A DNA stretch of 64,000 nucleotides from Streptomyces sp. NBC_01335 (GTDB lineage: Bacteria > Actinomycetota > Actinomycetes > Streptomycetales > Streptomycetaceae), in NCBI RefSeq assembly GCF_035953295.1, contig NZ_CP108370.1:7487001-7551000 (forward strand), given 5' to 3'. This document shows, piece after piece, positions 1-64,000 of this stretch. A model generated the notes under the pieces. It had not been told where the DNA came from, searched no databases, and saw only the letters and a program-made list of their open reading frames with translations. Within the stretch, counting starts at the first letter, position 1. Each line of letters starts with the position of its first letter. The position numbers were made by a program, and so were the translations under genes.

Positions 1-805
1 GCGTGGGTGCGACGGTCGCGGACGACATCGTGTTCTGGCCGGCCGATGCCATCTCCGACCAGTTGGTGAACGGGCTGAAGTTCATCGAACCCCAGCTCGA
101 CCCGGTGTCGTGCGTCGTCGCGTAGACGAGCTGCTTGCCGTTGTAGGGGACGACCGTGAAGTCCTTGAGCGAAGCCCATCCCTGCTTGGGCTGCGCCAGC
201 GCGCCCGTCGACGACCAGCGGTAGGCCGACGGAAGGTCGCACGTGCCAGAGGTGTCGCCGCCACCGACCTTGACCAGCTTCCACTGCTGGTTGGTGCCGC
301 CCCAGTCGTCGTACTGGACGACGTTCGCGTTGTCGGCGGTGGAGGCGCCCTGCACTTCGAGGGCCTTGTTGCTGTGCCGCGAGATGAGCCTCACGTAGCC
401 GTCCGAGCTGTCGGCCAGCTTCCACTGCTGGTTGGTGGCATTCAGGTCGGTCCACTGGACGATCGAACCGCCGTTGGCGGTGGACCAGTTGTAGATGTCC
501 AGCACCTTGCCCGAGTGGACGGACTTGACGCGGTAGTAGCCGTCCCCGGAGGCGATGAACTGCCACTGCTGCTGGTTCTGGTCGTTCCGGGTCCACTGGG
601 TGACGCGGGCGCCGTCCTCGGTCGCCAGGTTGTAGTCGTCCAGGGCCTTGCCGCTGTTGCGGTTGACCAGTACGTACGAGGCGCCGGAATCGACGGTCGC
701 CGCGGCGGCGGGCTGGGCGCCGAGGAAGCCGGCCACGAGCAACAGGGGCGCGAGGAGGGCGAGTAGGCGTTCCGGGCGGACCGGGAACGCGTGGCGGAAC
801 CACAT
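1..805 (-). CDS. Secreted GH62 alpha-L-arabinofuranosidase with N-terminal ricin-type lectin domain (partial)
   Basis: The gene reads leftwards and runs off the left edge, so only about 268 N-terminal codons are present. The ATG at 805 follows AGGAGG (813-818) by 7 bases. A signal peptide ends near residue 36 (QPAAAA). Residues about 40-185 hold three QxW-type repeats (QQWQF, QQWKL, QQWKL), typical of a ricin/CBM13 beta-trefoil. From about residue 190 the start of a GH62 catalytic domain is readable ([11 protein letters not shown], then [10 protein letters not shown]). GH62 enzymes remove arabinose side chains from arabinoxylan outside the cell. The gene is divergent from the xylanase gene and shares its control region. 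The catalytic residues lie outside the window. Confidence 0.85.
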
Positions 806-877
806 CAAAGGACCTCCTGGGAGGGGAGCGGGGCGAGGTGACCCGACGGGCCGCAGTATGGGGGTGCGGGAAGGCCA

Positions 878-907
878 AAGCTTTTTCGAAAAGTTGCGCA
901 AAAGCTT
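878..907. promoter_or_regulatory. Inverted repeat in the divergent GH62/xlnA control region
   Basis: AAGCTTTT (878-885) and AAAAGCTT (900-907) form a perfect 8-bp dyad with a 14-base spacer. The spacer contains a second small dyad around TTCGAA. It lies about 75 bases upstream of the GH62 start. It could bind a regulator or belong to the GH62 promoter; its role is inferred from position only. Confidence 0.4.
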
Positions 908-934
908 CGTTCTCATGACGCCACAAGCTAGGAA

Positions 935-948
935 TGTGAGCGCTCGCA
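935..948. promoter_or_regulatory. LacI-family-like operator between GH62 and xlnA
   Basis: TGTGAGCGCTCGCA contains the perfect palindrome GAGCGCTC (938-945). This resembles the GAGCGCTC-centred boxes known for LacI-family sugar regulators of Streptomyces such as CebR (TGGGAGCGCTCCCA). It sits between two divergent xylan-degradation genes. Which regulator binds is unknown; the LacI gene at 4775 is a local candidate. Confidence 0.55.
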
Positions 949-1092
949 GTCAAGGTGTGCGGCAGATCTGTCTGCGATCGGGTTTGCTCCGAGGGTCGCA
1001 AAATGACGTCAGGCCGTACCGCTGAAGCAGGTTGACGTGCCTGATTCGGCAGTCGGTGGCCATGTCGGGCGTCCGTAGGCGGACTTGCCTGA

Positions 1093-2856
<1,764 letters not shown>

Positions 2857-2945
2857 CACGGTCTGCCGCTGCTCTCCTCTCCTGACGAGAACCTCTCTCC
2901 GGACGAGAGCATCTCCCCTGACGAGAACACCGCTGACCGCCCGGA

Positions 2946-2972
2946 GGGCCGCCGCCGTCACGGTGGCGGCCC
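2946..2972 (+). terminator. Hairpin terminator after xlnA
   Basis: A 12-bp GC-rich stem (2946-2957 with 2961-2972, one G-U pair) with a 3-base TCA loop lies 90 bases after the xlnA stop. It has only a short CTT tail, as is common in Streptomyces. Confidence 0.65.
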
Positions 2973-3112
2973 TTGCGGCGTGGACCGCCGCCCCGCCCGC
3001 CCCGTCGCCCCGGGGGGTGGCACGCGGAGCCCGGAACAGACGGATGAGCGAGAACCGAACCGCCGCCCGGAGTCGCTCCACGGCGCCCGGCGGGTTGAAG
3101 GGAAAAGTTTCC

Positions 3113-4649
3113 GTGCACAGGTACGACAACCCGGTGATCAGCGGGTTCCACCCCGATCCGAGCGTGTGCCGGGTCGGCGACGACTACTACCTGGTGTGCT
3201 CCAGCTTCGAGTATTTCCCCGGGCTGCCGCTCTTCCACAGCAAGGACCTGGTGCACTGGGAGCAGATCGGCAACGTGCTCGACCGGCCCGGGCAACTGCC
3301 GCTGCCCCTCCCCGGCGCCAAGGCGTCCGGGGGCCTCTACGCCCCCACGATCCGCCACCACGACGGCCGTTACTGGGTGATCAACACCAACATCGACGGC
3401 GGCGGCAACTTCCTCGTCTCGGCCGAGCGGCCCGAGGGGCCGTGGAGTGACCCCGTGTGGATCGACCTGACCGGGATCGACCCCGACCTGGCATGGGAGG
3501 AGGACGGCACCTGCTGGTGCGCCTTCTCCGGCCCCGCAGGGGGCATCAACATGGCCAGGATCGACCCGGTGGCGGGCGAGGTTCTGGAGGGACCCTTCCC
3601 CGCGTGGTCGGGGAGCGGCCTCAAGTTCCCCGAGGCGCCGCACCTCTACCGCATCGGCGACTGGTGGTACCTGCTGATCGCCGAAGGCGGTACGGAACGC
3701 GGCCACAGCGTCTCCCCCCGCCCGCGGCCGCTCGCCGCGCGGCCCCTGGGAGGGCGCACCCGGCAACCCCCTGCTGTCCCACAGCGGCACCGGCCGCTCC
3801 ATCCAGAACACCGGCCACGCCGACCTGGTGCGGGCCCCCGACGGCAGCTGGTGGATGGTGCTGCTGGGCGTCCGCCCCCGCGGCTTCACACCCGACGTGC
3901 ACGTGCTCGGCCGCGAGACGTTCCTGGCCGCCGTGGAGTGGCACGAGGACGACTGGCCCGTCGTGGCACCCGTTCCCGAGAGCCACACGGCCCCGGGCGG
4001 TGCCTGGCACCCCGTACCGGCCCCGCCCGCCCGCGACGACTTCGACGCGGGCGCCCTCGCGCCGCACTGGATCTCGCCGTTCGCCCGCCCGGAGGGCTCC
4101 TGGTCGCTCACCGAGCGACCCGGTCGGCTGGCCCTCCATGCCACCGGCGCCACCCTGGACAGCCCCGGATACACCTTCGTCGGCCGCCGCCAGCAGCACC
4201 ACGACTGCCGCGTCAGCACCCTGATCGACCCGGGCACGGGACGCGGGGGACTCTGCGTGCGCCTGGACGAGGCCCACCACTACGAGCTGGAGGCCGAGGA
4301 CGCGGAGGTCTTCGTCGTGGCCCGGATCGGGCCGCTGCGCCAGACCCTGGCCCGCAGGCCGGCCCCCGCCGGGCCGCTGCACCTCACCGTGACGATCCGG
4401 ACGTCCGACCTCGTCCCCGCGTCGCCCCACCTCACCGACGGCGGCACCACGGGCCCCGACACCATCGCCTTCTGGCTCGGCGATCCCGACGCCCCCGGCG
4501 CCCGTCCGATCGCCGAACTGGACGGGCGCTACCTCTCCACCGAGATCGCCTGCGGCTTCACCGGCCGGGTGATCGGTATGTACGCCACACAGGGCTCGGT
4601 CGACTTCGACTGGTTCGAGTACGTCCCGGCCCCGACGCCGTCCGTGTGA
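3113..4649 (+). pseudogene. GH43 beta-xylosidase/arabinofuranosidase, one frameshift
   Basis: GH43 enzymes of this type release xylose or arabinose from short xylo-oligosaccharides. GTG at 3113 is the preferred start (GAAGGGA 8-10 bases upstream; ISGFHPDPS follows at the expected place); ATG 3044 is an in-frame alternative. The base Asp is in HPDPS and the acid Glu in KFPEAPHLY. The C-terminal half looks like a lectin-like beta-sandwich. The frame breaks in a run of six C at 3714-3719: one extra base moves the reading to the frame that continues GPWEGAPGNPLL and runs to the stop at 4649. Both halves are otherwise continuous. The lesion is either a sequencing error in the homopolymer or a real (possibly phase-variable) inactivation. 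There is no signal peptide, consistent with a cytoplasmic enzyme. Confidence 0.8.
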
Positions 4650-4762
4650 CACCCGGGTGCGGGCGGCCACCGCACCCCCGGGTCGTTGCGCCCGCCCATG
4701 GCCCTCCCAACCCCGTCCGAAGCGCTTCCCCGGCCCCCGGCAGGCCCCCTCGGCGGTTGGGC

Positions 4763-4774
4763 TAACCTTTCCCC
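4763..4774 (+). promoter_or_regulatory. Predicted leaderless promoter of the LacI gene
   Basis: TAACCT (4763-4768) matches the TANNNT -10 pattern and ends 6 bases before the ATG at 4775. No ribosome-binding site is visible. This is the usual layout of leaderless actinobacterial genes, where transcription begins at the start codon. Confidence 0.5.
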
Positions 4775-5821
4775 ATGCCGCCTCGACCAGCCGGATCGCG
4801 TCCCACACTGTCCCTGGTGGCCAAGACCGCCGGTACGAGCATCCCCACCGTGTCCAAGGTGCTGCGAGGCGGAACGGACGTCTCGGCGGAGACCCGCGCG
4901 AAGGTCATGGAAGCCGTGCAGGCCGTCGGCTACACCCGCCCGGCCGGGGCCAAGGGCGAGAACGCACGGGACGAGAGCGGCCTCTCCCACGCGCTGGACC
5001 TCGTGGTCACCCATTTCGAGGGATCGTGGGCGAACCTGCTGATAGCCGGGGTCGGACGTGAAGCGGCGGCGGCGGGAGTCGATGTCGTCCTGACGCTCGC
5101 GGAACCGCACAGCGACTGGGTGTCGCGGCTGCTGAGAAGGCGCACCCTCGGCGTGATCGGGACCTTGGTCGATCCCGCGTCCCGGCAGTTCGGCGCACTC
5201 TTCGCGGCGGGCGTCCCCGTGGTGCTCATCGACCCGATGAGCACACCCCCCTCGGGGGTGGCGAGCATCGGAGTGGCGAACTGGGAGGGCGGCCGCATGG
5301 CCGCCGAGCACCTCCTGTCCCTCGGCCATACGCGGATGGGGGTGGTCGCAGGTCATGCGCGCCACCTCTTCAGCAGGGCGCGCGTCGACGGTTTCCGTGC
5401 GGCGGCCGACACCACGACCGTCGGCAGCGCCACGGTGTCGGTGGCCCACGGCGGATGGAACCGCGCCAAGGCGGCGTCCGCGACCCACACCCTGCTCGAC
5501 GGCGACCCCGGGATCACGGCCGTCTTCGCCTGCGCGGACTCCATGGCACTCGGCGTCTACGACGCGGTGGCGGCCCGGGGCCTGCGGATACCCGAGGACA
5601 TCAGTGTCATCGGGTTCGACGACCTGCCCGAGGCGCAGTACATCACCCCCGGTCTGACGACCGTCAGACAGCCCAGCACCGAGCTGGGCGCCGTAGCCGT
5701 CAAACGTCTGATCGAGCTCTCCCGGGCCGAGAAAGCCGGCGTCCGGTCACCCGCCCGCATGGAGCTGGCCACGGAGTTGGTCCTCCGTGCCTCCACCGGA
5801 TCGGCCCCGGCGTCCCACTGA
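4775..5821 (+). CDS. LacI-family transcriptional regulator
   Basis: The 348-residue protein has an N-terminal LacI HTH (about 12-35, TSIPTVSKVLRG) followed by a hinge and a periplasmic-binding-protein-like sugar sensor. Conserved LacI features are visible (VIGFDD near the end, HTRMGVV in the middle). It most likely represses the surrounding xylan/arabinan genes and is released by a xylose- or arabinose-containing sugar; this function is inferred from location. No Shine-Dalgarno precedes the ATG, and the -10-like TAACCT suggests a leaderless mRNA. The gene is intact although its target genes on both sides are damaged. Confidence 0.88.
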   Translation: MPPRPAGSRPTLSLVAKTAGTSIPTVSKVLRGGTDVSAETRAKVMEAVQAVGYTRPAGAKGENARDESGLSHALDLVVTHFEGSWANLLIAGVGREAAAAGVDVVLTLAEPHSDWVSRLLRRRTLGVIGTLVDPASRQFGALFAAGVPVVLIDPMSTPPSGVASIGVANWEGGRMAAEHLLSLGHTRMGVVAGHARHLFSRARVDGFRAAADTTTVGSATVSVAHGGWNRAKAASATHTLLDGDPGITAVFACADSMALGVYDAVAARGLRIPEDISVIGFDDLPEAQYITPGLTTVRQPSTELGAVAVKRLIELSRAEKAGVRSPARMELATELVLRASTGSAPASH

Positions 5822-5855
5822 CGGGTGCCGTCGGATTCCCGCCCCCCAAACCGCG

Positions 5856-7400
5856 TCATCGCGGTGCCGGCGTCACGACGTGGAGGACGAGGCGGCTCGG
5901 ACGGGCGGCGCCATGACGGATCGTGTATTCCGCCGTGGTGGGCTCCACCGGCTCCCCGCAGACGCACGACAACGTCCGCGTCCGTTCCGGTGGTCGCGAG
6001 GTGGACGACGGCGCGGACCGCGCCCATCACCGTGAGTTCCTCGGTGAGCGGCGCGGTGCGCCACGAGGCCACGTCCTGCCGCGCCTCGATCGCCGTCTGC
6101 TCGGCGGGGCCGGCCTCGAACGGTCCGAACAGGAGCACCGCACCGCCGCACGTCGGCACCGCCGACGCGGGATCGCTGGTGAGCAGCCGTTCGCCGGTCC
6201 CAGCCGGCCCCGGCGTCAGCGCGCCCCCCTGGTTCAGGTACAGATCCAGCGTCCGCGTGCCGGGCGGGGGGAACTCCTCCAGTGCGATCCACCGGTTCGC
6301 GCCCATCAGGAAAACGCGCACCGGCGGCATCTCCGCCGCGCCCCCGCGGAGGGTGGCGTCGAACCACCGAAGGTGCTGCGCGGTGAGGTCCCCGCCGTGG
6401 AGACCGTCGGCGGACGCGCGCGGTCCGAAGTCCACACCGGCCGTCCGGCCCGAGAGTTGTCGTGCGTCCAGGGGCCGACCAGGAGGCGAGGCACCGGCCC
6501 GCCGGTCTCCTTCGCACGGCGCACCAGCCGTCGGTGGAGTTCCAGGGTCGGCCCGAGAAAGACGTCGAACCACCCGCCGATCAGGAAGACCGGGACGTCG
6601 ACCGCGTCGATCCGGTCGACGATCTTCCCCTCGCGGTGACGCGCCGACCCGAGCGGCTCCCGCAACCGGTCCAGCCCCCACCCGACGATCGCCTCGACGT
6701 CCGGTCCCGAGCGTGGAGTTCCGGCCCGGAACGCGTCGAGGCTCGCGAGCGCGCGCTCGGTCGCCTCCCACCGCTTCCGTCCGGCCTCCCGGTCGTGCGC
6801 GGAACCGATGCGGGCGATCATGTCCGGGGCGATCGCGTAGTGCGTCCACGCCAGAGTGCTGCCGATCTCCGGCACCCCGCCGCGGAACCGGAAACCGTCG
6901 AGCGCCGACATCGCCGGTGTCAGGGCGGGAGCGATCGCCCGCAGCGCCGGTGCGCCGCCCAGCAGGGCGCTGAACTGGGTGTCCGAAGCGTAGGAGGCAC
7001 CCCACATTCCGACAGTGCCGTCGCATTCGGGAAGCGCCGCGAGCCACGCCACGGCGTCGGCGCCGAAGGCCACCTCCTGCGCACAGGGGTCGAAGTCGCC
7101 TTCGGAGCCGAAGCGGCCCCGTACGTCCTGGAGCGCGACGGGATAACCGGCGGCGACGAGGCGCCCGACGTCGAGCGTCCCCTCGTGCTCCTCACGGGCC
7201 ACGTCGTAGGGATGACGGGTCAGCAGGGCCGGCCACGGCCCGGGCCCGTGCGGAAGAAGCAGGAGGGTGCGGAGGCGTACGCCGTCGCGCAACGCACAGG
7301 CCATCTCGCGGCGGTCGGCGACCGGGTCCGGCGGTTCACCTGCCGGATCCGTGCACCGGAGGGCGGCCGGCTCCTGAACGGGGCTCGTGCCCTCGCTCAT
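5856..7400 (-). pseudogene. CocE/NonD-type (peptidase S15 family) hydrolase, frameshifted and internally deleted
   Basis: The N-terminal 310 or so residues form an alpha/beta-hydrolase core of the CocE/NonD/S15 type, with the serine motif MWGASYA and the HDN segment carrying the probable catalytic His. At about 6451-6458 the frame changes (HDNS then SGRTAGVDFG). The new frame continues through the C-terminal beta-sandwich (RTAPLTEELTVMGAV, TTGTDADVVVRL) until about 5950. There it shifts back into the first frame for a short tail ending at 5858-5856. About 90 residues expected after VVVRL are missing, so sequence has been deleted. The substrate cannot be assigned. The start lies in a 17-bp tandem duplication (7388-7421). 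Confidence 0.72.
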
Positions 7401-7421
7401 CGCATGCCCTCGCTCATCGCA
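7388..7421. repeat. 17-bp perfect tandem duplication over a stop/start overlap
   Basis: TGCCCTCGCTCATCGCA occurs twice back to back (7388-7404 and 7405-7421). The right copy holds the ATGA overlap between the GH51 stop and the original start of the downstream gene. Because 17 is not a multiple of three, that ATG (7417) now reads only six codons before TGA. The ATG of the left copy (7400) is the one that opens the long frame. Confidence 0.8.
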
Positions 7422-8911
7422 GCGCGACCGCCGTCCAGGACGTCGGTGGCAGTTCGATGGTCAGCAGGCCGTCGACGAGTGCCGCGCCGGTATTCGCGGC
7501 CGGGGTCACCCGGGCCTGGTGGGCGAGCGTGTTCCGGGCGTACACGTCGGAATCGGCGAGCGTGACCGCCTCCGTGATGCGCGAGGAGCCGAGGCTGCGT
7601 ACGTCGATCGTGACCTGCGCGGCTTCCGCCAGGTCACGGTTGACGAGGAAGACCGCGGCCCGGTCCTCGTCGGCCGCCGCGACGGCGTCGACGACGGACG
7701 CCTCCCCGTAGCGCGCCGTCTCGTACGTCGGAGCCTCGATCCGTGGGCGGATCACCTCGCCGGAGGCCAGCCGACTCGTGATCGAGAACGGATAGAACGT
7801 CGTCTGGCGCCAGGCCGGGCCGCCGGGTTCGGTCATGATCGGGGCGATCACGTTGACCAGCTGGGCGAGGGACGCCGAGGTGACGCGGTCGCTGCGGCGC
7901 AGCAGCGTCATCAGCAGGTTGCCGACGACGACCGCGTCCGCCACCGTGTAGGCGTCCTCCAGGAGCCGGGGTGCGTGGCGCCACTCGTCGTGGGTCCTGT
8001 CGGACTCCTGGCGCTCCTTGAGGTACCAGACGTTCCACTCGTCGAAGGAGACGTCGATCTTCTTGGTGGAGCGCTTCTTGTGCCCCACGTGGTCGGCGGT
8101 CGCGACGACGGTGTCGATGAAGTAGTCCATGTCGGTCGCCGAGGCGAGGAAGGAGCCGAGGTCGCCGTCGTGCTCCTGGTAGTACGCGTGGCAGGAGACG
8201 TAGTCGACGTGGTCGTAACTGTGCTCCAGTACGGTGCGCTCCCAGTCGCCGAACGTCGGCATGGCGGACCCGGAGGAGCCGCAGACGACGAGTTCGAGGT
8301 CCTTGTCGGCCCTCTTCATCGCGGCGGCGGTGCGGGCGGCCAGCTTGCCGTAGTCGTCCGCCGTCATGAACCCGGTCTGCCAGGGCCCGTCCATCTCGTT
8401 GCCGAGGCACCACATGCGCACGTTGTGCGGTTCCGGTGTGCCGTTGGCGATGCGCAGGTCCGACAGGGCCGTGCCGGAAGGGTGGTTGGCGTACTCGAGC
8501 AGGTCCAGAGCGGGCAGGATGCCCCGGGTGGCCACGTTGACGGCCAGCATGAGTTCGGAGCCGGTGAGCCTGAGCCAACCGGCGAACTCGTCGAGGCCGA
8601 CCTGGTTGGATTCGAGTGAACGCCAGGCGAGGTCGCGGCGCACCGGGTCTCCCGCGCGGGCCGACGGAGTCCTCCCAGCGGAACCCGGAGACGAAGTTGC
8701 CGCCCGGGTAGCGGATGGTGGTGCTGCCGAGCTCCCGGACGAGCTCGACGACGTCCATGCGGAACCCGTCCTCGTTCGCGCTCGGGTGACCGGGCTCGTA
8801 GAGACCGGTGTACACGCAGCGGCCGAGGTGTTCGACGAACGAGCCGAAGGTGCGGCGCCGGACAGGGGCGACGACGGCCTGCCTGTCGAGTTCGATGTGG
8901 GCGCGAGGCAA
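7414..8911 (-). pseudogene. abfA: GH51 alpha-L-arabinofuranosidase, one frameshift
   Basis: GH51 enzymes release arabinose from arabinan and arabinoxylan fragments inside the cell. The start is TTG 8911, with AAAGGA 8 bases upstream, giving PRAHIELDRQ. The N-terminal part (FGSFVEHLGR, RYPGGNFVSG) reads in one frame to about 8655. There GPR is followed by a shift into the frame carrying DPVRRDLAWRS and the rest. The acid/base Glu is in LGNEMDGPW and the nucleophile Glu in DEWNVWY; both are intact. Total length (about 500 codons) is normal. The stop overlaps the next gene region (ATGA). The shift at about 8645-8658 removes either one or two bases from the expected sequence. Confidence 0.82.
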
Positions 8912-9000
8912 AGCGGCGGTCCTTTCACGGAGATGCTGCGGGGCTGGCGGATGGCGTCGGGCAGCGGCCCGCCCCCGCCGGGAGACGGGGCAGGGGCAGG

Positions 9001-9058
9001 CCTGGGGCGTGTCGTCGAAGTGCCGTCGCCCGCCCGCGGTCCGACGACACGCCCCAGG
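9001..9058 (-). terminator. Long perfect hairpin between the permease remnant and abfA
   Basis: The arms at 9001-9017 and 9042-9058 are perfect 17-base reverse complements with a 24-base loop. The hairpin lies 29 bases after the permease stop and about 90 bases before the abfA start, so it may end the transporter transcript or limit read-through into abfA. Confidence 0.65.
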
Positions 9059-9087
9059 ACGGTCCGGCGTGGGTCCTGGCGGTGGTG

Positions 9088-9954
9088 TCAGCCCTTCACG
9101 GCGCCGGTGAGGCCGCCGACGATGCGCTTCTCGAAGACCGAGAAGAAGATCAGGGCGGGCAGCATGGCGAGTGAGGTGAAGGCGAGAACCTTCGCGGTGT
9201 CCGTGGAGTACGGGGAGGAGAACACCTGGACGCCGAGCGGCAGGGTGTAGTTCGCCTGCGAGTTGAGGACGTACAGGGGCAGGAGGTAGTTGTTCCAGCT
9301 GCCGACGAATCCGAGGATGCCGACGGTGACCACGCCGGGCAGCGACAGCGGGAGCACCATGCGGAAGAAGAATCCGAGTCGGCTCATGCCGTCGATCGCG
9401 GCGGCCTCCTCGATCTCGTTCGGGATGGCTCTCAGGAACGGCACGAGGATGATCACGGTCGTCGGCAGGCCGAAGGCGATCTGCGGGACGATCACACCGA
9501 GCAGGTTGTCGACGAGACCGAGGTCCTTGATGACGAGGTACAGCGGAGTGATCGCGATGACCATGGGGAACATCAGGCCGGCGGCGAACAGGGAGTACAT
9601 CGCGCCCTTGAGCTTGAAGTCGTAGCGCGCGATCACGAAGCTCACCATCAGACCGAGAGCGACGATGCCCACGGTGCTGGCGATCGCGACCACGAGGGAG
9701 TTGGCGAACTCGCCCCAGAACACCGATGACTTCAGGATGCCCGTGTAGTTGGCGACCACCCAGGGATGTGGCAGGGCCGCCGGATCGGTGGTGATCTGCG
9801 CGTTGGTGCGGAATCCGCCGAGCACGATGTAGAGCACGGGTGCGACGCAGACGGCGACGAAGAGCAGCGCGATGAAGTAGGTGACGGGGCTGCCCCACTT
9901 CTGCGGCGTGCGGACCGGCTGTTCGGCCTCGGCGGCGAGGACGCCGAGGCCGAA
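9088..9954 (-). pseudogene. ABC sugar-transporter permease (MalG type) with a lost N-terminal start
   Basis: This is the second membrane subunit of a carbohydrate ABC importer (CUT1/MalG-like). Membrane helices are evident, and the EAA loop is visible (EEAAAIDGM). It ends in GGLTGAVKG as such proteins usually do. Homologous sequence continues upstream of the first usable in-frame start (GTG 9837) to about 9945 (WGSPVTYFIALLF), but that stretch has no start codon before an in-frame stop. The ATG and GTG codons just upstream are in other frames. The usual partners, a binding protein and a MalF-type permease, are absent; a plus-strand methyltransferase follows instead. The operon therefore looks cut off and this copy non-functional. 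Confidence 0.72.
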
Positions 9955-10058
9955 GGGCTCACCTCGCTGAGCGAAGGGGCATCATCATGACGGAGTGACG
10001 GAGGCTGGGGGGAGGCGTCCGCCGGGCAGTCATCAGGGACGCCGGCCCCCGGCACGCC

Positions 10059-10140
10059 GATCCGCCCGCGCGCGTATCCGCCCGCACATCGATCGGCCCG
10101 CGCGCGTATACGCTCGCACACCGATCAGCCCGCACACCGC
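10059..10140. repeat. 32-bp tandem repeat upstream of a methyltransferase gene
   Basis: Two imperfect 32-bp copies (10059-10090 and 10091-10122) and a shortened third (10123-10140) share GCCCGCGCGCGTAT and CGCACA. They occupy the 5' region of the gene at 10152. The alternating CG/GC stretches could form unusual DNA structures or vary in copy number. Confidence 0.7.
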
Positions 10141-10151
10141 GAGGAGACTCC

Positions 10152-10871
10152 ATGACCGTGTCCGACCGCTACCGCACCGCGTGGGAAGGCTTCTGGGAGC
10201 AGAGCTCCGGCGAGCAGGGCGAACCTTTCTGGGACGCGGATCCGGCCCTGACGGCGCGGCGCGACCTCGAACACCTCACCCCGTACGCCGACCGCTCCCT
10301 GCCGGTCGCCGACCTCGGGTGCGGCAACGGCACCCAGACCCGCTTCCTCGCCACCCGCTTCGCCTCCGCCGTCGGCGTCGACCTCTCCGCCGCCGCCATC
10401 GCCCACGCCCGCCGGACCGATCCGAGCGGAGCCGCGACGTACGAGCAACTCAACCTCGCCGACCCGGCGCAGACCGGCGCGCTGCACGAGCGCCTCGGCG
10501 ACAGCAACGTCTATATGCGGGCGGTCCTGCACCAGAGCGACCCGGAGGATCGCCCCGCGGTAGCCGCCGCCGTCGCCCGCCTGGTCGGCGCCCACGGCAG
10601 GGCCCTGGTCCTGGAACCGACAGGCCAGGCCAAGGCGGTCATCGCCGCCGTCGCGGCTCAGCCCGGCGGCCCATCACCCAAACTGCGCCGAGTCATTGAA
10701 AACGACCTGCGCCCCGGCGAAGTCGCCGAGGGCGAGGTCGCGGCCCTTCTGCGGGCGGCGGGGCTCACGCTCCTCGGCGAAGGCACCACCGCCCTCGCCA
10801 TGAGCGAGACCCGCCCCACCGGCTCCCCGGTCGAACTCCCCGCCCGCTGGTTCGTCGCCGGCTGCCCCTGA
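10152..10871 (+). CDS. Class I SAM-dependent methyltransferase
   Basis: The 239-residue protein has methyltransferase motif I (VADLGCGNGTQT, about residues 52-63) and an acidic residue after the next strand (VGVDLSAA). It starts at ATG 10152 with GAGGAG 6 bases upstream. The substrate cannot be inferred. The surroundings do not suggest a pathway: decayed sugar genes on one side and a sigma-factor unit on the other. Tandem 32-bp repeats lie directly upstream. Confidence 0.82.
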   Translation: MTVSDRYRTAWEGFWEQSSGEQGEPFWDADPALTARRDLEHLTPYADRSLPVADLGCGNGTQTRFLATRFASAVGVDLSAAAIAHARRTDPSGAATYEQLNLADPAQTGALHERLGDSNVYMRAVLHQSDPEDRPAVAAAVARLVGAHGRALVLEPTGQAKAVIAAVAAQPGGPSPKLRRVIENDLRPGEVAEGEVAALLRAAGLTLLGEGTTALAMSETRPTGSPVELPARWFVAGCP

Positions 10872-10874
10872 CCC

Positions 10875-10894
10875 GGATCCCTGTACGGGGATCC
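10875..10894 (+). terminator. Small hairpin after the methyltransferase gene
   Basis: GGATCCC (10875-10881) and GGGATCC (10888-10894) pair around a 6-base loop just after the stop at 10871. There is no T-run. It lies in the gap between two convergent genes. Confidence 0.4.
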
Positions 10895-11001
10895 CCCTGA
10901 CGCGAGAGGGATGGCACGGGGCGTACCTGGGCGCGTGAGTGCCGCATCCGGGGACGGACATTCCACGCGACCAGGTACAGGGGCATGCCCGTACGGACAG
11001 G

Positions 11002-11736
11002 TCAGTCAGCCGCCGTGCACCAGGGCTGTCCGGCAGTCGGTTTCGGGGCCGGGGCCTCGATCGCGAAGAACCGTCTGTCGGTTCCGGCGACCGTCCGCAG
11101 CTGGGGCGAGGCCTTGCGCCCGTCGTCCCAGGTGCACGTGACGGCGTGGACTCCGGGAGTCGTCCGCCCGAAGACGAACCAACCGGAACCGGTCCGGGCG
11201 AGCTTGCCCCAACTGGTCTCGACCGTGCGGTCCCCGGCTCCGGTCAGCGCTCCGTCATCCACGAACGAGCGCCGCTCTCCGACCTTCAGGTTGGCGAAGA
11301 ACCATCCCGTGTGCACGAGTTCAGGTCCCCCTGCACCGCCCGCACGCTGTGGGTCCGGATATTCGGCCTCCTTCATCGCGTCCCACGCGCGGCCCGCCTC
11401 GTCGGCGTCGTCGGCGCGCTTCCACACGTCGACGCTGAGGGTCCAGGGTTTCCCGTCGAGCTGCCCACTCGCGATGACCTCCGTGGTGGGCCGGGGCACC
11501 GTGTCCGGTTCCGCGGCGACCGACGCCGTCCCGGATCCCTCGGGCAGGGAGACCGACGTCAGAATCCCGGCCGTGCACGCCACGGTCAGCGCGACGACGA
11601 CCGCCCCGGCGGCCCGGCGCCTGTTCCTGCGCCGCCTGCCGCCCACGACGATCGCGTCGACGGGTGCGTGCTTGATCCGGACGCCTTGCGCGGCGTCGGC
11701 GAGCAGCCTGGAGATATCGGTGCCCGTATCCGTCAT
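11002..11736 (-). CDS. Membrane-anchored protein cotranscribed with an ECF sigma factor
   Basis: The 244-residue protein has a cytoplasmic N-terminus, an Arg-rich stretch (GGRRRRNRRR), one membrane helix (about 57-76) and a C-terminal extracytoplasmic part with a WDAMKEAE segment. Its ATG overlaps the stop of the sigma gene (ATGA, 11736-11733), so the two are translationally coupled. Position and topology suggest a regulator of the sigma factor (anti-sigma or co-sensor), but no zinc anti-sigma HxxxCxxC motif is present. The function remains unknown. Confidence 0.75.
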   Translation of the reverse strand: MTDTGTDISRLLADAAQGVRIKHAPVDAIVVGGRRRRNRRRAAGAVVVALTVACTAGILTSVSLPEGSGTASVAAEPDTVPRPTTEVIASGQLDGKPWTLSVDVWKRADDADEAGRAWDAMKEAEYPDPQRAGGAGGPELVHTGWFFANLKVGERRSFVDDGALTGAGDRTVETSWGKLARTGSGWFVFGRTTPGVHAVTCTWDDGRKASPQLRTVAGTDRRFFAIEAPAPKPTAGQPWCTAAD

Positions 11737-12311
11737 GACATCCGCCCTTCGTGCACCAGATGAGTTGTTTCCGTGCCGGTCCGGGCCGGCCCGACGGCCG
11801 ACCGGAGCCGGGTGATCCCTCGGGCCGCGTTGCTCTTCACGGTGCCCACCGAGCACCCCATCGCGGCGGCCGTCTGCGTCTCGCTCAGGTCTTCCCAGTA
11901 CCGCAGCACGACGGCTTCTCTTTGCCGCGGCGGCAGTTGGGACAGTGCGGCGACCAGGTCGGACCGCTCGACCGCCTGCGCCATGTCGTCGCCGCGCTCC
12001 GGCAGATCGTGCCCGAGCCCGGGGTCGTCGCCCCGTGACAGGTACTCCTTGAGCCCTCTGCGGTATCTGCGCGCGTGCGTGTTGACCATGATGCGCCGCA
12101 CGTAGGCGTCCGGATCCCGGGCCTGCGACACCTTGCGCCAGGCGACGAATGTTCGTTCCAGACAGCCCTGTACGAGGTCCTCCGCCGCGTACTGCTCTCC
12201 TGTCAGGAGATAGGCGGTCCGCATCAGCCGGGACCACCGCCCGACAACGAACGCCTGGAAATCCTCGGAACGCTCCCCGGCGTCCGCCGCTGCTCCTACC
12301 GTGTCCCTCAT
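11733..12311 (-). CDS. SigE-family ECF RNA polymerase sigma factor
   Basis: The 192-residue sigma factor has region 2 (FQAFVVGRWSRLMRTAYLLT, with AEDLVQ) and region 4 (LPPRQREAVVLRYWEDLS and CSVGTVKSNAARG). The pattern fits the actinobacterial SigE-like ECF subfamily. It starts at ATG 12311 behind a strong GAGGAGGTGAG. It is followed without a gap by the membrane protein that probably controls it. The inducing signal and target genes cannot be read from the sequence. Confidence 0.88.
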   Translation of the reverse strand: MRDTVGAAADAGERSEDFQAFVVGRWSRLMRTAYLLTGEQYAAEDLVQGCLERTFVAWRKVSQARDPDAYVRRIMVNTHARRYRRGLKEYLSRGDDPGLGHDLPERGDDMAQAVERSDLVAALSQLPPRQREAVVLRYWEDLSETQTAAAMGCSVGTVKSNAARGITRLRSAVGPARTGTETTHLVHEGRMS

Positions 12312-12493
12312 GGCTCACCTCCTCGTACCACAAGAGTCCGCGGGCGCCGGAAACCGTTGCCTGAGGCTCTCGTGTTCTCGCGGAGGCGGGACAGGTGGAG
12401 CTTCCCCGGCACGGTCGCGATCCGCGACCACCAGCAGATCGCCTTCCCTCTCAGTACGGCCGATCGGGCACGACGGAAAGCGAGAACCACACG

Positions 12494-12919
12494 ATGGGCG
12501 TCGTCCTGTTCTGCCTGGTCATACCGGCGGCCCTCTGCGCACTGTTCGGAGCCCTCGCCGTCCACTTCCTCCGCGGCCACCGGACCGCCCGGCGGCTCAT
12601 CGCCTCGGGCGTCCGCACCGTGGGTGTGTGTGAGGGGCTCTCCCGGCACGACGACGAGGTGTCGGTGCGGTTCTCCTACACACTGCCCGACGGAACCACG
12701 CACGAGGCGGACTCCTACGCCACGCATTTCACGAGCGTCGCGCCGCGCGACAGCGTCACCGTCGTCCACGACCCCGAGGCCCCCGGTGTCGTCGAGCTGG
12801 AGGACCACCTGGAATCCGCACGCTCCGGGCGCCTGCGCGCGCTGGTCCTCCTGACTCCGGCACTCGCCTTCTTCGTCGCCTGGCTCGTCCTCGGGATGGG
12901 CGTCGTCGCCTTCTCCTGA
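12494..12919 (+). CDS. DUF3592-like two-helix membrane protein
   Basis: The 141-residue product has a membrane helix at about 3-22, a soluble beta-rich middle (VSVRFSYTLPDG, VTVVHDPEAPGVVEL) and a second helix near the C-terminus. This matches the DUF3592 pattern. The start chosen is ATG 12494, because the helix begins immediately after it; upstream in-frame codons read as non-protein-like sequence. It is divergent from the sigma-factor pair. The function is unknown. Confidence 0.75.
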   Translation: MGVVLFCLVIPAALCALFGALAVHFLRGHRTARRLIASGVRTVGVCEGLSRHDDEVSVRFSYTLPDGTTHEADSYATHFTSVAPRDSVTVVHDPEAPGVVELEDHLESARSGRLRALVLLTPALAFFVAWLVLGMGVVAFS

Positions 12920-13134
12920 CCCGCAGGGTCGAGTCCCCGCCCCGTTTCCCTCGGTGCCCGACTCGCCCTTCCTCGGTGCCCAGCTCGCCGAACTGCCCCG
13001 ACCCGCCGAACCGGGCGTCGGGCCGGCCCGCGTTACCGGGACCCTGCCCCCTCGCGGAAACCCGCCGCGTCGCCCGGAGCCGGCTCAGCCGGAGTCGGCT
13101 CAGCGGGAGCCCATCGACCGCGAGTGGAGCGCGT

Positions 13135-13208
13135 GCCGGTCCCGGGCGGGGCACCGCTCCGGGCGGTAGCCGATCCCGCCCCGGAGCAGTGCCCCGTGCG
13201 GGACCGGC
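13135..13208 (-). terminator. Strong imperfect 29-bp hairpin after the large Tat-exported protein gene
   Basis: The arms at 13135-13163 and 13180-13208 match with three mismatches. They sit 12 bases beyond the stop of the minus-strand gene at 13221. The rest of the 300-base gap 12920-13220 holds only short direct repeats (for example CGGAG(C/T)CGGCTCAGC twice at about 13075-13105) and no supportable gene. Confidence 0.65.
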
Positions 13209-13220
13209 CGTCGCGCGTTT

Positions 13221-16200
13221 CTACCGGGGGAGTACGGAGAGAGCCCTGAGACGCGCGTGGGCTCCGCTCCAGCCCGAGACGTCGAGCGCCACGTAGCGGG
13301 CCGTGACGCCCGCGGTCGAGGCCGTCGTGGCGGCGCGGCCCCCCAGGGTCCCGCCGGGACGGTAGGTGACGCCGTCGTCGCTGAACCCGAGCGTCGCCCG
13401 GGGCACGCGGTTCGACGTCCACTCGGCGACGACCCGCTCGACGGGGCGCACGGAACCGAGGTCCACGACCATCCGCGCCCGGTCGGATCCCGGGGTCCAC
13501 GACGTCCGCCGGTCCCCGTCCACCGCGGCCGACGGGTCCGACATCCCGGCGGGGCGCGGTGCGTTCGGGAACGTGTCGCATCCCAGCGCGGCGTCGGCGA
13601 GCGGATACGGGACGGCGTCGCGCACCGACACCGTTTCGGTCCGGCCGCGGCGCAGCTCGACCTTCGTACGCCGCCCGTCGGGCGCCACCAGCAGCAGGTC
13701 GCACGACGGCCCGGTCAACCGGACGGTCGCCGCGTCGACCACCTCCGCCCGGACACCGGCCGGTACGGTCCGTCCCGCTGCCGGGAGCAGTGTGAAGCGG
13801 GCCGCGGCGACGACCGCGGTCGCGCCCGCCAGGTCGGCGGCGAACTCGGTGCCCGAGGCGGTCACCGTCTGCGAACCGGCGTAGAGCACGAGGGCGGTGC
13901 CCTGCCGCGGCAGGGCGACCTCGGTCCGTACCGCGTCGGGGGAGAGGTTGAACAGGCTGAGGTGTCCGCCGGCGGTGCTGGCGTGCACGGCGGGGTCGGT
14001 GGCGCGCGGCGCCTGCCGGGACGCTGCCGCCGCCAGCTCGGCCGGGTCTCCCGTCGGATGCCCTTCGACGGTGAGGGCCTCGGCCGGACCGTCCGACAGG
14101 ACCACCGTGTCGCCGTAGACGGCGAGCGGGTTGGCGGCGCCGCGGACCACCAGCCCCGCCCTCCCGTCCACGGAGAGCCAGCCGCCGCGGCTGGTGAGCT
14201 CGGCCTCGGGGAAGCGCGTCAGCTCGGTCCAGGTCTCCCCGTCGTCCGATCCCTGCAGCAGGTACCTGGTGGCGGCCGCGGTCTCCCATTCCAGGGTGAC
14301 GCGGTCGAAGGCGACCGTGCTGCCGAGGTCGACCGTCAGCCAGCTGTCCTGACGGTTGCGTTCGCCGACGGCGACGGCCCAGCGCGTGGTGCCGTCGCCG
14401 TCCAGGACGCGTGCGGCCTCGTTGCCCTTGGCCGCCGACGAGGCGCCGGCCGCGCCACCCCGGGCAAGGTCCGGGCCGTCCGCACCGTCCCGGACGGAGA
14501 ACGTGTAGAGCGAGTATCCGTACTGCGGATGCCCCAAGACGCCCTGCATGCGGACATGACGGAAGGAAGACCGGGGGAGTACGAGGTCGTCCGTCCGGGG
14601 GCCGGGGCCGCCCGAGGTGTTGCCGCTGTCCTCCGACTTCACCTGGACCGACCCCTCGGCGGAGGTGTACGTGCGACTGCCGTCCAGGCCCGCCAGCCCC
14701 GGCATCGTCAGGTTGTGCACCTCCAGTCGCCCCTCCCCGGCACCCGTACCGCTTGTGGCGTACACCACTGCCCCCGACGGCAGAGTCGTGAACCCCGCGG
14801 TTCCGGTGTCCAGTTGGAGTACGGAGGCGGTGGCGTCGATTCCGTCCCGGACCTTCCGGTAGGTCGTGACCGAGCGGCGCTGCACCTTGCCGCCGGACGA
14901 CGGGAGGAACATGGGGGTGCCGCCGCTCAGCGCGAACAGCCAGTCGTCGTGGGCCGGCTGCCAGGCGAACTTGACGAAACCGGGCTTGCTGACCGTGGCC
15001 GCCCAGGCGGCCGGGGTCTGCTGGACCACGAGACCGGGTCCCTCGGCGAAGTCCCGTACCCCGGAGGCGCGCGCGTAGAACTCCTCGTCGGACAGCGGGG
15101 CGACGATTCCCCCGTGGGCCTCCCTCCAGCCGTGCAGCAGGTAGCTGATGGCGATCTCCGCCCTCGCCTCCGGTTCGTACTTCGGCTCGCCCGAGAACTT
15201 GGCGAGCCGGTACTCCGGGGCGTACGCCTGGTAGGGCGCGAGCCGCTTCGCCATCGCGGCCTCCGCCCAGGCGGCCGCGCGGTCGCCGGTCACCTGGGCG
15301 AGGAAGGCGAGCGGGATCACGTCGCGTCCGTAGAGGTGTTCGCGGTCGGCCACCATCGGCATCAGCGGTTCGCCCGCGTCACTCATCACCATCAGGAGCG
15401 TGCGCCACAGCGGCCCCGCGTTCGGCTGTTCGGTGAGGACCTGCGGCAGGGGACGGCCCGCGGTGATGAAGTGCGCGGCGTTGCGGCCGGACGTACGCCA
15501 CAACTCCTCCTGGTAGTGCGGGCCGAAGGAGTTGTGGTTCTCGACGATGAAGGTGTCGTAGAGGTTGGTCGCGGTGTTCTCCCGGACGGCGACTCCGTCG
15601 ACCGTGGCCGGGTTGGCGAGGTCCGCCGCGGGCAGTCCCGCCTCGTTCCGGGTCCACCGGCCGAAGGCCGCCGTCCACTCGGAGTGCCGGGAGTCGGCGG
15701 GTGCCCAGGCGAGTCCCGGTGCCAGCGACTGGGCGTAGACGCCCATCTCCTCCAGCTTCGTGTCACCGACGAAGCCGCCCCGGAGCCCGTTCGGGGTCCA
15801 GCCCCCGGATGCCGGATCGCTGCCGCTGCCCAGGGCGGTGGTGTACTGCGCCTGCTCGCGGGCGATGGTGTCGACGTGCTGCCTGGTGACGGCGTCCAGA
15901 CGGTCCCAGAGCAGCCGGGCGGCGAGTATGAAGTACAGCTGGAAGGTGGTGTCGAAGAACAACGTGCGGCCCCACTCCGTGCCGCCCGTGAGGCGGTTGG
16001 AGGCGGCGAAGTGCTTGATGGTGGCCACCGTGCGGGACAGCAGTTCGTCCTCGCCGATGCCCGCGCGGTCCGCGTCGTAGGTCCCCCGGGTCAGGAGTAC
16101 CGCGTTGCCGAGCACGACCGCGAAGCCGAAGTCCTTGGCCGTGTGATGACCGAGAGCGGCATCCCACTGGGTCTCCGCCCAGCGGGTGTGCGTCAGGAGC

Positions 16201-16391
16201 ACCTGGTAGTAGGTCTCCGCGATGTCGTCCCGCTGTGAGACGCCGTGGGGACGGTCTCCGGCGGCGGCCCCGGACCGCTCCGCGGCGGACGCGACACCCG
16301 GGAGCGATGTCGAGCCCAAGGCCAACAAGCCGGTGATTCCGGCGAGTTGGAGGAACCTGCGCCTGTCGTGGTGGGCGGGGCTGTCGGACAT
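13221..16391 (-). CDS. Large Tat-exported protein with C-terminal discoidin (F5/8-type) domains, probably carbohydrate-active
   Basis: The 1056-residue product starts at ATG 16391 behind GAGGAACT. A twin-arginine signal (DRRRFLQLAGITG) directs folded export. The N-terminal half (about 60-560) looks alpha-helical, with Trp/Tyr-rich motifs such as HTRWAETQWD and GPHYQEELW. It resembles large polysaccharide-lyase-like or unassigned secreted proteins. The second half holds two discoidin-type jelly rolls (about 650-760, DGDGTTRWAVA and WLTVDLGS; and about 935-1050, DGDRRTSWTPGS and MVVDLGSV), usually sugar-binding. The catalytic family is not certain. A 14-bp perfect palindrome just upstream suggests sugar-responsive repression. 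The gene looks intact. Confidence 0.8.
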   Translation of the reverse strand: MSDSPAHHDRRRFLQLAGITGLLALGSTSLPGVASAAERSGAAAGDRPHGVSQRDDIAETYYQVLLTHTRWAETQWDAALGHHTAKDFGFAVVLGNAVLLTRGTYDADRAGIGEDELLSRTVATIKHFAASNRLTGGTEWGRTLFFDTTFQLYFILAARLLWDRLDAVTRQHVDTIAREQAQYTTALGSGSDPASGGWTPNGLRGGFVGDTKLEEMGVYAQSLAPGLAWAPADSRHSEWTAAFGRWTRNEAGLPAADLANPATVDGVAVRENTATNLYDTFIVENHNSFGPHYQEELWRTSGRNAAHFITAGRPLPQVLTEQPNAGPLWRTLLMVMSDAGEPLMPMVADREHLYGRDVIPLAFLAQVTGDRAAAWAEAAMAKRLAPYQAYAPEYRLAKFSGEPKYEPEARAEIAISYLLHGWREAHGGIVAPLSDEEFYARASGVRDFAEGPGLVVQQTPAAWAATVSKPGFVKFAWQPAHDDWLFALSGGTPMFLPSSGGKVQRRSVTTYRKVRDGIDATASVLQLDTGTAGFTTLPSGAVVYATSGTGAGEGRLEVHNLTMPGLAGLDGSRTYTSAEGSVQVKSEDSGNTSGGPGPRTDDLVLPRSSFRHVRMQGVLGHPQYGYSLYTFSVRDGADGPDLARGGAAGASSAAKGNEAARVLDGDGTTRWAVAVGERNRQDSWLTVDLGSTVAFDRVTLEWETAAATRYLLQGSDDGETWTELTRFPEAELTSRGGWLSVDGRAGLVVRGAANPLAVYGDTVVLSDGPAEALTVEGHPTGDPAELAAAASRQAPRATDPAVHASTAGGHLSLFNLSPDAVRTEVALPRQGTALVLYAGSQTVTASGTEFAADLAGATAVVAAARFTLLPAAGRTVPAGVRAEVVDAATVRLTGPSCDLLLVAPDGRRTKVELRRGRTETVSVRDAVPYPLADAALGCDTFPNAPRPAGMSDPSAAVDGDRRTSWTPGSDRARMVVDLGSVRPVERVVAEWTSNRVPRATLGFSDDGVTYRPGGTLGGRAATTASTAGVTARYVALDVSGWSGAHARLRALSVLPR

Positions 16392-16407
16392 GAGTTCCTC
16401 CGGAGTA

Positions 16408-16421
16408 TGACAACGTTGTCA
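16408..16421. promoter_or_regulatory. Perfect 14-bp palindrome, LacI-family-like operator
   Basis: TGACAACGTTGTCA is a perfect dyad with the central CG typical of LacI-family operators. It lies 17 bases upstream of the ATG at 16391, next to the ribosome-binding site. A bound repressor would block transcription of the exported protein gene. No LacI gene is adjacent; the nearest in the window is at 4775. Confidence 0.6.
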
Positions 16422-16716
16422 AATCAAGGTCATCCTCTCCTCCGGTCCGACGTCCGTCAAGGGCTCCGTCCCGCCTGACCTGCCTCGACCGTCACACCCG
16501 CCTCGCCCTCGGGTGCGCGGAAGTTCAGGGCGCCTTACGCGGTCCGCTGCGGTGGTGTCCCTCCCCGAGGGGCCGCCCGTCGCGTCGAGGACGGCGTGAC
16601 AGGGCCCCGCACGGGCGTCCCCTGCTGATCCACACGGCCCAGGCGGCCGATCAGGCCGACGTGGCCGCGACCCGGCCCGACCGGGTGGCCATCGCCGCGG
16701 TGGTACCGGAGTCCTC

Positions 16717-17121
16717 GTGCGCGGCGGCGTGGCGCAGGTGCAGAAGACCGTGAGCAAGGCTCAGCAGCTCATCTCCCGCGAGTTCCTCACCCATATCCAC
16801 GACGCAGACGGCACTCCGACCGGCGTCGAACTGTCCGCCACCCGGCCCCGGCAGGTCGTGGTGATCGGGAACCTGCGCGGGTTCACCCGCAACGGCCGTG
16901 TGAACCCGGAGAAGATCGACTCCTTCGAGCTGCACCGGGCATCGATCCAGGACGTCGAAACCATGACGTTCGATGAGCTCTGCCGGCGGGCGTGCCTCAT
17001 CGTCGAAGATCGATATGACTTCCGTCCACCTTGCGGAGCGTGTGAGGTACTTACTTGTAGAGGAGGGAGGCGGACGGTGCGGTGGATGCCTGGCGGTCGG
17101 GTGTGGTGTAGGCGAAGTTGA
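16717..17121 (+). pseudogene. C-terminal remnant of a Shedu-like (DUF4263) antiphage nuclease
   Basis: Residues encoded at about 16732-17005 read AQVQKTV..., RPRQVVVIGN, SFELHRASIQDVE and MTFDELCRRA. This order (Q...K helix, VVVIGN strand, SFEL.R.SI.DVE, TFDEL) is the C-terminal pattern of DUF4263/Shedu SduA proteins. The N-terminal domain and most of the nuclease are missing, and the upstream frame is not protein-like. The frame then runs past the expected end into the antisense of the next gene. Shedu proteins are known antiphage nucleases; this copy cannot act. The family call is by eye. Confidence 0.6.
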
Positions 17122-17716
17122 GCACCGTACGCCGCAGCCCCGGCCGGCCGAGCGGGGTGACGCGGTGGGCGGTGCGGTCGCTGCGCAGGAGGTATCCGTC
17201 ACCGGGCCGGTGGTGCACGTGCTGGGTGCCGGGGGCATCGAGGGCGTCGAGGTCTCCGCGGCCGGGGTGGAACTCCAGCAGTCCGCCGTCAGCGGGGTTG
17301 GGCGGGGCTTCCAGGAAGAGGACGAGGGCGAGCGGGTAGTCGTCGGTGTGCGCGCCGTGGGTGTCACCGGGGCGGTGGAGGATGTTCAGAACGTGCCGCT
17401 CGACGGGGTCGCGCACGGCGACGACGGCCTCACCCAGCAAGCAGGAGAGCAGCCCAGTCAGTTCCCGGTCTGCGTAGAGGCGGGTGATGAGCGGTGAGGC
17501 GTCGGCGATCCGGTGCCCGCCGAGCGTGGTCATGTGCCGGGGGCTGTCGGCCATGCACTCCATGCGGAAGTCCCGCCGTACCGCCTCGGCCTCCAGCCGG
17601 CGTGCTTCCGCCCCGAGCTCGGTGAGTCCGGCGGGGCTGATGAGTCCGGGCAGGGCGAGGTAGCCGTCACGGGAGAACCGCCGCCGCAGCGATTCGCGGT
17701 GAGAGGGCAAAGGCAT
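17051..17716 (-). CDS. 2-oxoglutarate/Fe(II)-dependent oxygenase-like protein
   Basis: The 221-residue protein carries the iron-binding HxD (GAHTDDYPL), a distal His followed nine residues on by Arg (TAHRVTPLGRPGLRR) and a jelly-roll pattern. This indicates a non-haem iron dioxygenase that hydroxylates, halogenates or otherwise oxidises a small substrate. ATG 17716 is preferred; GTG 17725 in the same frame is possible, and neither has a clear ribosome-binding site. It lies among gene fragments, so its native neighbours may be lost. The substrate is unknown. Confidence 0.72.
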   Translation of the reverse strand: MPLPSHRESLRRRFSRDGYLALPGLISPAGLTELGAEARRLEAEAVRRDFRMECMADSPRHMTTLGGHRIADASPLITRLYADRELTGLLSCLLGEAVVAVRDPVERHVLNILHRPGDTHGAHTDDYPLALVLFLEAPPNPADGGLLEFHPGRGDLDALDAPGTQHVHHRPGDGYLLRSDRTAHRVTPLGRPGLRRTVLNFAYTTPDRQASTAPSASLLYK

Positions 17717-17877
17717 CGACAACACGGAGCATGCATCCCTCACGCCCCTGCCGGACAAACCCGCCGCGGCCCTGACCGCTCCGTACGAGACTGCCTCCGA
17801 GCAGGACGGACGGGCCTTGGTCGGCGGAGCACAGGGCCAGGCTGGGGGCGCTGGTTGCCGACCCGGGCCCGGGAGCG

Positions 17878-18270
17878 GTGCACGGTCTCCAGCCAGAGCT
17901 TCGGCCGGTGCGGCTTCCCTCTGACGCCGGGAGCACCAGCGCAGAGCTTCCGCTCCCGCCCGCCACCGGGCCGGCAGCCGACCGGGACGACCCCACCGAA
18001 TCCTGGAGCCCCGCACCACCTCCGCCACCTGACGCGGCCATCTCCGGCGACACCCCCGCGACTCCGCCGGCGGACCCGGCCCCAGCACCAGCCCCGGACG
18101 ACGCCGTCGTCGGACTCCGCGGAGCGTACGAGCGGCACCTGTCCCAGTCCGTCGCCAGCCTCAAGGCAATGCGCCGGGCCCGCCAGAACGACCCGGACTT
18201 CCCCGACCCGGTCGACCAGCGCGGCGCCGAACTCCTCTACCGCCTCGGCGACCTCAAGAAGTGGGCCCGC
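17878..18270 (+). pseudogene. Fragment with excisionase/AlpA-like HTH domain
   Basis: Protein-like sequence is clearest near the end: an alpha-helical stretch (GAYERHLSQSVASLKAM) followed by DPDFPDPVDQRGAELLYRLGDL and KKWARN. This resembles the winged-helix DNA-binding pattern of AlpA/excisionase-type proteins on Streptomyces integrative elements. The N-terminal part is Pro/Ala-rich. At 18270/18271 the homology stops where it meets the cut end of an antisense esterase gene, so this is probably a truncated mobile-element gene. The true start is uncertain. Confidence 0.45.
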
Positions 18271-18605
18271 AATGAACTCGATCTGGCGGTCCCGGGGCGC
18301 AGGCTTGCTCAGTACGGCACCCCCTGGGGCGGCGAGGAAGCCTCCGAACGTGCGGGTTCCCCGGGGTGTCGTTGCGTTTGACGACCCGGACCGTGTCTTC
18401 GCCGTCCCGCAGGCCGTTGATCCTGTGCGTGGTGTCGTCGGGTGTGACGAGGGTGGCGACGGTGGCCCCGTCGACCTGGACGTCGTAGTCGGCGGCCGCG
18501 CAGTCGAGTACCACCCCGAGGCCGGTCCCGCGGAAGCGGCCCTCGAAGTACACCCCGGGCCACTGAACTGCACCTTTTTCCCAGGTCCTTGATCCGCCCT
18601 GCGGT
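18271..18605 (-). pseudogene. CE2-like SGNH esterase fragment (acetylxylan esterase family)
   Basis: One minus-strand frame reads GAVQWPGVYFEGRFRGTG, DYDVQVDGATVATLVTP and TVRVVKRNDTPGN. After a one-base shift at about 18350-18357 the next frame reads TFGGFLAAPGGAVLSK and RDRQIEFI. This is the N-terminal carbohydrate-binding-like domain of CE2 esterases, just before the expected catalytic GDS motif. The motif and the whole SGNH domain are absent: the sequence ends at 18271 against the HTH fragment. It is a piece of a gene that would have deacetylated xylan-type polysaccharides. Confidence 0.6.
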
Positions 18606-18644
18606 GTGCACCTGCTCCGAGACGCTCTTTCGCGGGCAGAACAT

Positions 18645-19631
18645 CTAGTCCATCGGTGCGGAGAAGATGAGCCGGGTCTCCGTGTTGCGGTATCCGGTGC
18701 GGGTGAACGCCGCCGCCATCGGCTGGTTGCCGAGGTCGGTCGTGGCGGTGATGCGTTCGGCGCCGTCCGCGGCCTGGAAGCGGGTGATGGCCGCGAGGAT
18801 CTCGGACACGTGGCCGCGACCGCGTAGTTCGGGGACGACGCCGAGGTAGCCGACGTTGCGGTTGTACGGGGTGGCCGACGGGATCGCGAGGCCGGCCAGG
18901 GTGCCGTCCGGGGTGTGCGCGAGGCGCCACCATTCCCGCTTGCCGGGCCGGTCGAGATAGAACTGCAGGCTCTCGCGTGTGGTGGCCTCACGGCCGTTGG
19001 CCGCTTCGCCCTCCAGGGTGTGGGCGTCGAGTGTGCCCTCCGCCACCCGCAGCATCGCGGCGAGGAAGACGTCGTCGTCGGGTTCCGGGGAGAACACCAG
19101 CCGCTCGGGTTCGGCGGGCAGCGGCACCTCGGGCGTCCACTCGAATTGCAGGCGTTCCACCTCGATCGTCAGTCCGGCCCGGCGGGCGGCTTCCTGGCGC
19201 CAGGACACGGCGGCGACGTACTCGGGATCGTCCCGCCACGCGCCGGGCAGGCGCATGAGGTTGTACAGCGGCGGGGCCTGGGCGCCCGCCTCGCGGAAAG
19301 CCTGATGCCCCGCGTCCAGGAGCATGGCGCCCAGCGCGGCCCTTTCGGCAGTGGGGACGTCGTCGGCTATCGCGAGGCAGTCGAGTGCGATCGGGTGGGC
19401 GCTGTCGCTCTGCCCCCACCACAAGGCTCGGGCCAGCACCCGGCCGTCCGGGCCCCAGGCGGCCCAGGTCCACTCCGGACGGTACTGCTGCTGGGCGGCC
19501 TCCGCACGGTAGGCGTCGGCCGGCAGGCGCCACACGGGTTCACGAGAAGTGAGGGCAAGGACTTGATCCAGTTCCGAGCCGGAGCGCGAGACGGCGGACA
19601 AGCGAGGAACAGTACTGCTCGGAGAGGTCAT
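18645..19631 (-). CDS. GNAT-family N-acetyltransferase with two acetyltransferase-like halves
   Basis: The 328-residue protein has two GNAT-like regions. The C-terminal one holds the acetyl-CoA loop (LGVVPELRGRGHVSEIL) followed by the N...A.. motif (LGNQPMAAAFTRTGY). The first half (WTWAAWGPDGRVLARAL) looks like a degenerate copy. It starts at ATG 19631 and ends just beyond the esterase fragment. The gene appears complete. The substrate is unknown. Confidence 0.8.
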   Translation of the reverse strand: MTSPSSTVPRLSAVSRSGSELDQVLALTSREPVWRLPADAYRAEAAQQQYRPEWTWAAWGPDGRVLARALWWGQSDSAHPIALDCLAIADDVPTAERAALGAMLLDAGHQAFREAGAQAPPLYNLMRLPGAWRDDPEYVAAVSWRQEAARRAGLTIEVERLQFEWTPEVPLPAEPERLVFSPEPDDDVFLAAMLRVAEGTLDAHTLEGEAANGREATTRESLQFYLDRPGKREWWRLAHTPDGTLAGLAIPSATPYNRNVGYLGVVPELRGRGHVSEILAAITRFQAADGAERITATTDLGNQPMAAAFTRTGYRNTETRLIFSAPMD

Positions 19632-20124
19632 TCACACAGCTTTCAGGGGCGAGGTACCGGTCGGCGGCGCGTTGGCGGGGCAACCGACGGGTCTGAGGGG
19701 GCGGCCGGGGCGCCAGGCACCGCCGGTCGCGCGTCATGGCCGGCGCACACGGTCACCGGCCCCGGATGATCTTGCCAAACGCGCACGGGCCAGGCAATGC
19801 CATGAGCTCACTGCTCACGCCGCCGACCCAGCCCGAGGCCACCCAGCCCGAGGCCACCCAGCGCGAGGCCAGCCAGCGCGATGCCCTGCCCGGGCCTGAG
19901 CCTTTCCCGGTGACTCCTGACGTTGCTCACGAACATGCCCAGCACGTCACCGGCTCGGTCCCACCCTCGACCACAACGGGCACCTGGTGCACGCGATACC
20001 GGCCTGGCCCCAACCCGCTGCACCCTCCGCGCGAGAGCCATCAGGCCGCGCTCGAACACCTGCTGTGCCCTGACCGGCTTCCACCGCAGGCGCGGCCGGC
20101 GGCTTCGGGGCGCGAGACGGCCCC
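19632..20124. other. About 490 bases with no supportable gene; holds a 15-bp tandem repeat
   Basis: Several open frames cross this stretch but none reads as a recognisable protein. At 19826-19885 four 15-bp units (ACCCAGCCCGAGGCC and variants) follow one another. Confidence 0.5.
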
Positions 20125-20127
20125 TTG

Positions 20128-20412
20128 ATGCCCAGCGCGGTGATTGCGGGGCAGGAGACGTCGCTGACCGCTCGGCAGTCCCCGAGGAGCGCGATCCGTT
20201 CCGGCCGCGCTCCTCGACCTTCCAGGTCGCTCACCGAGCCCTTGCTGCTGCTCGGAGCGTTCATCCCGACCCTGACCCTCCTGCTGGCCGTAGGCGCCCT
20301 CGCCCGCGTAGGCGACCTGAACCTGGTTCTGGTCATCGCCACCGCCACCGGCGCGGTCGTGGCCGGGGACGCCTTCGGCCACCGCACCGGACGCCTGCTC
20401 GGTAGCGAGCCA
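20128..20412 (+). pseudogene. N-terminal fragment of a DedA-family membrane protein
   Basis: From about 20236 the frame reads EPLLLLGAFIPTLTLLLAVG, LNLVLVIATATGAVVAGDAF and GHRTGRLLG, the start of a DedA/SNARE-associated (VTT) protein. Homology stops at about 20404, after roughly 60 of the usual 200 or so residues. A minus-strand PLP-enzyme gene begins its 3' end four bases after the given end. The 5' part before EPLL does not look native either. DedA proteins are inner-membrane lipid transporters; this piece cannot function. Confidence 0.6.
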
Positions 20413-20415
20413 TTG

Positions 20416-21432
20416 TCACAACCTGTGGATGGGAGCTGTGCCGACCCAGCGGTGGTAGGCGTCTACGTCGATGTTGCTGCCGCACACGATGGTGACAACG
20501 TGTCGGCCGGCGAAGCGGTCGCGGTCTTCGAGGATCGCTGCGATGCCGAGCGCGGCCGAAGGTTCGACGACGAGGCCGGCGTGGTCAAGGAGCATCCGCA
20601 TACCGGCGATGATCGACGGCTCCTGAACCAGGACGGCGTCGTCAGCGACCAGGAGGAGATCGTCCAGGACGGCGGGGATGGGACGTCGGCCGGCGACGCC
20701 GTCAGCGATGGTGTCGGTCGAGTCGGTGGTGACGACGCGCCGCTGGCGCCACGAGTGTGTCATCGCCGGTGCGCCCAGCGGCTGGACGCATATCACCTCG
20801 ACTTGGGGTGCCAGTGCCTTCACCACATGCCCCACGCCGGTGGCCAGCGCCCCGCCGCCGAGAGCAATCAGGACGGTGTCGAACGATGACGTGGTGTCCA
20901 CCAGTTCCAGGCCGATGGTCGCCGCGCCCTCGCAGGTCTCGATGTCCAGGCTGTCTTCGACCAGCCGGATGCCGTCGTGCCGCGCGATGGCCGCCGCCCG
21001 CTCGCGAGCCATCTCGTGGTCGCCGTCCACCAGCTCCAATCCGGCGCCCAACGCGCGGATGCGATCAAGCTTGGCCCGAGTCGCAAAGCGGGATGCCACG
21101 ACGGTCACGTCGAGCCCCCGGCCGCGACCGGACCACGCGAGGGCTTGGCCAAGGTTGCCCGCGCTCGCGCACACCACGGCGCGCGACGCATCGTCGGCCA
21201 GCAGGCTCGCGACTACCTCGGTGCCGCGGGCCTTGAAACTGCGGACCGGGTTCGCCGTTTCGAGCTTGATGCTCACCGTGCACCCGAGGCCGGGCTCCAG
21301 CGCCTCGCAGCGGTACAGCGGAGTGTCGAGAAAGACCGGGTCGATCACCCGGCGAGCCGCCCGGATCCGAGCAGTGTCGAGACGCGTCTCCTGCACGACA
21401 CAGCAGCGTAGTGCCACCGGCGCTGGTTTCAT
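20416..21432 (-). CDS. PLP-dependent threonine/serine dehydratase-like enzyme (fold type II)
   Basis: The protein has the fold-type-II signature: the PLP lysine in RSFKARG, an asparagine loop (CASAGNLGQALA) and a glycine-rich phosphate loop (ALGGGALATG). It is closest in pattern to threonine ammonia-lyase/threonine synthase-like enzymes. About 330 residues is normal for a catalytic domain without a regulatory ACT domain. The start is unclear: ATG 21432 lies at the edge of the IS256 relic, and GTG 21396 gives a more conventional N-terminus. An upstream promoter may have been lost to the insertion. The reaction on a specific amino acid is inferred. Confidence 0.75.
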   Translation of the reverse strand: MKPAPVALRCCVVQETRLDTARIRAARRVIDPVFLDTPLYRCEALEPGLGCTVSIKLETANPVRSFKARGTEVVASLLADDASRAVVCASAGNLGQALAWSGRGRGLDVTVVASRFATRAKLDRIRALGAGLELVDGDHEMARERAAAIARHDGIRLVEDSLDIETCEGAATIGLELVDTTSSFDTVLIALGGGALATGVGHVVKALAPQVEVICVQPLGAPAMTHSWRQRRVVTTDSTDTIADGVAGRRPIPAVLDDLLLVADDAVLVQEPSIIAGMRMLLDHAGLVVEPSAALGIAAILEDRDRFAGRHVVTIVCGSNIDVDAYHRWVGTAPIHRL

Positions 21433-21469
21433 GAGCAACTGCCAGAATGTGCAGGTCGGCTGAGGTGTG

Positions 21470-22722
21470 TCACGCTGCGGCGGGTTCCTCGGGGCGTTCG
21501 ACGAGGTGACCGTTCTCGAAGCGGGCGCCGTTGCGGACGAGGGCGACGAGGTGGGGTGCGGTGATCGCGCGCCAGCGGGCCTGGGCGGACTCGACGAGCT
21601 TGAACACCATCGCCAGGGCCGCGGCCGGGCTGCCCGCACCGCGGGTGACCTTGGTCCTCAACTTCACGGTTCTGTACGTGCTCTCGATGGGATTTGTCGT
21701 GCGCAGGTCCCCAGTGCTTGGCGGGGAAGCCGTAGAACGCGAGGAGCTCGGCGGCCTCGCCTGTGACCCTCTGGACTACTTTCGGCCACTTTGCCCGGTA
21801 GGCGCGCTCGAAGTCCCTGATCGCCTTCTCGGCGTGGTCGCGGCCCTCGGCGTTGTAGATCTCCTGCAGGGCCTTCTTCGCGCCGGGCTGAGCCGACTTC
21901 GGGCGAGCGTTCATGACATTGCGGACCTTGTGAACCCAGCACCTCTGGTGCCTGGCCTGCGGAAACACCTCCGCGAGGCCCTTCACAGGCCCATCGCGCC
22001 GCCACCGACCACAAGTTCGGGACCGTGCATGCCGCGTCGGCGGCAGTCACGCAGCAGATCCGCCCACGACTCGGTCGATTCACGCAGCCCCTCGGCCAGC
22101 GCGACGAGTTCCTTGCGGCCGTCCGGGCGCACACCCATGAGGACCAGGACGCAGGAGTGGGCCTGACCGAGGCGGACCTTGGGGTGGACGCCGTCGGCCC
22201 ACACGTAGACGTAGTCGGAATCCGACAGATCACGGGCCTGGAAAGCGGCGTGGTCGTCGGTCCACTGCTTCGCCAGCCGGGTCACCGTCGCCGGCGAGAG
22301 GCCGACCGAGGAACCCAGGAACTGCTCCATCGCGGGCACGAAGTCCCGGAGGACAGTCCGTGGAGGTGGAGCAGGGGCAGGACCTCGCTGATTTCCGGGG
22401 ACTTGCGGCACCACGGCGCGGGGATCTTCGACGAGAACCGCTTGCGCTCCCCGGTTTCCACGTCGACGCGTTTGTCGTTCACGCGGGGAGCCTTCGCCAC
22501 GAGCGGCCCGGCGGTGGTGGTCACCGTCCGTTCGCGATGATGGCCGTTGCGGACCACCAGACGGCGGCCGACCTCGTTCCGCTCACCGGCCAACTCAGCT
22601 ATTTGCTGGTTGATTTCGGCCTCCAGGACCGCGGCGAGCATCCGCCGGGCACCGTCGCGGACAATGTCGTCCATCAGGGATCCGGCCTCGGTGGTTCCGT
22701 CGTTGTTGACTACGCTGAGCAC
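21470..22722 (-). mobile_element. IS256-family transposase relic with three frameshifts
   Basis: Consecutive pieces in different frames match the IS256 transposase order: an N-terminal part from ATG 22722 (SLMDDIVRDGARRML), then QARDLSDSDYVYVWADGV, then PQARHQRCWVHKVRN, then NPIEST and KLRTKVTRGAGSPAAA up to the stop at 21470. Shifts lie near 22370, 21985 and 21705. Of the DDE triad the first Asp (WADGV) and the Glu (NPIEST) remain. The second Asp, normally in VVGDGA, is Gly (VVGGGA). The element is therefore dead. Terminal repeats could not be fixed; the outer edges are probably near 21433 and 22765. Confidence 0.85.
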
Positions 22723-22845
22723 GGGCGTGCCTTCCCAACCCGCGGTGCAACGAGGGTCTACTCGGTGACCATCAATCGATCACTCGGGAAGGTACGCCCT
22801 CCGCGTTCCGCGAGGCACCCCTCCCGAGGCCGATCCACAGGTCTT

Positions 22846-23105
22846 GAGCATTGCTCGGTAACGGATCGCGTCCAACATCTGGCGGTGGCAATAGCCCTCG
22901 GGCTGCCCGCCCTCGCCCTCCAGTCAGGCCGGCACTGGCAACAACGGCCGCACCTCCACCCACTCCGCGTCCGTCATATCCGACGGATACTGGCACACCC
23001 GGTCCGGGCGATCAGCCGCGTTCCCGTACACGTGCGCGAGACAATCACACGATCGAGCAGCCGAGTTGAACAATGCGGGAGCGGACGCGTAGAACTGCGA
23101 CAACA
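22846..23105 (-). mobile_element. IS5-family transposase N-terminal fragment
   Basis: One minus-strand frame reads VYGNAADRPDRV, YPSDMTDAEWVEVRPLLPVPA, then a stop, then LEGEGGQPEGYCHRQMLDAI. This is the N-terminal DUF4096-like domain of Streptomyces IS5-family transposases. TGA at 22926-22924 replaces the usual Trp codon, and homology ends at about 22860. It is a truncated, inactivated insertion sequence lying beside the IS256 relic. Confidence 0.7.
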
Positions 23106-23245
23106 GGGCCTCCTGGAACTGCTCGGTTCGGTTCGCACCTCCGAGCTACCAAGGGGCCCTGCCTTCATGCACCTACCTCCGGAAGATCACCCCGGTGGGA
23201 AACCTGTTCGACTCACACGTTCCATCATCGGTTGAGATACAGCCT

Positions 23246-23461
23246 CTAAGGCTGCCGGTGGTCTCTCATCGTCGGGAACGTGTTGTGCACCGTCAGGGAG
23301 CTGTACGACGAACGGTCGCTGTGCGCCTGCGTCCGCCGAGTCTGCTCGATGAGGAGGCCGTCGGCGTTCTCGGTGGCGCGGTTGCCCCGTCGGCCGAGCT
23401 TGACGATCAGGAAGACCACCAGCGCGGTCAGCAACCCGAACAGAACAGCCAATTCGATCAT
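23246..23461 (-). CDS. Small single-helix membrane protein
   Basis: The 71-residue product begins MIELAVLFGLLTALVVFLIV, a clear membrane helix, followed by a short basic, polar tail (KLGRRGNRATENAD). ATG 23461 is preferred because the helix starts there. The function is unknown and no family could be assigned. Confidence 0.55.
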   Translation of the reverse strand: MIELAVLFGLLTALVVFLIVKLGRRGNRATENADGLLIEQTRRTQAHSDRSSYSSLTVHNTFPTMRDHRQP

Positions 23462-23814
23462 GAAGCCCCCCGGTCCCGTGCACGTACGTAGCCCATGAAT
23501 TCTCCCGCACGGCCGCTCCTGCGTAAACCCGACCACGAGGGCATCGACGTCGGACAGCCCGGTCGTACGCCGCGGGGCGAGTGGAAGGCGGCCGCCCGGT
23601 ACCGCGCGCACCAGGAACCCGTCGCTCTCTGCACATCGCCCCCGCCCCCCGCCGCATCGACCGGGAGCAGTTGCGCACGGTCAAGAAAGGGCGGCCGTCC
23701 CAGTCCTGGAATGCCTGGGGAACGCTGCCCGGACATGCGGCTCATTGTAGGATGGGGAGACAGCACTTGACCTGCAAAAACGCAGGCAGGGAGCCTAAGT
23801 TCAGGAGTTCATCG
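23462..23814. other. Intergenic region upstream of panD, no supportable gene
   Basis: No frame reads as a recognised protein. Just before panD there is a small hairpin, CCTGC...GCAGG, at 23771-23786. The panD ribosome-binding site (AGGAG, about 23803) follows. Confidence 0.4.
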
Positions 23815-24240
23815 ATGATCCGCACCATGTTCAAGTCCAAGATTCACCGTGCCACCGTGACCCAGGCCGACCTGCACTACGTGGGATCGGTCACGATCGA
23901 CGCCGAGCTGATGGAAGCCGCCGATCTGCTCCCCGGTGAACTGGTGCACATCGTCGACATCACCAACGGTGCCCGCCTGGAGACCTACGTCATCGAGGGC
24001 GAGCGGGGTTCCGGCGTGATCGGGATCAACGGTGCCGCCGCGCATCTCGTGCACCCGGGTGACCTGGTCATCCTGATCAGCTACGCGCAGGTCGACGACG
24101 CGGAGGCGCGCACGCTCGTCCCCAGTGTGGTGCACGTCGACGCGGAGAACCGGATCGTCGCGCTGGGGAACGACGCCTCCGCGCCGGTACCGGGTACCCC
24201 CACCGAGCGCAGTCCGCACGCGGTCCCGTCGGCCCGCTGA
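23815..24240 (+). CDS. panD: Aspartate 1-decarboxylase proenzyme
   Basis: PanD makes beta-alanine from aspartate for pantothenate and coenzyme A synthesis. The 141-residue product matches the family length. It carries the self-cleavage site HYVG-SVT (Gly24-Ser25; Ser25 becomes the pyruvoyl group), the catalytic region [14 protein letters not shown] and the conserved [12 protein letters not shown] 23815 is used; an internal ATG at 23827 is less likely because the extra residues (MIRT) are common in homologues. AGGAG lies about 8 bases upstream. No other pantothenate gene is nearby. Confidence 0.95.
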
Positions 24241-24394
24241 CACCGCAGGGACGGCCGGACGGGCCTCGGACGGACGGGCCGGCCGGGGTGCGGTCCGGGC
24301 GTGTGAGGTGTGGTCCCGGCAGGCGCGGGCAGCCGCAGCGGGAGACGGTGGGGATGAGCCCCACTCGTACCGTTCGCACCATGGGAGGGTCGCG

Positions 24395-24610
24395 ATGACC
24401 CAGCCGTACCCCGATCCCGTCCATCCGTCGCCCGTGCCGAGCCCGACGCCCGTGCCCGGGCCGCCGACGCCGGTGCCGACTCCGCCGCCGGTGCCGCCGG
24501 GGCCCGGGCCGGTACCGCCCGGGCCGGCTCCGGACCCGATTCCGCAGCCTCCGGCGCCGGGCCCCGAACCGGTACCGGACCCCGAGCCGTCCCCGCAGCC
24601 CGCGGGCTGA
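24395..24610 (+). CDS. Proline-rich 71-residue protein
   Basis: The frame from ATG 24395 (GGGAGG about 7 bases upstream) encodes a chain almost entirely of xP pairs (PSPVPSPTPVPGPPTPVP and similar). The composition makes it either a disordered linker-like protein or a low-complexity artefact. The good ribosome-binding site and the following terminator favour a real gene. The function is unknown. Confidence 0.5.
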   Translation: MTQPYPDPVHPSPVPSPTPVPGPPTPVPTPPPVPPGPGPVPPGPAPDPIPQPPAPGPEPVPDPEPSPQPAG

Positions 24611-24619
24611 TCCCGGGCG

Positions 24620-24659
24620 GCGGGCCCGTCCGGCGGCGCGACATGCCGGACGGGCCCGC
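24620..24659. terminator. Bidirectional terminator between convergent genes
   Basis: The arms 24620-24634 and 24645-24659 are perfect 15-base complements with a 10-base loop. They lie between the plus-strand proline-rich gene and the minus-strand decarboxylase gene. Confidence 0.75.
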
Positions 24660-24688
24660 CCGGGGGCGGGTTCCGTGGGCGCCCGCCG

Positions 24689-26101
24689 TCACACGAGGGC
24701 GCTGCCCACGCCTCTGCCCGATCCGCCGTTCACGCCGCTGTTGACACCGCCGAGGCCCACCAGCGCGTCGGCGTGGACGAGCCCGCTCTCCGCCGCGATC
24801 GATTCCAGGGTCTGGGCGTCGCGCACCGGCGCGAAACGCACCCGGTCGCACCCGTCGCCCCCGTCCGTCGTACGGAAGCCGTACACCGCCGGCCTCGGCA
24901 GGCTGTTGTACGCCCACGGCGCCGAGAAGTAGTAGGCGCCCGTGTCGTAGAGCACCACGAAGTCGCCCTCGCGCAGCTCCGGCAGCTCCTGGCCGTGCGC
25001 GACCACGTCCCCGGCGAAGCAGCAGGGACCGGCGACGTCCTGCACGAGCGGAGGCCCGCCCTTGGGCAGACCGTCCGGCCCGAAGGCCCCCACCCGCAGC
25101 GGCCAGGACCCGGGCATCAGGACGGTACGGGTCGCCGTCTGCGCGCCCGCGTGGGTCAGGGCGATGCGCCGGCCGCCCGCGTCCTTCGTGTACTCGACCA
25201 ACGCCCCGATGAACCCGTTCTTCGCCAGCAGCGACCGGCCGAACTCCGTCACCAGCGCGTACCGCCCGTCGAAGAGGTCCGGTACGGCGGTACGCAGCGC
25301 GGTCACGTAGTCGCCGTGGGTGGGCCGCACCTCGTCGTCCGCGAAGTTCACCGGCAGCCCGCCCCCGATGTCGAGGCTGGTGATCCGGCGCTCGCCGAGG
25401 TGCGCGTTGATCTCCTCGGCCAGCCGGTACGTCTCCACGACCCCGGCCGCGAGCAACTCCAGCGGGCAGCCCTGGGAGCCCACGTGGGCGTGCAGCCGGG
25501 TCAGCCAGGGGCGTTCCGCGAAGGCGCGCACCACCGCCGCACGGGCCCCGGGGTCCCGCAGCGGCACGCCGAACTTCGAGGTGGCGGTGGCCGTGCTCAT
25601 CGCTCCGATCGCACCGGCCCCGACCTGCGGGTTCACCCGCAGTCCGAGCACCGAGGGGGAGGTGGACCAGCGCAGTGCGTCGATGCGGCGCAGCTCGTCG
25701 AGGCTGTCGGCATTGACGGCGATCCCGAGCGCCAGCGCCAGCCGGATCTCCTCACGGGTCTTGGCGGGGGAGTCCAGCACGATCATCGAGGGCGCGAAAC
25801 CGGCGTCCATGGCCAGCCGGAGCTCCCCGGGGCTCGCCACCTCGCACCCCATGCCGTACGAGGCGAGCAGGCGCAGCACCGGGACGAGCGAGCAGGCCTT
25901 CGCGGCGAAGGTGTGCAGTACCTGCGGGGCCCCGGCGAACGCCTCGCGCAGGGCCTCGACCGAGCCCCGCACCCCCTCGGTGTCGATGAATCCGACGACG
26001 GGCTGCGTCTCGCCGAGCAGACCGTCGGCGACCGCGCGCCGCACGACGGGGGCGAACTTCGGGGCGGGCCGGGCGCCGGTGAAGGAAATCGTCTGAGTCA
26101 T
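24689..26101 (-). CDS. Diaminopimelate-decarboxylase-like PLP enzyme (fold type III)
   Basis: The 470-residue product is an alanine-racemase-fold decarboxylase of the DAP/ornithine/arginine group. The PLP lysine lies in HTFAAKACS, the phosphate-binding glycines in LDIGGGLPV, and an active-site Cys is in GPCCFAGD. It may decarboxylate meso-diaminopimelate or a related amino acid of a secondary pathway; the exact substrate cannot be told. ATG 26101 (MTQTISFTG) is used; ATG 26137 in frame is an alternative, and neither has a clear ribosome-binding site. An XRE/TPR regulator gene lies 105 bases upstream in the same direction. Confidence 0.82.
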   Translation of the reverse strand: MTQTISFTGARPAPKFAPVVRRAVADGLLGETQPVVGFIDTEGVRGSVEALREAFAGAPQVLHTFAAKACSLVPVLRLLASYGMGCEVASPGELRLAMDAGFAPSMIVLDSPAKTREEIRLALALGIAVNADSLDELRRIDALRWSTSPSVLGLRVNPQVGAGAIGAMSTATATSKFGVPLRDPGARAAVVRAFAERPWLTRLHAHVGSQGCPLELLAAGVVETYRLAEEINAHLGERRITSLDIGGGLPVNFADDEVRPTHGDYVTALRTAVPDLFDGRYALVTEFGRSLLAKNGFIGALVEYTKDAGGRRIALTHAGAQTATRTVLMPGSWPLRVGAFGPDGLPKGGPPLVQDVAGPCCFAGDVVAHGQELPELREGDFVVLYDTGAYYFSAPWAYNSLPRPAVYGFRTTDGGDGCDRVRFAPVRDAQTLESIAAESGLVHADALVGLGGVNSGVNGGSGRGVGSALV

Positions 26102-26205
26102 ACGGCGAGAATGGCCGATCGACCGGTCTCCCGTCATCGGCGCCGGGCCGGACCGGAGGTGAACCCTCGTGGTGCCGGTGGTGCTCGACCCGGCCGCCGT
26201 CGGCC

Positions 26206-27618
26206 CTACTGCCCGGCGCCCCCGAGGATCGGGCGCGGGCTCACCGGTGCGGGGCCCAGGGTGGTGGAACCGGGGGCCGCCCGGTGGCCGAGCCCGGTCC
26301 GGTACGCGTCCAGGGCGGCCTCCGTGCGCCCCGCCCGGCGCAGCAGGTCGCCGAGGAGCCGGCAGATGTCCGCGAGGTCCCCGGCCGCCCCGGCGCGCTC
26401 CAGCAGGGCCAGCGCCTTGACGTAGTGCTCCTCGGCGGTGTCGGTCTCCCCGTCCTCCTCGTGGATCAGCCCGAGGAGCCGGTGCGCCCCGGCCGCGTGC
26501 ACCGCGCCCCGGTCCGGCTGGAGCTCGCCCAGCAGCCGGTGCAGCAGGTCCTCGGCCTGGCGCGCCTTGCCCTGCCGGCGCAGGACGTCCGCGAGCTCCA
26601 CCTCGACCTGCGCCGTGTAGAGGGCCGCCCGCTTCGAGGCCAGCATGTCCCGGGCGGCGAGCAGCTCGTTCTCGGCTCCGGAGAGGTCACCGCCCTGGGC
26701 CCGTACGTAGCCGCGCATCCAGTGGCAGTGCGCCATCTCCGTACGGATCTGGAGCTGCTGGTAGATCTCCGCCGCCCGGGCCAGCGAGGCGTCGGCCTCG
26801 GCGGTGCGCCCGGCGGCGATGAGGGACCTGGCCACCCCGCGGTGCATGCCCGCCACCAGTTCCGGATCGTCGACCCGGGGAGCCAGCGCGAGCGCCAGCT
26901 CGCCCGCCTGCGCCGCCCGTGCGTGGGCGCCCATGTCCATGTACGGCGCGATCGACGCCGTGTACAGCAGCAGGAGCGCGCCGGGGTCCGGGAGACCGGA
27001 GGAGTTCAGCTCCTCGATGGCGCTCTCCAACAGGTAGCAGGCGTAACGGAGTTCGCCCGCCAGCAGGTGCGCGACGGCCCGGCCCCGGACGGCCCGCGCC
27101 CGCTGGGAGAGCGGGGCGTCCGCGAGCAGGCGCTCGGCCGCCTCGAAGTGCCGCCGGGCGGTGGGGAGATCACCGGTCTCCAGGGCGCATTCGCCGAGCC
27201 CCAGGGCTGCCGAGGCGCTCTCCTGGTCGAGTCCGAGCCGGTCGGCCTCGGCGAGCAGCTCGGTGAAGTCGGCCACCGCGTCCTCGGCGGCGCCGGTCGC
27301 CAGGGTGCGCTGGGCTTCTACCAGGCGCAGCCGCAACTCGGTCGCGAGGTGGGCGGGGCGCCCGGTGGCGATCTCCTCGTAACTCACGCCGAGCCGCTCG
27401 GCGAGGTGCCGGACGGCCGCCTCGGAGGGCCGGACCCGGCCCGCCTCCAGCGTGGATATGTAGGCGGGTGTGTACGAGGGTTCGGCGAGCTCGCGCTGGG
27501 TGAGACCGCGCTCCGCGCGCAGCCGGTGGACGCGCCGGCCGATCGTGGCGGGGTCGTCCACCGGTCCGCGTTCCGCCCGACGCCCGGTCGCGCTCTTCTC
27601 CGCCACGTGGCCCCTCAT
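26206..27618 (-). CDS. XRE-type HTH regulator with tetratricopeptide repeats
   Basis: The 470-residue protein starts with a lambda-repressor-like HTH (about 25-80: IGRRVHRLRAERGLTQREL, YISTLEAGR). This is followed by a long array of helical TPR-like repeats, as in Streptomyces regulators that sense small ligands or peptides. ATG 27618 is used; GTG 27605, giving VAEKSATG, is also possible. It lies just upstream of the decarboxylase gene and probably controls it or itself. No ligand can be assigned. Confidence 0.82.
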   Translation of the reverse strand: MRGHVAEKSATGRRAERGPVDDPATIGRRVHRLRAERGLTQRELAEPSYTPAYISTLEAGRVRPSEAAVRHLAERLGVSYEEIATGRPAHLATELRLRLVEAQRTLATGAAEDAVADFTELLAEADRLGLDQESASAALGLGECALETGDLPTARRHFEAAERLLADAPLSQRARAVRGRAVAHLLAGELRYACYLLESAIEELNSSGLPDPGALLLLYTASIAPYMDMGAHARAAQAGELALALAPRVDDPELVAGMHRGVARSLIAAGRTAEADASLARAAEIYQQLQIRTEMAHCHWMRGYVRAQGGDLSGAENELLAARDMLASKRAALYTAQVEVELADVLRRQGKARQAEDLLHRLLGELQPDRGAVHAAGAHRLLGLIHEEDGETDTAEEHYVKALALLERAGAAGDLADICRLLGDLLRRAGRTEAALDAYRTGLGHRAAPGSTTLGPAPVSPRPILGGAGQ

Positions 27619-27776
27619 TTCGCCTCGGTACACACCCCGACCGCGACAGGTACGGGAGATGAGTATCGACCAGATCGTCCCGGGGCGTGGGCGAGGGGTG
27701 CGTCCTCGGGGCAATTGCCCGGTGAGGACGGTTGTGTCACCGCGTACGGAGGCGGCGTGGCCGCTGCCGGGAGGGA

Positions 27777-28574
27777 TCAGGCGATGAGCGGGACCACGGC
27801 CTCCGGAGTCAGCAGCCGGAAGGTGAAGGCCTGCTGGAAGTAGAGGTGCACGGAGGTGGCGTCATGGCTCTGGTAGCCGATGGACAGGTCCTGGCCGAGC
27901 CGCAGTTCGAAGTCCCCGCCCCGGGTGGAGAGCAGCACTCCGCCCTTGATCGCGGGCGCCCACAGGATGGGGTCGTCCAGCTGGCGGCCGATGTGGGTGG
28001 CCACCGGATACCCGTGGTCGGAGGTCTCGGTCGCCTCGGTGAAGGCGTCGGCGCCGAGCAGCAGCCGGTACGGGCCGTCGACACCGGCGAGCCGCAGCCG
28101 GGTCAGCGCCTGACTGACGGCCGCCGGGTAGTCTCGCGCGTCGGCGGGCAGCGGCAGCGGATCGTGCGAGGAGCCGTCACGCAGACCGGTGATCCCGGCC
28201 GCCGGGTACCCGTCGATGATCGCCATGTCCTCGGCGAACGCGCAGGTGCGCGCCGCGTCCTTGACGGGCTGCCAGTCACTGTCGTCGGAACCGCGCTCGA
28301 CGTCGTCCACGGCCTGCCGGGTCACCGTGAACGGCACCCGCCACTCGATCACCGGCATCGACGTACGGGCCCGCGCCAGCACGTCCGGGGTGGGCGGGTC
28401 GATGGGCCGCAGGTGGCCGTCGCCGACCGCCGCCAGGGTGGGGCCCTCCGGGTCCGTGACGTCGACGACCCTGCGGCCCGCGACATGGCGGCTGAACGTC
28501 CGCCGCGCCTCCTCCTCGATCTGCTGCCAGGCGGCTTCGGTGACGGGGGCGAGTTCTCGGTGCAGATTGTTCAT
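27777..28574 (-). CDS. Encapsulin shell protein (family 1)
   Basis: The 265-residue product has the HK97-like encapsulin pattern: the N-terminal LHRELAPVTEAAW, FSRHVAGRRVVDV, then a long middle, and the closing YFQQAFTFRLLTPEAVV. Such proteins assemble into closed nanocompartments that enclose a cargo enzyme. Its ATG overlaps the stop of the preceding DyP peroxidase gene by one base (TGATG at 28576-28572), so the two are made together. The C-terminal tail of that peroxidase is the matching loading peptide. The gene is intact. Confidence 0.92.
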   Translation of the reverse strand: MNNLHRELAPVTEAAWQQIEEEARRTFSRHVAGRRVVDVTDPEGPTLAAVGDGHLRPIDPPTPDVLARARTSMPVIEWRVPFTVTRQAVDDVERGSDDSDWQPVKDAARTCAFAEDMAIIDGYPAAGITGLRDGSSHDPLPLPADARDYPAAVSQALTRLRLAGVDGPYRLLLGADAFTEATETSDHGYPVATHIGRQLDDPILWAPAIKGGVLLSTRGGDFELRLGQDLSIGYQSHDATSVHLYFQQAFTFRLLTPEAVVPLIA

Positions 28575-29665
28575 CACTGGGCGCTTTCTTGCAGGCTGCC
28601 GATGCGCAGCGAACCGTCGCCCGCGAGGGCGGGGAGTACGGAGTCGTCCTGGAGCGCCGCCGTGGACAGGACCGGCGGGGCCGCCGTCTCCGGCAGCGGC
28701 CGGGTGCCCGCGGCGGCGGGGGGCGGGGGCGGGGCGTCGAGGAAGCCGGCGTCGGGGGCGTAGAAGAGCGTGCCGGTGACCGCCGTGGAGAAGTCCAGGA
28801 TGCGGTCGTGCGTACCGGGCGGGTCGCCGAGGAACATGTTGCGGAGCATCCGCTCCGTGACGCCGGGGTCGGCCGCGTACCCGATGAAGTACGTACCGAA
28901 CTCGCCCCGCCCGAAGCTGCCGAACGGCATGTTGGCGCGGAGGATGTCCCGCTCGGTGCCGTCCGGGTCGGTGACGGTGTTGAGCGCGACGTGCGAGTCG
29001 GCGGGCTGGACGCCCTCGGGGAGTTCGACGTCGTCCGCCTTGGTGCGGCCGATGACCCGCTCCTGCTCCTCGGTGCTCAGGGCCTTCCAGGCGGTCAGAT
29101 CGTGCAGGTACTTCTGCACGAGGACGTAACTGCCTCCGGCGAACGATGGGTCCTCGTCGCCCACCAGCGCGGCGGCCCGGGCGTCGTCGCCCACCGGGTT
29201 CTCCGTACCGTCGACGAATCCCAGCAGGTCGCGGTGGTCGAGGTAGCGGAACCCCTGCGTCTCGTCCACGATCCGGACCGCCCCGCCGAGACGGTCGAGC
29301 AGCTGCGCGGCCCACTCGTGGCAGACGTCCGCCCGCTCGGCCCGGATGTGCAGGAGCAGGTCGCCGGGGGTGGCCGGGGCGGTGTGGCGCGGTCCGCGCA
29401 GCTCCTGGAACGGGTGCAGCAGCGCCGGACGCCCGCCGCCGAAGAGCCGGTCCCAGGCCTGGGAGCCGAAGCCCAGCACACAGGAGAGCCCGGCGTCCGG
29501 GAAGCGGAAGCCGAGTGACCGGGCGATCGAGGCGACCTCCGGCAGCACGGACCGTACGGCCTCCTCGCCACCCGGCTCGATCGTGCCGACGAGGATCAGC
29601 GCCGCCTCGGTGAGCGGAGCCACCACGGGCTGCACCCTGACGGGGTCCGGAACGGCATCGGGCAT
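28574..29665 (-). CDS. Dye-decolorizing (DyP-type) peroxidase with encapsulin-targeting tail
   Basis: This haem peroxidase of about 363 residues has the DyP signature GFVDGTENP (catalytic Asp), a conserved SHVAL His region that likely binds haem iron, and a distal Arg region. It ends in a Pro/Ala-rich linker (APPPPPAAA) and the tail DGSLRIGSLQESAQ. SLxIGSL-type tails are the known encapsulin cargo-loading peptides. ATG 29665 is chosen over GTG 29674 because GGAG lies 8 bases upstream. It forms a two-gene operon with the shell gene. The product probably protects against peroxide or oxidises an unknown substrate within the shell. Confidence 0.92.
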   Translation of the reverse strand: MPDAVPDPVRVQPVVAPLTEAALILVGTIEPGGEEAVRSVLPEVASIARSLGFRFPDAGLSCVLGFGSQAWDRLFGGGRPALLHPFQELRGPRHTAPATPGDLLLHIRAERADVCHEWAAQLLDRLGGAVRIVDETQGFRYLDHRDLLGFVDGTENPVGDDARAAALVGDEDPSFAGGSYVLVQKYLHDLTAWKALSTEEQERVIGRTKADDVELPEGVQPADSHVALNTVTDPDGTERDILRANMPFGSFGRGEFGTYFIGYAADPGVTERMLRNMFLGDPPGTHDRILDFSTAVTGTLFYAPDAGFLDAPPPPPAAAGTRPLPETAAPPVLSTAALQDDSVLPALAGDGSLRIGSLQESAQ

Positions 29666-29846
29666 GGGGCGCACTCCAGTGGGCAGCGACGGGGCAGCGG
29701 GGCGGGGGCGGGGCAGGGGCTACTGCCACTCACCCACAGGCACGGTCCGGCCGCACCCGGGCGCGACCCGTACGGGCGGGGCCGCGGCGGCCCGTACGTG
29801 CACCGGCCGGACCACCGGCGGCCCGGCCGCGCCCCTGCCGGACCGT

Positions 29847-30302
29847 TCAGCCCGCGTCGACCTCCGAGCGGTCGCCGCCCCACAGCGTGTGGAACGACCC
29901 CTCCCGGTCGGTACGCCGGTAGGTGTGCGCCCCGAAGAAGTCCCGCTGCCCCTGGGTCAGCGCGGCCGGCAGTCGCTCGGCGCGCAGCCCGTCGTAGTAC
30001 GAGAGGGCCGCCGCGAACCCGGGCGTCGGCGCAGCGCCGCCTGCGCGACCACCGCCCGCCAGTCGTCCTGTGCCGCGCCGATCTCCCGGGCGAAGTCCTT
30101 GTCGGAGAGGAGGCTCAGCAGCTCGGGCCGGCTGTCGAAGGCCGCCCTGATCCGGTCCAGGAACGCCGCCCGGATGATGCAACCGGCCCGCCAGATCCCG
30201 GCGACGGCGCCCAGGTCGACGTTCCAGCCGTACTCCTCGCTGCCCGCCCGGATCTGGTGGAAGCCCTGGGTGTACGAGACGATCTTGGACGCGTACAGGG
30301 GA
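29847..30302 (-). pseudogene. 3' fragment of a second 6-phosphogluconate dehydrogenase gene
   Basis: Only about the last 150 codons of a Gnd protein are present: [30 protein letters not shown], then after a frame change at about 30022-30032 [19 protein letters not shown], and the final [13 protein letters not shown]. Sequence is also missing at the change point. The fragment stops abruptly at about 30302, where a plus-strand oxidoreductase fragment begins. It is similar to, but clearly diverged from, the complete gnd at 35043, so it is a decayed paralogue and not a recent duplicate. Confidence 0.8.
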
Positions 30303-30973
30303 TCGCCAACATCTGGGCGCGGCAGGCGCCGACGACGCAGGCGGGTGCGGAGACGCTGGCCGCCGCCTACCCGGGCAGGCTGGCGCTCGGCCTCGGCGTG
30401 AGCGCCCGCGTGCTCGTCGAGGCGCACGGTCTGACCTACGGCAAGCCGGTCGACGAGATGACCGCCTACCTCGACCGTATGGACGCGGCGCAAGGACAGG
30501 CGTTCGACGTGCCGTTTCCCCGCCTGCTCGCCGCGCTCGGCCCGAAGATGCTGGAAGTGGCCGCCGCTCGTGCCGACGGGGCCTACCCGCACTCGATGCC
30601 GGTGGAGCACACGGCGCGGGCACGTGCCGTGCTCGGCCAGGACAAGCTGCTCGTGGTCGGTGTCGGAGTCTTCCTGGACGAGGACCGTTCCCGCGCCCGG
30701 TCGGGCGCGAGGCAGGGATCACTCTTCCGCATCCCGGGTTCGCCGTACGTCGCCAGCATGCGCAGGCTCGGTTTCCCCGCAGACGAGCTGGGAGCCAAAC
30801 CGTCGGACCGGGTGATCGACGCGATGTTCGCCTGCGGTGACGAACAGGTCGTCGCCGCACGTGTGCGCGAGCACCTCGACGCGGGCGCGGATCACGTGGT
30901 GGTGCAACCGATGGGCGCCGGCCTCGGCACGCTGGTCGGCCATCTGGAGCGCATCGCGGGCGAACTGAGGTGA
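30303..30973 (+). pseudogene. C-terminal part of an F420-dependent LLM-class oxidoreductase
   Basis: The frame reads [32 protein letters not shown] and [16 protein letters not shown] through to [11 protein letters not shown] and the end at 30973. This is the luciferase-like monooxygenase fold of F420-dependent oxidoreductases. The first 65 or so residues, including the start codon, are missing: the left end abuts the cut end of the gnd fragment. No start codon with a ribosome-binding site precedes it, so it is probably not translated as a functional protein. Confidence 0.75.
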
Positions 30974-30978
30974 AGGAG

Positions 30979-31010
30979 GCGGGCACGGGGCTCGCGCACC
31001 CCGCGCCCGC
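30979..31010. terminator. Hairpin between convergent genes
   Basis: The arms 30979-30990 and 30999-31010 (one mismatch) with an 8-base loop lie just after the LLM-type remnant and before the quinone oxidoreductase stop. Confidence 0.6.
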
Positions 31011-31019
31011 CCGCAGGCA

Positions 31020-31997
31020 TTACGGGACCAGCAGAACCCGGCCCAGCGCGGCCCTGTCGTCGAGCAGCCGGTGTGCCTCGGCCGCCTCGGCGAGCGGCAC
31101 GGTGGCGTGCACGGCGGTGGTGAGCTCGCCTGCGGCGAAGTAGCCGGCGAGCTCGTCCATTTCCGCGCGCGCCTGCTCGGGCCTGGCCATCCGCCATGCC
31201 GTCAGGTTGAAGCCCGCCAGGGACTTGAGCGCGAAGATGCTCGTGACCGGTACGGAGATCAGGTCACCGCTGGCCGCACCGTAGGTCACGGCCCGGCCGT
31301 ACGGCGCCAGCACATCGAAGCTGCGCCGCAGGATGTCGCCACCCACTGCCTCGAGCACGACGTCGATCCCGCCCGGCACCGCCGCGCGCACCTGGTCGGT
31401 CCAGTTCTCCTCGGTGTAGTTCACCGCGATGTCGGCGCCGTGCTTGCGGGCGAACTCCAGCTTGGCGTCGGAGCTGGCGGTGGCGACCACCGTGCCGGCC
31501 CCGAGCAGCTTCGCGATCTGCACGGCGAGGTGGCCGATGCCGCCTGCCGCGGAGTGCACCAGTACCGACTCGCCGGCGGCGAAGTTGCCCGTCCGCAGCG
31601 CGCGCAACGCGACCGGCGCACCCATCGGCAGCATGGTGGCCGAGCCGTTGTCGATGCCCTCGCCCACCTTGACGGTCCACTGCGCCGTGGCGAGCACGTA
31701 GTCGGCGTAGGCATCCTCCGCCGCAAGGGCCGCGACCCGCTCTCCGACCACGAACCCCTCGACACCCTCGCCGACGGCCTCGACCGTGCCGACGACGTCG
31801 CCGGTCAGCTTGCCCGGCAGCGGCCGCTGGAAGATCGCCCCCGCACCCGGCCCCTGCCGGTACTTGGTGTCGACGAAGTTGGCCCCGACCGCCTCCGTCC
31901 TGATGAGCACCTGCCCCTCGCCGGGAACCGGTACCTCGGCCTCCTCGACCTGCAGGACCTCAGGTCCCCCGTATTCGTGGTAGCGGACGCGCCGCAT
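31020..31997 (-). CDS. NADPH:quinone oxidoreductase (zinc-independent MDR family)
   Basis: The 325-residue medium-chain reductase has the GroES-like N-terminus (GANFVDTKYRQGP) and the nucleotide-binding loop HSAAGGIGHLAVQIAKLLGA. It lacks the zinc ligands of alcohol dehydrogenases. It probably reduces quinones or enones with NADPH. ATG 31997 follows AGAGGGG. It is divergent from a TetR gene with a palindrome between them, which suggests repression relieved by a reactive substrate. Confidence 0.88.
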   Translation of the reverse strand: MRRVRYHEYGGPEVLQVEEAEVPVPGEGQVLIRTEAVGANFVDTKYRQGPGAGAIFQRPLPGKLTGDVVGTVEAVGEGVEGFVVGERVAALAAEDAYADYVLATAQWTVKVGEGIDNGSATMLPMGAPVALRALRTGNFAAGESVLVHSAAGGIGHLAVQIAKLLGAGTVVATASSDAKLEFARKHGADIAVNYTEENWTDQVRAAVPGGIDVVLEAVGGDILRRSFDVLAPYGRAVTYGAASGDLISVPVTSIFALKSLAGFNLTAWRMARPEQARAEMDELAGYFAAGELTTAVHATVPLAEAAEAHRLLDDRAALGRVLLVP

Positions 31998-32051
31998 GAC
32001 GACCCCTCTTTCCCAGCTAAAGTGGACTACCAGTCAACTTGCGGCCAACGT

Positions 32052-32070
32052 ACTGGACCGCCGGTCCAGT
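32052..32070. promoter_or_regulatory. 19-bp TetR-type operator between qor and tetR
   Basis: ACTGGACCG-C-CGGTCCAGT is a perfect 9-bp dyad around one base. It lies in the 91-base gap between the two divergent start codons. A related half-site sequence (TGGACTACCAGTCA) is seen a few bases to the left. This is the expected layout for autoregulation plus control of the neighbouring gene. Confidence 0.7.
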
Positions 32071-32088
32071 TGTCCAGGAGGTTCCCCG

Positions 32089-32676
32089 ATGGCGGAAGTC
32101 CGACGCGAACGCGCCGACGCGGCCCGCAACCGCCGCGCGATCTTGCGCGCCACCGAAGAACTCCTGGCCCTGTACCGCCCGGACGAGATCTCCATGGAGC
32201 AGGTCGCCGCGGCGGCCGGCGTCGGCAAGGGCACCGTGTTCCATCGCTTCGGCAGCCGTATGGGCCTCATGCACGCCCTGATGCAGGACCGTGCCCTGGC
32301 CCTGCACGACGCCGTCGTCTCCGGGCCGCCACCCCTGGGTCCCGACGCCGACCCACGTTCGCGTCTCTTCGCGTTCCTCGACGGCATCGTGGCCGTGGTG
32401 GCCCGGAACAAGGGCCTGCTCGCGGCCCTCGGCCACGCCGTCACCACCACCCAACGCCCCAGGGCGGACGACGGCCATCCTGTCTACCGCTTCTGGCACG
32501 GCCACCTCAGCACCTTGCTCGCCGAGCTGCGCCCCTCGCTGGACGCCGAGCTGATGGCGCACGTTCTGCTGTCGACTCTGAGCAGTGAGCCCATTCTGCG
32601 ACTCCTGGAGAGGGGGGAGGGGGAACGGCTGGCGGTCGCGTTGCGGCTGACGGCGACGAGCCTGCTGGACGCGTGA
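32089..32676 (+). CDS. TetR-family regulator, divergent from the quinone oxidoreductase
   Basis: The 195-residue protein has a TetR HTH (about 15-60: ISMEQVAAAAGVGKGTVFHRF) and a C-terminal ligand domain. The ATG at 32089 follows AGGAGG by 7 bases. The operator at 32052 in the shared promoter makes the quinone oxidoreductase gene the likely target. The ligand is unknown. Confidence 0.88.
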   Translation: MAEVRRERADAARNRRAILRATEELLALYRPDEISMEQVAAAAGVGKGTVFHRFGSRMGLMHALMQDRALALHDAVVSGPPPLGPDADPRSRLFAFLDGIVAVVARNKGLLAALGHAVTTTQRPRADDGHPVYRFWHGHLSTLLAELRPSLDAELMAHVLLSTLSSEPILRLLERGEGERLAVALRLTATSLLDA

Positions 32677-32835
32677 TGCGGCCGATCACGTGCCGAACCG
32701 GCTTTCGGATGGTGCACGGTGCTTTGGGCGCTTTGCATACAGAGCGAGTGCACGCACAGAAAATGTCGGCCTTCCGCCACTTCTAGGGTCAAGGGCAGTA
32801 CAGCGCATCACCCCCGATCACCCCAGGAGTCACCC

Positions 32836-33455
32836 ATGGCCCACGTTGTCGAGCCGGTCGGGCCGGTACTGGAACCCGCCGCCCAGGCGTTCGCCGAGGC
32901 CACCGACGCGCCGCCTTACCTCTTCGACCTCGGTCCCGTAGAGGGCCGCAAGGCCGTGGACGAGGTGCAGTCCGGAGACATCAGCAAGCCGGAGGTCGAC
33001 GAGGAGTGGATCACCGTGTCGGGTGGTCCCACGGGCAGCGCGCGGGCCCGGATCGTCAAGCCGGCCGGCACCGAAGGTGTCCTGCCGGTGATCCTCTACA
33101 TCCACGGTGCGGGGTGTGTCTTCGGTAATGCCCACACCCACGACCGGCTGGTCCGTGAACTCGCCGTCGGCGCCCGCGCCGCGGTGGTCTTCCCCGAGTA
33201 CGACCTCTCGCCCGAGGCCCGCTACCCCGTCGCCATCGAGCAGAACTACACCGTCGCCCGGTGGATCGTCGAGCAGGGCGCCACCAAGGACATGGACGCC
33301 GCACTCCTCGCCGTCGTCGGCGACTCGGTCGGGGGCAACATGGCGGCCGCCCTGACCCTGATGGCCAAGGAGCGGGGAGACGTCCCGCTGCTCCAGCAGG
33401 TGCTGTTCTACCCGGTCACCGACGCGAGCTTCGACACCGGTTCGACGGAGCCGCA
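32836..33455 (+). pseudogene. 5' part of an HSL-type alpha/beta-hydrolase (esterase)
   Basis: From ATG 32836 (AGGAG 7 bases upstream) the frame gives about 205 residues of an HSL-family esterase. It shows the oxyanion motif HGAG and the nucleophile serine in GDSVGG, ending QQVLFYPVTDASFDTGS. The expected lid, Asp and His regions are missing. From about 33450 the DNA matches a cas1 gene in another frame, while this frame runs on to a stop at 33612 as unrelated residues. The join is a deletion or rearrangement end point. Confidence 0.75.
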
Positions 33456-34221
33456 AAAGGCAACGTGCTCCTGCGCCACGCCCAGCACCAGATCCACGAC
33501 GACGTTGCCGCCCGCCTCGACATCGCCCGAAACATGGTCGCCGGGAAGATCCGCAACAGCCGCTGGATCCTCCTCCGCGCCGAACGCGACGCCGAACCCG
33601 CGGCACGGCTGAGGATCAGAACCCACGCCGACGAACTCGCCGCAGCCCTCATCACGACGCGCGACGCCGAGTCACTCGACATCGCCATGGGCATCGAAGG
33701 CAACGCCGCCCGCACCTACTTCACCGCCCTCACCTACGCACTCCGCCCCTCCGAGAGCATCCCGCCCTTCACCCACCGCAACCGCCGACCACCCACGGAC
33801 CCTGTCAACGCCCTGCTCTCCTTCACCTACGGACCACTCAGGAGCCTCGTCCACGGAGCCGCCGAACAAGTCGGCCTCGACCCCCACATCGGCTACCTCC
33901 ACGGCCTGCGTCCCGGAAAACCCGCACTCGCCCTCGACCTCATGGAGGAGTTCCGCCCCGTCCTCGCCGACCGGTTCCGTCTCACCCTGCTCAACCGCCG
34001 CCAGATCCGCGGCGAACACTTCGAGGTTCTGAGCGGAGGAGCCGTACGTCTCACCGACGACGGCCGCACCACGGTTCTCGGCGTGGAAAGCCCAACCCTG
34101 GGGACACCCCATCGCCGGCCGGGATGTCCCCGCCGGTCTTCTCCCCGTAGTCCAGGCCCGCGTCCTTGCCCGCCACCTCCGCGGCGACCTACCCGCCTAC
34201 CTCCCCTGGACGGCAGGGTGA
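33450..34221 (+). pseudogene. cas1: cas1 3' portion (type I-C-like), 5'-truncated and frameshifted
   Basis: The frame reads GNVLLRHAQHQI, ARNMVAGKIRNSRWILLRAE, GIEGNAARTYFTAL, PVNALLSFTYGPL and HIGYLHGLRPGKPALALDLM. This is the C-terminal alpha-helical domain of the Cas1 integrase, with catalytic Glu in EGNAAR, His in YLHG and Asp in LALDLME present. The N-terminal beta domain (about 85-100 residues) is lost at the junction with the esterase. A shift at about 34077-34081 moves the tail ([16 protein letters not shown], then [10 protein letters not shown]) into another frame. The stop overlaps the cas2 start (TGATG). Adaptation function is lost. Confidence 0.85.
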
Positions 34222-34292
34222 TGGACCTCCTCCTGACCTACGACGTCGATACCACCGCCCCCGAAGGCCGCCGCAGACTTCGCCGCGTTGCG
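34221..34292 (+). pseudogene. cas2: cas2 5' stub running into the CRISPR array
   Basis: ATG 34221 opens MDLLLTYDVDTTAPEGRRRL followed by RRVA, the first strand and helix of Cas2. Homology stops after about 24 of roughly 90 residues, and the DNA passes directly into the first CRISPR repeat. A deletion therefore removed the rest of cas2 and the leader. The start overlaps the cas1 stop, which is normal for this gene pair. Confidence 0.8.
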
Positions 34293-34610
34293 ACCTCCGG
34301 GGCGACCGAGGATCGCAACAGCGCCACCGCGACCTGTGCCGGGGAGAGGCCGGTAGTGGCGGTCGCCCTCCGGGGCGACCGAGGATGGCAACGGCTCGTA
34401 GGTCTGGTAACCCGAGCCGGACGCTGTGGTGGTGGTCGCTCTCCGGACGGCCGAGGATCGCAACGCGACACACAGGGCGCCGCGCAGACCGCACGCGGCA
34501 TGCGGCGGTCGCCCTCCGGACGGCCGAGGACCGTAACCCCAGGGGGTCGGTGTAGCGGGCCTCCCACGACCCGGTGGCGGTCGCCCTCCGGGGCGACTGA
34601 AGACCGCAAC
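34289..34610 (+). CRISPR. Small degenerate CRISPR array, five repeats, four spacers
   Basis: Repeats are at 34289-34319 (5' part altered), 34356-34392, 34429-34464, 34502-34537 and 34574-34610. They are 36-37 bp, with first half GTGGCGGTCGCCCTCCGGGG and second half CGACCGAGGATCGCAAC; GTCGCCC and GGGCGAC form a 7-bp stem. Spacers are 34320-34355, 34393-34428, 34465-34501 and 34538-34573 (36-37 bp), all different. Repeats differ from one another at several positions (for example GGACGGCC for GGGGCGACC in the third and fourth), which suggests an old, no longer renewed array. It follows cas1 and cas2 remnants. No interference genes are in the window. Confidence 0.88.
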
Positions 34611-35042
34611 TTCATCGCGCACCAAGATCGGTAGCACCGCCAAGGGCCACGCCGCATGAACGCTCACGGGCTCGTCGTGGCAGGTTCCGAGCTCGAGCCG
34701 CCAGGGACTTTTCAGGGACTTTCAGCTCTGTCGGAGGGACATCGAGGGAGTTTTCGCTGTACAAGCACGGAAGGCCACGACAGCGCTGAAAGGCCCACGG
34801 CTTCGGGCTCGACCCTCCGCGCCGTCGCTCCACAGCACTCCGGCACGGCGGCGGGCAGGGTAGTAGCAGGCGAGACCCTTCGGCGTCATGCACGGTCCTG
34901 ACCTCGCAGAATGCGCTTCGGCGTCCTTATACGTCGTGGCGCGGACTATGGTGTGGGCCTCGCTCATCTCCGCTGATCTCTTCAGCTTCCCGATCGCCTC
35001 TGGGGCGATTCCGCTCCGGTGTCGGCTCTCGCGGGTGGTTGG
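34611..35042. other. About 430 bases without a supportable gene
   Basis: No frame reads as a recognised protein. It contains the direct repeat CAGGGACTTT (two copies at about 34702-34721) and the long inverted repeat 34715-34796 listed separately. The trailing end of the array is on its left and the 3' end of gnd on its right. Confidence 0.5.
34715..34796. repeat. 19-bp imperfect inverted repeat enclosing 44 bases
   Basis: The arms 34715-34733 (GGGACTTTCAGCTCTGTCG) and 34778-34796 are reverse complements with two mismatches. They could be a structured RNA, a terminator region or the ends of a very small transposon relic. Confidence 0.55.
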
Positions 35043-36497
35043 TCAGCTTTCGACTTCGGTCTTGTCGCCGCCCCAGAGGGTGTGGAAGGTGCCGTCCCGG
35101 TCGGTGCGGTGGTAGGTGTGTGCGCCGAAGTAGTCGCGCTGGCCCTGGGTGAGGGCGGCGGGCAGGCGTTCGGCGCGCAGGGAGTCGTAGTAGGCGAGGG
35201 TGGCGGCGAAGGCGGGGGTGGGGACGCCCTGGGTGACTGCGGTGGCGATCACGTGGCGCCAGTCGTCCTGGGCGCTGGCGATCTCTTCGGCGAAGCTCTT
35301 GTCGGAGAGGAGGCTCGGCATCCGGGGCTGGGCCTCGTAGGCGCTGGTGATCCTGTCGAGGAACGCGGCCCGGATGATGCATCCGCCGCGCCAGATCGAG
35401 GCGACCCTGCCCAGGTCGATGTCCCAGTCGTACTCCTCGCTGCCGGCCGAGATCTCGTGGAAGCCCTGCGTGTAGGCGACGATCTTCGATGCGTACAGGG
35501 CCTGCTCGACCTGGTCGGCGAAGGCAGCCGCCTCGTCCTCACCCAGCTTGCGGGCGGTCGGACCCGCGAGGGTACGTGAGGCGTCCCGGAGACCGGCGTG
35601 GCCGGAGACGGAGCGCGCGAAGACGGCCTCGGCGATACCCGAGACGGGAACGCCCAGGTCGAGGGCGATCTGCACGGTCCAGCGGCCGGTGCCCTTCTGC
35701 TCCGCCTGGTCGAGCACGACGTCCACGAAGGGCTTGCCGGTCGCCGCATCGACGTGTGAGAGCACCTCAGCGGTGATCTCGATGAGGTAGGAGCCCAGGC
35801 GCCCGGTGTTCCAGGTGCGGAAGATGTCCGCGATCTGCGCGGGGGAGTACCCGGCCACGGCGCGGAGCAGGTGGTATGCCTCGGAGATGAGCTGCATGTC
35901 CGCATACTCGATGCCGTTATGCACCATCTTCACGAAGTGCCCCGCGCCGTCCGGGCCGATGTGGGTGGTGCACGGTGTGCCGTCCTCGGCACGCGCCGCG
36001 ATCTTCTCCAGCAGCGGTCCCAGCGACTCGTACGACTCCGCCGAACCGCCCGGCATGATGCTCGGCCCGTTCAGCGCGCCCTCCTCACCGCCGGAGATGC
36101 CCGTGCCGACGAAGTGCAGCCCGCGCTCGCGCAGCTCCTTCTCGCGGCGCCGGGTGTCCTCGAAATGGGCGTTGCCGCCGTCGATGATGACGTCGCCCTT
36201 CTCCAGCAGGGGCGCGAACTCCTGGATCACGGCGTCCGTGGGCTCACCCGCCTTCACCATGACGACCAGCCGCCGGGGCCGCTCCAGGGCGTCGACGAAC
36301 TCCTGCGGCGAGCGCGCGGCGACGAAGTCCCCCTCGCCGCCGAACTCGTCCACCAGGGCGTCGGTCTTCGCGGTCGTGCGATTGTGCACGGCGACGGTGA
36401 GACCGTTGCGGGCGAAGTTCCGGGCGAGGTTGCGGCCCATCACCGCGAGTCCTGTCACGCCGATCTGAGCGGTGCCGGTCGGGGTGGTGCCGGTCAT
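35043..36497 (-). CDS. gnd: 6-phosphogluconate dehydrogenase, decarboxylating
   Basis: Gnd oxidises 6-phosphogluconate to ribulose 5-phosphate with NADP in the pentose phosphate pathway. The 484-residue product has the NADP loop (IGVTGLAVMGRNLA), the substrate signature (GTGISGGEEGALNGPSIMPGG) and the catalytic Lys and Glu region (HFVKMVHNGIEY). It ends near TLWGGDKTEVES as usual. ATG 36497 follows AGGAG by 8 bases. The gene is complete, in contrast to the paralogous fragment at 29847. Confidence 0.95.
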   Translation of the reverse strand: MTGTTPTGTAQIGVTGLAVMGRNLARNFARNGLTVAVHNRTTAKTDALVDEFGGEGDFVAARSPQEFVDALERPRRLVVMVKAGEPTDAVIQEFAPLLEKGDVIIDGGNAHFEDTRRREKELRERGLHFVGTGISGGEEGALNGPSIMPGGSAESYESLGPLLEKIAARAEDGTPCTTHIGPDGAGHFVKMVHNGIEYADMQLISEAYHLLRAVAGYSPAQIADIFRTWNTGRLGSYLIEITAEVLSHVDAATGKPFVDVVLDQAEQKGTGRWTVQIALDLGVPVSGIAEAVFARSVSGHAGLRDASRTLAGPTARKLGEDEAAAFADQVEQALYASKIVAYTQGFHEISAGSEEYDWDIDLGRVASIWRGGCIIRAAFLDRITSAYEAQPRMPSLLSDKSFAEEIASAQDDWRHVIATAVTQGVPTPAFAATLAYYDSLRAERLPAALTQGQRDYFGAHTYHRTDRDGTFHTLWGGDKTEVES

Positions 36498-36622
36498 GGG
36501 GGTGCTCCTGGCTGTCTCGGGGGTGGATGTCCGGGAGTGGTCGTCCCGGGGTTCTGAGGCCGGGCCGCCGGTCTCCCGGCGGCCTGCCGGGGCGGTGCCC
36601 ACGGACGCGTACGTGCCGGAGG

Positions 36623-37186
36623 TCAGCGCGCGCGGGCCGGATCGTCCTCGGAGGCGGCGGGGCCGGTGGCGGACTCGGCGCCGACGGCGTCCGGACCGGA
36701 GTCGGGCGGGGTAGCCGGGTCCCACTCGGGGAGCCACGGCTCCTCATCGGGGACGACGTGCATGGCCGCCTCCTCGGCGGAGGCCGCAGCACCGTCGACA
36801 CCGACGTCGCTCGCGGTGAGCGTGGCCGGTACGGTCCCGTCCGCCTGCTGGGTGATCCTGCCGGCACGGTCCGTACCCACCTCGTCGTCCCACGGCTCGC
36901 CCTCACCGTCGGACAGGTCCCCGGCTCCGTCGCCGTCGCTCGCGGCCACCTCCGGAAGCTCGCGGGAGAGCCTGCTGTCGAGCGACTCCCCGTCGTGCTG
37001 CTCGGACCCGGTGGTCCCCACGTCGTCCACGGCCCACGGCCGCTCGGGCGGCGAGTACCCCTCGTCCAGGGCGTCGCTGAGGTCGGAGTCCACGAGGGTG
37101 TCCTCGATGTCCAGCTGTTCGTCGGGGTCGGACGCCTCCTCCGGCTGGGGCTGATAGACGTCGTCCCCCCGGTCGGTGTCGCTCAT
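36623..37186 (-). CDS. DUF5709-like acidic protein
   Basis: The 187-residue, very acidic protein (YQPQPEEASDPDEQLDIEDT, PPERPWAVDDVG, EPWLPEWDPA) matches the pattern of DUF5709 proteins of streptomycetes. It has no signal or membrane helix. ATG 37186 follows GAGAGGA. The function is unknown. Confidence 0.75.
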   Translation of the reverse strand: MSDTDRGDDVYQPQPEEASDPDEQLDIEDTLVDSDLSDALDEGYSPPERPWAVDDVGTTGSEQHDGESLDSRLSRELPEVAASDGDGAGDLSDGEGEPWDDEVGTDRAGRITQQADGTVPATLTASDVGVDGAAASAEEAAMHVVPDEEPWLPEWDPATPPDSGPDAVGAESATGPAASEDDPARAR

Positions 37187-37745
37187 TGCGTGTCCTCTCG
37201 CCGATGGCGGAGCCGTACCTTCCCCTGCCGCAATTGCACTCCGGTCACGCGCCCGCCGCAAAGGGAAGATCTCCGCAGGCGCCGGGGTGACGGCGCCCCG
37301 GAGGCGCGTATGCCCGGAACGCGGCCTCCGAAGCGTCCCGCGCAGCCCTCGGCGGAGGCCCCGCGTACCCCTTGGCGGAGGCTCTGCGCGGCCTTCGAGG
37401 GGGCCCTGCCGGGGGCCACACCCTCCGAGCCGTTCCCGCCACTCGGGACGCTCCGGCGCCACGGGCGAAGTCCGCCCGAGGCGTGATGCGAGAGGCGCGG
37501 AGTGCATCCCCGCGCACCGGGTCGACGCGGCCCGAATCGGAGGAACACAGTGATCGGAGGGGACGGCCTTCCTCTGCCGACGGCCGTCTCGGTCCTCCCC
37601 TTCAAGGATCGGGGGCCCGGCCGCCCGCCGCCACGGCAGGGCGGACGGGGGTGCGGCCGTACGCCTTCGCGGCGGGCCGACCGCCCGGACCAGCGGCTCG
37701 AACGTGCCCGACGGGTCAGAAGCCGTACGAGCCACAGAGCAGGAG
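37187..37745. other. About 560 bases without a supportable gene
   Basis: Long open frames in this GC-rich stretch have arginine/proline-rich, non-protein-like translations on both strands. Short repeated GGCGGAGGC-type motifs are present. Nothing is assigned. Confidence 0.4.
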
Positions 37746-38126
37746 TCAGCCGTACGTGCCGCAGAGCAGGAGCCCGCCTACCGCCGGGGCGCCCACGACG
37801 GCGATCAGCCAGAGGGCACCCGGCCGGGTGTCCGCGTCCAGGAAGGCGGCTGCCAGCAGCATCAGCGCCGTGGGCACGAACAGGAACATCCCCAGCAGGA
37901 CACCCACCACCGCCCAGGCGAGCAGGCCCGATCCGACCACGAGGGACGCCCACGCGAAGGGACGGGGGTCGTTGCGCAGCATGAGGGGGACGGCCACCGG
38001 CAGGGCCGTGAGCAGGAAGGTCGCCGCCAGCCCGGTCGGCAGGCCGATGGCCAGAGCGGGAATCGCGGCCGCCGCCGCGACGAAGGCGAGCACGGACTGT
38101 CCCGTGCGAACCGGCTGGCTTCCCAT
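37746..38126 (-). CDS. Four-helix hypothetical membrane protein
   Basis: The 126-residue protein has four hydrophobic segments (SVLAFVAAAAAIPALAIGL, ATFLLTALPVAVPL, FAWASLVVGSGLLAWAVVG, ALWLIAVVGAPAVGGLLL). ATG 38126 is preceded by GGAGGT. Its promoter region carries a 30-bp palindrome, so it is probably tightly repressed by a TetR-type protein. It may be a small efflux or stress protein; this is inference only. Confidence 0.65.
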   Translation of the reverse strand: MGSQPVRTGQSVLAFVAAAAAIPALAIGLPTGLAATFLLTALPVAVPLMLRNDPRPFAWASLVVGSGLLAWAVVGVLLGMFLFVPTALMLLAAAFLDADTRPGALWLIAVVGAPAVGGLLLCGTYG

Positions 38127-38140
38127 GAGTACCTCCGGAC

Positions 38141-38170
38141 TTGAACGTGTTCAAATTTGAACACGTTCAA
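38141..38170. promoter_or_regulatory. Perfect 30-bp palindrome built of four TTGAAC half-sites
   Basis: Two 14-bp palindromes (TTGAACGTGTTCAA at 38141-38154 and TTGAACACGTTCAA at 38157-38170) are separated by AT, and together form one perfect 30-bp dyad. It starts 15 bases upstream of the ATG at 38126. Such doubled sites fit a TetR-type regulator binding as two dimers. No regulator gene is adjacent. Confidence 0.75.
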
Positions 38171-38448
38171 GCTAATGTGCTTCTCGGCTTCCCGTCAACT
38201 CCTGCTCCTGTGCTCCACGTTGGTGGCCGGTGGCGAGGGCGGAGGGCTTGTCCGCCGACTCGCAGGCAGCGAGGCGTGCGGCACCCCCTCCGGGTGTTCC
38301 CCCCCGGCCGGAGGGGAGTGGTGCCGCACCCATTCACATCGCAGCCGCGTCAAACGCCCCAACTCCGGTGTTGGCGCCCGCCCCGCTCTCGTCGGCACGA
38401 TGGGGCCCCGGCCCGGTGGACGGCCGGGTGGCGGCAGGGGGAGTGCCG

Positions 38449-38736
38449 GTGGACGTGTTCACGACGAGGCCCGGTGCGGTGCGGGGCAGGCCGGCCAGGT
38501 GGGTTCCCCTCGTCACGGCCGTGCTCGGCATCCCGTACGCGGCACCACCGTTCGGCCCCCGCCGGTTCCGGGGGCCCCGGCCGGTGGCGGAATGGACCGG
38601 CGTCCGCCCCTGCCTCACCTTCGGGCCGGTCGCCCCGCAATCGGCCGAACTTGCGGCCGGGGGCCCACCCCGGAACGGGAGTCGTACGCAAGAGGGGTGC
38701 GCGCGCTCTGGCGCGCGGCGGGGCTGCCGCTCCTGA
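38449..38736 (+). pseudogene. N-terminal fragment of a type-B carboxylesterase
   Basis: From GTG 38449 (AGGGGGAG just upstream) the frame gives VDVFTTRPGAVRGR, AVLGIPYAAPPFGPRRFRGP and PVAEWTGVR, then ends as unrelated residues. VxGIPYAxPP...RFxxP is the N-terminal signature of carboxylesterases/lipases. The catalytic serine region and the remaining 400 or so residues are absent. Confidence 0.6.
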
Positions 38737-38828
38737 CCCCCTGAACGTGACGCCGGACAGGCGCCCTTGCCGGGCGGATCCGTGCTTCGGCGCGATGCGG
38801 TGTCACTGCGGGGTGCGAGACTCCCGGG

Positions 38829-39425
38829 ATGAGTCGATCACAGCCCAAGGACGATCTGCAGTCCTACCTCCAAGAAGCACGCGACGCCCTTCTGCTGAAG
38901 CTGGAGGGGCTCTCGGAATACGACGCCCGTCGCCCTCTGACGCCGACCGGCACCAACCTGCTGGGCCTGGTCAAACATCTCTCGGGGGTCGAACTGGGCT
39001 ATTTCGGCGACACCTTCCAAAGGCCCTCCGAGGAGCCCTTCCCGTGGCTCGACGACGGAGCCGAGGACAACGCCGACATGTGGGCGACCGAGGACGAGAG
39101 CCGCGAGGAGGTCGTCGCCCGTTACCGGCGCGTGTGGCGCCACTCGGACGCCACCATCGCCGCGCTGCCCCTCGACGCACCCGGCACCGTGCCGTGGTGG
39201 TCCGAGGCGAAGCGCGAGGTGACGCTCCACCAGATCCTCGTGCACGTGACCATCGAGACCCATCGCCACGCCGGCCACGCCGACATCGTCCGGGAGCTCA
39301 TCGACGGAGGCGTCGGCTACAGGTCCCAGGGGGACAACCTCCCCGAAGGTGACGCCATCTGGTGGAAGGGGTACGTGGACCGCCTGGAGCGGACCGCGAC
39401 GGCGTTCCGCTCCGACCGGGGCTGA
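38829..39425 (+). CDS. DinB-like (DUF664) protein
   Basis: The 198-residue four-helix-bundle protein has spaced His residues typical of the DinB/YfiT metal-binding fold (LVKHLSGVE, then HVTIETHRHAGHADI). Such proteins are mostly uncharacterised; some are thiol-dependent transferases. The gene looks intact and opens the undamaged right part of the window. No clear ribosome-binding site precedes the ATG. Confidence 0.82.
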   Translation: MSRSQPKDDLQSYLQEARDALLLKLEGLSEYDARRPLTPTGTNLLGLVKHLSGVELGYFGDTFQRPSEEPFPWLDDGAEDNADMWATEDESREEVVARYRRVWRHSDATIAALPLDAPGTVPWWSEAKREVTLHQILVHVTIETHRHAGHADIVRELIDGGVGYRSQGDNLPEGDAIWWKGYVDRLERTATAFRSDRG

Positions 39426-39662
39426 GCCGGGAGCGGTCGCCGGTACACAGCCGCCCGTACGCGGTCGCCCGTGCGTAGCCGCCCCGTACGCAGTCGCCGT
39501 GCGCGGGGGGCGCCGACTGCCGTGCCGACGCGCACCGCCGCCCCGCCTCGATGGGTCAACATCCGCCATTCTTCGAAGCGTTGAGGTGAGCAGGTGAGGA
39601 CTCGAATCCCGTACTTGGCATGGACCTGACCATTTTGCTGCGTTAGGGTCGTCGCGTGCCGC

Positions 39663-39680
39663 ACTGAGAGCGCTCTCAGT
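39663..39680. promoter_or_regulatory. 18-bp perfect palindrome at the protease promoter
   Basis: ACTGAGAGCGCTCTCAGT is a perfect dyad with the AGCGCT centre seen also at 935-948. A possible -10 (TAGGGT, 39644-39649) lies just upstream, which would place the dyad on the transcription start, a typical repressor position. A LacI-family regulator is the best guess. Confidence 0.65.
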
Positions 39681-39754
39681 CGGTTACCCCGCGAGCGCTC
39701 GCGGACGCCTCCTGTTCCACCCCCACGCACCGGAACACCAGAAGGGGCACTGCC

Positions 39755-40915
39755 TTGAAACATCTGACAATCCTGCGCGCCGGCCTGTCCGCGCTCCTCG
39801 TCGTCGGCGCCTGGGCGACGATCGGCCCGGCCCCGGCGTCGGCGGCCGACGCCGCTCCCCCCACGAGCGCCGCCGCCTCGCAACCCGCCTCGGCCGGACT
39901 GCTCGCCGCCATGACCAAGGACCTCGGGCTGACGCCCGCGCAGGCCAAGGCCAGGCTCGCCGCGGAGAAGACCGCCACCGCCCAGGAGCCGGCCGCCCGC
40001 CGCGCCGCCGGGGCCTCGTACGGAGGGTCCTGGTTCGACGCCGGGGCCGGCAGGCTGACCGTCGGAGTCACCGACGCGAAGGCCGCCGCAGCCGTGCGAG
40101 CGACCGGCGCCGACACCAAGCTCGTCCCGCACACCCAACGCTCCCTCGACCGGGCCAAGTCGGCCATCGACGCGCTCAATGCGCCCGACGGCGTCGCGAG
40201 CTGGCACGTCGACCCGGAGGCCGGGTCCGTCGTCGTGGAGGTCGCCGCCGCCTCGGCGAACGACCAGGAAGTCCGCTCCTTCCTGGCCGAGGCCCGCACC
40301 GCAGGACCTGTGACGGTACGTCAGGCAGCAGCAAAACCGCAGACGTTGGCCGCCGGAACGGTGGGCGGCGACCCCTACTACACCGGCAACGTCCGCTGCT
40401 CCATCGGCTTCTCGGTGAACGGCGGGTTCGTCACCGCCGGGCACTGCTCGGGGGCCGGCGCGGCGGTCCGGGGCTGGGACGGATCGGCCATCGGCAACTT
40501 CCAGGGATCGACCTTCCCCGGCGACGACTACGCCTGGGTGAACGTCGCCAACGGCTGGTGGACGGTGCCGGTGGTCCTCGGCTGGGGCACCGTCTCCGAC
40601 CAACTGGTACGCGGATCCGCCGAAGCCCCGGTCGGCGCCTCCATCTGCCGCTCCGGCTCCACCACCCACTGGCACTGCGGCACCGTGCTCGCCAAGAACG
40701 AGACGGTCAACTACAGCCAGGGCGCGGTGTACCAGATGACGAAGACCAACGTCTGCGCCGAAGGAGGCGACTCCGGCGGCTCGTTCATCAGCGGCGACCA
40801 GGCCCAGGGCGTCACCTCCGGCGGCTGGGGCAACTGCACCAGCGGCGGCGAGACCTGGTACCAGCCGATCAACGAGATCCTCAGCCACTACGGCCTGACG
40901 CTCACCACCGCCTGA
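39755..40915 (+). CDS. Secreted S1-family serine protease with propeptide (streptogrisin type)
   Basis: The 386-residue preproprotein has a signal peptide (about 1-30, PAPASAAD), an alpha-lytic-protease-type propeptide and a chymotrypsin-fold protease from about residue 200. The triad is His in TAGHCS, Asp in DDYAW and Ser in GGDSGGS; four Cys can form two disulfides. TTG 39755 is used with AGAAGGGG upstream. The enzyme degrades extracellular protein after autoprocessing. It is monocistronic, with a strong convergent terminator downstream and a palindrome at the promoter. Confidence 0.92.
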   Translation: MKHLTILRAGLSALLVVGAWATIGPAPASAADAAPPTSAAASQPASAGLLAAMTKDLGLTPAQAKARLAAEKTATAQEPAARRAAGASYGGSWFDAGAGRLTVGVTDAKAAAAVRATGADTKLVPHTQRSLDRAKSAIDALNAPDGVASWHVDPEAGSVVVEVAAASANDQEVRSFLAEARTAGPVTVRQAAAKPQTLAAGTVGGDPYYTGNVRCSIGFSVNGGFVTAGHCSGAGAAVRGWDGSAIGNFQGSTFPGDDYAWVNVANGWWTVPVVLGWGTVSDQLVRGSAEAPVGASICRSGSTTHWHCGTVLAKNETVNYSQGAVYQMTKTNVCAEGGDSGGSFISGDQAQGVTSGGWGNCTSGGETWYQPINEILSHYGLTLTTA

Positions 40916-41003
40916 TGGTCGCCACGGCCTGACGCTCACACCGCGTGAGGGCCGCCACCGCCCGACACTCACCGTGGGCCATCGGTAACCCGGAGAAAAC
41001 GAC

Positions 41004-41048
41004 AAGGCCCCGGCCGTGCGACGGAAAGCCGTCGCACGGCCGGGGCTT
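41004..41048. terminator. Very strong bidirectional hairpin between protease and beta-glucosidase genes
   Basis: The arms 41004-41024 and 41029-41048 pair fully apart from one bulged G, with an AAAG loop. The hairpin serves both convergent genes. Confidence 0.85.
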
Positions 41049-41066
41049 GCTCCCGGAGGAGTGGCG

Positions 41067-42449
41067 TCAGGCGGAGTCCGCCACTCGCCCGGAGGACTGC
41101 TCGCGGACGATCTCCGCGTAGCGGCGCCCACTGGTCTTCACCGTACGGCGCTGGGTGTCGTAATCGACGTGAACCAGCCCGAATCGCTTGTCGTACCCGT
41201 AGGCCCACTCGAAGTTGTCGAGCAGCGACCACGCGAAGTACCCGGCGAGCGGAGCCCCCTTGGCGACCGCCCGGCCGCAGGCGGCCAGGTGCTGCTCCAG
41301 GTACTGGGTGCGCTCCGGGTCGTGGACCGAACCGTCCGCCGCGACCGTGTCCTGGTAGGCCGAACCGTTCTCGGTGACGTAGATCTTGGTCGCGCCGTAC
41401 TCCTCGGTCAGGCGGAGCAGCAGCTGCTCCAGGCCCTCCGCGTGGACCTCCCAGTCCATGTACGTGACGGGGGCGCCGGGCACCGGGACCTGCCGGGCGT
41501 GCGGGACGGGGCCCGACTCGTCGGCGGTGACGATCTGACGGAAGTAGTAGTTCAGGCCCAGCCAGTCGAGCGGGGCGGCGATGGTCTCCAAGTCTCCCGG
41601 CTGGATCGGGAGTTCGACTCCGTACAGGTCGAGCATGTCCTGCGGGTAGCCGCGGCCGTGGATCGGGTCGAGCCACCAGCGGTTGGTGTGACCGTCGGCG
41701 CGGACGGCCGCCGCGATGTCGGCGGGGCTGTCGCTCGCCGGCTCGATCGGGGAGAGGTTGTTGACGATGCCGACCCGGGCGCCCGGGGAGGCGGCCCGGA
41801 TCGCCTGCACGGCGAGGCCGTGGCCGAGGTGGAGGTGGTACGAGGCGCGGACGGCGGCCGTGATGTCGGTCAGACCCGGCGCCATCTTGCCTTCCAGGTG
41901 GCCGATCCACGCCGAGCAGAGCGGCTCGTTGAGGGTCGCCCAGTCCTTGACGCGGTCACCGAGGCGCTCGACGACGGCGGAGGTGTACGCCGCGAAGTGC
42001 TCGGCGGTCTCGCGGACCGTCCAGCCGCCGCGGTCCTGCAGGACCTGCGGGAGGTCCCAGTGGTAGAGCGTGGCGAAGGGGGTGATCCCGTTGCCCAGGA
42101 GTCCGTCCACCAGTCGGTCGTAGAAGTCCAGGCCCTTCTTGTTGACCGGGCCGTCACCGCCGGGGACGATGCGCGGCCAGGCCAGCGAGAAGCGGTACGC
42201 GCCCGCGCCGACCTCCTTGATCAGGCCGATGTCCTCGGGCACCCGGTGGTAGTGGTCGCAGGCCACGTCGCCGGTGTCGCCGCCCGCCACCTTTCCGGGG
42301 GTGTGGGAGAAGGTGTCCCAGATGGAGGGGGAACGGCCGTCCTCCGCGACGGCTCCCTCGATCTGGTACGAGGCGGTGGCCACTCCCCAGGTGAAATCGG
42401 CCGGGAGGGAGTTGAGGTCGTTCACGGACTGCCTTTCTGAGATGGTCAC
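41067..42449 (-). CDS. GH1 beta-glucosidase
   Basis: The 460-residue enzyme hydrolyses cellobiose or other beta-glucosides in the cytoplasm after import. The acid/base Glu is in TLNEPLC and the nucleophile Glu in YVTENGS. The N-terminal [14 protein letters not shown] and the late [13 protein letters not shown] are GH1 landmarks. GTG 42449 overlaps the permease stop (GTGA); GTG 42425 with AAAGG upstream is an alternative. It is the last gene of the binding-protein, permease, permease, GH1 operon. Confidence 0.93.
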
Positions 42450-43321
42450 TTGACAGCGCCTGCCGTGAGGCCGGCGACGAGGTAACGCTGCAGCAGGAGG
42501 AACCCGGCGACGACCGGGACGCTGACGACGAGCGAAGCCGCCATCACCTGGTTCCAGTAGACGTCGTTCTGGGTCGCATACCCCTGGAGCCCGACGGCGA
42601 GTGTTCTGGTCGTGTCGTTCGTCATCACGGAGGCGAAGAGCACCTCGCCCCACGCCGTCATGAACGCGTACACGGCGACGGCGACGATGCCCGGCACGGC
42701 CGCCGGGACGACGACCCGGAACAGTGCGCCGAGGGGACCGCAGCCGTCCACCTTGGCGGCCTCGTCCAGATCCTTCGGGATGGAGTCGAAGTACCCGATC
42801 AGCATCCAGATGGAGAAGGGGAGCGAGAACGTCAGGTAGGTGAGGATGAGCCCGCCGCGCGAGCCGTACAGGGCGATCCCGGTGCTGTTGCCGATGTTCA
42901 CGTAGATGAGGAACAGCGGCAGCAGGAAGAGGATGCCGGGGAACATCTGGGTGGAGAGCACCGTGATGGTGAAGACCCGCTTGCCCCGGAAGGCGTAGCG
43001 GCTCACCGCGTACGCCGAGAACACGGCGATGATCACCGAGGCGACCGTGGCCGCGCCCGCCACGATCAGCGAGTTGGCGAAGTACTTCGCGAGCGGGACG
43101 GTCTTCCAGATGTCGAAGTACGGGCGGACGGTCAGGCCCGACGGTATCCACTGGAACTTGCCGGACACGTCCTGGAGCGGCTTGAGCGAGCTGCTGACCA
43201 TGACGTACACGGGCAGCAGGACGAAACCGGCCAGCAGGGTCAGGATGATCCGCCGGGTCCACACGAAGGACGCCGGGGCCGCCATCGGTGAACGGCGCTT
43301 GTGCGTGGTGGCGCTAGACAC
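42446..43321 (-). CDS. ABC sugar-transporter permease, MalG type
   Basis: The 291-residue membrane protein has six predicted helices and the EAA loop ([11 protein letters not shown]) that docks the ATPase. GTG 43321 overlaps the preceding permease stop by eight bases. It is the second membrane subunit of a CUT1 beta-glucoside or oligosaccharide importer. No ATPase gene is in the operon; streptomycetes commonly share MsiK. Confidence 0.92.
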
Positions 43322-44324
43322 CGGAGCCCTTCCTTCCGCGTGAGGTCAGCAGCAGGTAGACGGCCGTCACCAGCAGCAGGAAGAGCAGGAGGAGCACGGA
43401 CATCGCCGAGCCGGTGCCGAAGTTCCAGGTGACGAACGACGACTGGTAGATGTGCAGCGAGATGAGGTCCGCGTTCTCGGGTGCCGCGCGGCCGAAGAGC
43501 ACGAACGGCGTGTTGAAGTCGTTGAAGGTCCAGAGGAACAGGACCAGCACGAGCACCTGGTTGACCGGCCGCAGCGAGGGCAGGGTGATCTTGCGGATCT
43601 GCTGCCAGATGCCGGCCCCGTCGATGGAGGCGGCCTCGTACAGCTCGTTCGGGATGTTCTGGAGCCCCGCCATCAGGATGAGGAGGGCGAAGGGCCAGCC
43701 CTTCCAGACCGAGACGACCAGCAGCGCGATGAAGCTGTTGTCGCCGATCAGCCAGAAGGACGGCTGGTCGGTGATGCCGAGCTGGTCGTGCAGGACGTGG
43801 TTCACCAGGCCGTTGTCCCGCTGGAACATGAACGCCCAGGTGATGACGGCCGCGTAGACCGGCAGCGCGTACGGGACGAGGAAGATCGCCCGCAGTACGC
43901 CGCGGCCCCGGAAGTTCTCCTGGAGCATGATCGCGGCGGCCACGCCGAACAGCCAGGACAGCCCGACGGCGAAGAAGGTGAAGGCGCAGGTGACGAAGAA
44001 GGAGTGGAGCAGCGCCTTGCCGATGGGGGCGTCGAAGTCGACGGCGACGCTGTAGTTGTCCAGGCCCGTCCAGGGCGCGTTGCCCCAGTTGCTGATGAAG
44101 AACTGGGTGAGCTGGCGGAAGCTCATCACGATCCCGACGATCATCGGGATCAGGTGGACGAGCAGTTCGAGCAGGATCGCCGGGAGGAGCAGGAGATAGG
44201 GCAGTCCGCCGTTGCGGATCCGGTCGGGGATGCGCGGCAGTCTCCTGCGCGCACCCCCGGTGCCCCGGCCCCCACCGCTGTCCGACTTACCGACCCGGGG
44301 GTCGGCGGTCACGGTGGAAGTCAT
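43314..44324 (-). CDS. ABC sugar-transporter permease, MalF type
   Basis: The 336-residue membrane protein has a cytoplasmic Arg/Gly-rich N-terminus, about six helices and the EAA loop (LYEAASIDGAG). It starts 10 bases after the binding-protein stop. It is the first membrane subunit of the CUT1 importer. Confidence 0.92.
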   Translation of the reverse strand: MTSTVTADPRVGKSDSGGGRGTGGARRRLPRIPDRIRNGGLPYLLLLPAILLELLVHLIPMIVGIVMSFRQLTQFFISNWGNAPWTGLDNYSVAVDFDAPIGKALLHSFFVTCAFTFFAVGLSWLFGVAAAIMLQENFRGRGVLRAIFLVPYALPVYAAVITWAFMFQRDNGLVNHVLHDQLGITDQPSFWLIGDNSFIALLVVSVWKGWPFALLILMAGLQNIPNELYEAASIDGAGIWQQIRKITLPSLRPVNQVLVLVLFLWTFNDFNTPFVLFGRAAPENADLISLHIYQSSFVTWNFGTGSAMSVLLLLFLLLVTAVYLLLTSRGRKGSGV

Positions 44325-44334
44325 GGTCGGTGCC

Positions 44335-45648
44335 TCACTGCCCCATGGTCTGCTGGGCCTTTTCGAGGGCCGCCTTGACGGTCTCGGTGGTCACCGGCTT
44401 GCCCGCCGCGGCGTCGGCCCACAGGTCCTTGACCGCGGTGCCCACGGCCGTCTCGAACTGGGACTCGTTCGGCACCTGGGGGAGCGGCGCCGCGCTCTTG
44501 CTCAGCGTGTCGCGCAGGACCGAGAGGTCCGGCGCGCCGAACGCGTCGTCGGCCTGGGCCACCTTGACCGGCGGGATCGCCCCGTAGGTCTTGTTGAGGA
44601 GCTTCTGCTCCTCGTCGCTGGTCATGAACTTGACGAACTTCTTGGCGCCGTCGAGGTTCTTGGTGTTCTTGAACACCGCGATGTTGATGCCGGCGACCAT
44701 CGAGTTGGTCTGTGCGTCCTGGCCCGGGGTCCCGGACGGGACGGGCACCGGGGCGACGCCCCAGTCCTCCGGCTTCATGCCCTGGGCGGCGAAGGTGGAG
44801 GCGGCGGCCTGCCACAGCACCATCCCCGTACGGCCCTTGGCGAAGTCGGTGAGCGACTGGTTCTGCGCGTACTCCGCGTTGCCCGGAGCGATGATCTTGT
44901 CCTTGGCCATGAAGTCGACGTACTGCTTCACGGCGGCGACCGCACCGTCCGAGGTGAAGGTGGCCTTGCCCGAGGAGTCGAAGAAGTCGGCGCCGTGCTG
45001 CTTGCCGAGGACGAACACCTGGTGGATGTTGTTGGAGAGGTTGCCGCCCTCGGCGCCCAGACCCCACTTGCCGTCCTTGGACAGCTTCTTGCCGTCCGCG
45101 ACCAGTTCGTCCCAGGTCTTCGGCGGCTGTGCGATGCCGGCGTCCGCGAACATCTTCTTGTTGTAGTAGAGCGCGTACGACAGCGAGTACAGCGGCACGG
45201 CCGCGGGGTCCTGACCCGCCGCACCGGCCGAGGCGACCGCCGACTCGACGAACCGGTCCCGGCCGCCGATCGCGTCGAAGTTCTTCGTGTCCCACGGCAG
45301 CAGGGCGCCCGAGGCCTGCAGCGAGGCGGACCAGGTGTTGCCGATGTTCAGCACGTCCGGGCCCTGACCGGAGGTGGTGGCGGCGAGGATCCGGTTGAGG
45401 AGGTCGGCCCAGGGGACGACCTCCAGCTTCACCTTGATGCCGGTCTGCTCCTCGAACTTCTTCAGCTCGGGGGTGAGGGTCTTCTTGTCCGCCTCGATGT
45501 TCGGGCCCTGGTTCGAGGCCCAGTACGTGAGCGTCTTGGGCGACTCGTTGCTTCCGCCGCCCGAGGAGGACCCGCCTCCGCAGCCGGTGACTCCGGCGGC
45601 GATGGAGATCGCGAGGGTGGCGGCTGCGGCGGCTCTGATGTTGCGCAT
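44335..45648 (-). CDS. Sugar-binding lipoprotein of the ABC importer
   Basis: The 437-residue protein starts at ATG 45648 with a lipoprotein signal; the lipobox cysteine is Cys23 in AAGVTGC. The mature part is an extracellular solute-binding protein of family 1 (TYWASNQGPN, LPWADLLNRI-like helices, YALYYNKKMF). It captures oligosaccharide for the two permeases. The linked GH1 suggests cellobiose or another beta-glucoside, but the substrate is inferred. The divergent ROK gene is its likely regulator. Confidence 0.92.
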   Translation of the reverse strand: MRNIRAAAAATLAISIAAGVTGCGGGSSSGGGSNESPKTLTYWASNQGPNIEADKKTLTPELKKFEEQTGIKVKLEVVPWADLLNRILAATTSGQGPDVLNIGNTWSASLQASGALLPWDTKNFDAIGGRDRFVESAVASAGAAGQDPAAVPLYSLSYALYYNKKMFADAGIAQPPKTWDELVADGKKLSKDGKWGLGAEGGNLSNNIHQVFVLGKQHGADFFDSSGKATFTSDGAVAAVKQYVDFMAKDKIIAPGNAEYAQNQSLTDFAKGRTGMVLWQAAASTFAAQGMKPEDWGVAPVPVPSGTPGQDAQTNSMVAGINIAVFKNTKNLDGAKKFVKFMTSDEEQKLLNKTYGAIPPVKVAQADDAFGAPDLSVLRDTLSKSAAPLPQVPNESQFETAVGTAVKDLWADAAAGKPVTTETVKAALEKAQQTMGQ

Positions 45649-45790
45649 ACGGGATGGCCCCTTTCCGGGGATGGCTGCGTTCGGGAACCGAACGGCCTCC
45701 ATGACTTAATTTATGCCGTGATCTAAGAGCTGAAGGAAGGTCGCGTCAAGGGGTTGGACCGGGGTATGTTGCCGGAAGGAAGGGAGCAAC
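45649..45790. promoter_or_regulatory. Divergent promoter region between the importer operon and the ROK regulator
   Basis: The 142-base gap contains an unusually AT-rich stretch, ACTTAATTTATG then GATCTAAG (about 45702-45728), with CTTA...TAAG arms. This could be a ROK-type operator. AAGGGAG precedes the ROK start. No GAGCGCTC box is present. Confidence 0.4.
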
Positions 45791-47146
45791 ATGGCCGAGC
45801 GCAACAGACGGACCGTGCGTGACCTGCGACGGGGCAACCGGGCAAGGGTATTGCAACGGTTGTATTTCGACGGCCCGCTGAGCCGCCAGGAGCTCGCCCC
45901 GGCCACCGGGCTGAGTTCAGGTTCCATCAGCAACGTCGTCGCCGAACTCGTCGCGGAGGGGGTCCTCGAAGAGGCTGGCATAGTCGACTCGGACGGCGGG
46001 CGGCCGCGCACCCTCCTCCGGGTGGCGCCCGCGGGCGGCCTGCTGATCGGGATCGACATCGGCGAAACCCGGGTGCGCGTCGAGCTGTTCGACCTCGCTC
46101 TCACCGAACTGGCCCGCACCGAACGGCCGCTGGCGCAGCACGGGTACGACGTCGAGCGCATCGTGGCCCATGTGCGGGCCGCCGTCGCCGACGTCCTCGC
46201 CGACGCGGGCGCCGACGCGCACCGGCTGCTCGGCATCGGCATCGGTGTTCCCGGCATCATCGAACGCCCCCACCCCTCGGGGAGCGACGGCCCCGACGGG
46301 CCAGGGGCGGTCGTGCACGGGCAGACCATCGGCTGGCGGGCCGTTCCCTTCGAGCGGCTGCTGCGCGAGGCCGTCGACATCCCGCCCGAGGTGCCGTTCT
46401 TCATCGACAACGGTGCCAAGACGCTCGGGCAGGCCGAGATGTGGTTCGGCGGCGGCCGCGGCGCGGACGCCGCCGCCATCGCCCTCATCGGCTCCGGCGT
46501 CGGCGCCTGCGTGAACCGGGGCGGTGTCCTCGACGAGAACCGCGTCAGCGTCCCCCTCGAATGGGGCCACACCACCGTCCAGTTGAGGGGACGCCGATGC
46601 CGCTGCGGCTCCATCGGCTGCTTGGAGGCGTACGCCGGCGGCGAGGCGATGCGCGAACGCTGGTACGAGGCCGGCGGACCGCTCCCCGAGGACACCGACG
46701 ACGAAGCGGCGCTCGCCGCCCTCCTCGCCGCCGCCTACCCGCCGCCCGGCGGCGCGGACCCCGACCCCGTCGCGGTGGCCCTGCTCGACGAGACCGCCGA
46801 ATGCCTCGGTGCCGCACTCGCCGACCTCGTCAACCTCTTCCTGCCCCAGCGCATCCTGCTCGGCGGATGGGCGGGACTCCTCATCGGCCCCCACCTCCTT
46901 CCCGCGATCCGCCGTTACGCCGAGGAGTACGCGCTCCGCCACGCCGCCGCCCGCGTCACCATCGAGATGGGCCGGCTGGGCCCGGACGCCGTCACCGTCG
47001 GCGCGGCCACCCTGCCCCTCTCCGACTTCCTCGCCCGCGGCGGCAGCCGCCCCACCCCACTTCCCGCCCCCGACGCCCCGGCCGGCCCCGCCCGTACCCC
47101 GGCGGACGCGGTGCGGGCCAGGGCGGTGGTGGCCGAAGGGGTGTGA
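45791..47146 (+). CDS. ROK-family transcriptional regulator
   Basis: The 451-residue protein has an N-terminal winged HTH (about 15-65: LSRQELAPATGLSSGSISN) and a ROK sugar-kinase-like domain. This has ATP-binding-like glycines (GIDIGETRVRVE) and the zinc motif CRCGSIGCLEAY. ROK repressors sense sugars or sugar phosphates. Divergent orientation makes the beta-glucoside importer operon its probable target. Confidence 0.9.
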   Translation: MAERNRRTVRDLRRGNRARVLQRLYFDGPLSRQELAPATGLSSGSISNVVAELVAEGVLEEAGIVDSDGGRPRTLLRVAPAGGLLIGIDIGETRVRVELFDLALTELARTERPLAQHGYDVERIVAHVRAAVADVLADAGADAHRLLGIGIGVPGIIERPHPSGSDGPDGPGAVVHGQTIGWRAVPFERLLREAVDIPPEVPFFIDNGAKTLGQAEMWFGGGRGADAAAIALIGSGVGACVNRGGVLDENRVSVPLEWGHTTVQLRGRRCRCGSIGCLEAYAGGEAMRERWYEAGGPLPEDTDDEAALAALLAAAYPPPGGADPDPVAVALLDETAECLGAALADLVNLFLPQRILLGGWAGLLIGPHLLPAIRRYAEEYALRHAAARVTIEMGRLGPDAVTVGAATLPLSDFLARGGSRPTPLPAPDAPAGPARTPADAVRARAVVAEGV

Positions 47147-47256
47147 ACCGGAAGGACGTTGGAGTTCTCCGGCCAGGTCGGGTCGAACCCGTTGGGCGCC
47201 CGCCCGGGCCGTGATCACCGGACCGGGGGCGCGAAGTTCCGCGGTCGGGGGCCGGT

Positions 47257-47269
47257 TAGGGTCTGTGCC
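47257..47269 (+). promoter_or_regulatory. Predicted leaderless promoter of a GNAT gene
   Basis: TAGGGT (47257-47262) lies 7 bases before the ATG at 47270 and fits TANNNT. No ribosome-binding site is present, so transcription probably begins at the start codon. Confidence 0.5.
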
Positions 47270-47797
47270 ATGTCTCCTTCCCCTGAGTCCGAGGCCGCTG
47301 CGTCCGCGTCCGGGTCCGATGGGTCCGTGTCCGAGCCCGCTCTCTCTCCCGTTCTGCGCCCCGCGACCCGCGTCGACCTGCCCGCCGTACTGGCTCTGCT
47401 CGCCGACGAGGAACGCGTGGTGGACCCGGCGTCGGTCGTGGTGACGGATGCGTACGAGCGCGCCTTCGCCGCGATCGACACGGACCCGCGCAACGAGATG
47501 CTGGTCCTGGTGGAGGACGACGGCACGGTGGTGGGGTGCCTCCAGGCCACGTACATCCCGGGACTCGGCAAGGGCGGCGCCGAGCGTGCCCTGGTCGAAG
47601 CGGTACGGATCCGCGCGGACCGGCGCGGCGGCGGGCTCGGCCGCACCCTGATGGAACTCGCGGCCGCCCGGGCACGCGCGCGGGGCTGCGCGCTGATCCA
47701 GCTGACCAGCAGCAAGCAGCGCGAGAACGCGCACCGCTTCTACACCGCACTGGGGTTCGCGCGCAGCCACGAGGGGTTCAAACTCGCGCTCCGGTGA
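47270..47797 (+). CDS. GNAT-family acetyltransferase
   Basis: The 175-residue protein has an acidic/serine-rich N-terminal extension (about 1-25) and then a single GNAT domain. The acetyl-CoA loop is RIRADRRGGGLGRTLM, and the C-terminal motif is SKQRENAHRFYTALGF. ATG 47270 is chosen because of the leaderless-promoter pattern. The substrate is unknown. Confidence 0.82.
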   Translation: MSPSPESEAAASASGSDGSVSEPALSPVLRPATRVDLPAVLALLADEERVVDPASVVVTDAYERAFAAIDTDPRNEMLVLVEDDGTVVGCLQATYIPGLGKGGAERALVEAVRIRADRRGGGLGRTLMELAAARARARGCALIQLTSSKQRENAHRFYTALGFARSHEGFKLALR

Positions 47798-48342
47798 TCC
47801 GTCCCGGACGACAACCCTGCTCGTCGCCCCAGGTGGACTCCTGCGTCCGGCTCACCCAGCCGCACCAGCAGGCGGGCAGAGCCCCGGACGTTCTCCTGGC
47901 GGCCGGCGGGATCGGCGAGGACGCCGTCGCCTTCCGCGGAGACGCGCACGATGACCGAGCCGAGCGGATCACCCGGCACGGGCGGTCCTGCCGCGAGAAG
48001 CATGCTTGCCCAGCCCGTACTCGGAATGCCGAAACAGCGGAAGGAAGTTGTCCGGAGTGTCCAGGTCGACTGCCCGCGTGGCGGTGTCCATGTTCGTCGA
48101 GTCAGCCCAGGATCCCCGACGTGCGATGCAGGGCGTCCACCTCGCCGCCCTGGTCCGCTCCGGCGCCCGCTTCCGAGACCGGCATCCTGGTCCGATGCAC
48201 CGAGGCCGTGTCATGACCGAGCCCCCGGCCATCCAGGGAGCCAACCCGCCGCCGTGACCGAGGTGGTGCGTACGCCTGTTCCTCTGCGGGCTGCCGCGCA
48301 TATCCGGTGGCGGTCCCGGCTGCCGGTGGTGAAGATCGCGGC
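47798..48342. other. About 545 bases without a recognised gene
   Basis: A minus-strand stretch at about 47985-48110 (MDTATRAVDLDTPDNFLPLF and on) looks somewhat protein-like. It has no identified family, no neighbours and no ribosome-binding site, so it is left unassigned. Other frames appear to be by-products of base composition. Confidence 0.4.
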
Positions 48343-48903
48343 GTGAACACTTTCCTGGCGACCGACCGGCTCGTGCTGCGCGCGTTCACCGAGGCCGACA
48401 CCGACCACGTGCTCGCACTGGACAACGAACCCGACGTCATGCGCTTCATCAACGGCGGGCGGCCCACGAGCCGCGAGGTGATCCAGGCGCAGACCCTGCC
48501 CAGGCTCCTCCACGACCACCCGTGCTTCCAGACCCGCGGCTACTGGGCCGCGGAAGAGAAGGACACCGGCGTCTTCCTGGGCTGGTTCGAATTCCGCCCC
48601 CTGGACGACCACGACGCCGCAGTGGCGGAACTCGGCTACCGGCTGAACAGGGCCGCCTGGGGCAGTGGCTACGCCACCGAGGGAGCACGGGCGCTGATCC
48701 GCGAGGGCTTCACGGCTCTCGGGGTGGAGCGGGTGACCGCGAACACCATGGCGGTCAACGCGAGATCCCGGCGCGTGATGGAGAAGGCGGGCCTGTCGTT
48801 CCTCCGCTGCTTCACCGGGGACTGGCCGGAGGCGATCGAAGGCTCCGAGCACGGCGAAGTCGAGTACGAACTCACCCGGACCACGTGGGAGCGGCACCCG
48901 TAG
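48343..48903 (+). CDS. RimJ/RimL-type GNAT acetyltransferase
   Basis: The 186-residue protein has TDRLVLRAFTEAD at the start, the typical opening of RimJ/RimL-like GNATs. The acetyl-CoA loop is RAAWGSGYATEGARAL, and the C-terminal motif is NARSRRVMEKAGLSF. GTG 48343 is used because homology begins there. It probably acetylates a protein N-terminus or a small amine. Confidence 0.85.
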   Translation: MNTFLATDRLVLRAFTEADTDHVLALDNEPDVMRFINGGRPTSREVIQAQTLPRLLHDHPCFQTRGYWAAEEKDTGVFLGWFEFRPLDDHDAAVAELGYRLNRAAWGSGYATEGARALIREGFTALGVERVTANTMAVNARSRRVMEKAGLSFLRCFTGDWPEAIEGSEHGEVEYELTRTTWERHP

Positions 48904-48937
48904 AAGTCGCCCTTCGACAGCGATCGCGGCGGTTTCC

Positions 48938-49540
48938 TCAAGCCGGTCGCCTGCCCACGGCGTCCGCGACGACCGCGGTCACGAGCCTGCTGACGGCCGC
49001 CGTGGCCGGCGGACCGGGGTCGCGGTCCGCGAAGAGGAGGTGCCCGCCGCCGACCAGGGAGAGGGTGAGCGAGTCGATGTCGGCGTCTGCCGCGATGCGG
49101 CCCCGTTCCCGCTCGTCGGCCAGGTAGCCGGAGATCGCGGTCGTGGCCTCGGCGAGGATCGCGATGCCGCCTCCGGGCCGGGCGTGCCGCAGCCGTGCCC
49201 GCAGCTCGTCCCGGAAGGTGATGAGCGGGATGATCGCCAACGGAACCGGCCCGAACAGGGTGGTCAGCGCACTGGTGAGGTTGCCGGCCACCGTGCCCGT
49301 GCCGACGGACCCGCGCAGCACGTCCGCCTGCCGCTCCACCTGTGCGGCCCGGTCGAGCACCAGGTCGGTGAGGAAGGCGTCGAAGTCGGCGAAGTGCCGG
49401 TGCAGGACGCCTTTGGCGCATCCCGCCTCGTCGGTGACGGCCCGGCTGGTCAGCCCGTTCGGCCCGTCCCGCAGCAGCACGCTTTCGGCGGCCTCGAACA
49501 GCTGCTGTCGCGCGTCGCGAAGGTGCACCCCGGTCGGCAC
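48938..49540 (-). CDS. TetR-family regulator, divergent from a methyltransferase
   Basis: The 200-residue protein has a TetR HTH (LTSRAVTDEAGCAKGVLHRHF). It is divergent from the methyltransferase at 49613, with two inverted repeats in the 72-base gap. It probably represses that gene and itself. Confidence 0.88.
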   Translation of the reverse strand: MPTGVHLRDARQQLFEAAESVLLRDGPNGLTSRAVTDEAGCAKGVLHRHFADFDAFLTDLVLDRAAQVERQADVLRGSVGTGTVAGNLTSALTTLFGPVPLAIIPLITFRDELRARLRHARPGGGIAILAEATTAISGYLADERERGRIAADADIDSLTLSLVGGGHLLFADRDPGPPATAAVSRLVTAVVADAVGRRPA

Positions 49541-49577
49541 TCACGGATCCTCTCGTACGTCGGCCCCTCGGAACCCG

Positions 49578-49620
49578 TTGTCGAGTGGGCGTGCGCCCAT
49601 TAAAGTGGGCACATGCCCAC
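49578..49620 (+). promoter_or_regulatory. Leaderless promoter embedded in two operators
   Basis: TTGTCG (49578-49583), a 17-base spacer and TAAAGT (49601-49606) form a near-standard promoter 6 bases before the ATG at 49613. TGGGC-GTGC-GCCCA (49586-49599) lies in the spacer and GTGGGC-ACAT-GCCCAC (49605-49620) covers the -10 end and the start codon. A repressor on both sites would close the promoter. Confidence 0.7.
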
Positions 49621-50458
49621 ACTATCGCGGGAGCAGCCCGAACCGCCCCACGTGGCGATGCATCAGGCCCGGCGGATGGCCGAGTCGTTCGGTGCGGACG
49701 CGCAAGGCTACGACCGGGCCCGGCCCGGCTATCCCGACGCACTGGTGACGCGGATCGCCGCCGGGATCCCCGGGACCCCCGGGTCCGACGTCCACGACGT
49801 GCTGGACGTCGGCTGCGGTACCGGCATCGCGGCCCGCCAGTTCCAGGCGGCCGGCTGCGAGGTGCTCGGCGTCGAGCCCGATGCGCGGATGGCAGAGTTC
49901 GCGCGAGCGCGTGGCCTGCGGGTCGAGGTGGCCACCTTCGAGGAGTGGCAGCCGGGCGGCCGGACCTTCGACGCGGTCGTCGCCGCCCAGTCGTGGCACT
50001 GGGTGGATCCCGTCGCGGGCGCCGTGAAAGCGGCCCGTGTGCTCCGGCCAGGGGGACGGCTGGCGATCTTCGGGCATGTGTACGAGCCGCCGGCCGAGGT
50101 GGCGGAACCGCTGGCCGAGGCCCTCCGGCGGGCGGCCCCCGACTCCCCGTTCGGCGGCCGGCCGGCCCGGCGTCCGCTCGGTCACTACCAGGCGGCCTAC
50201 GCGAAGCTCGCCGACACGATCCGGGAGACCGGAGAGTTCGAGGATGCCGAGCAGTGGCGCTTCGACTGGGAGCGGTCCTACACGCGCGAACAATGGCTTG
50301 ATCTGCTCCCCACCACCGGAGGCCTCACCCGGCTCGCACCCGATCAGCTTGCCGAGGTACTGGAAGCGGTCGGGAGTGCCATCGACTCCCTGGGTGGACG
50401 CTTCACGATGGAGTACACCACCCTGGCCGCGACCGCCGTGCGCGCCGCAGCCTCCTGA
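49613..50458 (+). CDS. SAM-dependent methyltransferase under TetR control
   Basis: The 281-residue class I methyltransferase has motif I (VLDVGCGTGIAAR), acidic residue 2 (GVEPDARM) and a post-motif III region (RVLRPGGRLAIFG). The ATG at 49613 lies within an operator, and the mRNA is predicted leaderless. Together with the divergent TetR gene it looks like a drug- or metabolite-responsive pair. The substrate is unknown. Confidence 0.85.
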   Translation: MPTLSREQPEPPHVAMHQARRMAESFGADAQGYDRARPGYPDALVTRIAAGIPGTPGSDVHDVLDVGCGTGIAARQFQAAGCEVLGVEPDARMAEFARARGLRVEVATFEEWQPGGRTFDAVVAAQSWHWVDPVAGAVKAARVLRPGGRLAIFGHVYEPPAEVAEPLAEALRRAAPDSPFGGRPARRPLGHYQAAYAKLADTIRETGEFEDAEQWRFDWERSYTREQWLDLLPTTGGLTRLAPDQLAEVLEAVGSAIDSLGGRFTMEYTTLAATAVRAAAS

Positions 50459-50460
50459 GC

Positions 50461-50580
50461 AGAGGCCAGAGCCAGAGGCAGAGGCAGAGGCAGAGCCAGA
50501 GCCAGAGGCAGAGGTAGGGGTAGGGGCAGGGGCAGGGGCAGAGGTAGGGGCAGGGGCAGGGGCCAAGGCAGGGGAACGGG
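50461..50580. repeat. Purine-rich hexamer repeat tract
   Basis: About 20 imperfect units of (A/G)G(A/C)GGCA-type hexamers, first CAGAGG/CAGAGC then CAGGGG/TAGGGG, run between the methyltransferase stop and the FAD-enzyme start. The plus strand is almost free of T. Copy number could vary. Confidence 0.8.
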
Positions 50581-50621
50581 AACGCGAACGGGTACGAGCA
50601 CGGGGACGCGAGGGGGCGCAC

Positions 50622-51995
50622 ATGGCACGGGTCGCGGTGATCGGGGCGGGGATCGGCGGCCTGGGGGCGGCGCTCATGCTCGGCCGGCGCGGCCACCCGG
50701 TCACGCTCTTCGAGCAGGAGGCCCGACAGGCCGGCGGCGACCTGGACCAGGACTTCTTCCACTGGCGCAGACCCCGGGTCCCGCAGGCGGACCAACCCCA
50801 CGCCCTCCTCGCACCCGTGCGCACGGTGCTGCGCGCCGAGACCCCCGACGTCTACGCCGACCTGCTGGCGCGCGGGGCCCGGGAGTACCACGAGTTCGAC
50901 TGGTTCGACGAGCGTCCCCCGTACCGTCCCGGCGACGAGGAGCTGGTCACCCTGCGCACCCGCCGCATCGTGCTGGAGGCCGCCCTGCTCGCGGCCGTGC
51001 GGCGGGAACCCGGCGTCCAAGTGCGGTCGGGCTGCCGGGTGCACGGCCTCACCGTCGAGGCGGGCCGACCCGCCCGGGTCACCGGCGTACGGGTGGGAGA
51101 CGAGGCGCACCGGGCGGACCTCGTCGTCGACGCGTCCGGCCGGCGCTCGCGGGTGCCCGGCTGGCTGACCGGGGCCGGCTGCCGCCCACCCGTGGCCGAA
51201 AGTCACCGCGCGGGGATCGCCTACCTCTGCCGCTGGTACCGGCTGCGGCCCGACGGACCGGGCGACCCCGGACGGGTGAAGACCGGCTCGGCCGCACCGT
51301 TCGCGCTCGCCGGGGTCTTCCCCTCCGACAACGGGACCCTCGCGGTGAACCTGGTGCTCTCCACCGGCGATCCGGCCCGCGGCGCGCTCACCGATCCCGC
51401 CGTCTTCGAGGCCGCGGCCCGTCTCTTCCCCGCCCTCGACGCCTGGCTCGCCCTGGCTCCCGTACCGCAGTCGGACGTCCTGGCGATGGCGGGCCTGGAC
51501 AACCGCTGGACGGCCCTCGCCGACGAGTACGGCCCCGTCGCCACCGGCCTGGTCGGCGTCGGGGACAGCCTCGTCCACACCAACCCCACCCTGGGCCAGG
51601 GAACGGCCCTCGGCCTGCGCGCCGCCCAGTACCTCGCCGCCCACGCCGACCGGATCGCCGCCGACCCCGCCGGCTACCACGCCTGGACGAATCAGGCCCT
51701 CCGCCCGTGGTTCGACGGGCAGGTGGCCGCCGACCGGGCCAACGGGCAACGCCTCGCGGTGGGTTCACCTCACGCCGACCGCTGGGCCGCCGCCCGCGCC
51801 GCCTGCGCCTTCGAGGACCCCGTCGTGATGCGGGCCCGGGCTCAGGTGCGCCACCTCCTCCTCCATCCCCACGAGGCCTACGGCACCGCAGAGGTGGAGC
51901 GGCACGTGGGCGCCTGGCTGGCCGCCCGCCCCGACTTCACGCCCCGGCACGACGGGCCCACCCGGGAGGAGTGGAACGCGGTCGTCCCCGGCTGA
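50622..51995 (+). CDS. FAD-dependent oxidoreductase (monooxygenase-like)
   Basis: The 457-residue protein begins with the FAD-binding motif VIGAGIGGLGAALMLGRRG. It has the second flavin motif (GLVGVGDSLVHTNPTLGQG, GD of the PHBH fold) and DLVVDASGRRSRVPGW. It probably hydroxylates or dehydrogenates a secondary metabolite. ATG 50622 follows GAGGGGGC. The open frame extends upstream through the hexamer repeat, but that part is not FAD-enzyme-like. Confidence 0.85.
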   Translation: MARVAVIGAGIGGLGAALMLGRRGHPVTLFEQEARQAGGDLDQDFFHWRRPRVPQADQPHALLAPVRTVLRAETPDVYADLLARGAREYHEFDWFDERPPYRPGDEELVTLRTRRIVLEAALLAAVRREPGVQVRSGCRVHGLTVEAGRPARVTGVRVGDEAHRADLVVDASGRRSRVPGWLTGAGCRPPVAESHRAGIAYLCRWYRLRPDGPGDPGRVKTGSAAPFALAGVFPSDNGTLAVNLVLSTGDPARGALTDPAVFEAAARLFPALDAWLALAPVPQSDVLAMAGLDNRWTALADEYGPVATGLVGVGDSLVHTNPTLGQGTALGLRAAQYLAAHADRIAADPAGYHAWTNQALRPWFDGQVAADRANGQRLAVGSPHADRWAAARAACAFEDPVVMRARAQVRHLLLHPHEAYGTAEVERHVGAWLAARPDFTPRHDGPTREEWNAVVPG

Positions 51996-52134
51996 TCGTC
52001 GATCGGTGGCTCTTCTCGCCGATCACGGCCCGTACCGCGACCGCCCCCTCCTCGCGGCCCTGGTCAGACCCCCGGAGGGCGGGTCCCGGGCCGTGGAGCC
52101 GGGCCCCGGCGGGGATGCCGGTGCGGCCGCGCAC

Positions 52135-52164
52135 TTGTCACGAGCCTTTGTGCGCACCTAAGTT
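52135..52164 (+). promoter_or_regulatory. Probable promoter of the Rpf-LysM-M23 gene
   Basis: TTGTCA (52135-52140), an 18-base spacer (52141-52158) and TAAGTT (52159-52164) lie about 40 bases upstream of the ATG at 52207. Confidence 0.55.
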
Positions 52165-52206
52165 GACGCCTGAACTGTGTCCACCTGCCAGCGGGGGAGC
52201 CGCATC

Positions 52207-53499
52207 ATGGCCGCGAACGGACGGCATCGCAGATACCAGCCGAGCCGGATCAACCGGGCGTCGCTCACGGTGACGGCGGGAGGTGCCGGGATAGCCCTGC
52301 CGCTGATCACGGCGGGCACCGCCCACGCCGCGTCGACGGACACGTGGGAGAAGGTCGCCGCCTGCGAGTCGACGAGCAACTGGCACATCAACAACGGCAA
52401 CGGCTATTACGGCGGGCTCCAGTTCAGCGGGTCCACCTGGGCCGCGTACGGAGGTACCGCCTTCGCCGCACGCGCCGATCTCGCGACCAAGGACCAGCAG
52501 ATCGCGATCGCCGAGAAGGTCCTCGACGGGCAGGGCCCCGGCGCCTGGCCGGTCTGCTCCGACCGGGCCGGGCTGACGCGGGACGACGCGGGGTCCGGTA
52601 CGGTCACCCAGACCCAGGGCACCCGCCCCGCCGCGTTACCGGCCACCGCGAAGCAGGCAGTCGAGCAGACGGCCAAGCAGGCGCCACGGCAGACCCCGGC
52701 CGCCACGGCCACGCAGACACCGAAGAAGACCCCCGCCGCAACCCCCACCACGGTGCCGGGCAAGCGCGAGGCCTACACCGTGGCGAGCGGCGACTCGCTC
52801 TCCGCCATCGCCTCCTCCGAGCGGCTCCAGGGCGGCTGGCAGCGGCTCTACACCGCCAACCGCACGGTCATCGGCGAGAACCCCGATCTCATCCTCCCCG
52901 GCCAGCGGCTCGACCTCGCGCCCGCACGGGCGGCAACCGGCACCGCGAAACAGCAGGACGCGAAGCCCGCCGCCGCCAAGCCGTCGGCCACCAAGCCCGC
53001 GGCCTCGAAGCCGGCCGCCGCCAAACCCGCGGCCGCCAAACCCGCGCAGCCGAAGCCGGCGGCCAAGCCCGCCCCCGCCAAGCCGGCGTCGAAGGCCGTC
53101 GGCATGGTCGCCCCCGTCCAGGCGTCCCTGGGCACCCCGTACCACCAGTCCGGCTCCTGGGCCAGCGGCTACCACACCGGCGTCGACTTCCCGGTCGCCA
53201 CCGGCACCTCGGTGAAGGCCGTCGCCAAGGGCACCGTCGTCTCCGCGGGCTGGGCCGGCGCGTACGGGTACGAGATCGTCATCCGCCACGGCGACGGCAA
53301 GTACAGCCAGTACGCCCACCTCTCCGCCCTCAACGTGCGCGCCGGCCAGCAGGTATCCGCCGGACAACGCATCGCCCGCTCCGGCTCCACCGGCAACGCC
53401 ACCGGCCCGCACCTCCACTTCGAGATCCGGACCGGACCCGGCTACGGCTCCGACGTGAACCCCCTCGCCTACCTGAGGGCCGGCGGGGTCAAGGTCTGA
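52207..53499 (+). CDS. Secreted Rpf-like lytic transglycosylase with LysM and M23 peptidase domains
   Basis: The product of about 430 residues has a signal peptide (to about 42, TAGTAHAA), an Rpf/transglycosylase-like domain (WEKVAACESTSNWHINNG, with its conserved Glu), a Thr/Ala/Pro linker, a LysM module (YTVASGDSLSAIA) and an Ala/Lys/Pro-repeat linker. An M23 metallopeptidase with HTGVD and HLHFE follows. It would cut both glycan strands and peptide links of peptidoglycan, as in spore resuscitation or growth. ATG 52207 follows GGGGGAG; GTG 52177 in frame is less likely. The 3' end overlaps the convergent transporter gene by 11 bases. Confidence 0.9.
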   Translation: MAANGRHRRYQPSRINRASLTVTAGGAGIALPLITAGTAHAASTDTWEKVAACESTSNWHINNGNGYYGGLQFSGSTWAAYGGTAFAARADLATKDQQIAIAEKVLDGQGPGAWPVCSDRAGLTRDDAGSGTVTQTQGTRPAALPATAKQAVEQTAKQAPRQTPAATATQTPKKTPAATPTTVPGKREAYTVASGDSLSAIASSERLQGGWQRLYTANRTVIGENPDLILPGQRLDLAPARAATGTAKQQDAKPAAAKPSATKPAASKPAAAKPAAAKPAQPKPAAKPAPAKPASKAVGMVAPVQASLGTPYHQSGSWASGYHTGVDFPVATGTSVKAVAKGTVVSAGWAGAYGYEIVIRHGDGKYSQYAHLSALNVRAGQQVSAGQRIARSGSTGNATGPHLHFEIRTGPGYGSDVNPLAYLRAGGVKV

Positions 53500-54598
53500 G
53501 CCCACTACCGGGGGCGGCCGAAGAGGGCCCGCCCACCGCCGGGGTACGCGTCCGCTCGGCCCCGCCCGGCCCGGCGGCCGGCGGTTCGGGCTCCTCGGCG
53601 GGCTCCGGCAGCGCCACCCGGCCCCGCCCGCCCTTCCGGGGACCGGGCGTACGGCGCCGTGTCGCCCCGGAGCCCGCCCCGTCCGCCTCCCCGACGGGCC
53701 GGTCGTCCCGCCGCTCGGCGGCCAGCCGCTGAGTCGTCAGCAGCACCAGCCCGGCCGCCGCCAGCGCACCGCTCGCCAGCGCCAGCACGGTGCCCACCGG
53801 CCCGAAGCGGAAGTGCTCCCCGAAGAGCGTGAGCCCGACGACCGCCGCCACCACCGGGTTCACCACCGTCACCGTGGCCAGCGGCGCGGTCAGCCCCGCC
53901 CCCCGGTACGCCGCCTGCGAGAGCAGCAGCCCCGCGCCGGCGAACACCGCGATCACCAGCAGCGACGGCAGCCCCTCACCGAGCGCGCCCGAGGTCCACT
54001 CGACGGCCACCGTCTTGGTGAACACCGAGGCCATCCCGAACGCCACCCCCGCACCCGTCGCCAGCACCACACTGCGCAGCATCGGACGCTGCGCCCCGGG
54101 GGCGCGCGTCGAAGGTCCCGCCTGTCCGGCGGCGTCCGAAACACGCCCCAGCCCCTGACCCGCCAGGAAGAGCACCGCGACCGCCCCGAAGGTCGCGGTC
54201 GCCAGCAGCAGTTGCTCGGCACCACCCAGCGCGTGCGATTCGGCGCTCCCGGTGAGCGCCAGCAGTCCGGCGAGTCCCACCGTCGCCATGACGGCCCCAC
54301 GCCACGCGGTGCGCCCCGCCGCCCGCCCGACGAAGAGCGCCGCCATCGGCAGCGCGAAGACGATCGTCAGCGCCCCGAGCGGCTGGACGAGGCTCAGCGG
54401 GCCGTACGCCAGCGCCACCACGTGCAGCAGCGCCCCCGCGCCGTTGAGCCCCACGGCGGCCCACCAGGCGGCGTTGCGCAACGGCGCGTACGAGCGCCGG
54501 TCCCCGCCGGAGGCCACTCGCTCCTGCACGATCGCCCCGGCCGCGTAGGCGACCGCGGAGACCAGGGACAGCAGCACCGAAAACACGAGGGAACTCAT
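53489..54598 (-). CDS. EamA/DMT-superfamily transporter
   Basis: The 369-residue protein has about nine to ten hydrophobic helices (MSSLVFSVLLSLVSAVAYAA and following) in two DMT-type halves and a long charged, disordered C-terminal tail (about 290-369). It probably exports a metabolite. ATG 54598 is used. The substrate is unknown. Confidence 0.85.
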   Translation of the reverse strand: MSSLVFSVLLSLVSAVAYAAGAIVQERVASGGDRRSYAPLRNAAWWAAVGLNGAGALLHVVALAYGPLSLVQPLGALTIVFALPMAALFVGRAAGRTAWRGAVMATVGLAGLLALTGSAESHALGGAEQLLLATATFGAVAVLFLAGQGLGRVSDAAGQAGPSTRAPGAQRPMLRSVVLATGAGVAFGMASVFTKTVAVEWTSGALGEGLPSLLVIAVFAGAGLLLSQAAYRGAGLTAPLATVTVVNPVVAAVVGLTLFGEHFRFGPVGTVLALASGALAAAGLVLLTTQRLAAERRDDRPVGEADGAGSGATRRRTPGPRKGGRGRVALPEPAEEPEPPAAGPGGAERTRTPAVGGPSSAAPGSGLRP

Positions 54599-54812
54599 GG
54601 GACCACGATGTCCTTTGCGAGCCGCCGAGTCGTCGTCCCAGAGGGGGCGATCCGGCGTACTGCCTCCGTAGTACGGGCAGGTGTGCGACGTCCTTCCTTC
54701 GACGGTAGCCCTCCTTCTCCGAGGCCGCCGGAGAAGATCCGCACCGCCACGCCGTGTACCCGCAACGTGACGGGGTCTTTCGCACAGGCGCCGCGTGAGT
54801 GACCATCAAGGC

Positions 54813-55982
54813 ATGAGGGTCGGACTGCTCACCCGCGAGTACCCCCCCGGCGTGTACGGCGGCGCCGGCGTGCACGTCGAGTTCCTGGCGCGCGAACTAC
54901 GGCCACTGGTCGATCTCGCCGTGCACGCCTGGGGTGAACCCGACGGGCGGGAGGACGGCGTGCACTGGCACCGCCCGGCACTCCCGGCCGACGCCAACGA
55001 CGCGCTGCGGGCGCTCTCCGTGGACCTGTCGATGGCCGCCGCCCTCGGCGACCGCGACCTGGTCCACTCGCACACCTGGTACACCAACCTCGCCGGCCAC
55101 CTCGCCAAGCTCCAGCACGGCGTCCCGCACGTGGTCACCTGCCACTCGCTGGAACCCCTGCGTCCCTGGAAGGCCGAGCAGCTCGGCGGCGGATACGCCC
55201 TCTCCGGGTGGGCCGAGCGCACCGCCCTCGCCTCCGCCGACGCGGTCGTCGCGGTGTCGCACGGCATGCGCGACGACATCCTCGCCTGCTACCCGGAGCT
55301 CGACGCGGCCAGGGTGCGGGTCATCCACAACGGCATCGACACCAGCCTCTACGCCCCCGACCCCGGCACGGACGTCCTCGCCCGGCTCGGCATCGACCCG
55401 GACCGGCCGTACGTCCTGTTCGTCGGGCGCATCACCCGCCAGAAGGGCGTCCCGCACCTGCTGCGCGCCGCGCGCCTCCTGGAGCCGGGCACCCAGCTGG
55501 TGTTGTGCGCCGGAGCCGCCGACACCCCCGAACTCGCCGAGGAGTTCCGCCTCGCGTACGAGGAACTCGACGCCGGCCGCAAGGGCGTGCACTGGATCCC
55601 GCAGATGCTCGACCGGCCCGACATCGTCCAACTCCTCACCCATGCGGCGGTGTTCGTCTGCCCCTCGGTGTACGAGCCGCTCGGCATCGTCAACCTGGAG
55701 GCGATGGCGTGCGGTACCCCCGTGGTCGCCTCCGCCGTCGGCGGTATCCCCGAGGTGGTGGAAGACGGGGTCACGGGGGTACTCGTCCACTACGACGAGA
55801 AGGAGCCGGACCGGTTCGAACTGCGGCTCGCCCAGGCCTTGAACGAAGTGGTCGGCGATCCCGCCGGGGCCCGGAGGATGGGCGCGGCCGGACGGCGGCG
55901 CGCCGTCGAGGAGTTCGGGTGGGACCGGGTGGCCGGCCGCACCGCGGAGCTGTACCGGGAGATCTGCGCGGCAGGTGAGTGA
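54813..55982 (+). CDS. glgA: Glycogen synthase, corynebacterial GT4 type
   Basis: The 389-residue GT-B glycosyltransferase has [12 protein letters not shown] at the N-terminal sugar site and [18 protein letters not shown] in the nucleotide-sugar site. It matches actinobacterial GlgA/GlgM, which transfers glucose from ADP-glucose to make maltose-1-phosphate or glycogen. ATG 54813 is preferred; GTG 54795 in frame opens with MSDHQG. It is followed by glgC in the same direction, so the two make and use ADP-glucose. Confidence 0.9.
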
Positions 55983-56025
55983 CCACCGGCAAAGGCGCCG
56001 GTGGAGGTCGGACAAAGGGGCGGCG

Positions 56026-57243
56026 ATGCGCGGTGGACCTTCGGTGCTCGGAATCGTACTCGCGGGAGGGGAGGGCAAGCGGCTGATGCCGCTCACCGCC
56101 GACCGGGCCAAACCGGCGGTGACGTTCGGAGGTACGTACCGGCTGGTCGACTTCGTCCTGTCCAGCCTGGTCAACGCGGACGTGCTGCGCATCTGCGTAC
56201 TGACCCAGTACAAGTCGCACTCGCTGGACCGGCACGTCTCCACGACCTGGCGGATGTCCAGCCTGCTGGGCAACTACGTCACACCGGTGCCCGCGCAGCA
56301 ACGGCTGGGCCCACGCTGGTACTTGGGGAGCGCCGACGCCATCCTCCAGTCGCTCAACCTGGTCCACGACGAACAGCCGGACTACGTGGCCGTGTTCGGC
56401 GCCGACCACGTCTACCGCATGGACCCGCGCCAGATGCTGGCCAAGCACATCGACAACGGGGCGGGCGTCACCGTCGCCGGGATCAAGGTGCCGCGCGCGG
56501 AGGCGTCCGCGTTCGGCGTCATCACGCCCGGCACCGACGGCACCCAGGTCGAGAGATTCCTGGAGAAGCCCACCGACCCGCCCGGCCTGCCGGGCGACCC
56601 CGACCGGGTCTTCGCCTCCATGGGCAACTACCTCTTCACCACGAAGGTCCTGGTGGACGCGTTGCACCGGGACGCCGAGGACCCGCACTCGGTCCACGAC
56701 ATGGGCGGCTCGATCCTGCCGATGCTCACCGCGCGCGGACAGGCCCAGGTCTACGACTTCGACGAGAACCGCGTGCCCGGCGAGACGTCCGTACAACACG
56801 GCTACTGGCGTGACGTGGGCACGCTCGACGCCTACTACGACGCCCACATGGACCTGCTCTCCGACCGGCCGGCCTTCAGCCTCGACAACCGTCGCTGGCC
56901 CATCTACACCCACGCCGGTCCGCTGCCGCCCGCGAGAATCGTGGCCGGCGGGATCGCGAGCGAGTCGGTCATCAGCCCCGGCTGCGTGATCCGCGGCCAG
57001 GTCTCCCGGTCGGTCCTCTCACCCGGCGTCGTCGTCGCCGAGGGGGCCGTCGTCCAGGGGTCGGTGCTGCACGACAACGTGCGGGTGGGACGCGGGGCCA
57101 TCGTGCGGGGGGCGATCCTCGACAAGAACGTCGACGTGCCTCCCGGCGCGGCGATCGGCGTCAACCCGGAGCGGGACCGGGAGTTCTACACGGTCTCCGG
57201 CAACGGTGTCATCGCCCTCGGAAAGGGCCAGCCGGTGCGCTGA
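56026..57243 (+). CDS. glgC: Glucose-1-phosphate adenylyltransferase
   Basis: The 405-residue enzyme makes ADP-glucose for glycogen. It has the nucleotide loop ([16 protein letters not shown]), the glucose-1-phosphate site ([18 protein letters not shown]) and a C-terminal left-handed beta-helix ([20 protein letters not shown]). ATG 56026 follows AAAGGGG by 6 bases; GTG 55975 in frame overlaps glgA and is less likely. It lies 43 bases after glgA. Confidence 0.95.
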
Positions 57244-57270
57244 GGGTGAGGCCGGTGCGCTGAGGGTGAG
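57231..57270. repeat. 20-bp perfect tandem duplication over the glgC stop
   Basis: GCCGGTGCGCTGAGGGTGAG occurs at 57231-57250 and 57251-57270. The first copy contains the glgC stop codon (57241-57243). Confidence 0.85.
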
Positions 57271-57310
57271 GAGCGGCCCGGCGCGTCCGGGCCGAGCCCG
57301 CCGGTCCAGG

Positions 57311-57392
57311 GCCGAGGCTTCGCGGAGCCGAGGCTCTTTCGGGGCTGAGGTTCTTCGGAGCCGAGGCTCTTCCGGATCCGAGGTTCAGGAAC
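57311..57392. repeat. Five imperfect 16-17-bp tandem repeats
   Basis: Units of the type CCGAGGCTCTTTCGGGG repeat with C/T changes between glgC and the 3' end of the next gene. The last unit includes the stop codon of the ATPase-domain gene (57387-57385). Confidence 0.7.
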
Positions 57393-57885
57393 CGAGCCGG
57401 AACTCGGCCCGGATCCGCTTGCCCACCGGGACCGCCTCCGCCGTCACCTGGTCGCAGAGCGCCACCACGATCTCCATGCCGTGCCCGCCGAGCCGCGAAG
57501 GGTCGGGGGAGTACAGCACCGGCAGCGCGGTGCTGCTGTCGTAGACCGTCACACTCACGCTCTCGGCGGTGCCCTCCAGCTCCAGGAGGTACGGGCCGTG
57601 GCTGTAGCGGTCCGCGTTGGTGACCAGCTCGCTGACCGTCAGCATCAGATCGCTGCGGGTGTGGGCGCCGAGCGGGGCGAACCACTCGGCCGCGAGCCGG
57701 GTCAGGAACCGGTCCGCCAGGGCGCGCGCCTGCGCGATGCACCCGGGCTCACCGTCGAACACCTCCGCCGTGAGGAGTACGTCGGTGCAGGGAATGCCAG
57801 GTCCGGGTAGGTCCGGCAACGAAGCGGCCTGTTCGTTCATGTGCTCCAGCCAGGGCCCGGCGGGGGAGGTGAGAGTCGTTGTCAC
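57385..57885 (-). CDS. RsbW-like ATP-binding regulator (HATPase_c_2)
   Basis: The 166-residue protein holds a GHKL-type ATPase domain with the N-box SELVTNADRYSHG and the glycine motif LGGHGMEIV. Such proteins act as anti-sigma or anti-anti-sigma kinases in Streptomyces. GTG 57885 is used. It lies next to response-regulator and SigB-like genes, so it may belong to their partner-switching circuit; its direct partner is not known. Confidence 0.82.
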   Translation of the reverse strand: MTTTLTSPAGPWLEHMNEQAASLPDLPGPGIPCTDVLLTAEVFDGEPGCIAQARALADRFLTRLAAEWFAPLGAHTRSDLMLTVSELVTNADRYSHGPYLLELEGTAESVSVTVYDSSTALPVLYSPDPSRLGGHGMEIVVALCDQVTAEAVPVGKRIRAEFRLGS

Positions 57886-57948
57886 GGGAGCCGTCTACCC
57901 CGGCCGGGGCATCCCACTCCTGCTGAATCCGGAAAACCGCCGACGGGC

Positions 57949-58392
57949 TCATGTACGCCCGGGAAGGCGCACCACCGTCACGAAGAAGTCGTCGATCTGG
58001 CGGACCGCCGCGATGAACTGGTCCAGGTCGACCGGCTTGGTGACATAGGCGTTGGCGTGCAGTTTGTAGCTGCGCAGGATGTCCTCCTCGGCGGAGGACG
58101 TGGTCAGCACCACCACCGGGATCGTGGCCAGCTCCGCGTCGCTCTTGATCTGCTCCAGCACCTGGCGGCCGTCGTACTTCGGCAGGTTCAGGTCGAGCAG
58201 GATCAGGTCCGGCCGGGGAGCCCCCGCGTGCGGGCCGCGCCGGTAGAGGAAGTCCAGCGCCTCCTGCCCGTCGCGCACCACGTGCAGGGTGTTGCGGATC
58301 TTGTTGTCCTCGAACGCCTCGCGCGTCATGAGCTCGTCACCGGGGTCGTCCTCCACCAGGAGGACCTCGATGGGCTGTACGGAACTGGTCAC
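57949..58392 (-). CDS. Stand-alone response regulator (Rcp1-like)
   Basis: The 147-residue protein is a single receiver domain with LVEDDPGDELM, phospho-acceptor Asp in LILLDLNLP, Thr in VLTTSS and Lys in VTKPVD. It has no output domain. Its GTG (58392) overlaps the kinase stop (GTGA), so it is coupled to the kinase gene. It probably relays phosphate from the adjacent CHASE3 kinase. Confidence 0.9.
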   Translation of the reverse strand: MTSSVQPIEVLLVEDDPGDELMTREAFEDNKIRNTLHVVRDGQEALDFLYRRGPHAGAPRPDLILLDLNLPKYDGRQVLEQIKSDAELATIPVVVLTTSSAEEDILRSYKLHANAYVTKPVDLDQFIAAVRQIDDFFVTVVRLPGRT

Positions 58393-60014
58393 GTGGCATC
58401 TCCCGACGGGGCGGCGAGCAGGGCGGGAGCCAGGAGCTCCGCCGTGGTGTGCGTGGGGGCATCCGGGCTGACGGGCAGGGTGAAGTGGATCAGCGTACCC
58501 TCAACCGGCTCCGGGTCCAGCCAGATCCGGCCCCCGTGGAACTCGATGATCTTGCGGCAGAGGGAGAGCCCGATGCCGGTGCCGTCGTAGGCGTCCCTGG
58601 CGTGCAGCCGCTGGAAGATGATGAACACCTTGTCCGCGAACTCCGGCGCGATGCCGATGCCGTTGTCCGCCACCGTGAAGTGCCACACCTCGTCCTCGCG
58701 GACACACCCCACCTCGATCCGGCAGGGAACGTCCGCGCGGCGGAACTTCACCGCGTTGCCGATCAGGTTCTGCCACACCATCGCCAGCGTCGTGGAGTCG
58801 CCGAGCACCTCCGGCAGGGCATCGTCCCGGACGACCTCCGCGTCCGCGTCCTCGATCGCCAGCGTCAGATTGGCCAGCGCGCGGTCGAGCCCGCGCTCCA
58901 TGTCCACCGGCTGCCAGCTCTCGTGCACCCGGCCCACCCGCGAGAAGGTGAGCAGGTCGTTGATGAGGACCTGCATCCGCTTCGCGCCGTCCACCGCGAA
59001 GTCGATGTACTGCTTGCCACGCGCGTCCAGCTCGTCGCCGTACCGCTTCTCCAGCAGCTGGCAGAAGGACGCCACCTTCCGCAGCGGCTCCTGGAGGTCG
59101 TGCGAGGCGACGTACGCGAACTGCTCCAGCTCCGCGTTGGAACGCCGCAGCTCCTCCGTCTGCTCGGCGAGCAGGGTCTCCCGGCTCCGCGACTCCGCGA
59201 GCTCGTCCACCAGCCGGACCCGCATGGACTCGACGGCCGTCGCCACCGACCGCACGTCCGAGGGCCCGCGCACGTCGATCTTCCCCTCGTACGTCCCCGA
59301 CCTGACCTCGTCCGAGGCGGCGCGCAACCGGTTCAGCGGCCTGCCGACCACCCGGTGGAAGAGCAGGCTCAGTGCCACCACGGAGGCGAGGAACCCCGCG
59401 ATCAGCGCCAGGAGCACCCGGTCACGGGTCGCGCGGGCGTCGTCCAACTGGTCACGGGCGTGGTCACGGGCCTCGTCCAGGTGGTCCTGCTGGGCGCCGT
59501 AGAGAGCGCGCAGCCCGTCGAACTCCTTTTTGCTCTGGAGCAGCGGCGCCGACGCCTCACCGGTGGGGCCGCTGGCCCGCACCGCTCCGATCAGCGGTTC
59601 GGCCTGCGAGGTGCGCCACTTCTCGGCCGCCGCGGCGATCCGGTCCAGGTCACCGGCGTACGGCTGCTCGGACCCGACCAGCTCCCGCACCCGGGCCAGC
59701 CGCTCCTTCTCGTCGCGCTGACCCTGTCTGAACGGTTCGAGGAACGAGTCGTCGCCGGTGAGTACGAAGCCCCGGACACCGGTCTCCTGGTTGAGCAGCG
59801 CGTTCTGGAGCTGGAAGGAGGCGGAGCGCGCCGGCTGGACCCGGTCGACCAGCTCCGTCGTCCGCGCCGACATCTCGTTGAGGACGACCGCGCCGATGAC
59901 CAGACACGTGACGACCACGACGACGAAGCCACCCAGGATGAGGTGGACCCAGCTCTGCACCGACAACCGTGAGGCGCCTCCAGCGCGTATGGGCTTCCCC
60001 TGGGGATCAGCCAT
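58389..60014 (-). CDS. CHASE3-HAMP histidine kinase
   Basis: The 541-residue kinase has a membrane helix (about 24-47), an extracellular CHASE3 sensor (about 48-205, with the ETGVRGFVLTGDDSFL motif), a second helix, HAMP, a HisKA domain with SHDLQEPLRK, and a HATPase domain (NLIGNAVKF, DNGIGIAPEF, GTGIGLSLC). It senses an unknown external signal. The ATG overlaps the phosphatase stop by 8 bases and the stop overlaps the response-regulator start. Confidence 0.92.
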   Translation of the reverse strand: MADPQGKPIRAGGASRLSVQSWVHLILGGFVVVVVTCLVIGAVVLNEMSARTTELVDRVQPARSASFQLQNALLNQETGVRGFVLTGDDSFLEPFRQGQRDEKERLARVRELVGSEQPYAGDLDRIAAAAEKWRTSQAEPLIGAVRASGPTGEASAPLLQSKKEFDGLRALYGAQQDHLDEARDHARDQLDDARATRDRVLLALIAGFLASVVALSLLFHRVVGRPLNRLRAASDEVRSGTYEGKIDVRGPSDVRSVATAVESMRVRLVDELAESRSRETLLAEQTEELRRSNAELEQFAYVASHDLQEPLRKVASFCQLLEKRYGDELDARGKQYIDFAVDGAKRMQVLINDLLTFSRVGRVHESWQPVDMERGLDRALANLTLAIEDADAEVVRDDALPEVLGDSTTLAMVWQNLIGNAVKFRRADVPCRIEVGCVREDEVWHFTVADNGIGIAPEFADKVFIIFQRLHARDAYDGTGIGLSLCRKIIEFHGGRIWLDPEPVEGTLIHFTLPVSPDAPTHTTAELLAPALLAAPSGDAT

Positions 60015-61281
60015 TGTTTTCCACCTTTTCCCAGCTCAGATGCAGTACGGCCACGTCGTCCGCGAGCCCGCCGAAGGGCGCGGCCCCGGCCGTGGCCCCC
60101 GCCACGAGGGCGTCGATGAACGGCCGGGCCGCCAGCTCCGAACAGCCCTGCGCCATCGCGAGGAGCCCTTCCTCACCGAGGCGGCTGTCGGGGCCGGTAC
60201 GCCCCTCGAAGAGACCGTCCGTGAAGAGCACCAGACTGCTGTCCGGGCCCAGCGTCAGCTCGCTCTCCGACCAGTGCCGCGCCCCCGGCAGCAGCCCGAG
60301 CGCCATGCCGGTCTCGGGCTCCACCCAGGAGATCTCGCTGCCCTGGCGCAGCAGCAGACCCGGGTGCCCGGCGCGCACGATGCCCACCCGGCTTCCGTCC
60401 GGCGGGAAGGTGAGCGTGGTCACCGTCGCGAAGAGGTGCGGGTCGGAACGCTCCGCCACCAGTATCTCCTCCAGGAGATTGGTCTGGTCGAGCGGGCTGG
60501 TGCCGCAGAGCACCGCGGTACGCCAGGCCACCCGCAGACAGACCCCGAGCGCGGCCTCGGCCGCGCCGTGGCCCGACACGTCCCCTATGACCGCGTGCAC
60601 CGTTCCGTCCGCGGTCTGCACCACGTCGTAGAAGTCACCGCTCAGCAGCGCGTGGACCCGCCCCGGTTCGTAGCGGGCCACCGCCTCGAAACGGTCGTCA
60701 CGCAGCAGCGGCACCGGCAGCAGACCCCGTTCCAGGCGGGCGTTCTCCTGGGCCATCTGCTGGTTGGCCCGCAGCGCCGCCGCGGCCCGCTCCACCTGCT
60801 TGCGCTGGAGGGCGTACCGGATCGCGCGGCCCAGCGTCTCCGGATCGAGCCGGCCCTTGGCCAGGTAGTCCTGGGCACCGTTGGCCACGGCCGAGAGCCC
60901 GGTACCCGCCTCCGTCAGTCCGGTCAGCACCACGATGGCCGCGTCGCTGGACGCCTCCACGATCTGCGTCACGGCGTCGAGCCCGTGCACGTCGGGAAGG
61001 TGCAGATCGAGCAACACACAGACGGGGGTGCGGCAGGTCCGCAGGAACTGTCGTGCCTCCGCCAGCGTCTTGCACCAGGTGAGCGAGGGGTCGAGGTCGC
61101 TGTCGGAGAGCATCTCCTCGACCAGGAGGGCGTCCCCGGCATCGTCCTCCACCAGAAGGATCACCGCGTCCACGCCCCATACGGAGCCGTTCGCGGCCGC
61201 GACGGCCGTCTTCTGCTGCGCGGGAACCGCGGCGGGTCCCGCCTGACGGACCGGCACACCCCTCGTGGGCAGCTCGGTCAC
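60007..61281 (-). CDS. Receiver-SpoIIE/PP2C phosphatase fusion
   Basis: The 424-residue protein has an N-terminal receiver domain (LVEDDAGDALL, Asp in VLLDLHLPDVHG) and a C-terminal PPM/SpoIIE phosphatase with metal ligands in SGDFYD, IGDVSGHG, LFTDGLFEGR and LADDVAVL. Such proteins dephosphorylate anti-anti-sigma factors. GTG 61281 is used, with GGGGGTGGA upstream; a longer reading from 61347 lacks support. It is the first gene of a coupled phosphatase-kinase-response-regulator set. Confidence 0.9.
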   Translation of the reverse strand: MTELPTRGVPVRQAGPAAVPAQQKTAVAAANGSVWGVDAVILLVEDDAGDALLVEEMLSDSDLDPSLTWCKTLAEARQFLRTCRTPVCVLLDLHLPDVHGLDAVTQIVEASSDAAIVVLTGLTEAGTGLSAVANGAQDYLAKGRLDPETLGRAIRYALQRKQVERAAAALRANQQMAQENARLERGLLPVPLLRDDRFEAVARYEPGRVHALLSGDFYDVVQTADGTVHAVIGDVSGHGAAEAALGVCLRVAWRTAVLCGTSPLDQTNLLEEILVAERSDPHLFATVTTLTFPPDGSRVGIVRAGHPGLLLRQGSEISWVEPETGMALGLLPGARHWSESELTLGPDSSLVLFTDGLFEGRTGPDSRLGEEGLLAMAQGCSELAARPFIDALVAGATAGAAPFGGLADDVAVLHLSWEKVENNG

Positions 61282-61340
61282 ACTCCACCCCCTCGTAAGG
61301 AAGGCGCGGGTTTCCCCACGCCACGCCTGGAAGCATAAAT

Positions 61341-61376
61341 GACCCACGCCCGGTGCCGGAGCGCCGGACGTGGGTC
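61341..61376 (-). terminator. Terminator of the sigma-factor gene
   Basis: GACCCACG-C-CCGG pairs with CCGG-A-CGTGGGTC (61341-61353 with 61364-61376, one mismatch). On the minus strand it is followed by ATTTATG. Confidence 0.7.
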
Positions 61377-61428
61377 TCGGGAGGGCCGGCCGGAGCGAGT
61401 CCGGCGGCTGCTCCGACTGGAAGCCGCC

Positions 61429-62349
61429 TTACTCCTCGACGGACATCCCGGCGCGCAGCCGCGCCACGATCCGGCTCAGCAGCCGCGACACGTGCATCTG
61501 CGAGACGCCCAGCTCCGCGCCGATCTGCGCCTGGGTCATCTCCTGCCCGAACCGCATCTGCACGATGCGGCGCTCGCGGTCGTCGAGCTGCTCCAGCAGC
61601 GGCGCGAGGGTGTGCAGGTTCTCGACCGTCTCCATGGCGGGGTCCCGCTCGCCCAGCATTTCGGCGTAGGCGCGCTGGTCCTGGCCGTCGTCGCTGTCGG
61701 AGGACGGGGTGTCGAGCGAGCCGGCCGAGTAGCCGTTGGCGGCGACCAGACCCTCGATGATCTCCTCCTCGGAGAGGTCGAGGTGGGCCGAGAGCTCCTT
61801 CACCGTGGGGTCGCGGTCCAGCTGCGAGGAGAGCTGCTCCTTCGCCTTGGCCAGTTCCACGCGCAGCTCCTGGAGACGGCGCGGCACGTGCACGGACCAG
61901 GTGGTGTCGCGGAAGAACCGCTTGATCTCACCCACGATGTACGGCACCGCGAACGTGGCGAACTCCACCTCGCGGGAGAGGTCGAACCGGTCGATCGCCT
62001 TGATCAGGCCGATCGTGCCGACCTGGATGATGTCCTCGGTGTCGTCCCCGCCCCGGTTGCGGAACCGCGAGGCCGCGAACCGCACCAGTGAGAGATTCAT
62101 CTCGATCAGTGTGTTGCGGGCGTACTGGTGCTCGCGGGTGCCTTCCTCGACCGTCTGGAGGCGGTCGAAGAAGATCTTCGAGAGGGCCCGCGCGTCCTGC
62201 GGGGCCACCTTCCCGGCCTCCTCGATCCAGGGCAGTTCGCCCTGACCCGTCTCCGTACCGACACCGGCAGGTGTCCGCGTTCCCGCCCGGTCGTGCAACG
62301 ACGCCTCCGCGGCGTCGGTTCCGGTGGTTCGCAGTGACATCGCCGTCAT
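61429..62349 (-). CDS. SigB/SigF-family RNA polymerase sigma factor
   Basis: The 306-residue sigma factor has regions 2 (NLSLVRFAASRFRNRG, DIIQVGTIGLIKAIDRFD), 3 (SVHVPRRLQEL) and 4 (DDRERRIVQMRFGQEMTQ, GVSQMHVSRLLSRIV) of the SigB stress-response group. ATG 62349 follows GGGAGGG. It lies directly upstream of the phosphatase-kinase-response-regulator genes, all on the same strand, and is probably controlled by partner switching. No anti-sigma antagonist gene is seen besides the HATPase at 57385. Confidence 0.93.
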   Translation of the reverse strand: MTAMSLRTTGTDAAEASLHDRAGTRTPAGVGTETGQGELPWIEEAGKVAPQDARALSKIFFDRLQTVEEGTREHQYARNTLIEMNLSLVRFAASRFRNRGGDDTEDIIQVGTIGLIKAIDRFDLSREVEFATFAVPYIVGEIKRFFRDTTWSVHVPRRLQELRVELAKAKEQLSSQLDRDPTVKELSAHLDLSEEEIIEGLVAANGYSAGSLDTPSSDSDDGQDQRAYAEMLGERDPAMETVENLHTLAPLLEQLDDRERRIVQMRFGQEMTQAQIGAELGVSQMHVSRLLSRIVARLRAGMSVEE

Positions 62350-62691
62350 GGTGTCGCCCTCCCTGTTGCCGTAGCTGTCGGTCCGGCGTCTGCCCGGGTA
62401 TTCCGGAGTCATGCCTGCCGATTTCAGAAATTTTCGCGGAGATCCGGTCGGCGTGATGCGTGGGCCGCGTCACCGCACCGCCCGGGCCGCACCCGCCTCC
62501 GCGCGCGCGGAGCATGTGTACACCCGGACGGAGGAGGGGTGCGCACATGGCAGACTTGACCGGGTGTCCGCGCCCGCGACGACCGGTGGCCCGCGGGGCA
62601 GGCGGTGTCCGGCGGAACGTGGCCGGGGTCACGACGACCTGACCGACTCCGATCCGCCGACACCACCCAGGACGACAGAGGAAGCAGCAGC
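62350..62691. promoter_or_regulatory. Divergent intergenic region between the sigma gene and the SDR gene
   Basis: About 340 bases carrying the promoters of two divergent genes. No clear SigB-type GGGTAC element reading leftwards was found. An AT-rich patch with GAAATTTTCG lies at about 62427-62436. No small gene is supported. Confidence 0.4.
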
Positions 62692-64000
62692 ATGACGGTG
62701 ACAGAGGAAAGCCAGGGACTCGCGCCCGACATCGAGGACTTCGGTCCCGGTATCGCTCCGGAGCGGCTGGCCGTCTGCCTGAGCGTGCTGGACGAGCTCG
62801 ACTCCATCGACGTCGACCACCCCGACGCCATCAAGGTGCGACGGGCCACCGCCGGGATCTACCGGACGGTGAAGCAGCGTCGCCGCCAGGAGCGCCGCGC
62901 CGCCAAGACGGCCCACGACAAGGCCGTCACCGAGGCGACCGCGACCGGTTCCGCCGAGCGGATCGACGACGAGACGCAGGGCGTCCTGCCCTCCTCCTCG
63001 GCCACCGCGGAGATCGCGGGCATCCTCCAGCGGCCGCGCTCCTGCTACATCTGCAAGACCCGCTACACCGAGGTGGACGCCTTCTACCACCAGCTCTGCC
63101 AGGACTGCGCCCGCGAGAACAGGGCCCGGCGCGACGCGCGGACGGACCTCACGGGCCGCCGCGCACTGCTCACCGGCGGCCGGGCGAAGATCGGCATGTA
63201 CATCGCGCTGCGGCTGCTGCGCGACGGCGCCCACACCACGATCACGACCCGCTTCCCGAACGACGCGATCCGCCGCTTCAAGGCGATGCCGGACAGCAAC
63301 GAGTGGATCCACCGGCTGAAGATCGTCGGCATCGACCTCCGCGACCCCGCCCAGGTCGTCGCGCTGGCCGACTCCGTCGCGGCCGAGGGCCCGCTGGACA
63401 TCCTGATCAACAACGCGGCGCAGACCGTACGCCGGTCCCCGCAGGCGTACAGCGAACTGCTCGCCGCCGAGTCGGCCCCGCTGCCCGCCGGGGTACTGCC
63501 GCCGGCCGAGGTCATCGGCACCTTCGGCAGCGGCAGCGTCGACCGGGTGGCCGCGCTGCCCGCCGCCCGCAGGGAGGGGCTGACCGCCGCCGACGTCACC
63601 GGTCTCGCGCTGGTCACCGGATCCGCCTCACTGGAGCGCATCGCGGCCGGCACGGCCATCGACGCGGGCGGGCTCGTACCCGACCTGCACGACACCAACA
63701 GCTGGATCCAGACGGTGGAGGAGGTCGAGCCGATCGAACTCCTGGAGGTGCAGCTCTGCAACTCCACCGCGCCGTTCATCCTGATCAGCCGTCTGCGTCC
63801 GGCGATGGCCGCCGCCGCGGGCCGGGCGTACGTGGTCAACGTCTCCGCCATGGAAGGCGTTTTCGGCCGCGGCTACAAGGGAGCGGGCCACCCGCACACC
63901 AACATGGCCAAGGCCGCCCTGAACATGCTGACGCGCACCAGCGCCCAGGAGATGTTCGAGAAGGACCGCATCCTGATGACGGCCGTCGACACCGGCTGGA
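62692..64000 (+). CDS. SDR-like protein with an internal zinc-ribbon motif (partial)
   Basis: About 436 codons are visible before the right edge. The N-terminal 110 or so residues are charged and helical. A CYICK...CQDC four-cysteine motif (about 122-142) suggests a zinc ribbon. From about residue 155 a short-chain dehydrogenase fold follows: LTGGRAKIGMYIAL in the nucleotide loop, LDILINNAAQT, and VNVSAMEGVF with the catalytic Ser. At the place of YxxxK the sequence reads TNMAK, so the Tyr is missing. The enzyme may have lost or changed activity. ATG 62692 follows a weak GGAAG. It is divergent from the sigma gene. Confidence 0.8.
   Translation, partial: MTVTEESQGLAPDIEDFGPGIAPERLAVCLSVLDELDSIDVDHPDAIKVRRATAGIYRTVKQRRRQERRAAKTAHDKAVTEATATGSAERIDDETQGVLPSSSATAEIAGILQRPRSCYICKTRYTEVDAFYHQLCQDCARENRARRDARTDLTGRRALLTGGRAKIGMYIALRLLRDGAHTTITTRFPNDAIRRFKAMPDSNEWIHRLKIVGIDLRDPAQVVALADSVAAEGPLDILINNAAQTVRRSPQAYSELLAAESAPLPAGVLPPAEVIGTFGSGSVDRVAALPAARREGLTAADVTGLALVTGSASLERIAAGTAIDAGGLVPDLHDTNSWIQTVEEVEPIELLEVQLCNSTAPFILISRLRPAMAAAAGRAYVVNVSAMEGVFGRGYKGAGHPHTNMAKAALNMLTRTSAQEMFEKDRILMTAVDTGW

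Follow-up and report, generated by a model that had tools for sequence, protein, structure and literature searches.

A truncated type I-C cas1-cas2-array remnant joined to a broken esterase gene on a Streptomyces chromosome

Gene fragments, junctions and repeats at the locus

The window (the whole stretch of DNA analyzed, 64,000 nucleotides of Streptomyces sp. NBC_01335) contains, reading forward, the 5' part of an esterase gene, a type I-C cas1 gene without its start and with a shifted frame near its end, the beginning of cas2, and a short CRISPR array (Table 1). All forward frames were read, with Pfam and NCBIfam profile scans. Among the named matches to the stretch, the best are to Streptomyces, and the genome is listed as 100% complete. 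The stretch was compared with plasmid records, with as many as 392 genomes of the genus (the genome itself among them), and with named genomes (the best 80 of 562 relatives).

Table 1. Coordinates of the remnant, its neighbors and related loci (window positions unless contig C1 is given)
Feature	Position	Strand	Remarks
Window	C1:7487001-7551000		8.36-Mb genome, 4 contigs
Oxidoreductase (flanking landmark)	31020
Alpha/beta-hydrolase (hormone-sensitive-lipase-like esterase) gene, 5' part	32836..33443	+	about 200 of 321 codons
Left junction, esterase/cas1	33441..33444	.	TC at 33442-33443 fits both parents
cas1 (type I-C), open frame	33444..34083	+	from about residue 84 of 344
Conserved Cas1 residues (alignment and coordinates)	Glu 33696-33698, His 33900-33902, Asp 33936-33938	+
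11-nt deletion shifting the cas1 frame	34083..34084	+	relative to two intact cas1 genes
cas1 3' end in shifted frame, own stop codon	34084..34223	+	86% identity, residues 300-343
cas2, first 24 codons	34221..34293	+	92% identity to reference Cas2, residues 1-24 of 96
Right junction, cas2/CRISPR repeat, direct	34291..34294	.	CG fits both
CRISPR array remnant	34283..34610	+	five repeats of 36-37 nt, four spacers of 36-37 nt
Repeats	34283-34319 (partly cas2), 34356-34392, 34429-34464, 34502-34537, 34574-34610	+
Conserved segment of about 277 bp, no recognized gene, right of array	34647-34923		78-84% identity in longer matches
gnd (flanking landmark)	36497
Other, whole esterase copy	C1:8087819-8088751
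Type I-E operon (L039)	C1 about 6729300-6740600		cas3, cse1, cas7e, cas5e, cas6e, cas1e by NCBIfam

At the left, positions 32836-33438 match Abhydrolase_3 (Pfam, E=6e-36) over profile positions 1-112 of 210 only, and LipP1 (E=3e-43) with 148 bits against a cut-off of 350. Compared with hormone-sensitive-lipase-like esterases of the Abhydrolase_3 family, the N-terminal two thirds are present, including a GDSVGG stretch that we take to be the nucleophile motif, whereas the C-terminal third, which in these enzymes carries the triad Asp and His, is absent. The fragment is thus short of a complete alpha/beta-hydrolase domain with the full triad. The 3' part of the gene is absent from the window, and the genome matches it only once (E up to 1e-4), next to the other esterase copy, which is whole.

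In blastn comparison with plasmids, esterase homology stops at 33443 or 33444 in the five best esterase matches (H7-H11), and the six annotated cas1c matches start at 33442 (four, H3-H6) or 33459 (two). A prior sequence-only reading had described a conserved esterase frame breaking off at about 33450 and Cas1 following in another frame, and the end of esterase homology at 33443 with cas1 starting at 33442 bears this out. Ungapped, base-by-base comparison gave an identical left breakpoint in seven esterase loci and nine cas1 loci; 11 esterase loci were tried, and four on the opposite strand, which were mis-anchored, were left out. In one esterase locus (L019) the base preceding the shared TC fits as well. 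Past the junction the esterase frame runs through 56 unrelated codons to a stop at 33612. An esterase-Cas1 fusion protein was considered and ruled out, because the esterase and cas1 frames differ.

The cas1 piece matches Cas_Cas1 (PF01867) with E=2e-67 and, as its best NCBIfam model, TIGR03640 cas1_DVULG (type I-C) with E=1e-78 over profile positions 79-291 of 340; the TIGR03640 score, 265 bits, falls short of the 385 cut-off, as would be expected for a truncated gene. Cas1c identity is 82% to Streptomyces acidiscabies NRRL B-16521 (L041), and 72% and 73% to the plasmids of S. rutgersensis NBH77 and Streptomyces sp. NBC_00057. By alignment, about 83 of 344 residues, or a quarter of the protein, are missing, rather than the N-terminal half as first supposed. 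The C-terminal domain does keep its Glu, His and Asp regions as claimed: all three conserved residues, which we take to be the catalytic metal-site residues of a Cas1 endonuclease, are present by alignment and by coordinates. The piece stays open over 214 codons, and the frameshift noticed after the Cas1 domain is the 11-nt deletion near 34083, seen against two intact genes.

Codons 1-24 of the 96 in cas2 are kept and a repeat follows, in agreement with the earlier claim that the cas2 start is present. The right junction lacks the remaining part of cas2 as well as the leader and some leader-side units; in the intact plasmid loci L030 and L031, the cas2 remainder and roughly 140 bases separate cas2 codon 24 from the array. 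The cas2-to-repeat deletion and the array to 34610, lying beyond the coordinates of the sequence-only reading, are additions to it.

The repeat at 34356-34392 matches the type I-C repeat on the S. rutgersensis plasmid (L030) except at 1 base in 37. The remaining four diverge more from that unit, and the later ones carry more changes; such changes are common at the old end of arrays. Rfam CRISPR-DR9 matches at 34356-34392 with 26 bits (E=0.0022), under its gathering score of 45. A search of the whole genome for further copies of the typed repeat with up to 3 mismatches returned two matches, both inside this array.

No convincing protospacer was found for the four spacers among phage records (four records of two phages, E=0.3), and a search of viral contigs with one 20-mer per spacer matched for one spacer of the four; in the two contigs concerned, the full-length spacer agrees at 25 and 26 of 36 bases. 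Spacer 1 matches positions 26594-26629 of the window at 27 of 36 bases, a value reached by none of 300 shuffles (maximum 26). Nine bases mismatch, including two within the first 10, and the site lacks a directly adjoining upstream TTC, the type I-C motif that PMC12231136 cites for B. breve. For these reasons the site was not accepted as a target, although the match is not fully explained; it may be chance or an old, decayed self-match. The other three spacers match the window at an ordinary level (reached by 75 to 170 of the 300 shuffles), and spacer 3 reaches 27 of 37 in the host type I-E locus, a raw score without shuffle comparison.

Intact type I-C loci, the rest of the genome and the surroundings

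Type I-C systems usually have the order cas3-cas5c-cas8c-cas7c-cas4-cas1-cas2-array. The type I-C comparison comprised 22 distinct loci in 23 rows (L036 and L043 are one locus), the rows being 17 of the 80 named-genome loci, three plasmids and three further genomes. Cas1 and Cas2 matches are nearly full length in all 22 distinct loci. Cas1 of the kind found in the remnant is carried by 3 of 391 other members of the genus (3 of 294 in an overlapping, smaller sample), and the loci of these three are all intact. Flanks were compared after excluding esterase, TetR and oxidoreductase rows of less than 45% identity, and in the available flank, which is limited by several short contigs, an esterase (at least 45% identity), the TetR neighbor or gnd was found at none of the 22 loci. 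The anticipated relatives, having an intact esterase beside an intact cas operon, therefore did not appear in this set. Nor does any genome examined carry the same junction.

Two side observations concern the intact loci. By a loose repeat pattern, five of nine type I-C loci (L030, L031, L035, L041, L043) have repeats upstream of cas3 too, reversed in four and forward in one, and in two of the nine (L046, L047) the pattern detects none. On the S. californicus plasmid (L035, 5898-6715), cas8c is annotated as two separate parts on either side of an IS5-family transposase gene; the type I-C system of this plasmid is perhaps also on its way out.

Of the cas genes, only the cas1 and cas2 pieces are present at the remnant locus. 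Queries with Cas7c and Cas8c found no match in the whole genome. The Cas7c query matched in all three of the other carriers of this Cas1 and not in this genome; the Cas8c query was run without a positive control. The sole other Cas1 in the genome belongs to a type I-E operon. In this operon cas2e was identified by eye, and the 253-aa protein in the cse2 place has no match at the NCBIfam threshold. On one side the operon is flanked by an array with 22 spacers, and on the other by a group of four repeats. The locus had been called a fossil of CRISPR loss, and the type I-C remnant is indeed real, but the loss is of type I-C only, as the type I-E operon and array remain.

Homologs of the conserved segment right of the array were examined at 12 loci. 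In nine they immediately follow the 3' end of a 3-hydroxyacyl-CoA dehydrogenase gene, which in four of these is represented only by its C-terminal part; of the other three, two are beside a serine dehydratase and one is interrupted by the end of its contig. Matches occur in 64 of 295 genomes, many of them to a shorter core at about 34701-34792; the two loci of this kind that were examined are beside a serine dehydratase. The genome's own 3-hydroxyacyl-CoA dehydrogenase ortholog (C1:1324053) has no downstream match to the segment. No Rfam family was found in the region right of the array, and predicted RNA structure there is as stable as that of shuffles (z=0.03). The segment looks like a dispersed, non-coding Streptomyces element.

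Some 3 kb away from the cas remnant, the pair 29853-30298 / 30347-30970 forms another broken junction. Here a second copy of 6-phosphogluconate dehydrogenase is a frameshifted C-terminal fragment (residues 334-484), and the luciferase-like monooxygenase gene beside it is without the first 90 profile positions.

Origin of the remnant and rival explanations

Together, the fragments and junctions very probably constitute a non-functional remnant of a type I-C CRISPR-Cas system, made by at least three lesions. A type I-C system without Cas5c, Cas7 and Cas8c can neither process nor use array RNA, and without a whole Cas1, Cas2 and the leader nothing can be added to the array. From the missing parts we infer that the remnant does not function, and the locus is almost surely dead.

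The left junction would be the product of an end-joining-type event at about 2 shared bp, in which the esterase was broken near codon 200 and fused to cas1 near codon 84; the esterase's 3' third and the cas genes upstream of cas1 are gone from the site. If the genes stood in their usual order, no less than about 7 kb would have been removed; L030 and L041 have about 7 kb between the start of cas3 and codon 83 of cas1. A further lesion would be the 11-nt deletion inside cas1, and another a second short-homology deletion that took the leader-proximal end of the array together with the leader itself and three quarters of cas2. We infer that the left junction arose by one deletion, and likewise the order of events; a single deletion is the simplest version for that junction, plausible but unproven. 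One event that removed the interference operon together with the 5' part of cas1 had been proposed, and for the left junction it stays plausible. It cannot explain everything, however, because the cas2-repeat deletion and the 11-nt deletion in cas1 are separate, giving at least three lesions. The placing of the esterase beside cas1 by a single deletion finds no support in the 22 distinct type I-C loci, none of which has such an esterase in the available flank.

Substitutions do not distinguish the cas1 piece from a living gene. Its pN/pS against nine relatives is 0.36-0.62, compared with 0.18-0.56 in eight chosen pairs of intact genes. An excess in relative rate gave Fisher p of 0.001 to 0.19 depending on the outgroup, but intact genes give similar counts, and the outgroups of the test were not checked on a tree. 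Of 98 strictly conserved columns, 3 are altered in the piece, whereas the 12 intact genes have 0 to 6 altered each. Relaxed selection was accordingly given up as a proof of cas1 decay, since intact genes behave alike in a comparable test. Because these tests fail to separate the piece from intact genes, the break in cas1 is probably recent, and the piece, judged on its sequence alone, could pass for a selected gene. The case for a dead locus is therefore made by missing parts, rather than by substitutions.

A serious rival, less probable than loss in place yet of real weight, is that a cas1-cas2-array piece, already truncated, was imported from another replicon or chromosome site and end-joined to a broken esterase. 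It gains its standing from the patchwork character of the area, in which the segment right of the array seems to have come from some other site (the dehydrogenase ortholog of this genome has no downstream match to it) and a gnd copy and a luciferase-like gene nearby are also cut short. The lack of an esterase, TetR neighbor or gnd in the available flank of the 22 distinct type I-C loci is also in its favor, as are the relatives of type I-C cas1 on Streptomyces plasmids (6 in the best 20 of 56 records). A simple insertion, on the other hand, would leave the 3' part of the esterase at the right, and the only match in the genome adjoins the whole copy elsewhere. An empty or intact ancestral site was seen in no close relative, and this applies equally to the deletion version.

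Three further explanations are each very improbable. An assembly or sequencing error would agree with a junction present in no other genome examined, but two junctions and an 11-nt deletion within about 850 bp would each need a separate error, and the lack of a Cas7c or Cas8c match in a 100%-complete genome yet another. Residual activity, by a Cas1 catalytic-domain fragment made from an internal start or by use of the array RNA by the type I-E machinery, might be suspected from the conserved cas1 piece, open for so many codons, and from the nearly canonical repeats nearest the junction. The host type I-E repeat is unlike the type I-C repeat, however, and most of Cas2, the leader and the Cas1 start are missing; moreover, G+C is about 70%, and long open frames are common by chance in such DNA. 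Finally, it is hardly to be expected that the type I-C system was lost by attack from, or redundancy with, the resident type I-E system, the deletion being the product of CRISPR targeting CRISPR: of the 22 type I-E spacers compared with 23 type I-C loci, several share the best full-length match of 24 of 32, which is background-like. An 18-nt exact match of the type I-E array to cas7c in two loci was rejected, as it is partly repeat and the 32-nt spacers are at background. A past, since-lost type I-E spacer against type I-C is conceivable.

Standing of the remnant among known systems

In summary, a type I-C remnant formed by several lesions provides a base-level example of the orphaning of a CRISPR locus on a Streptomyces chromosome. 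Its importance is modest; it also cautions against taking a strong Cas1 profile match in an open frame as a sign that the adaptation module works. The junction is not described in the searched portions of the literature, including PMC12231136 and PMC4762764, and no wider absence is claimed. According to the available passages of PMC12231136, 46 of 70 Streptomyces genomes have arrays, slightly more than half of those also have cas genes, and two systems are of type I-C; the same passages describe a short Streptomyces array without cas genes, having four spacers, on SCP1. Remnants of such kind are ordinary, and cas-less arrays are common in Streptomyces.

Relative to the type I-C systems of Streptomyces plasmids and chromosomes, the cas1-cas2-array order is the same here, whereas the locus lacks cas3, cas5c, cas8c, cas7c, cas4, the start of cas1, most of cas2 and the leader. 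Like the SCP1-type arrays, the locus has a short array without a working cas operon; unlike them, it has broken cas1 and cas2 genes still attached, which show how the array was orphaned.
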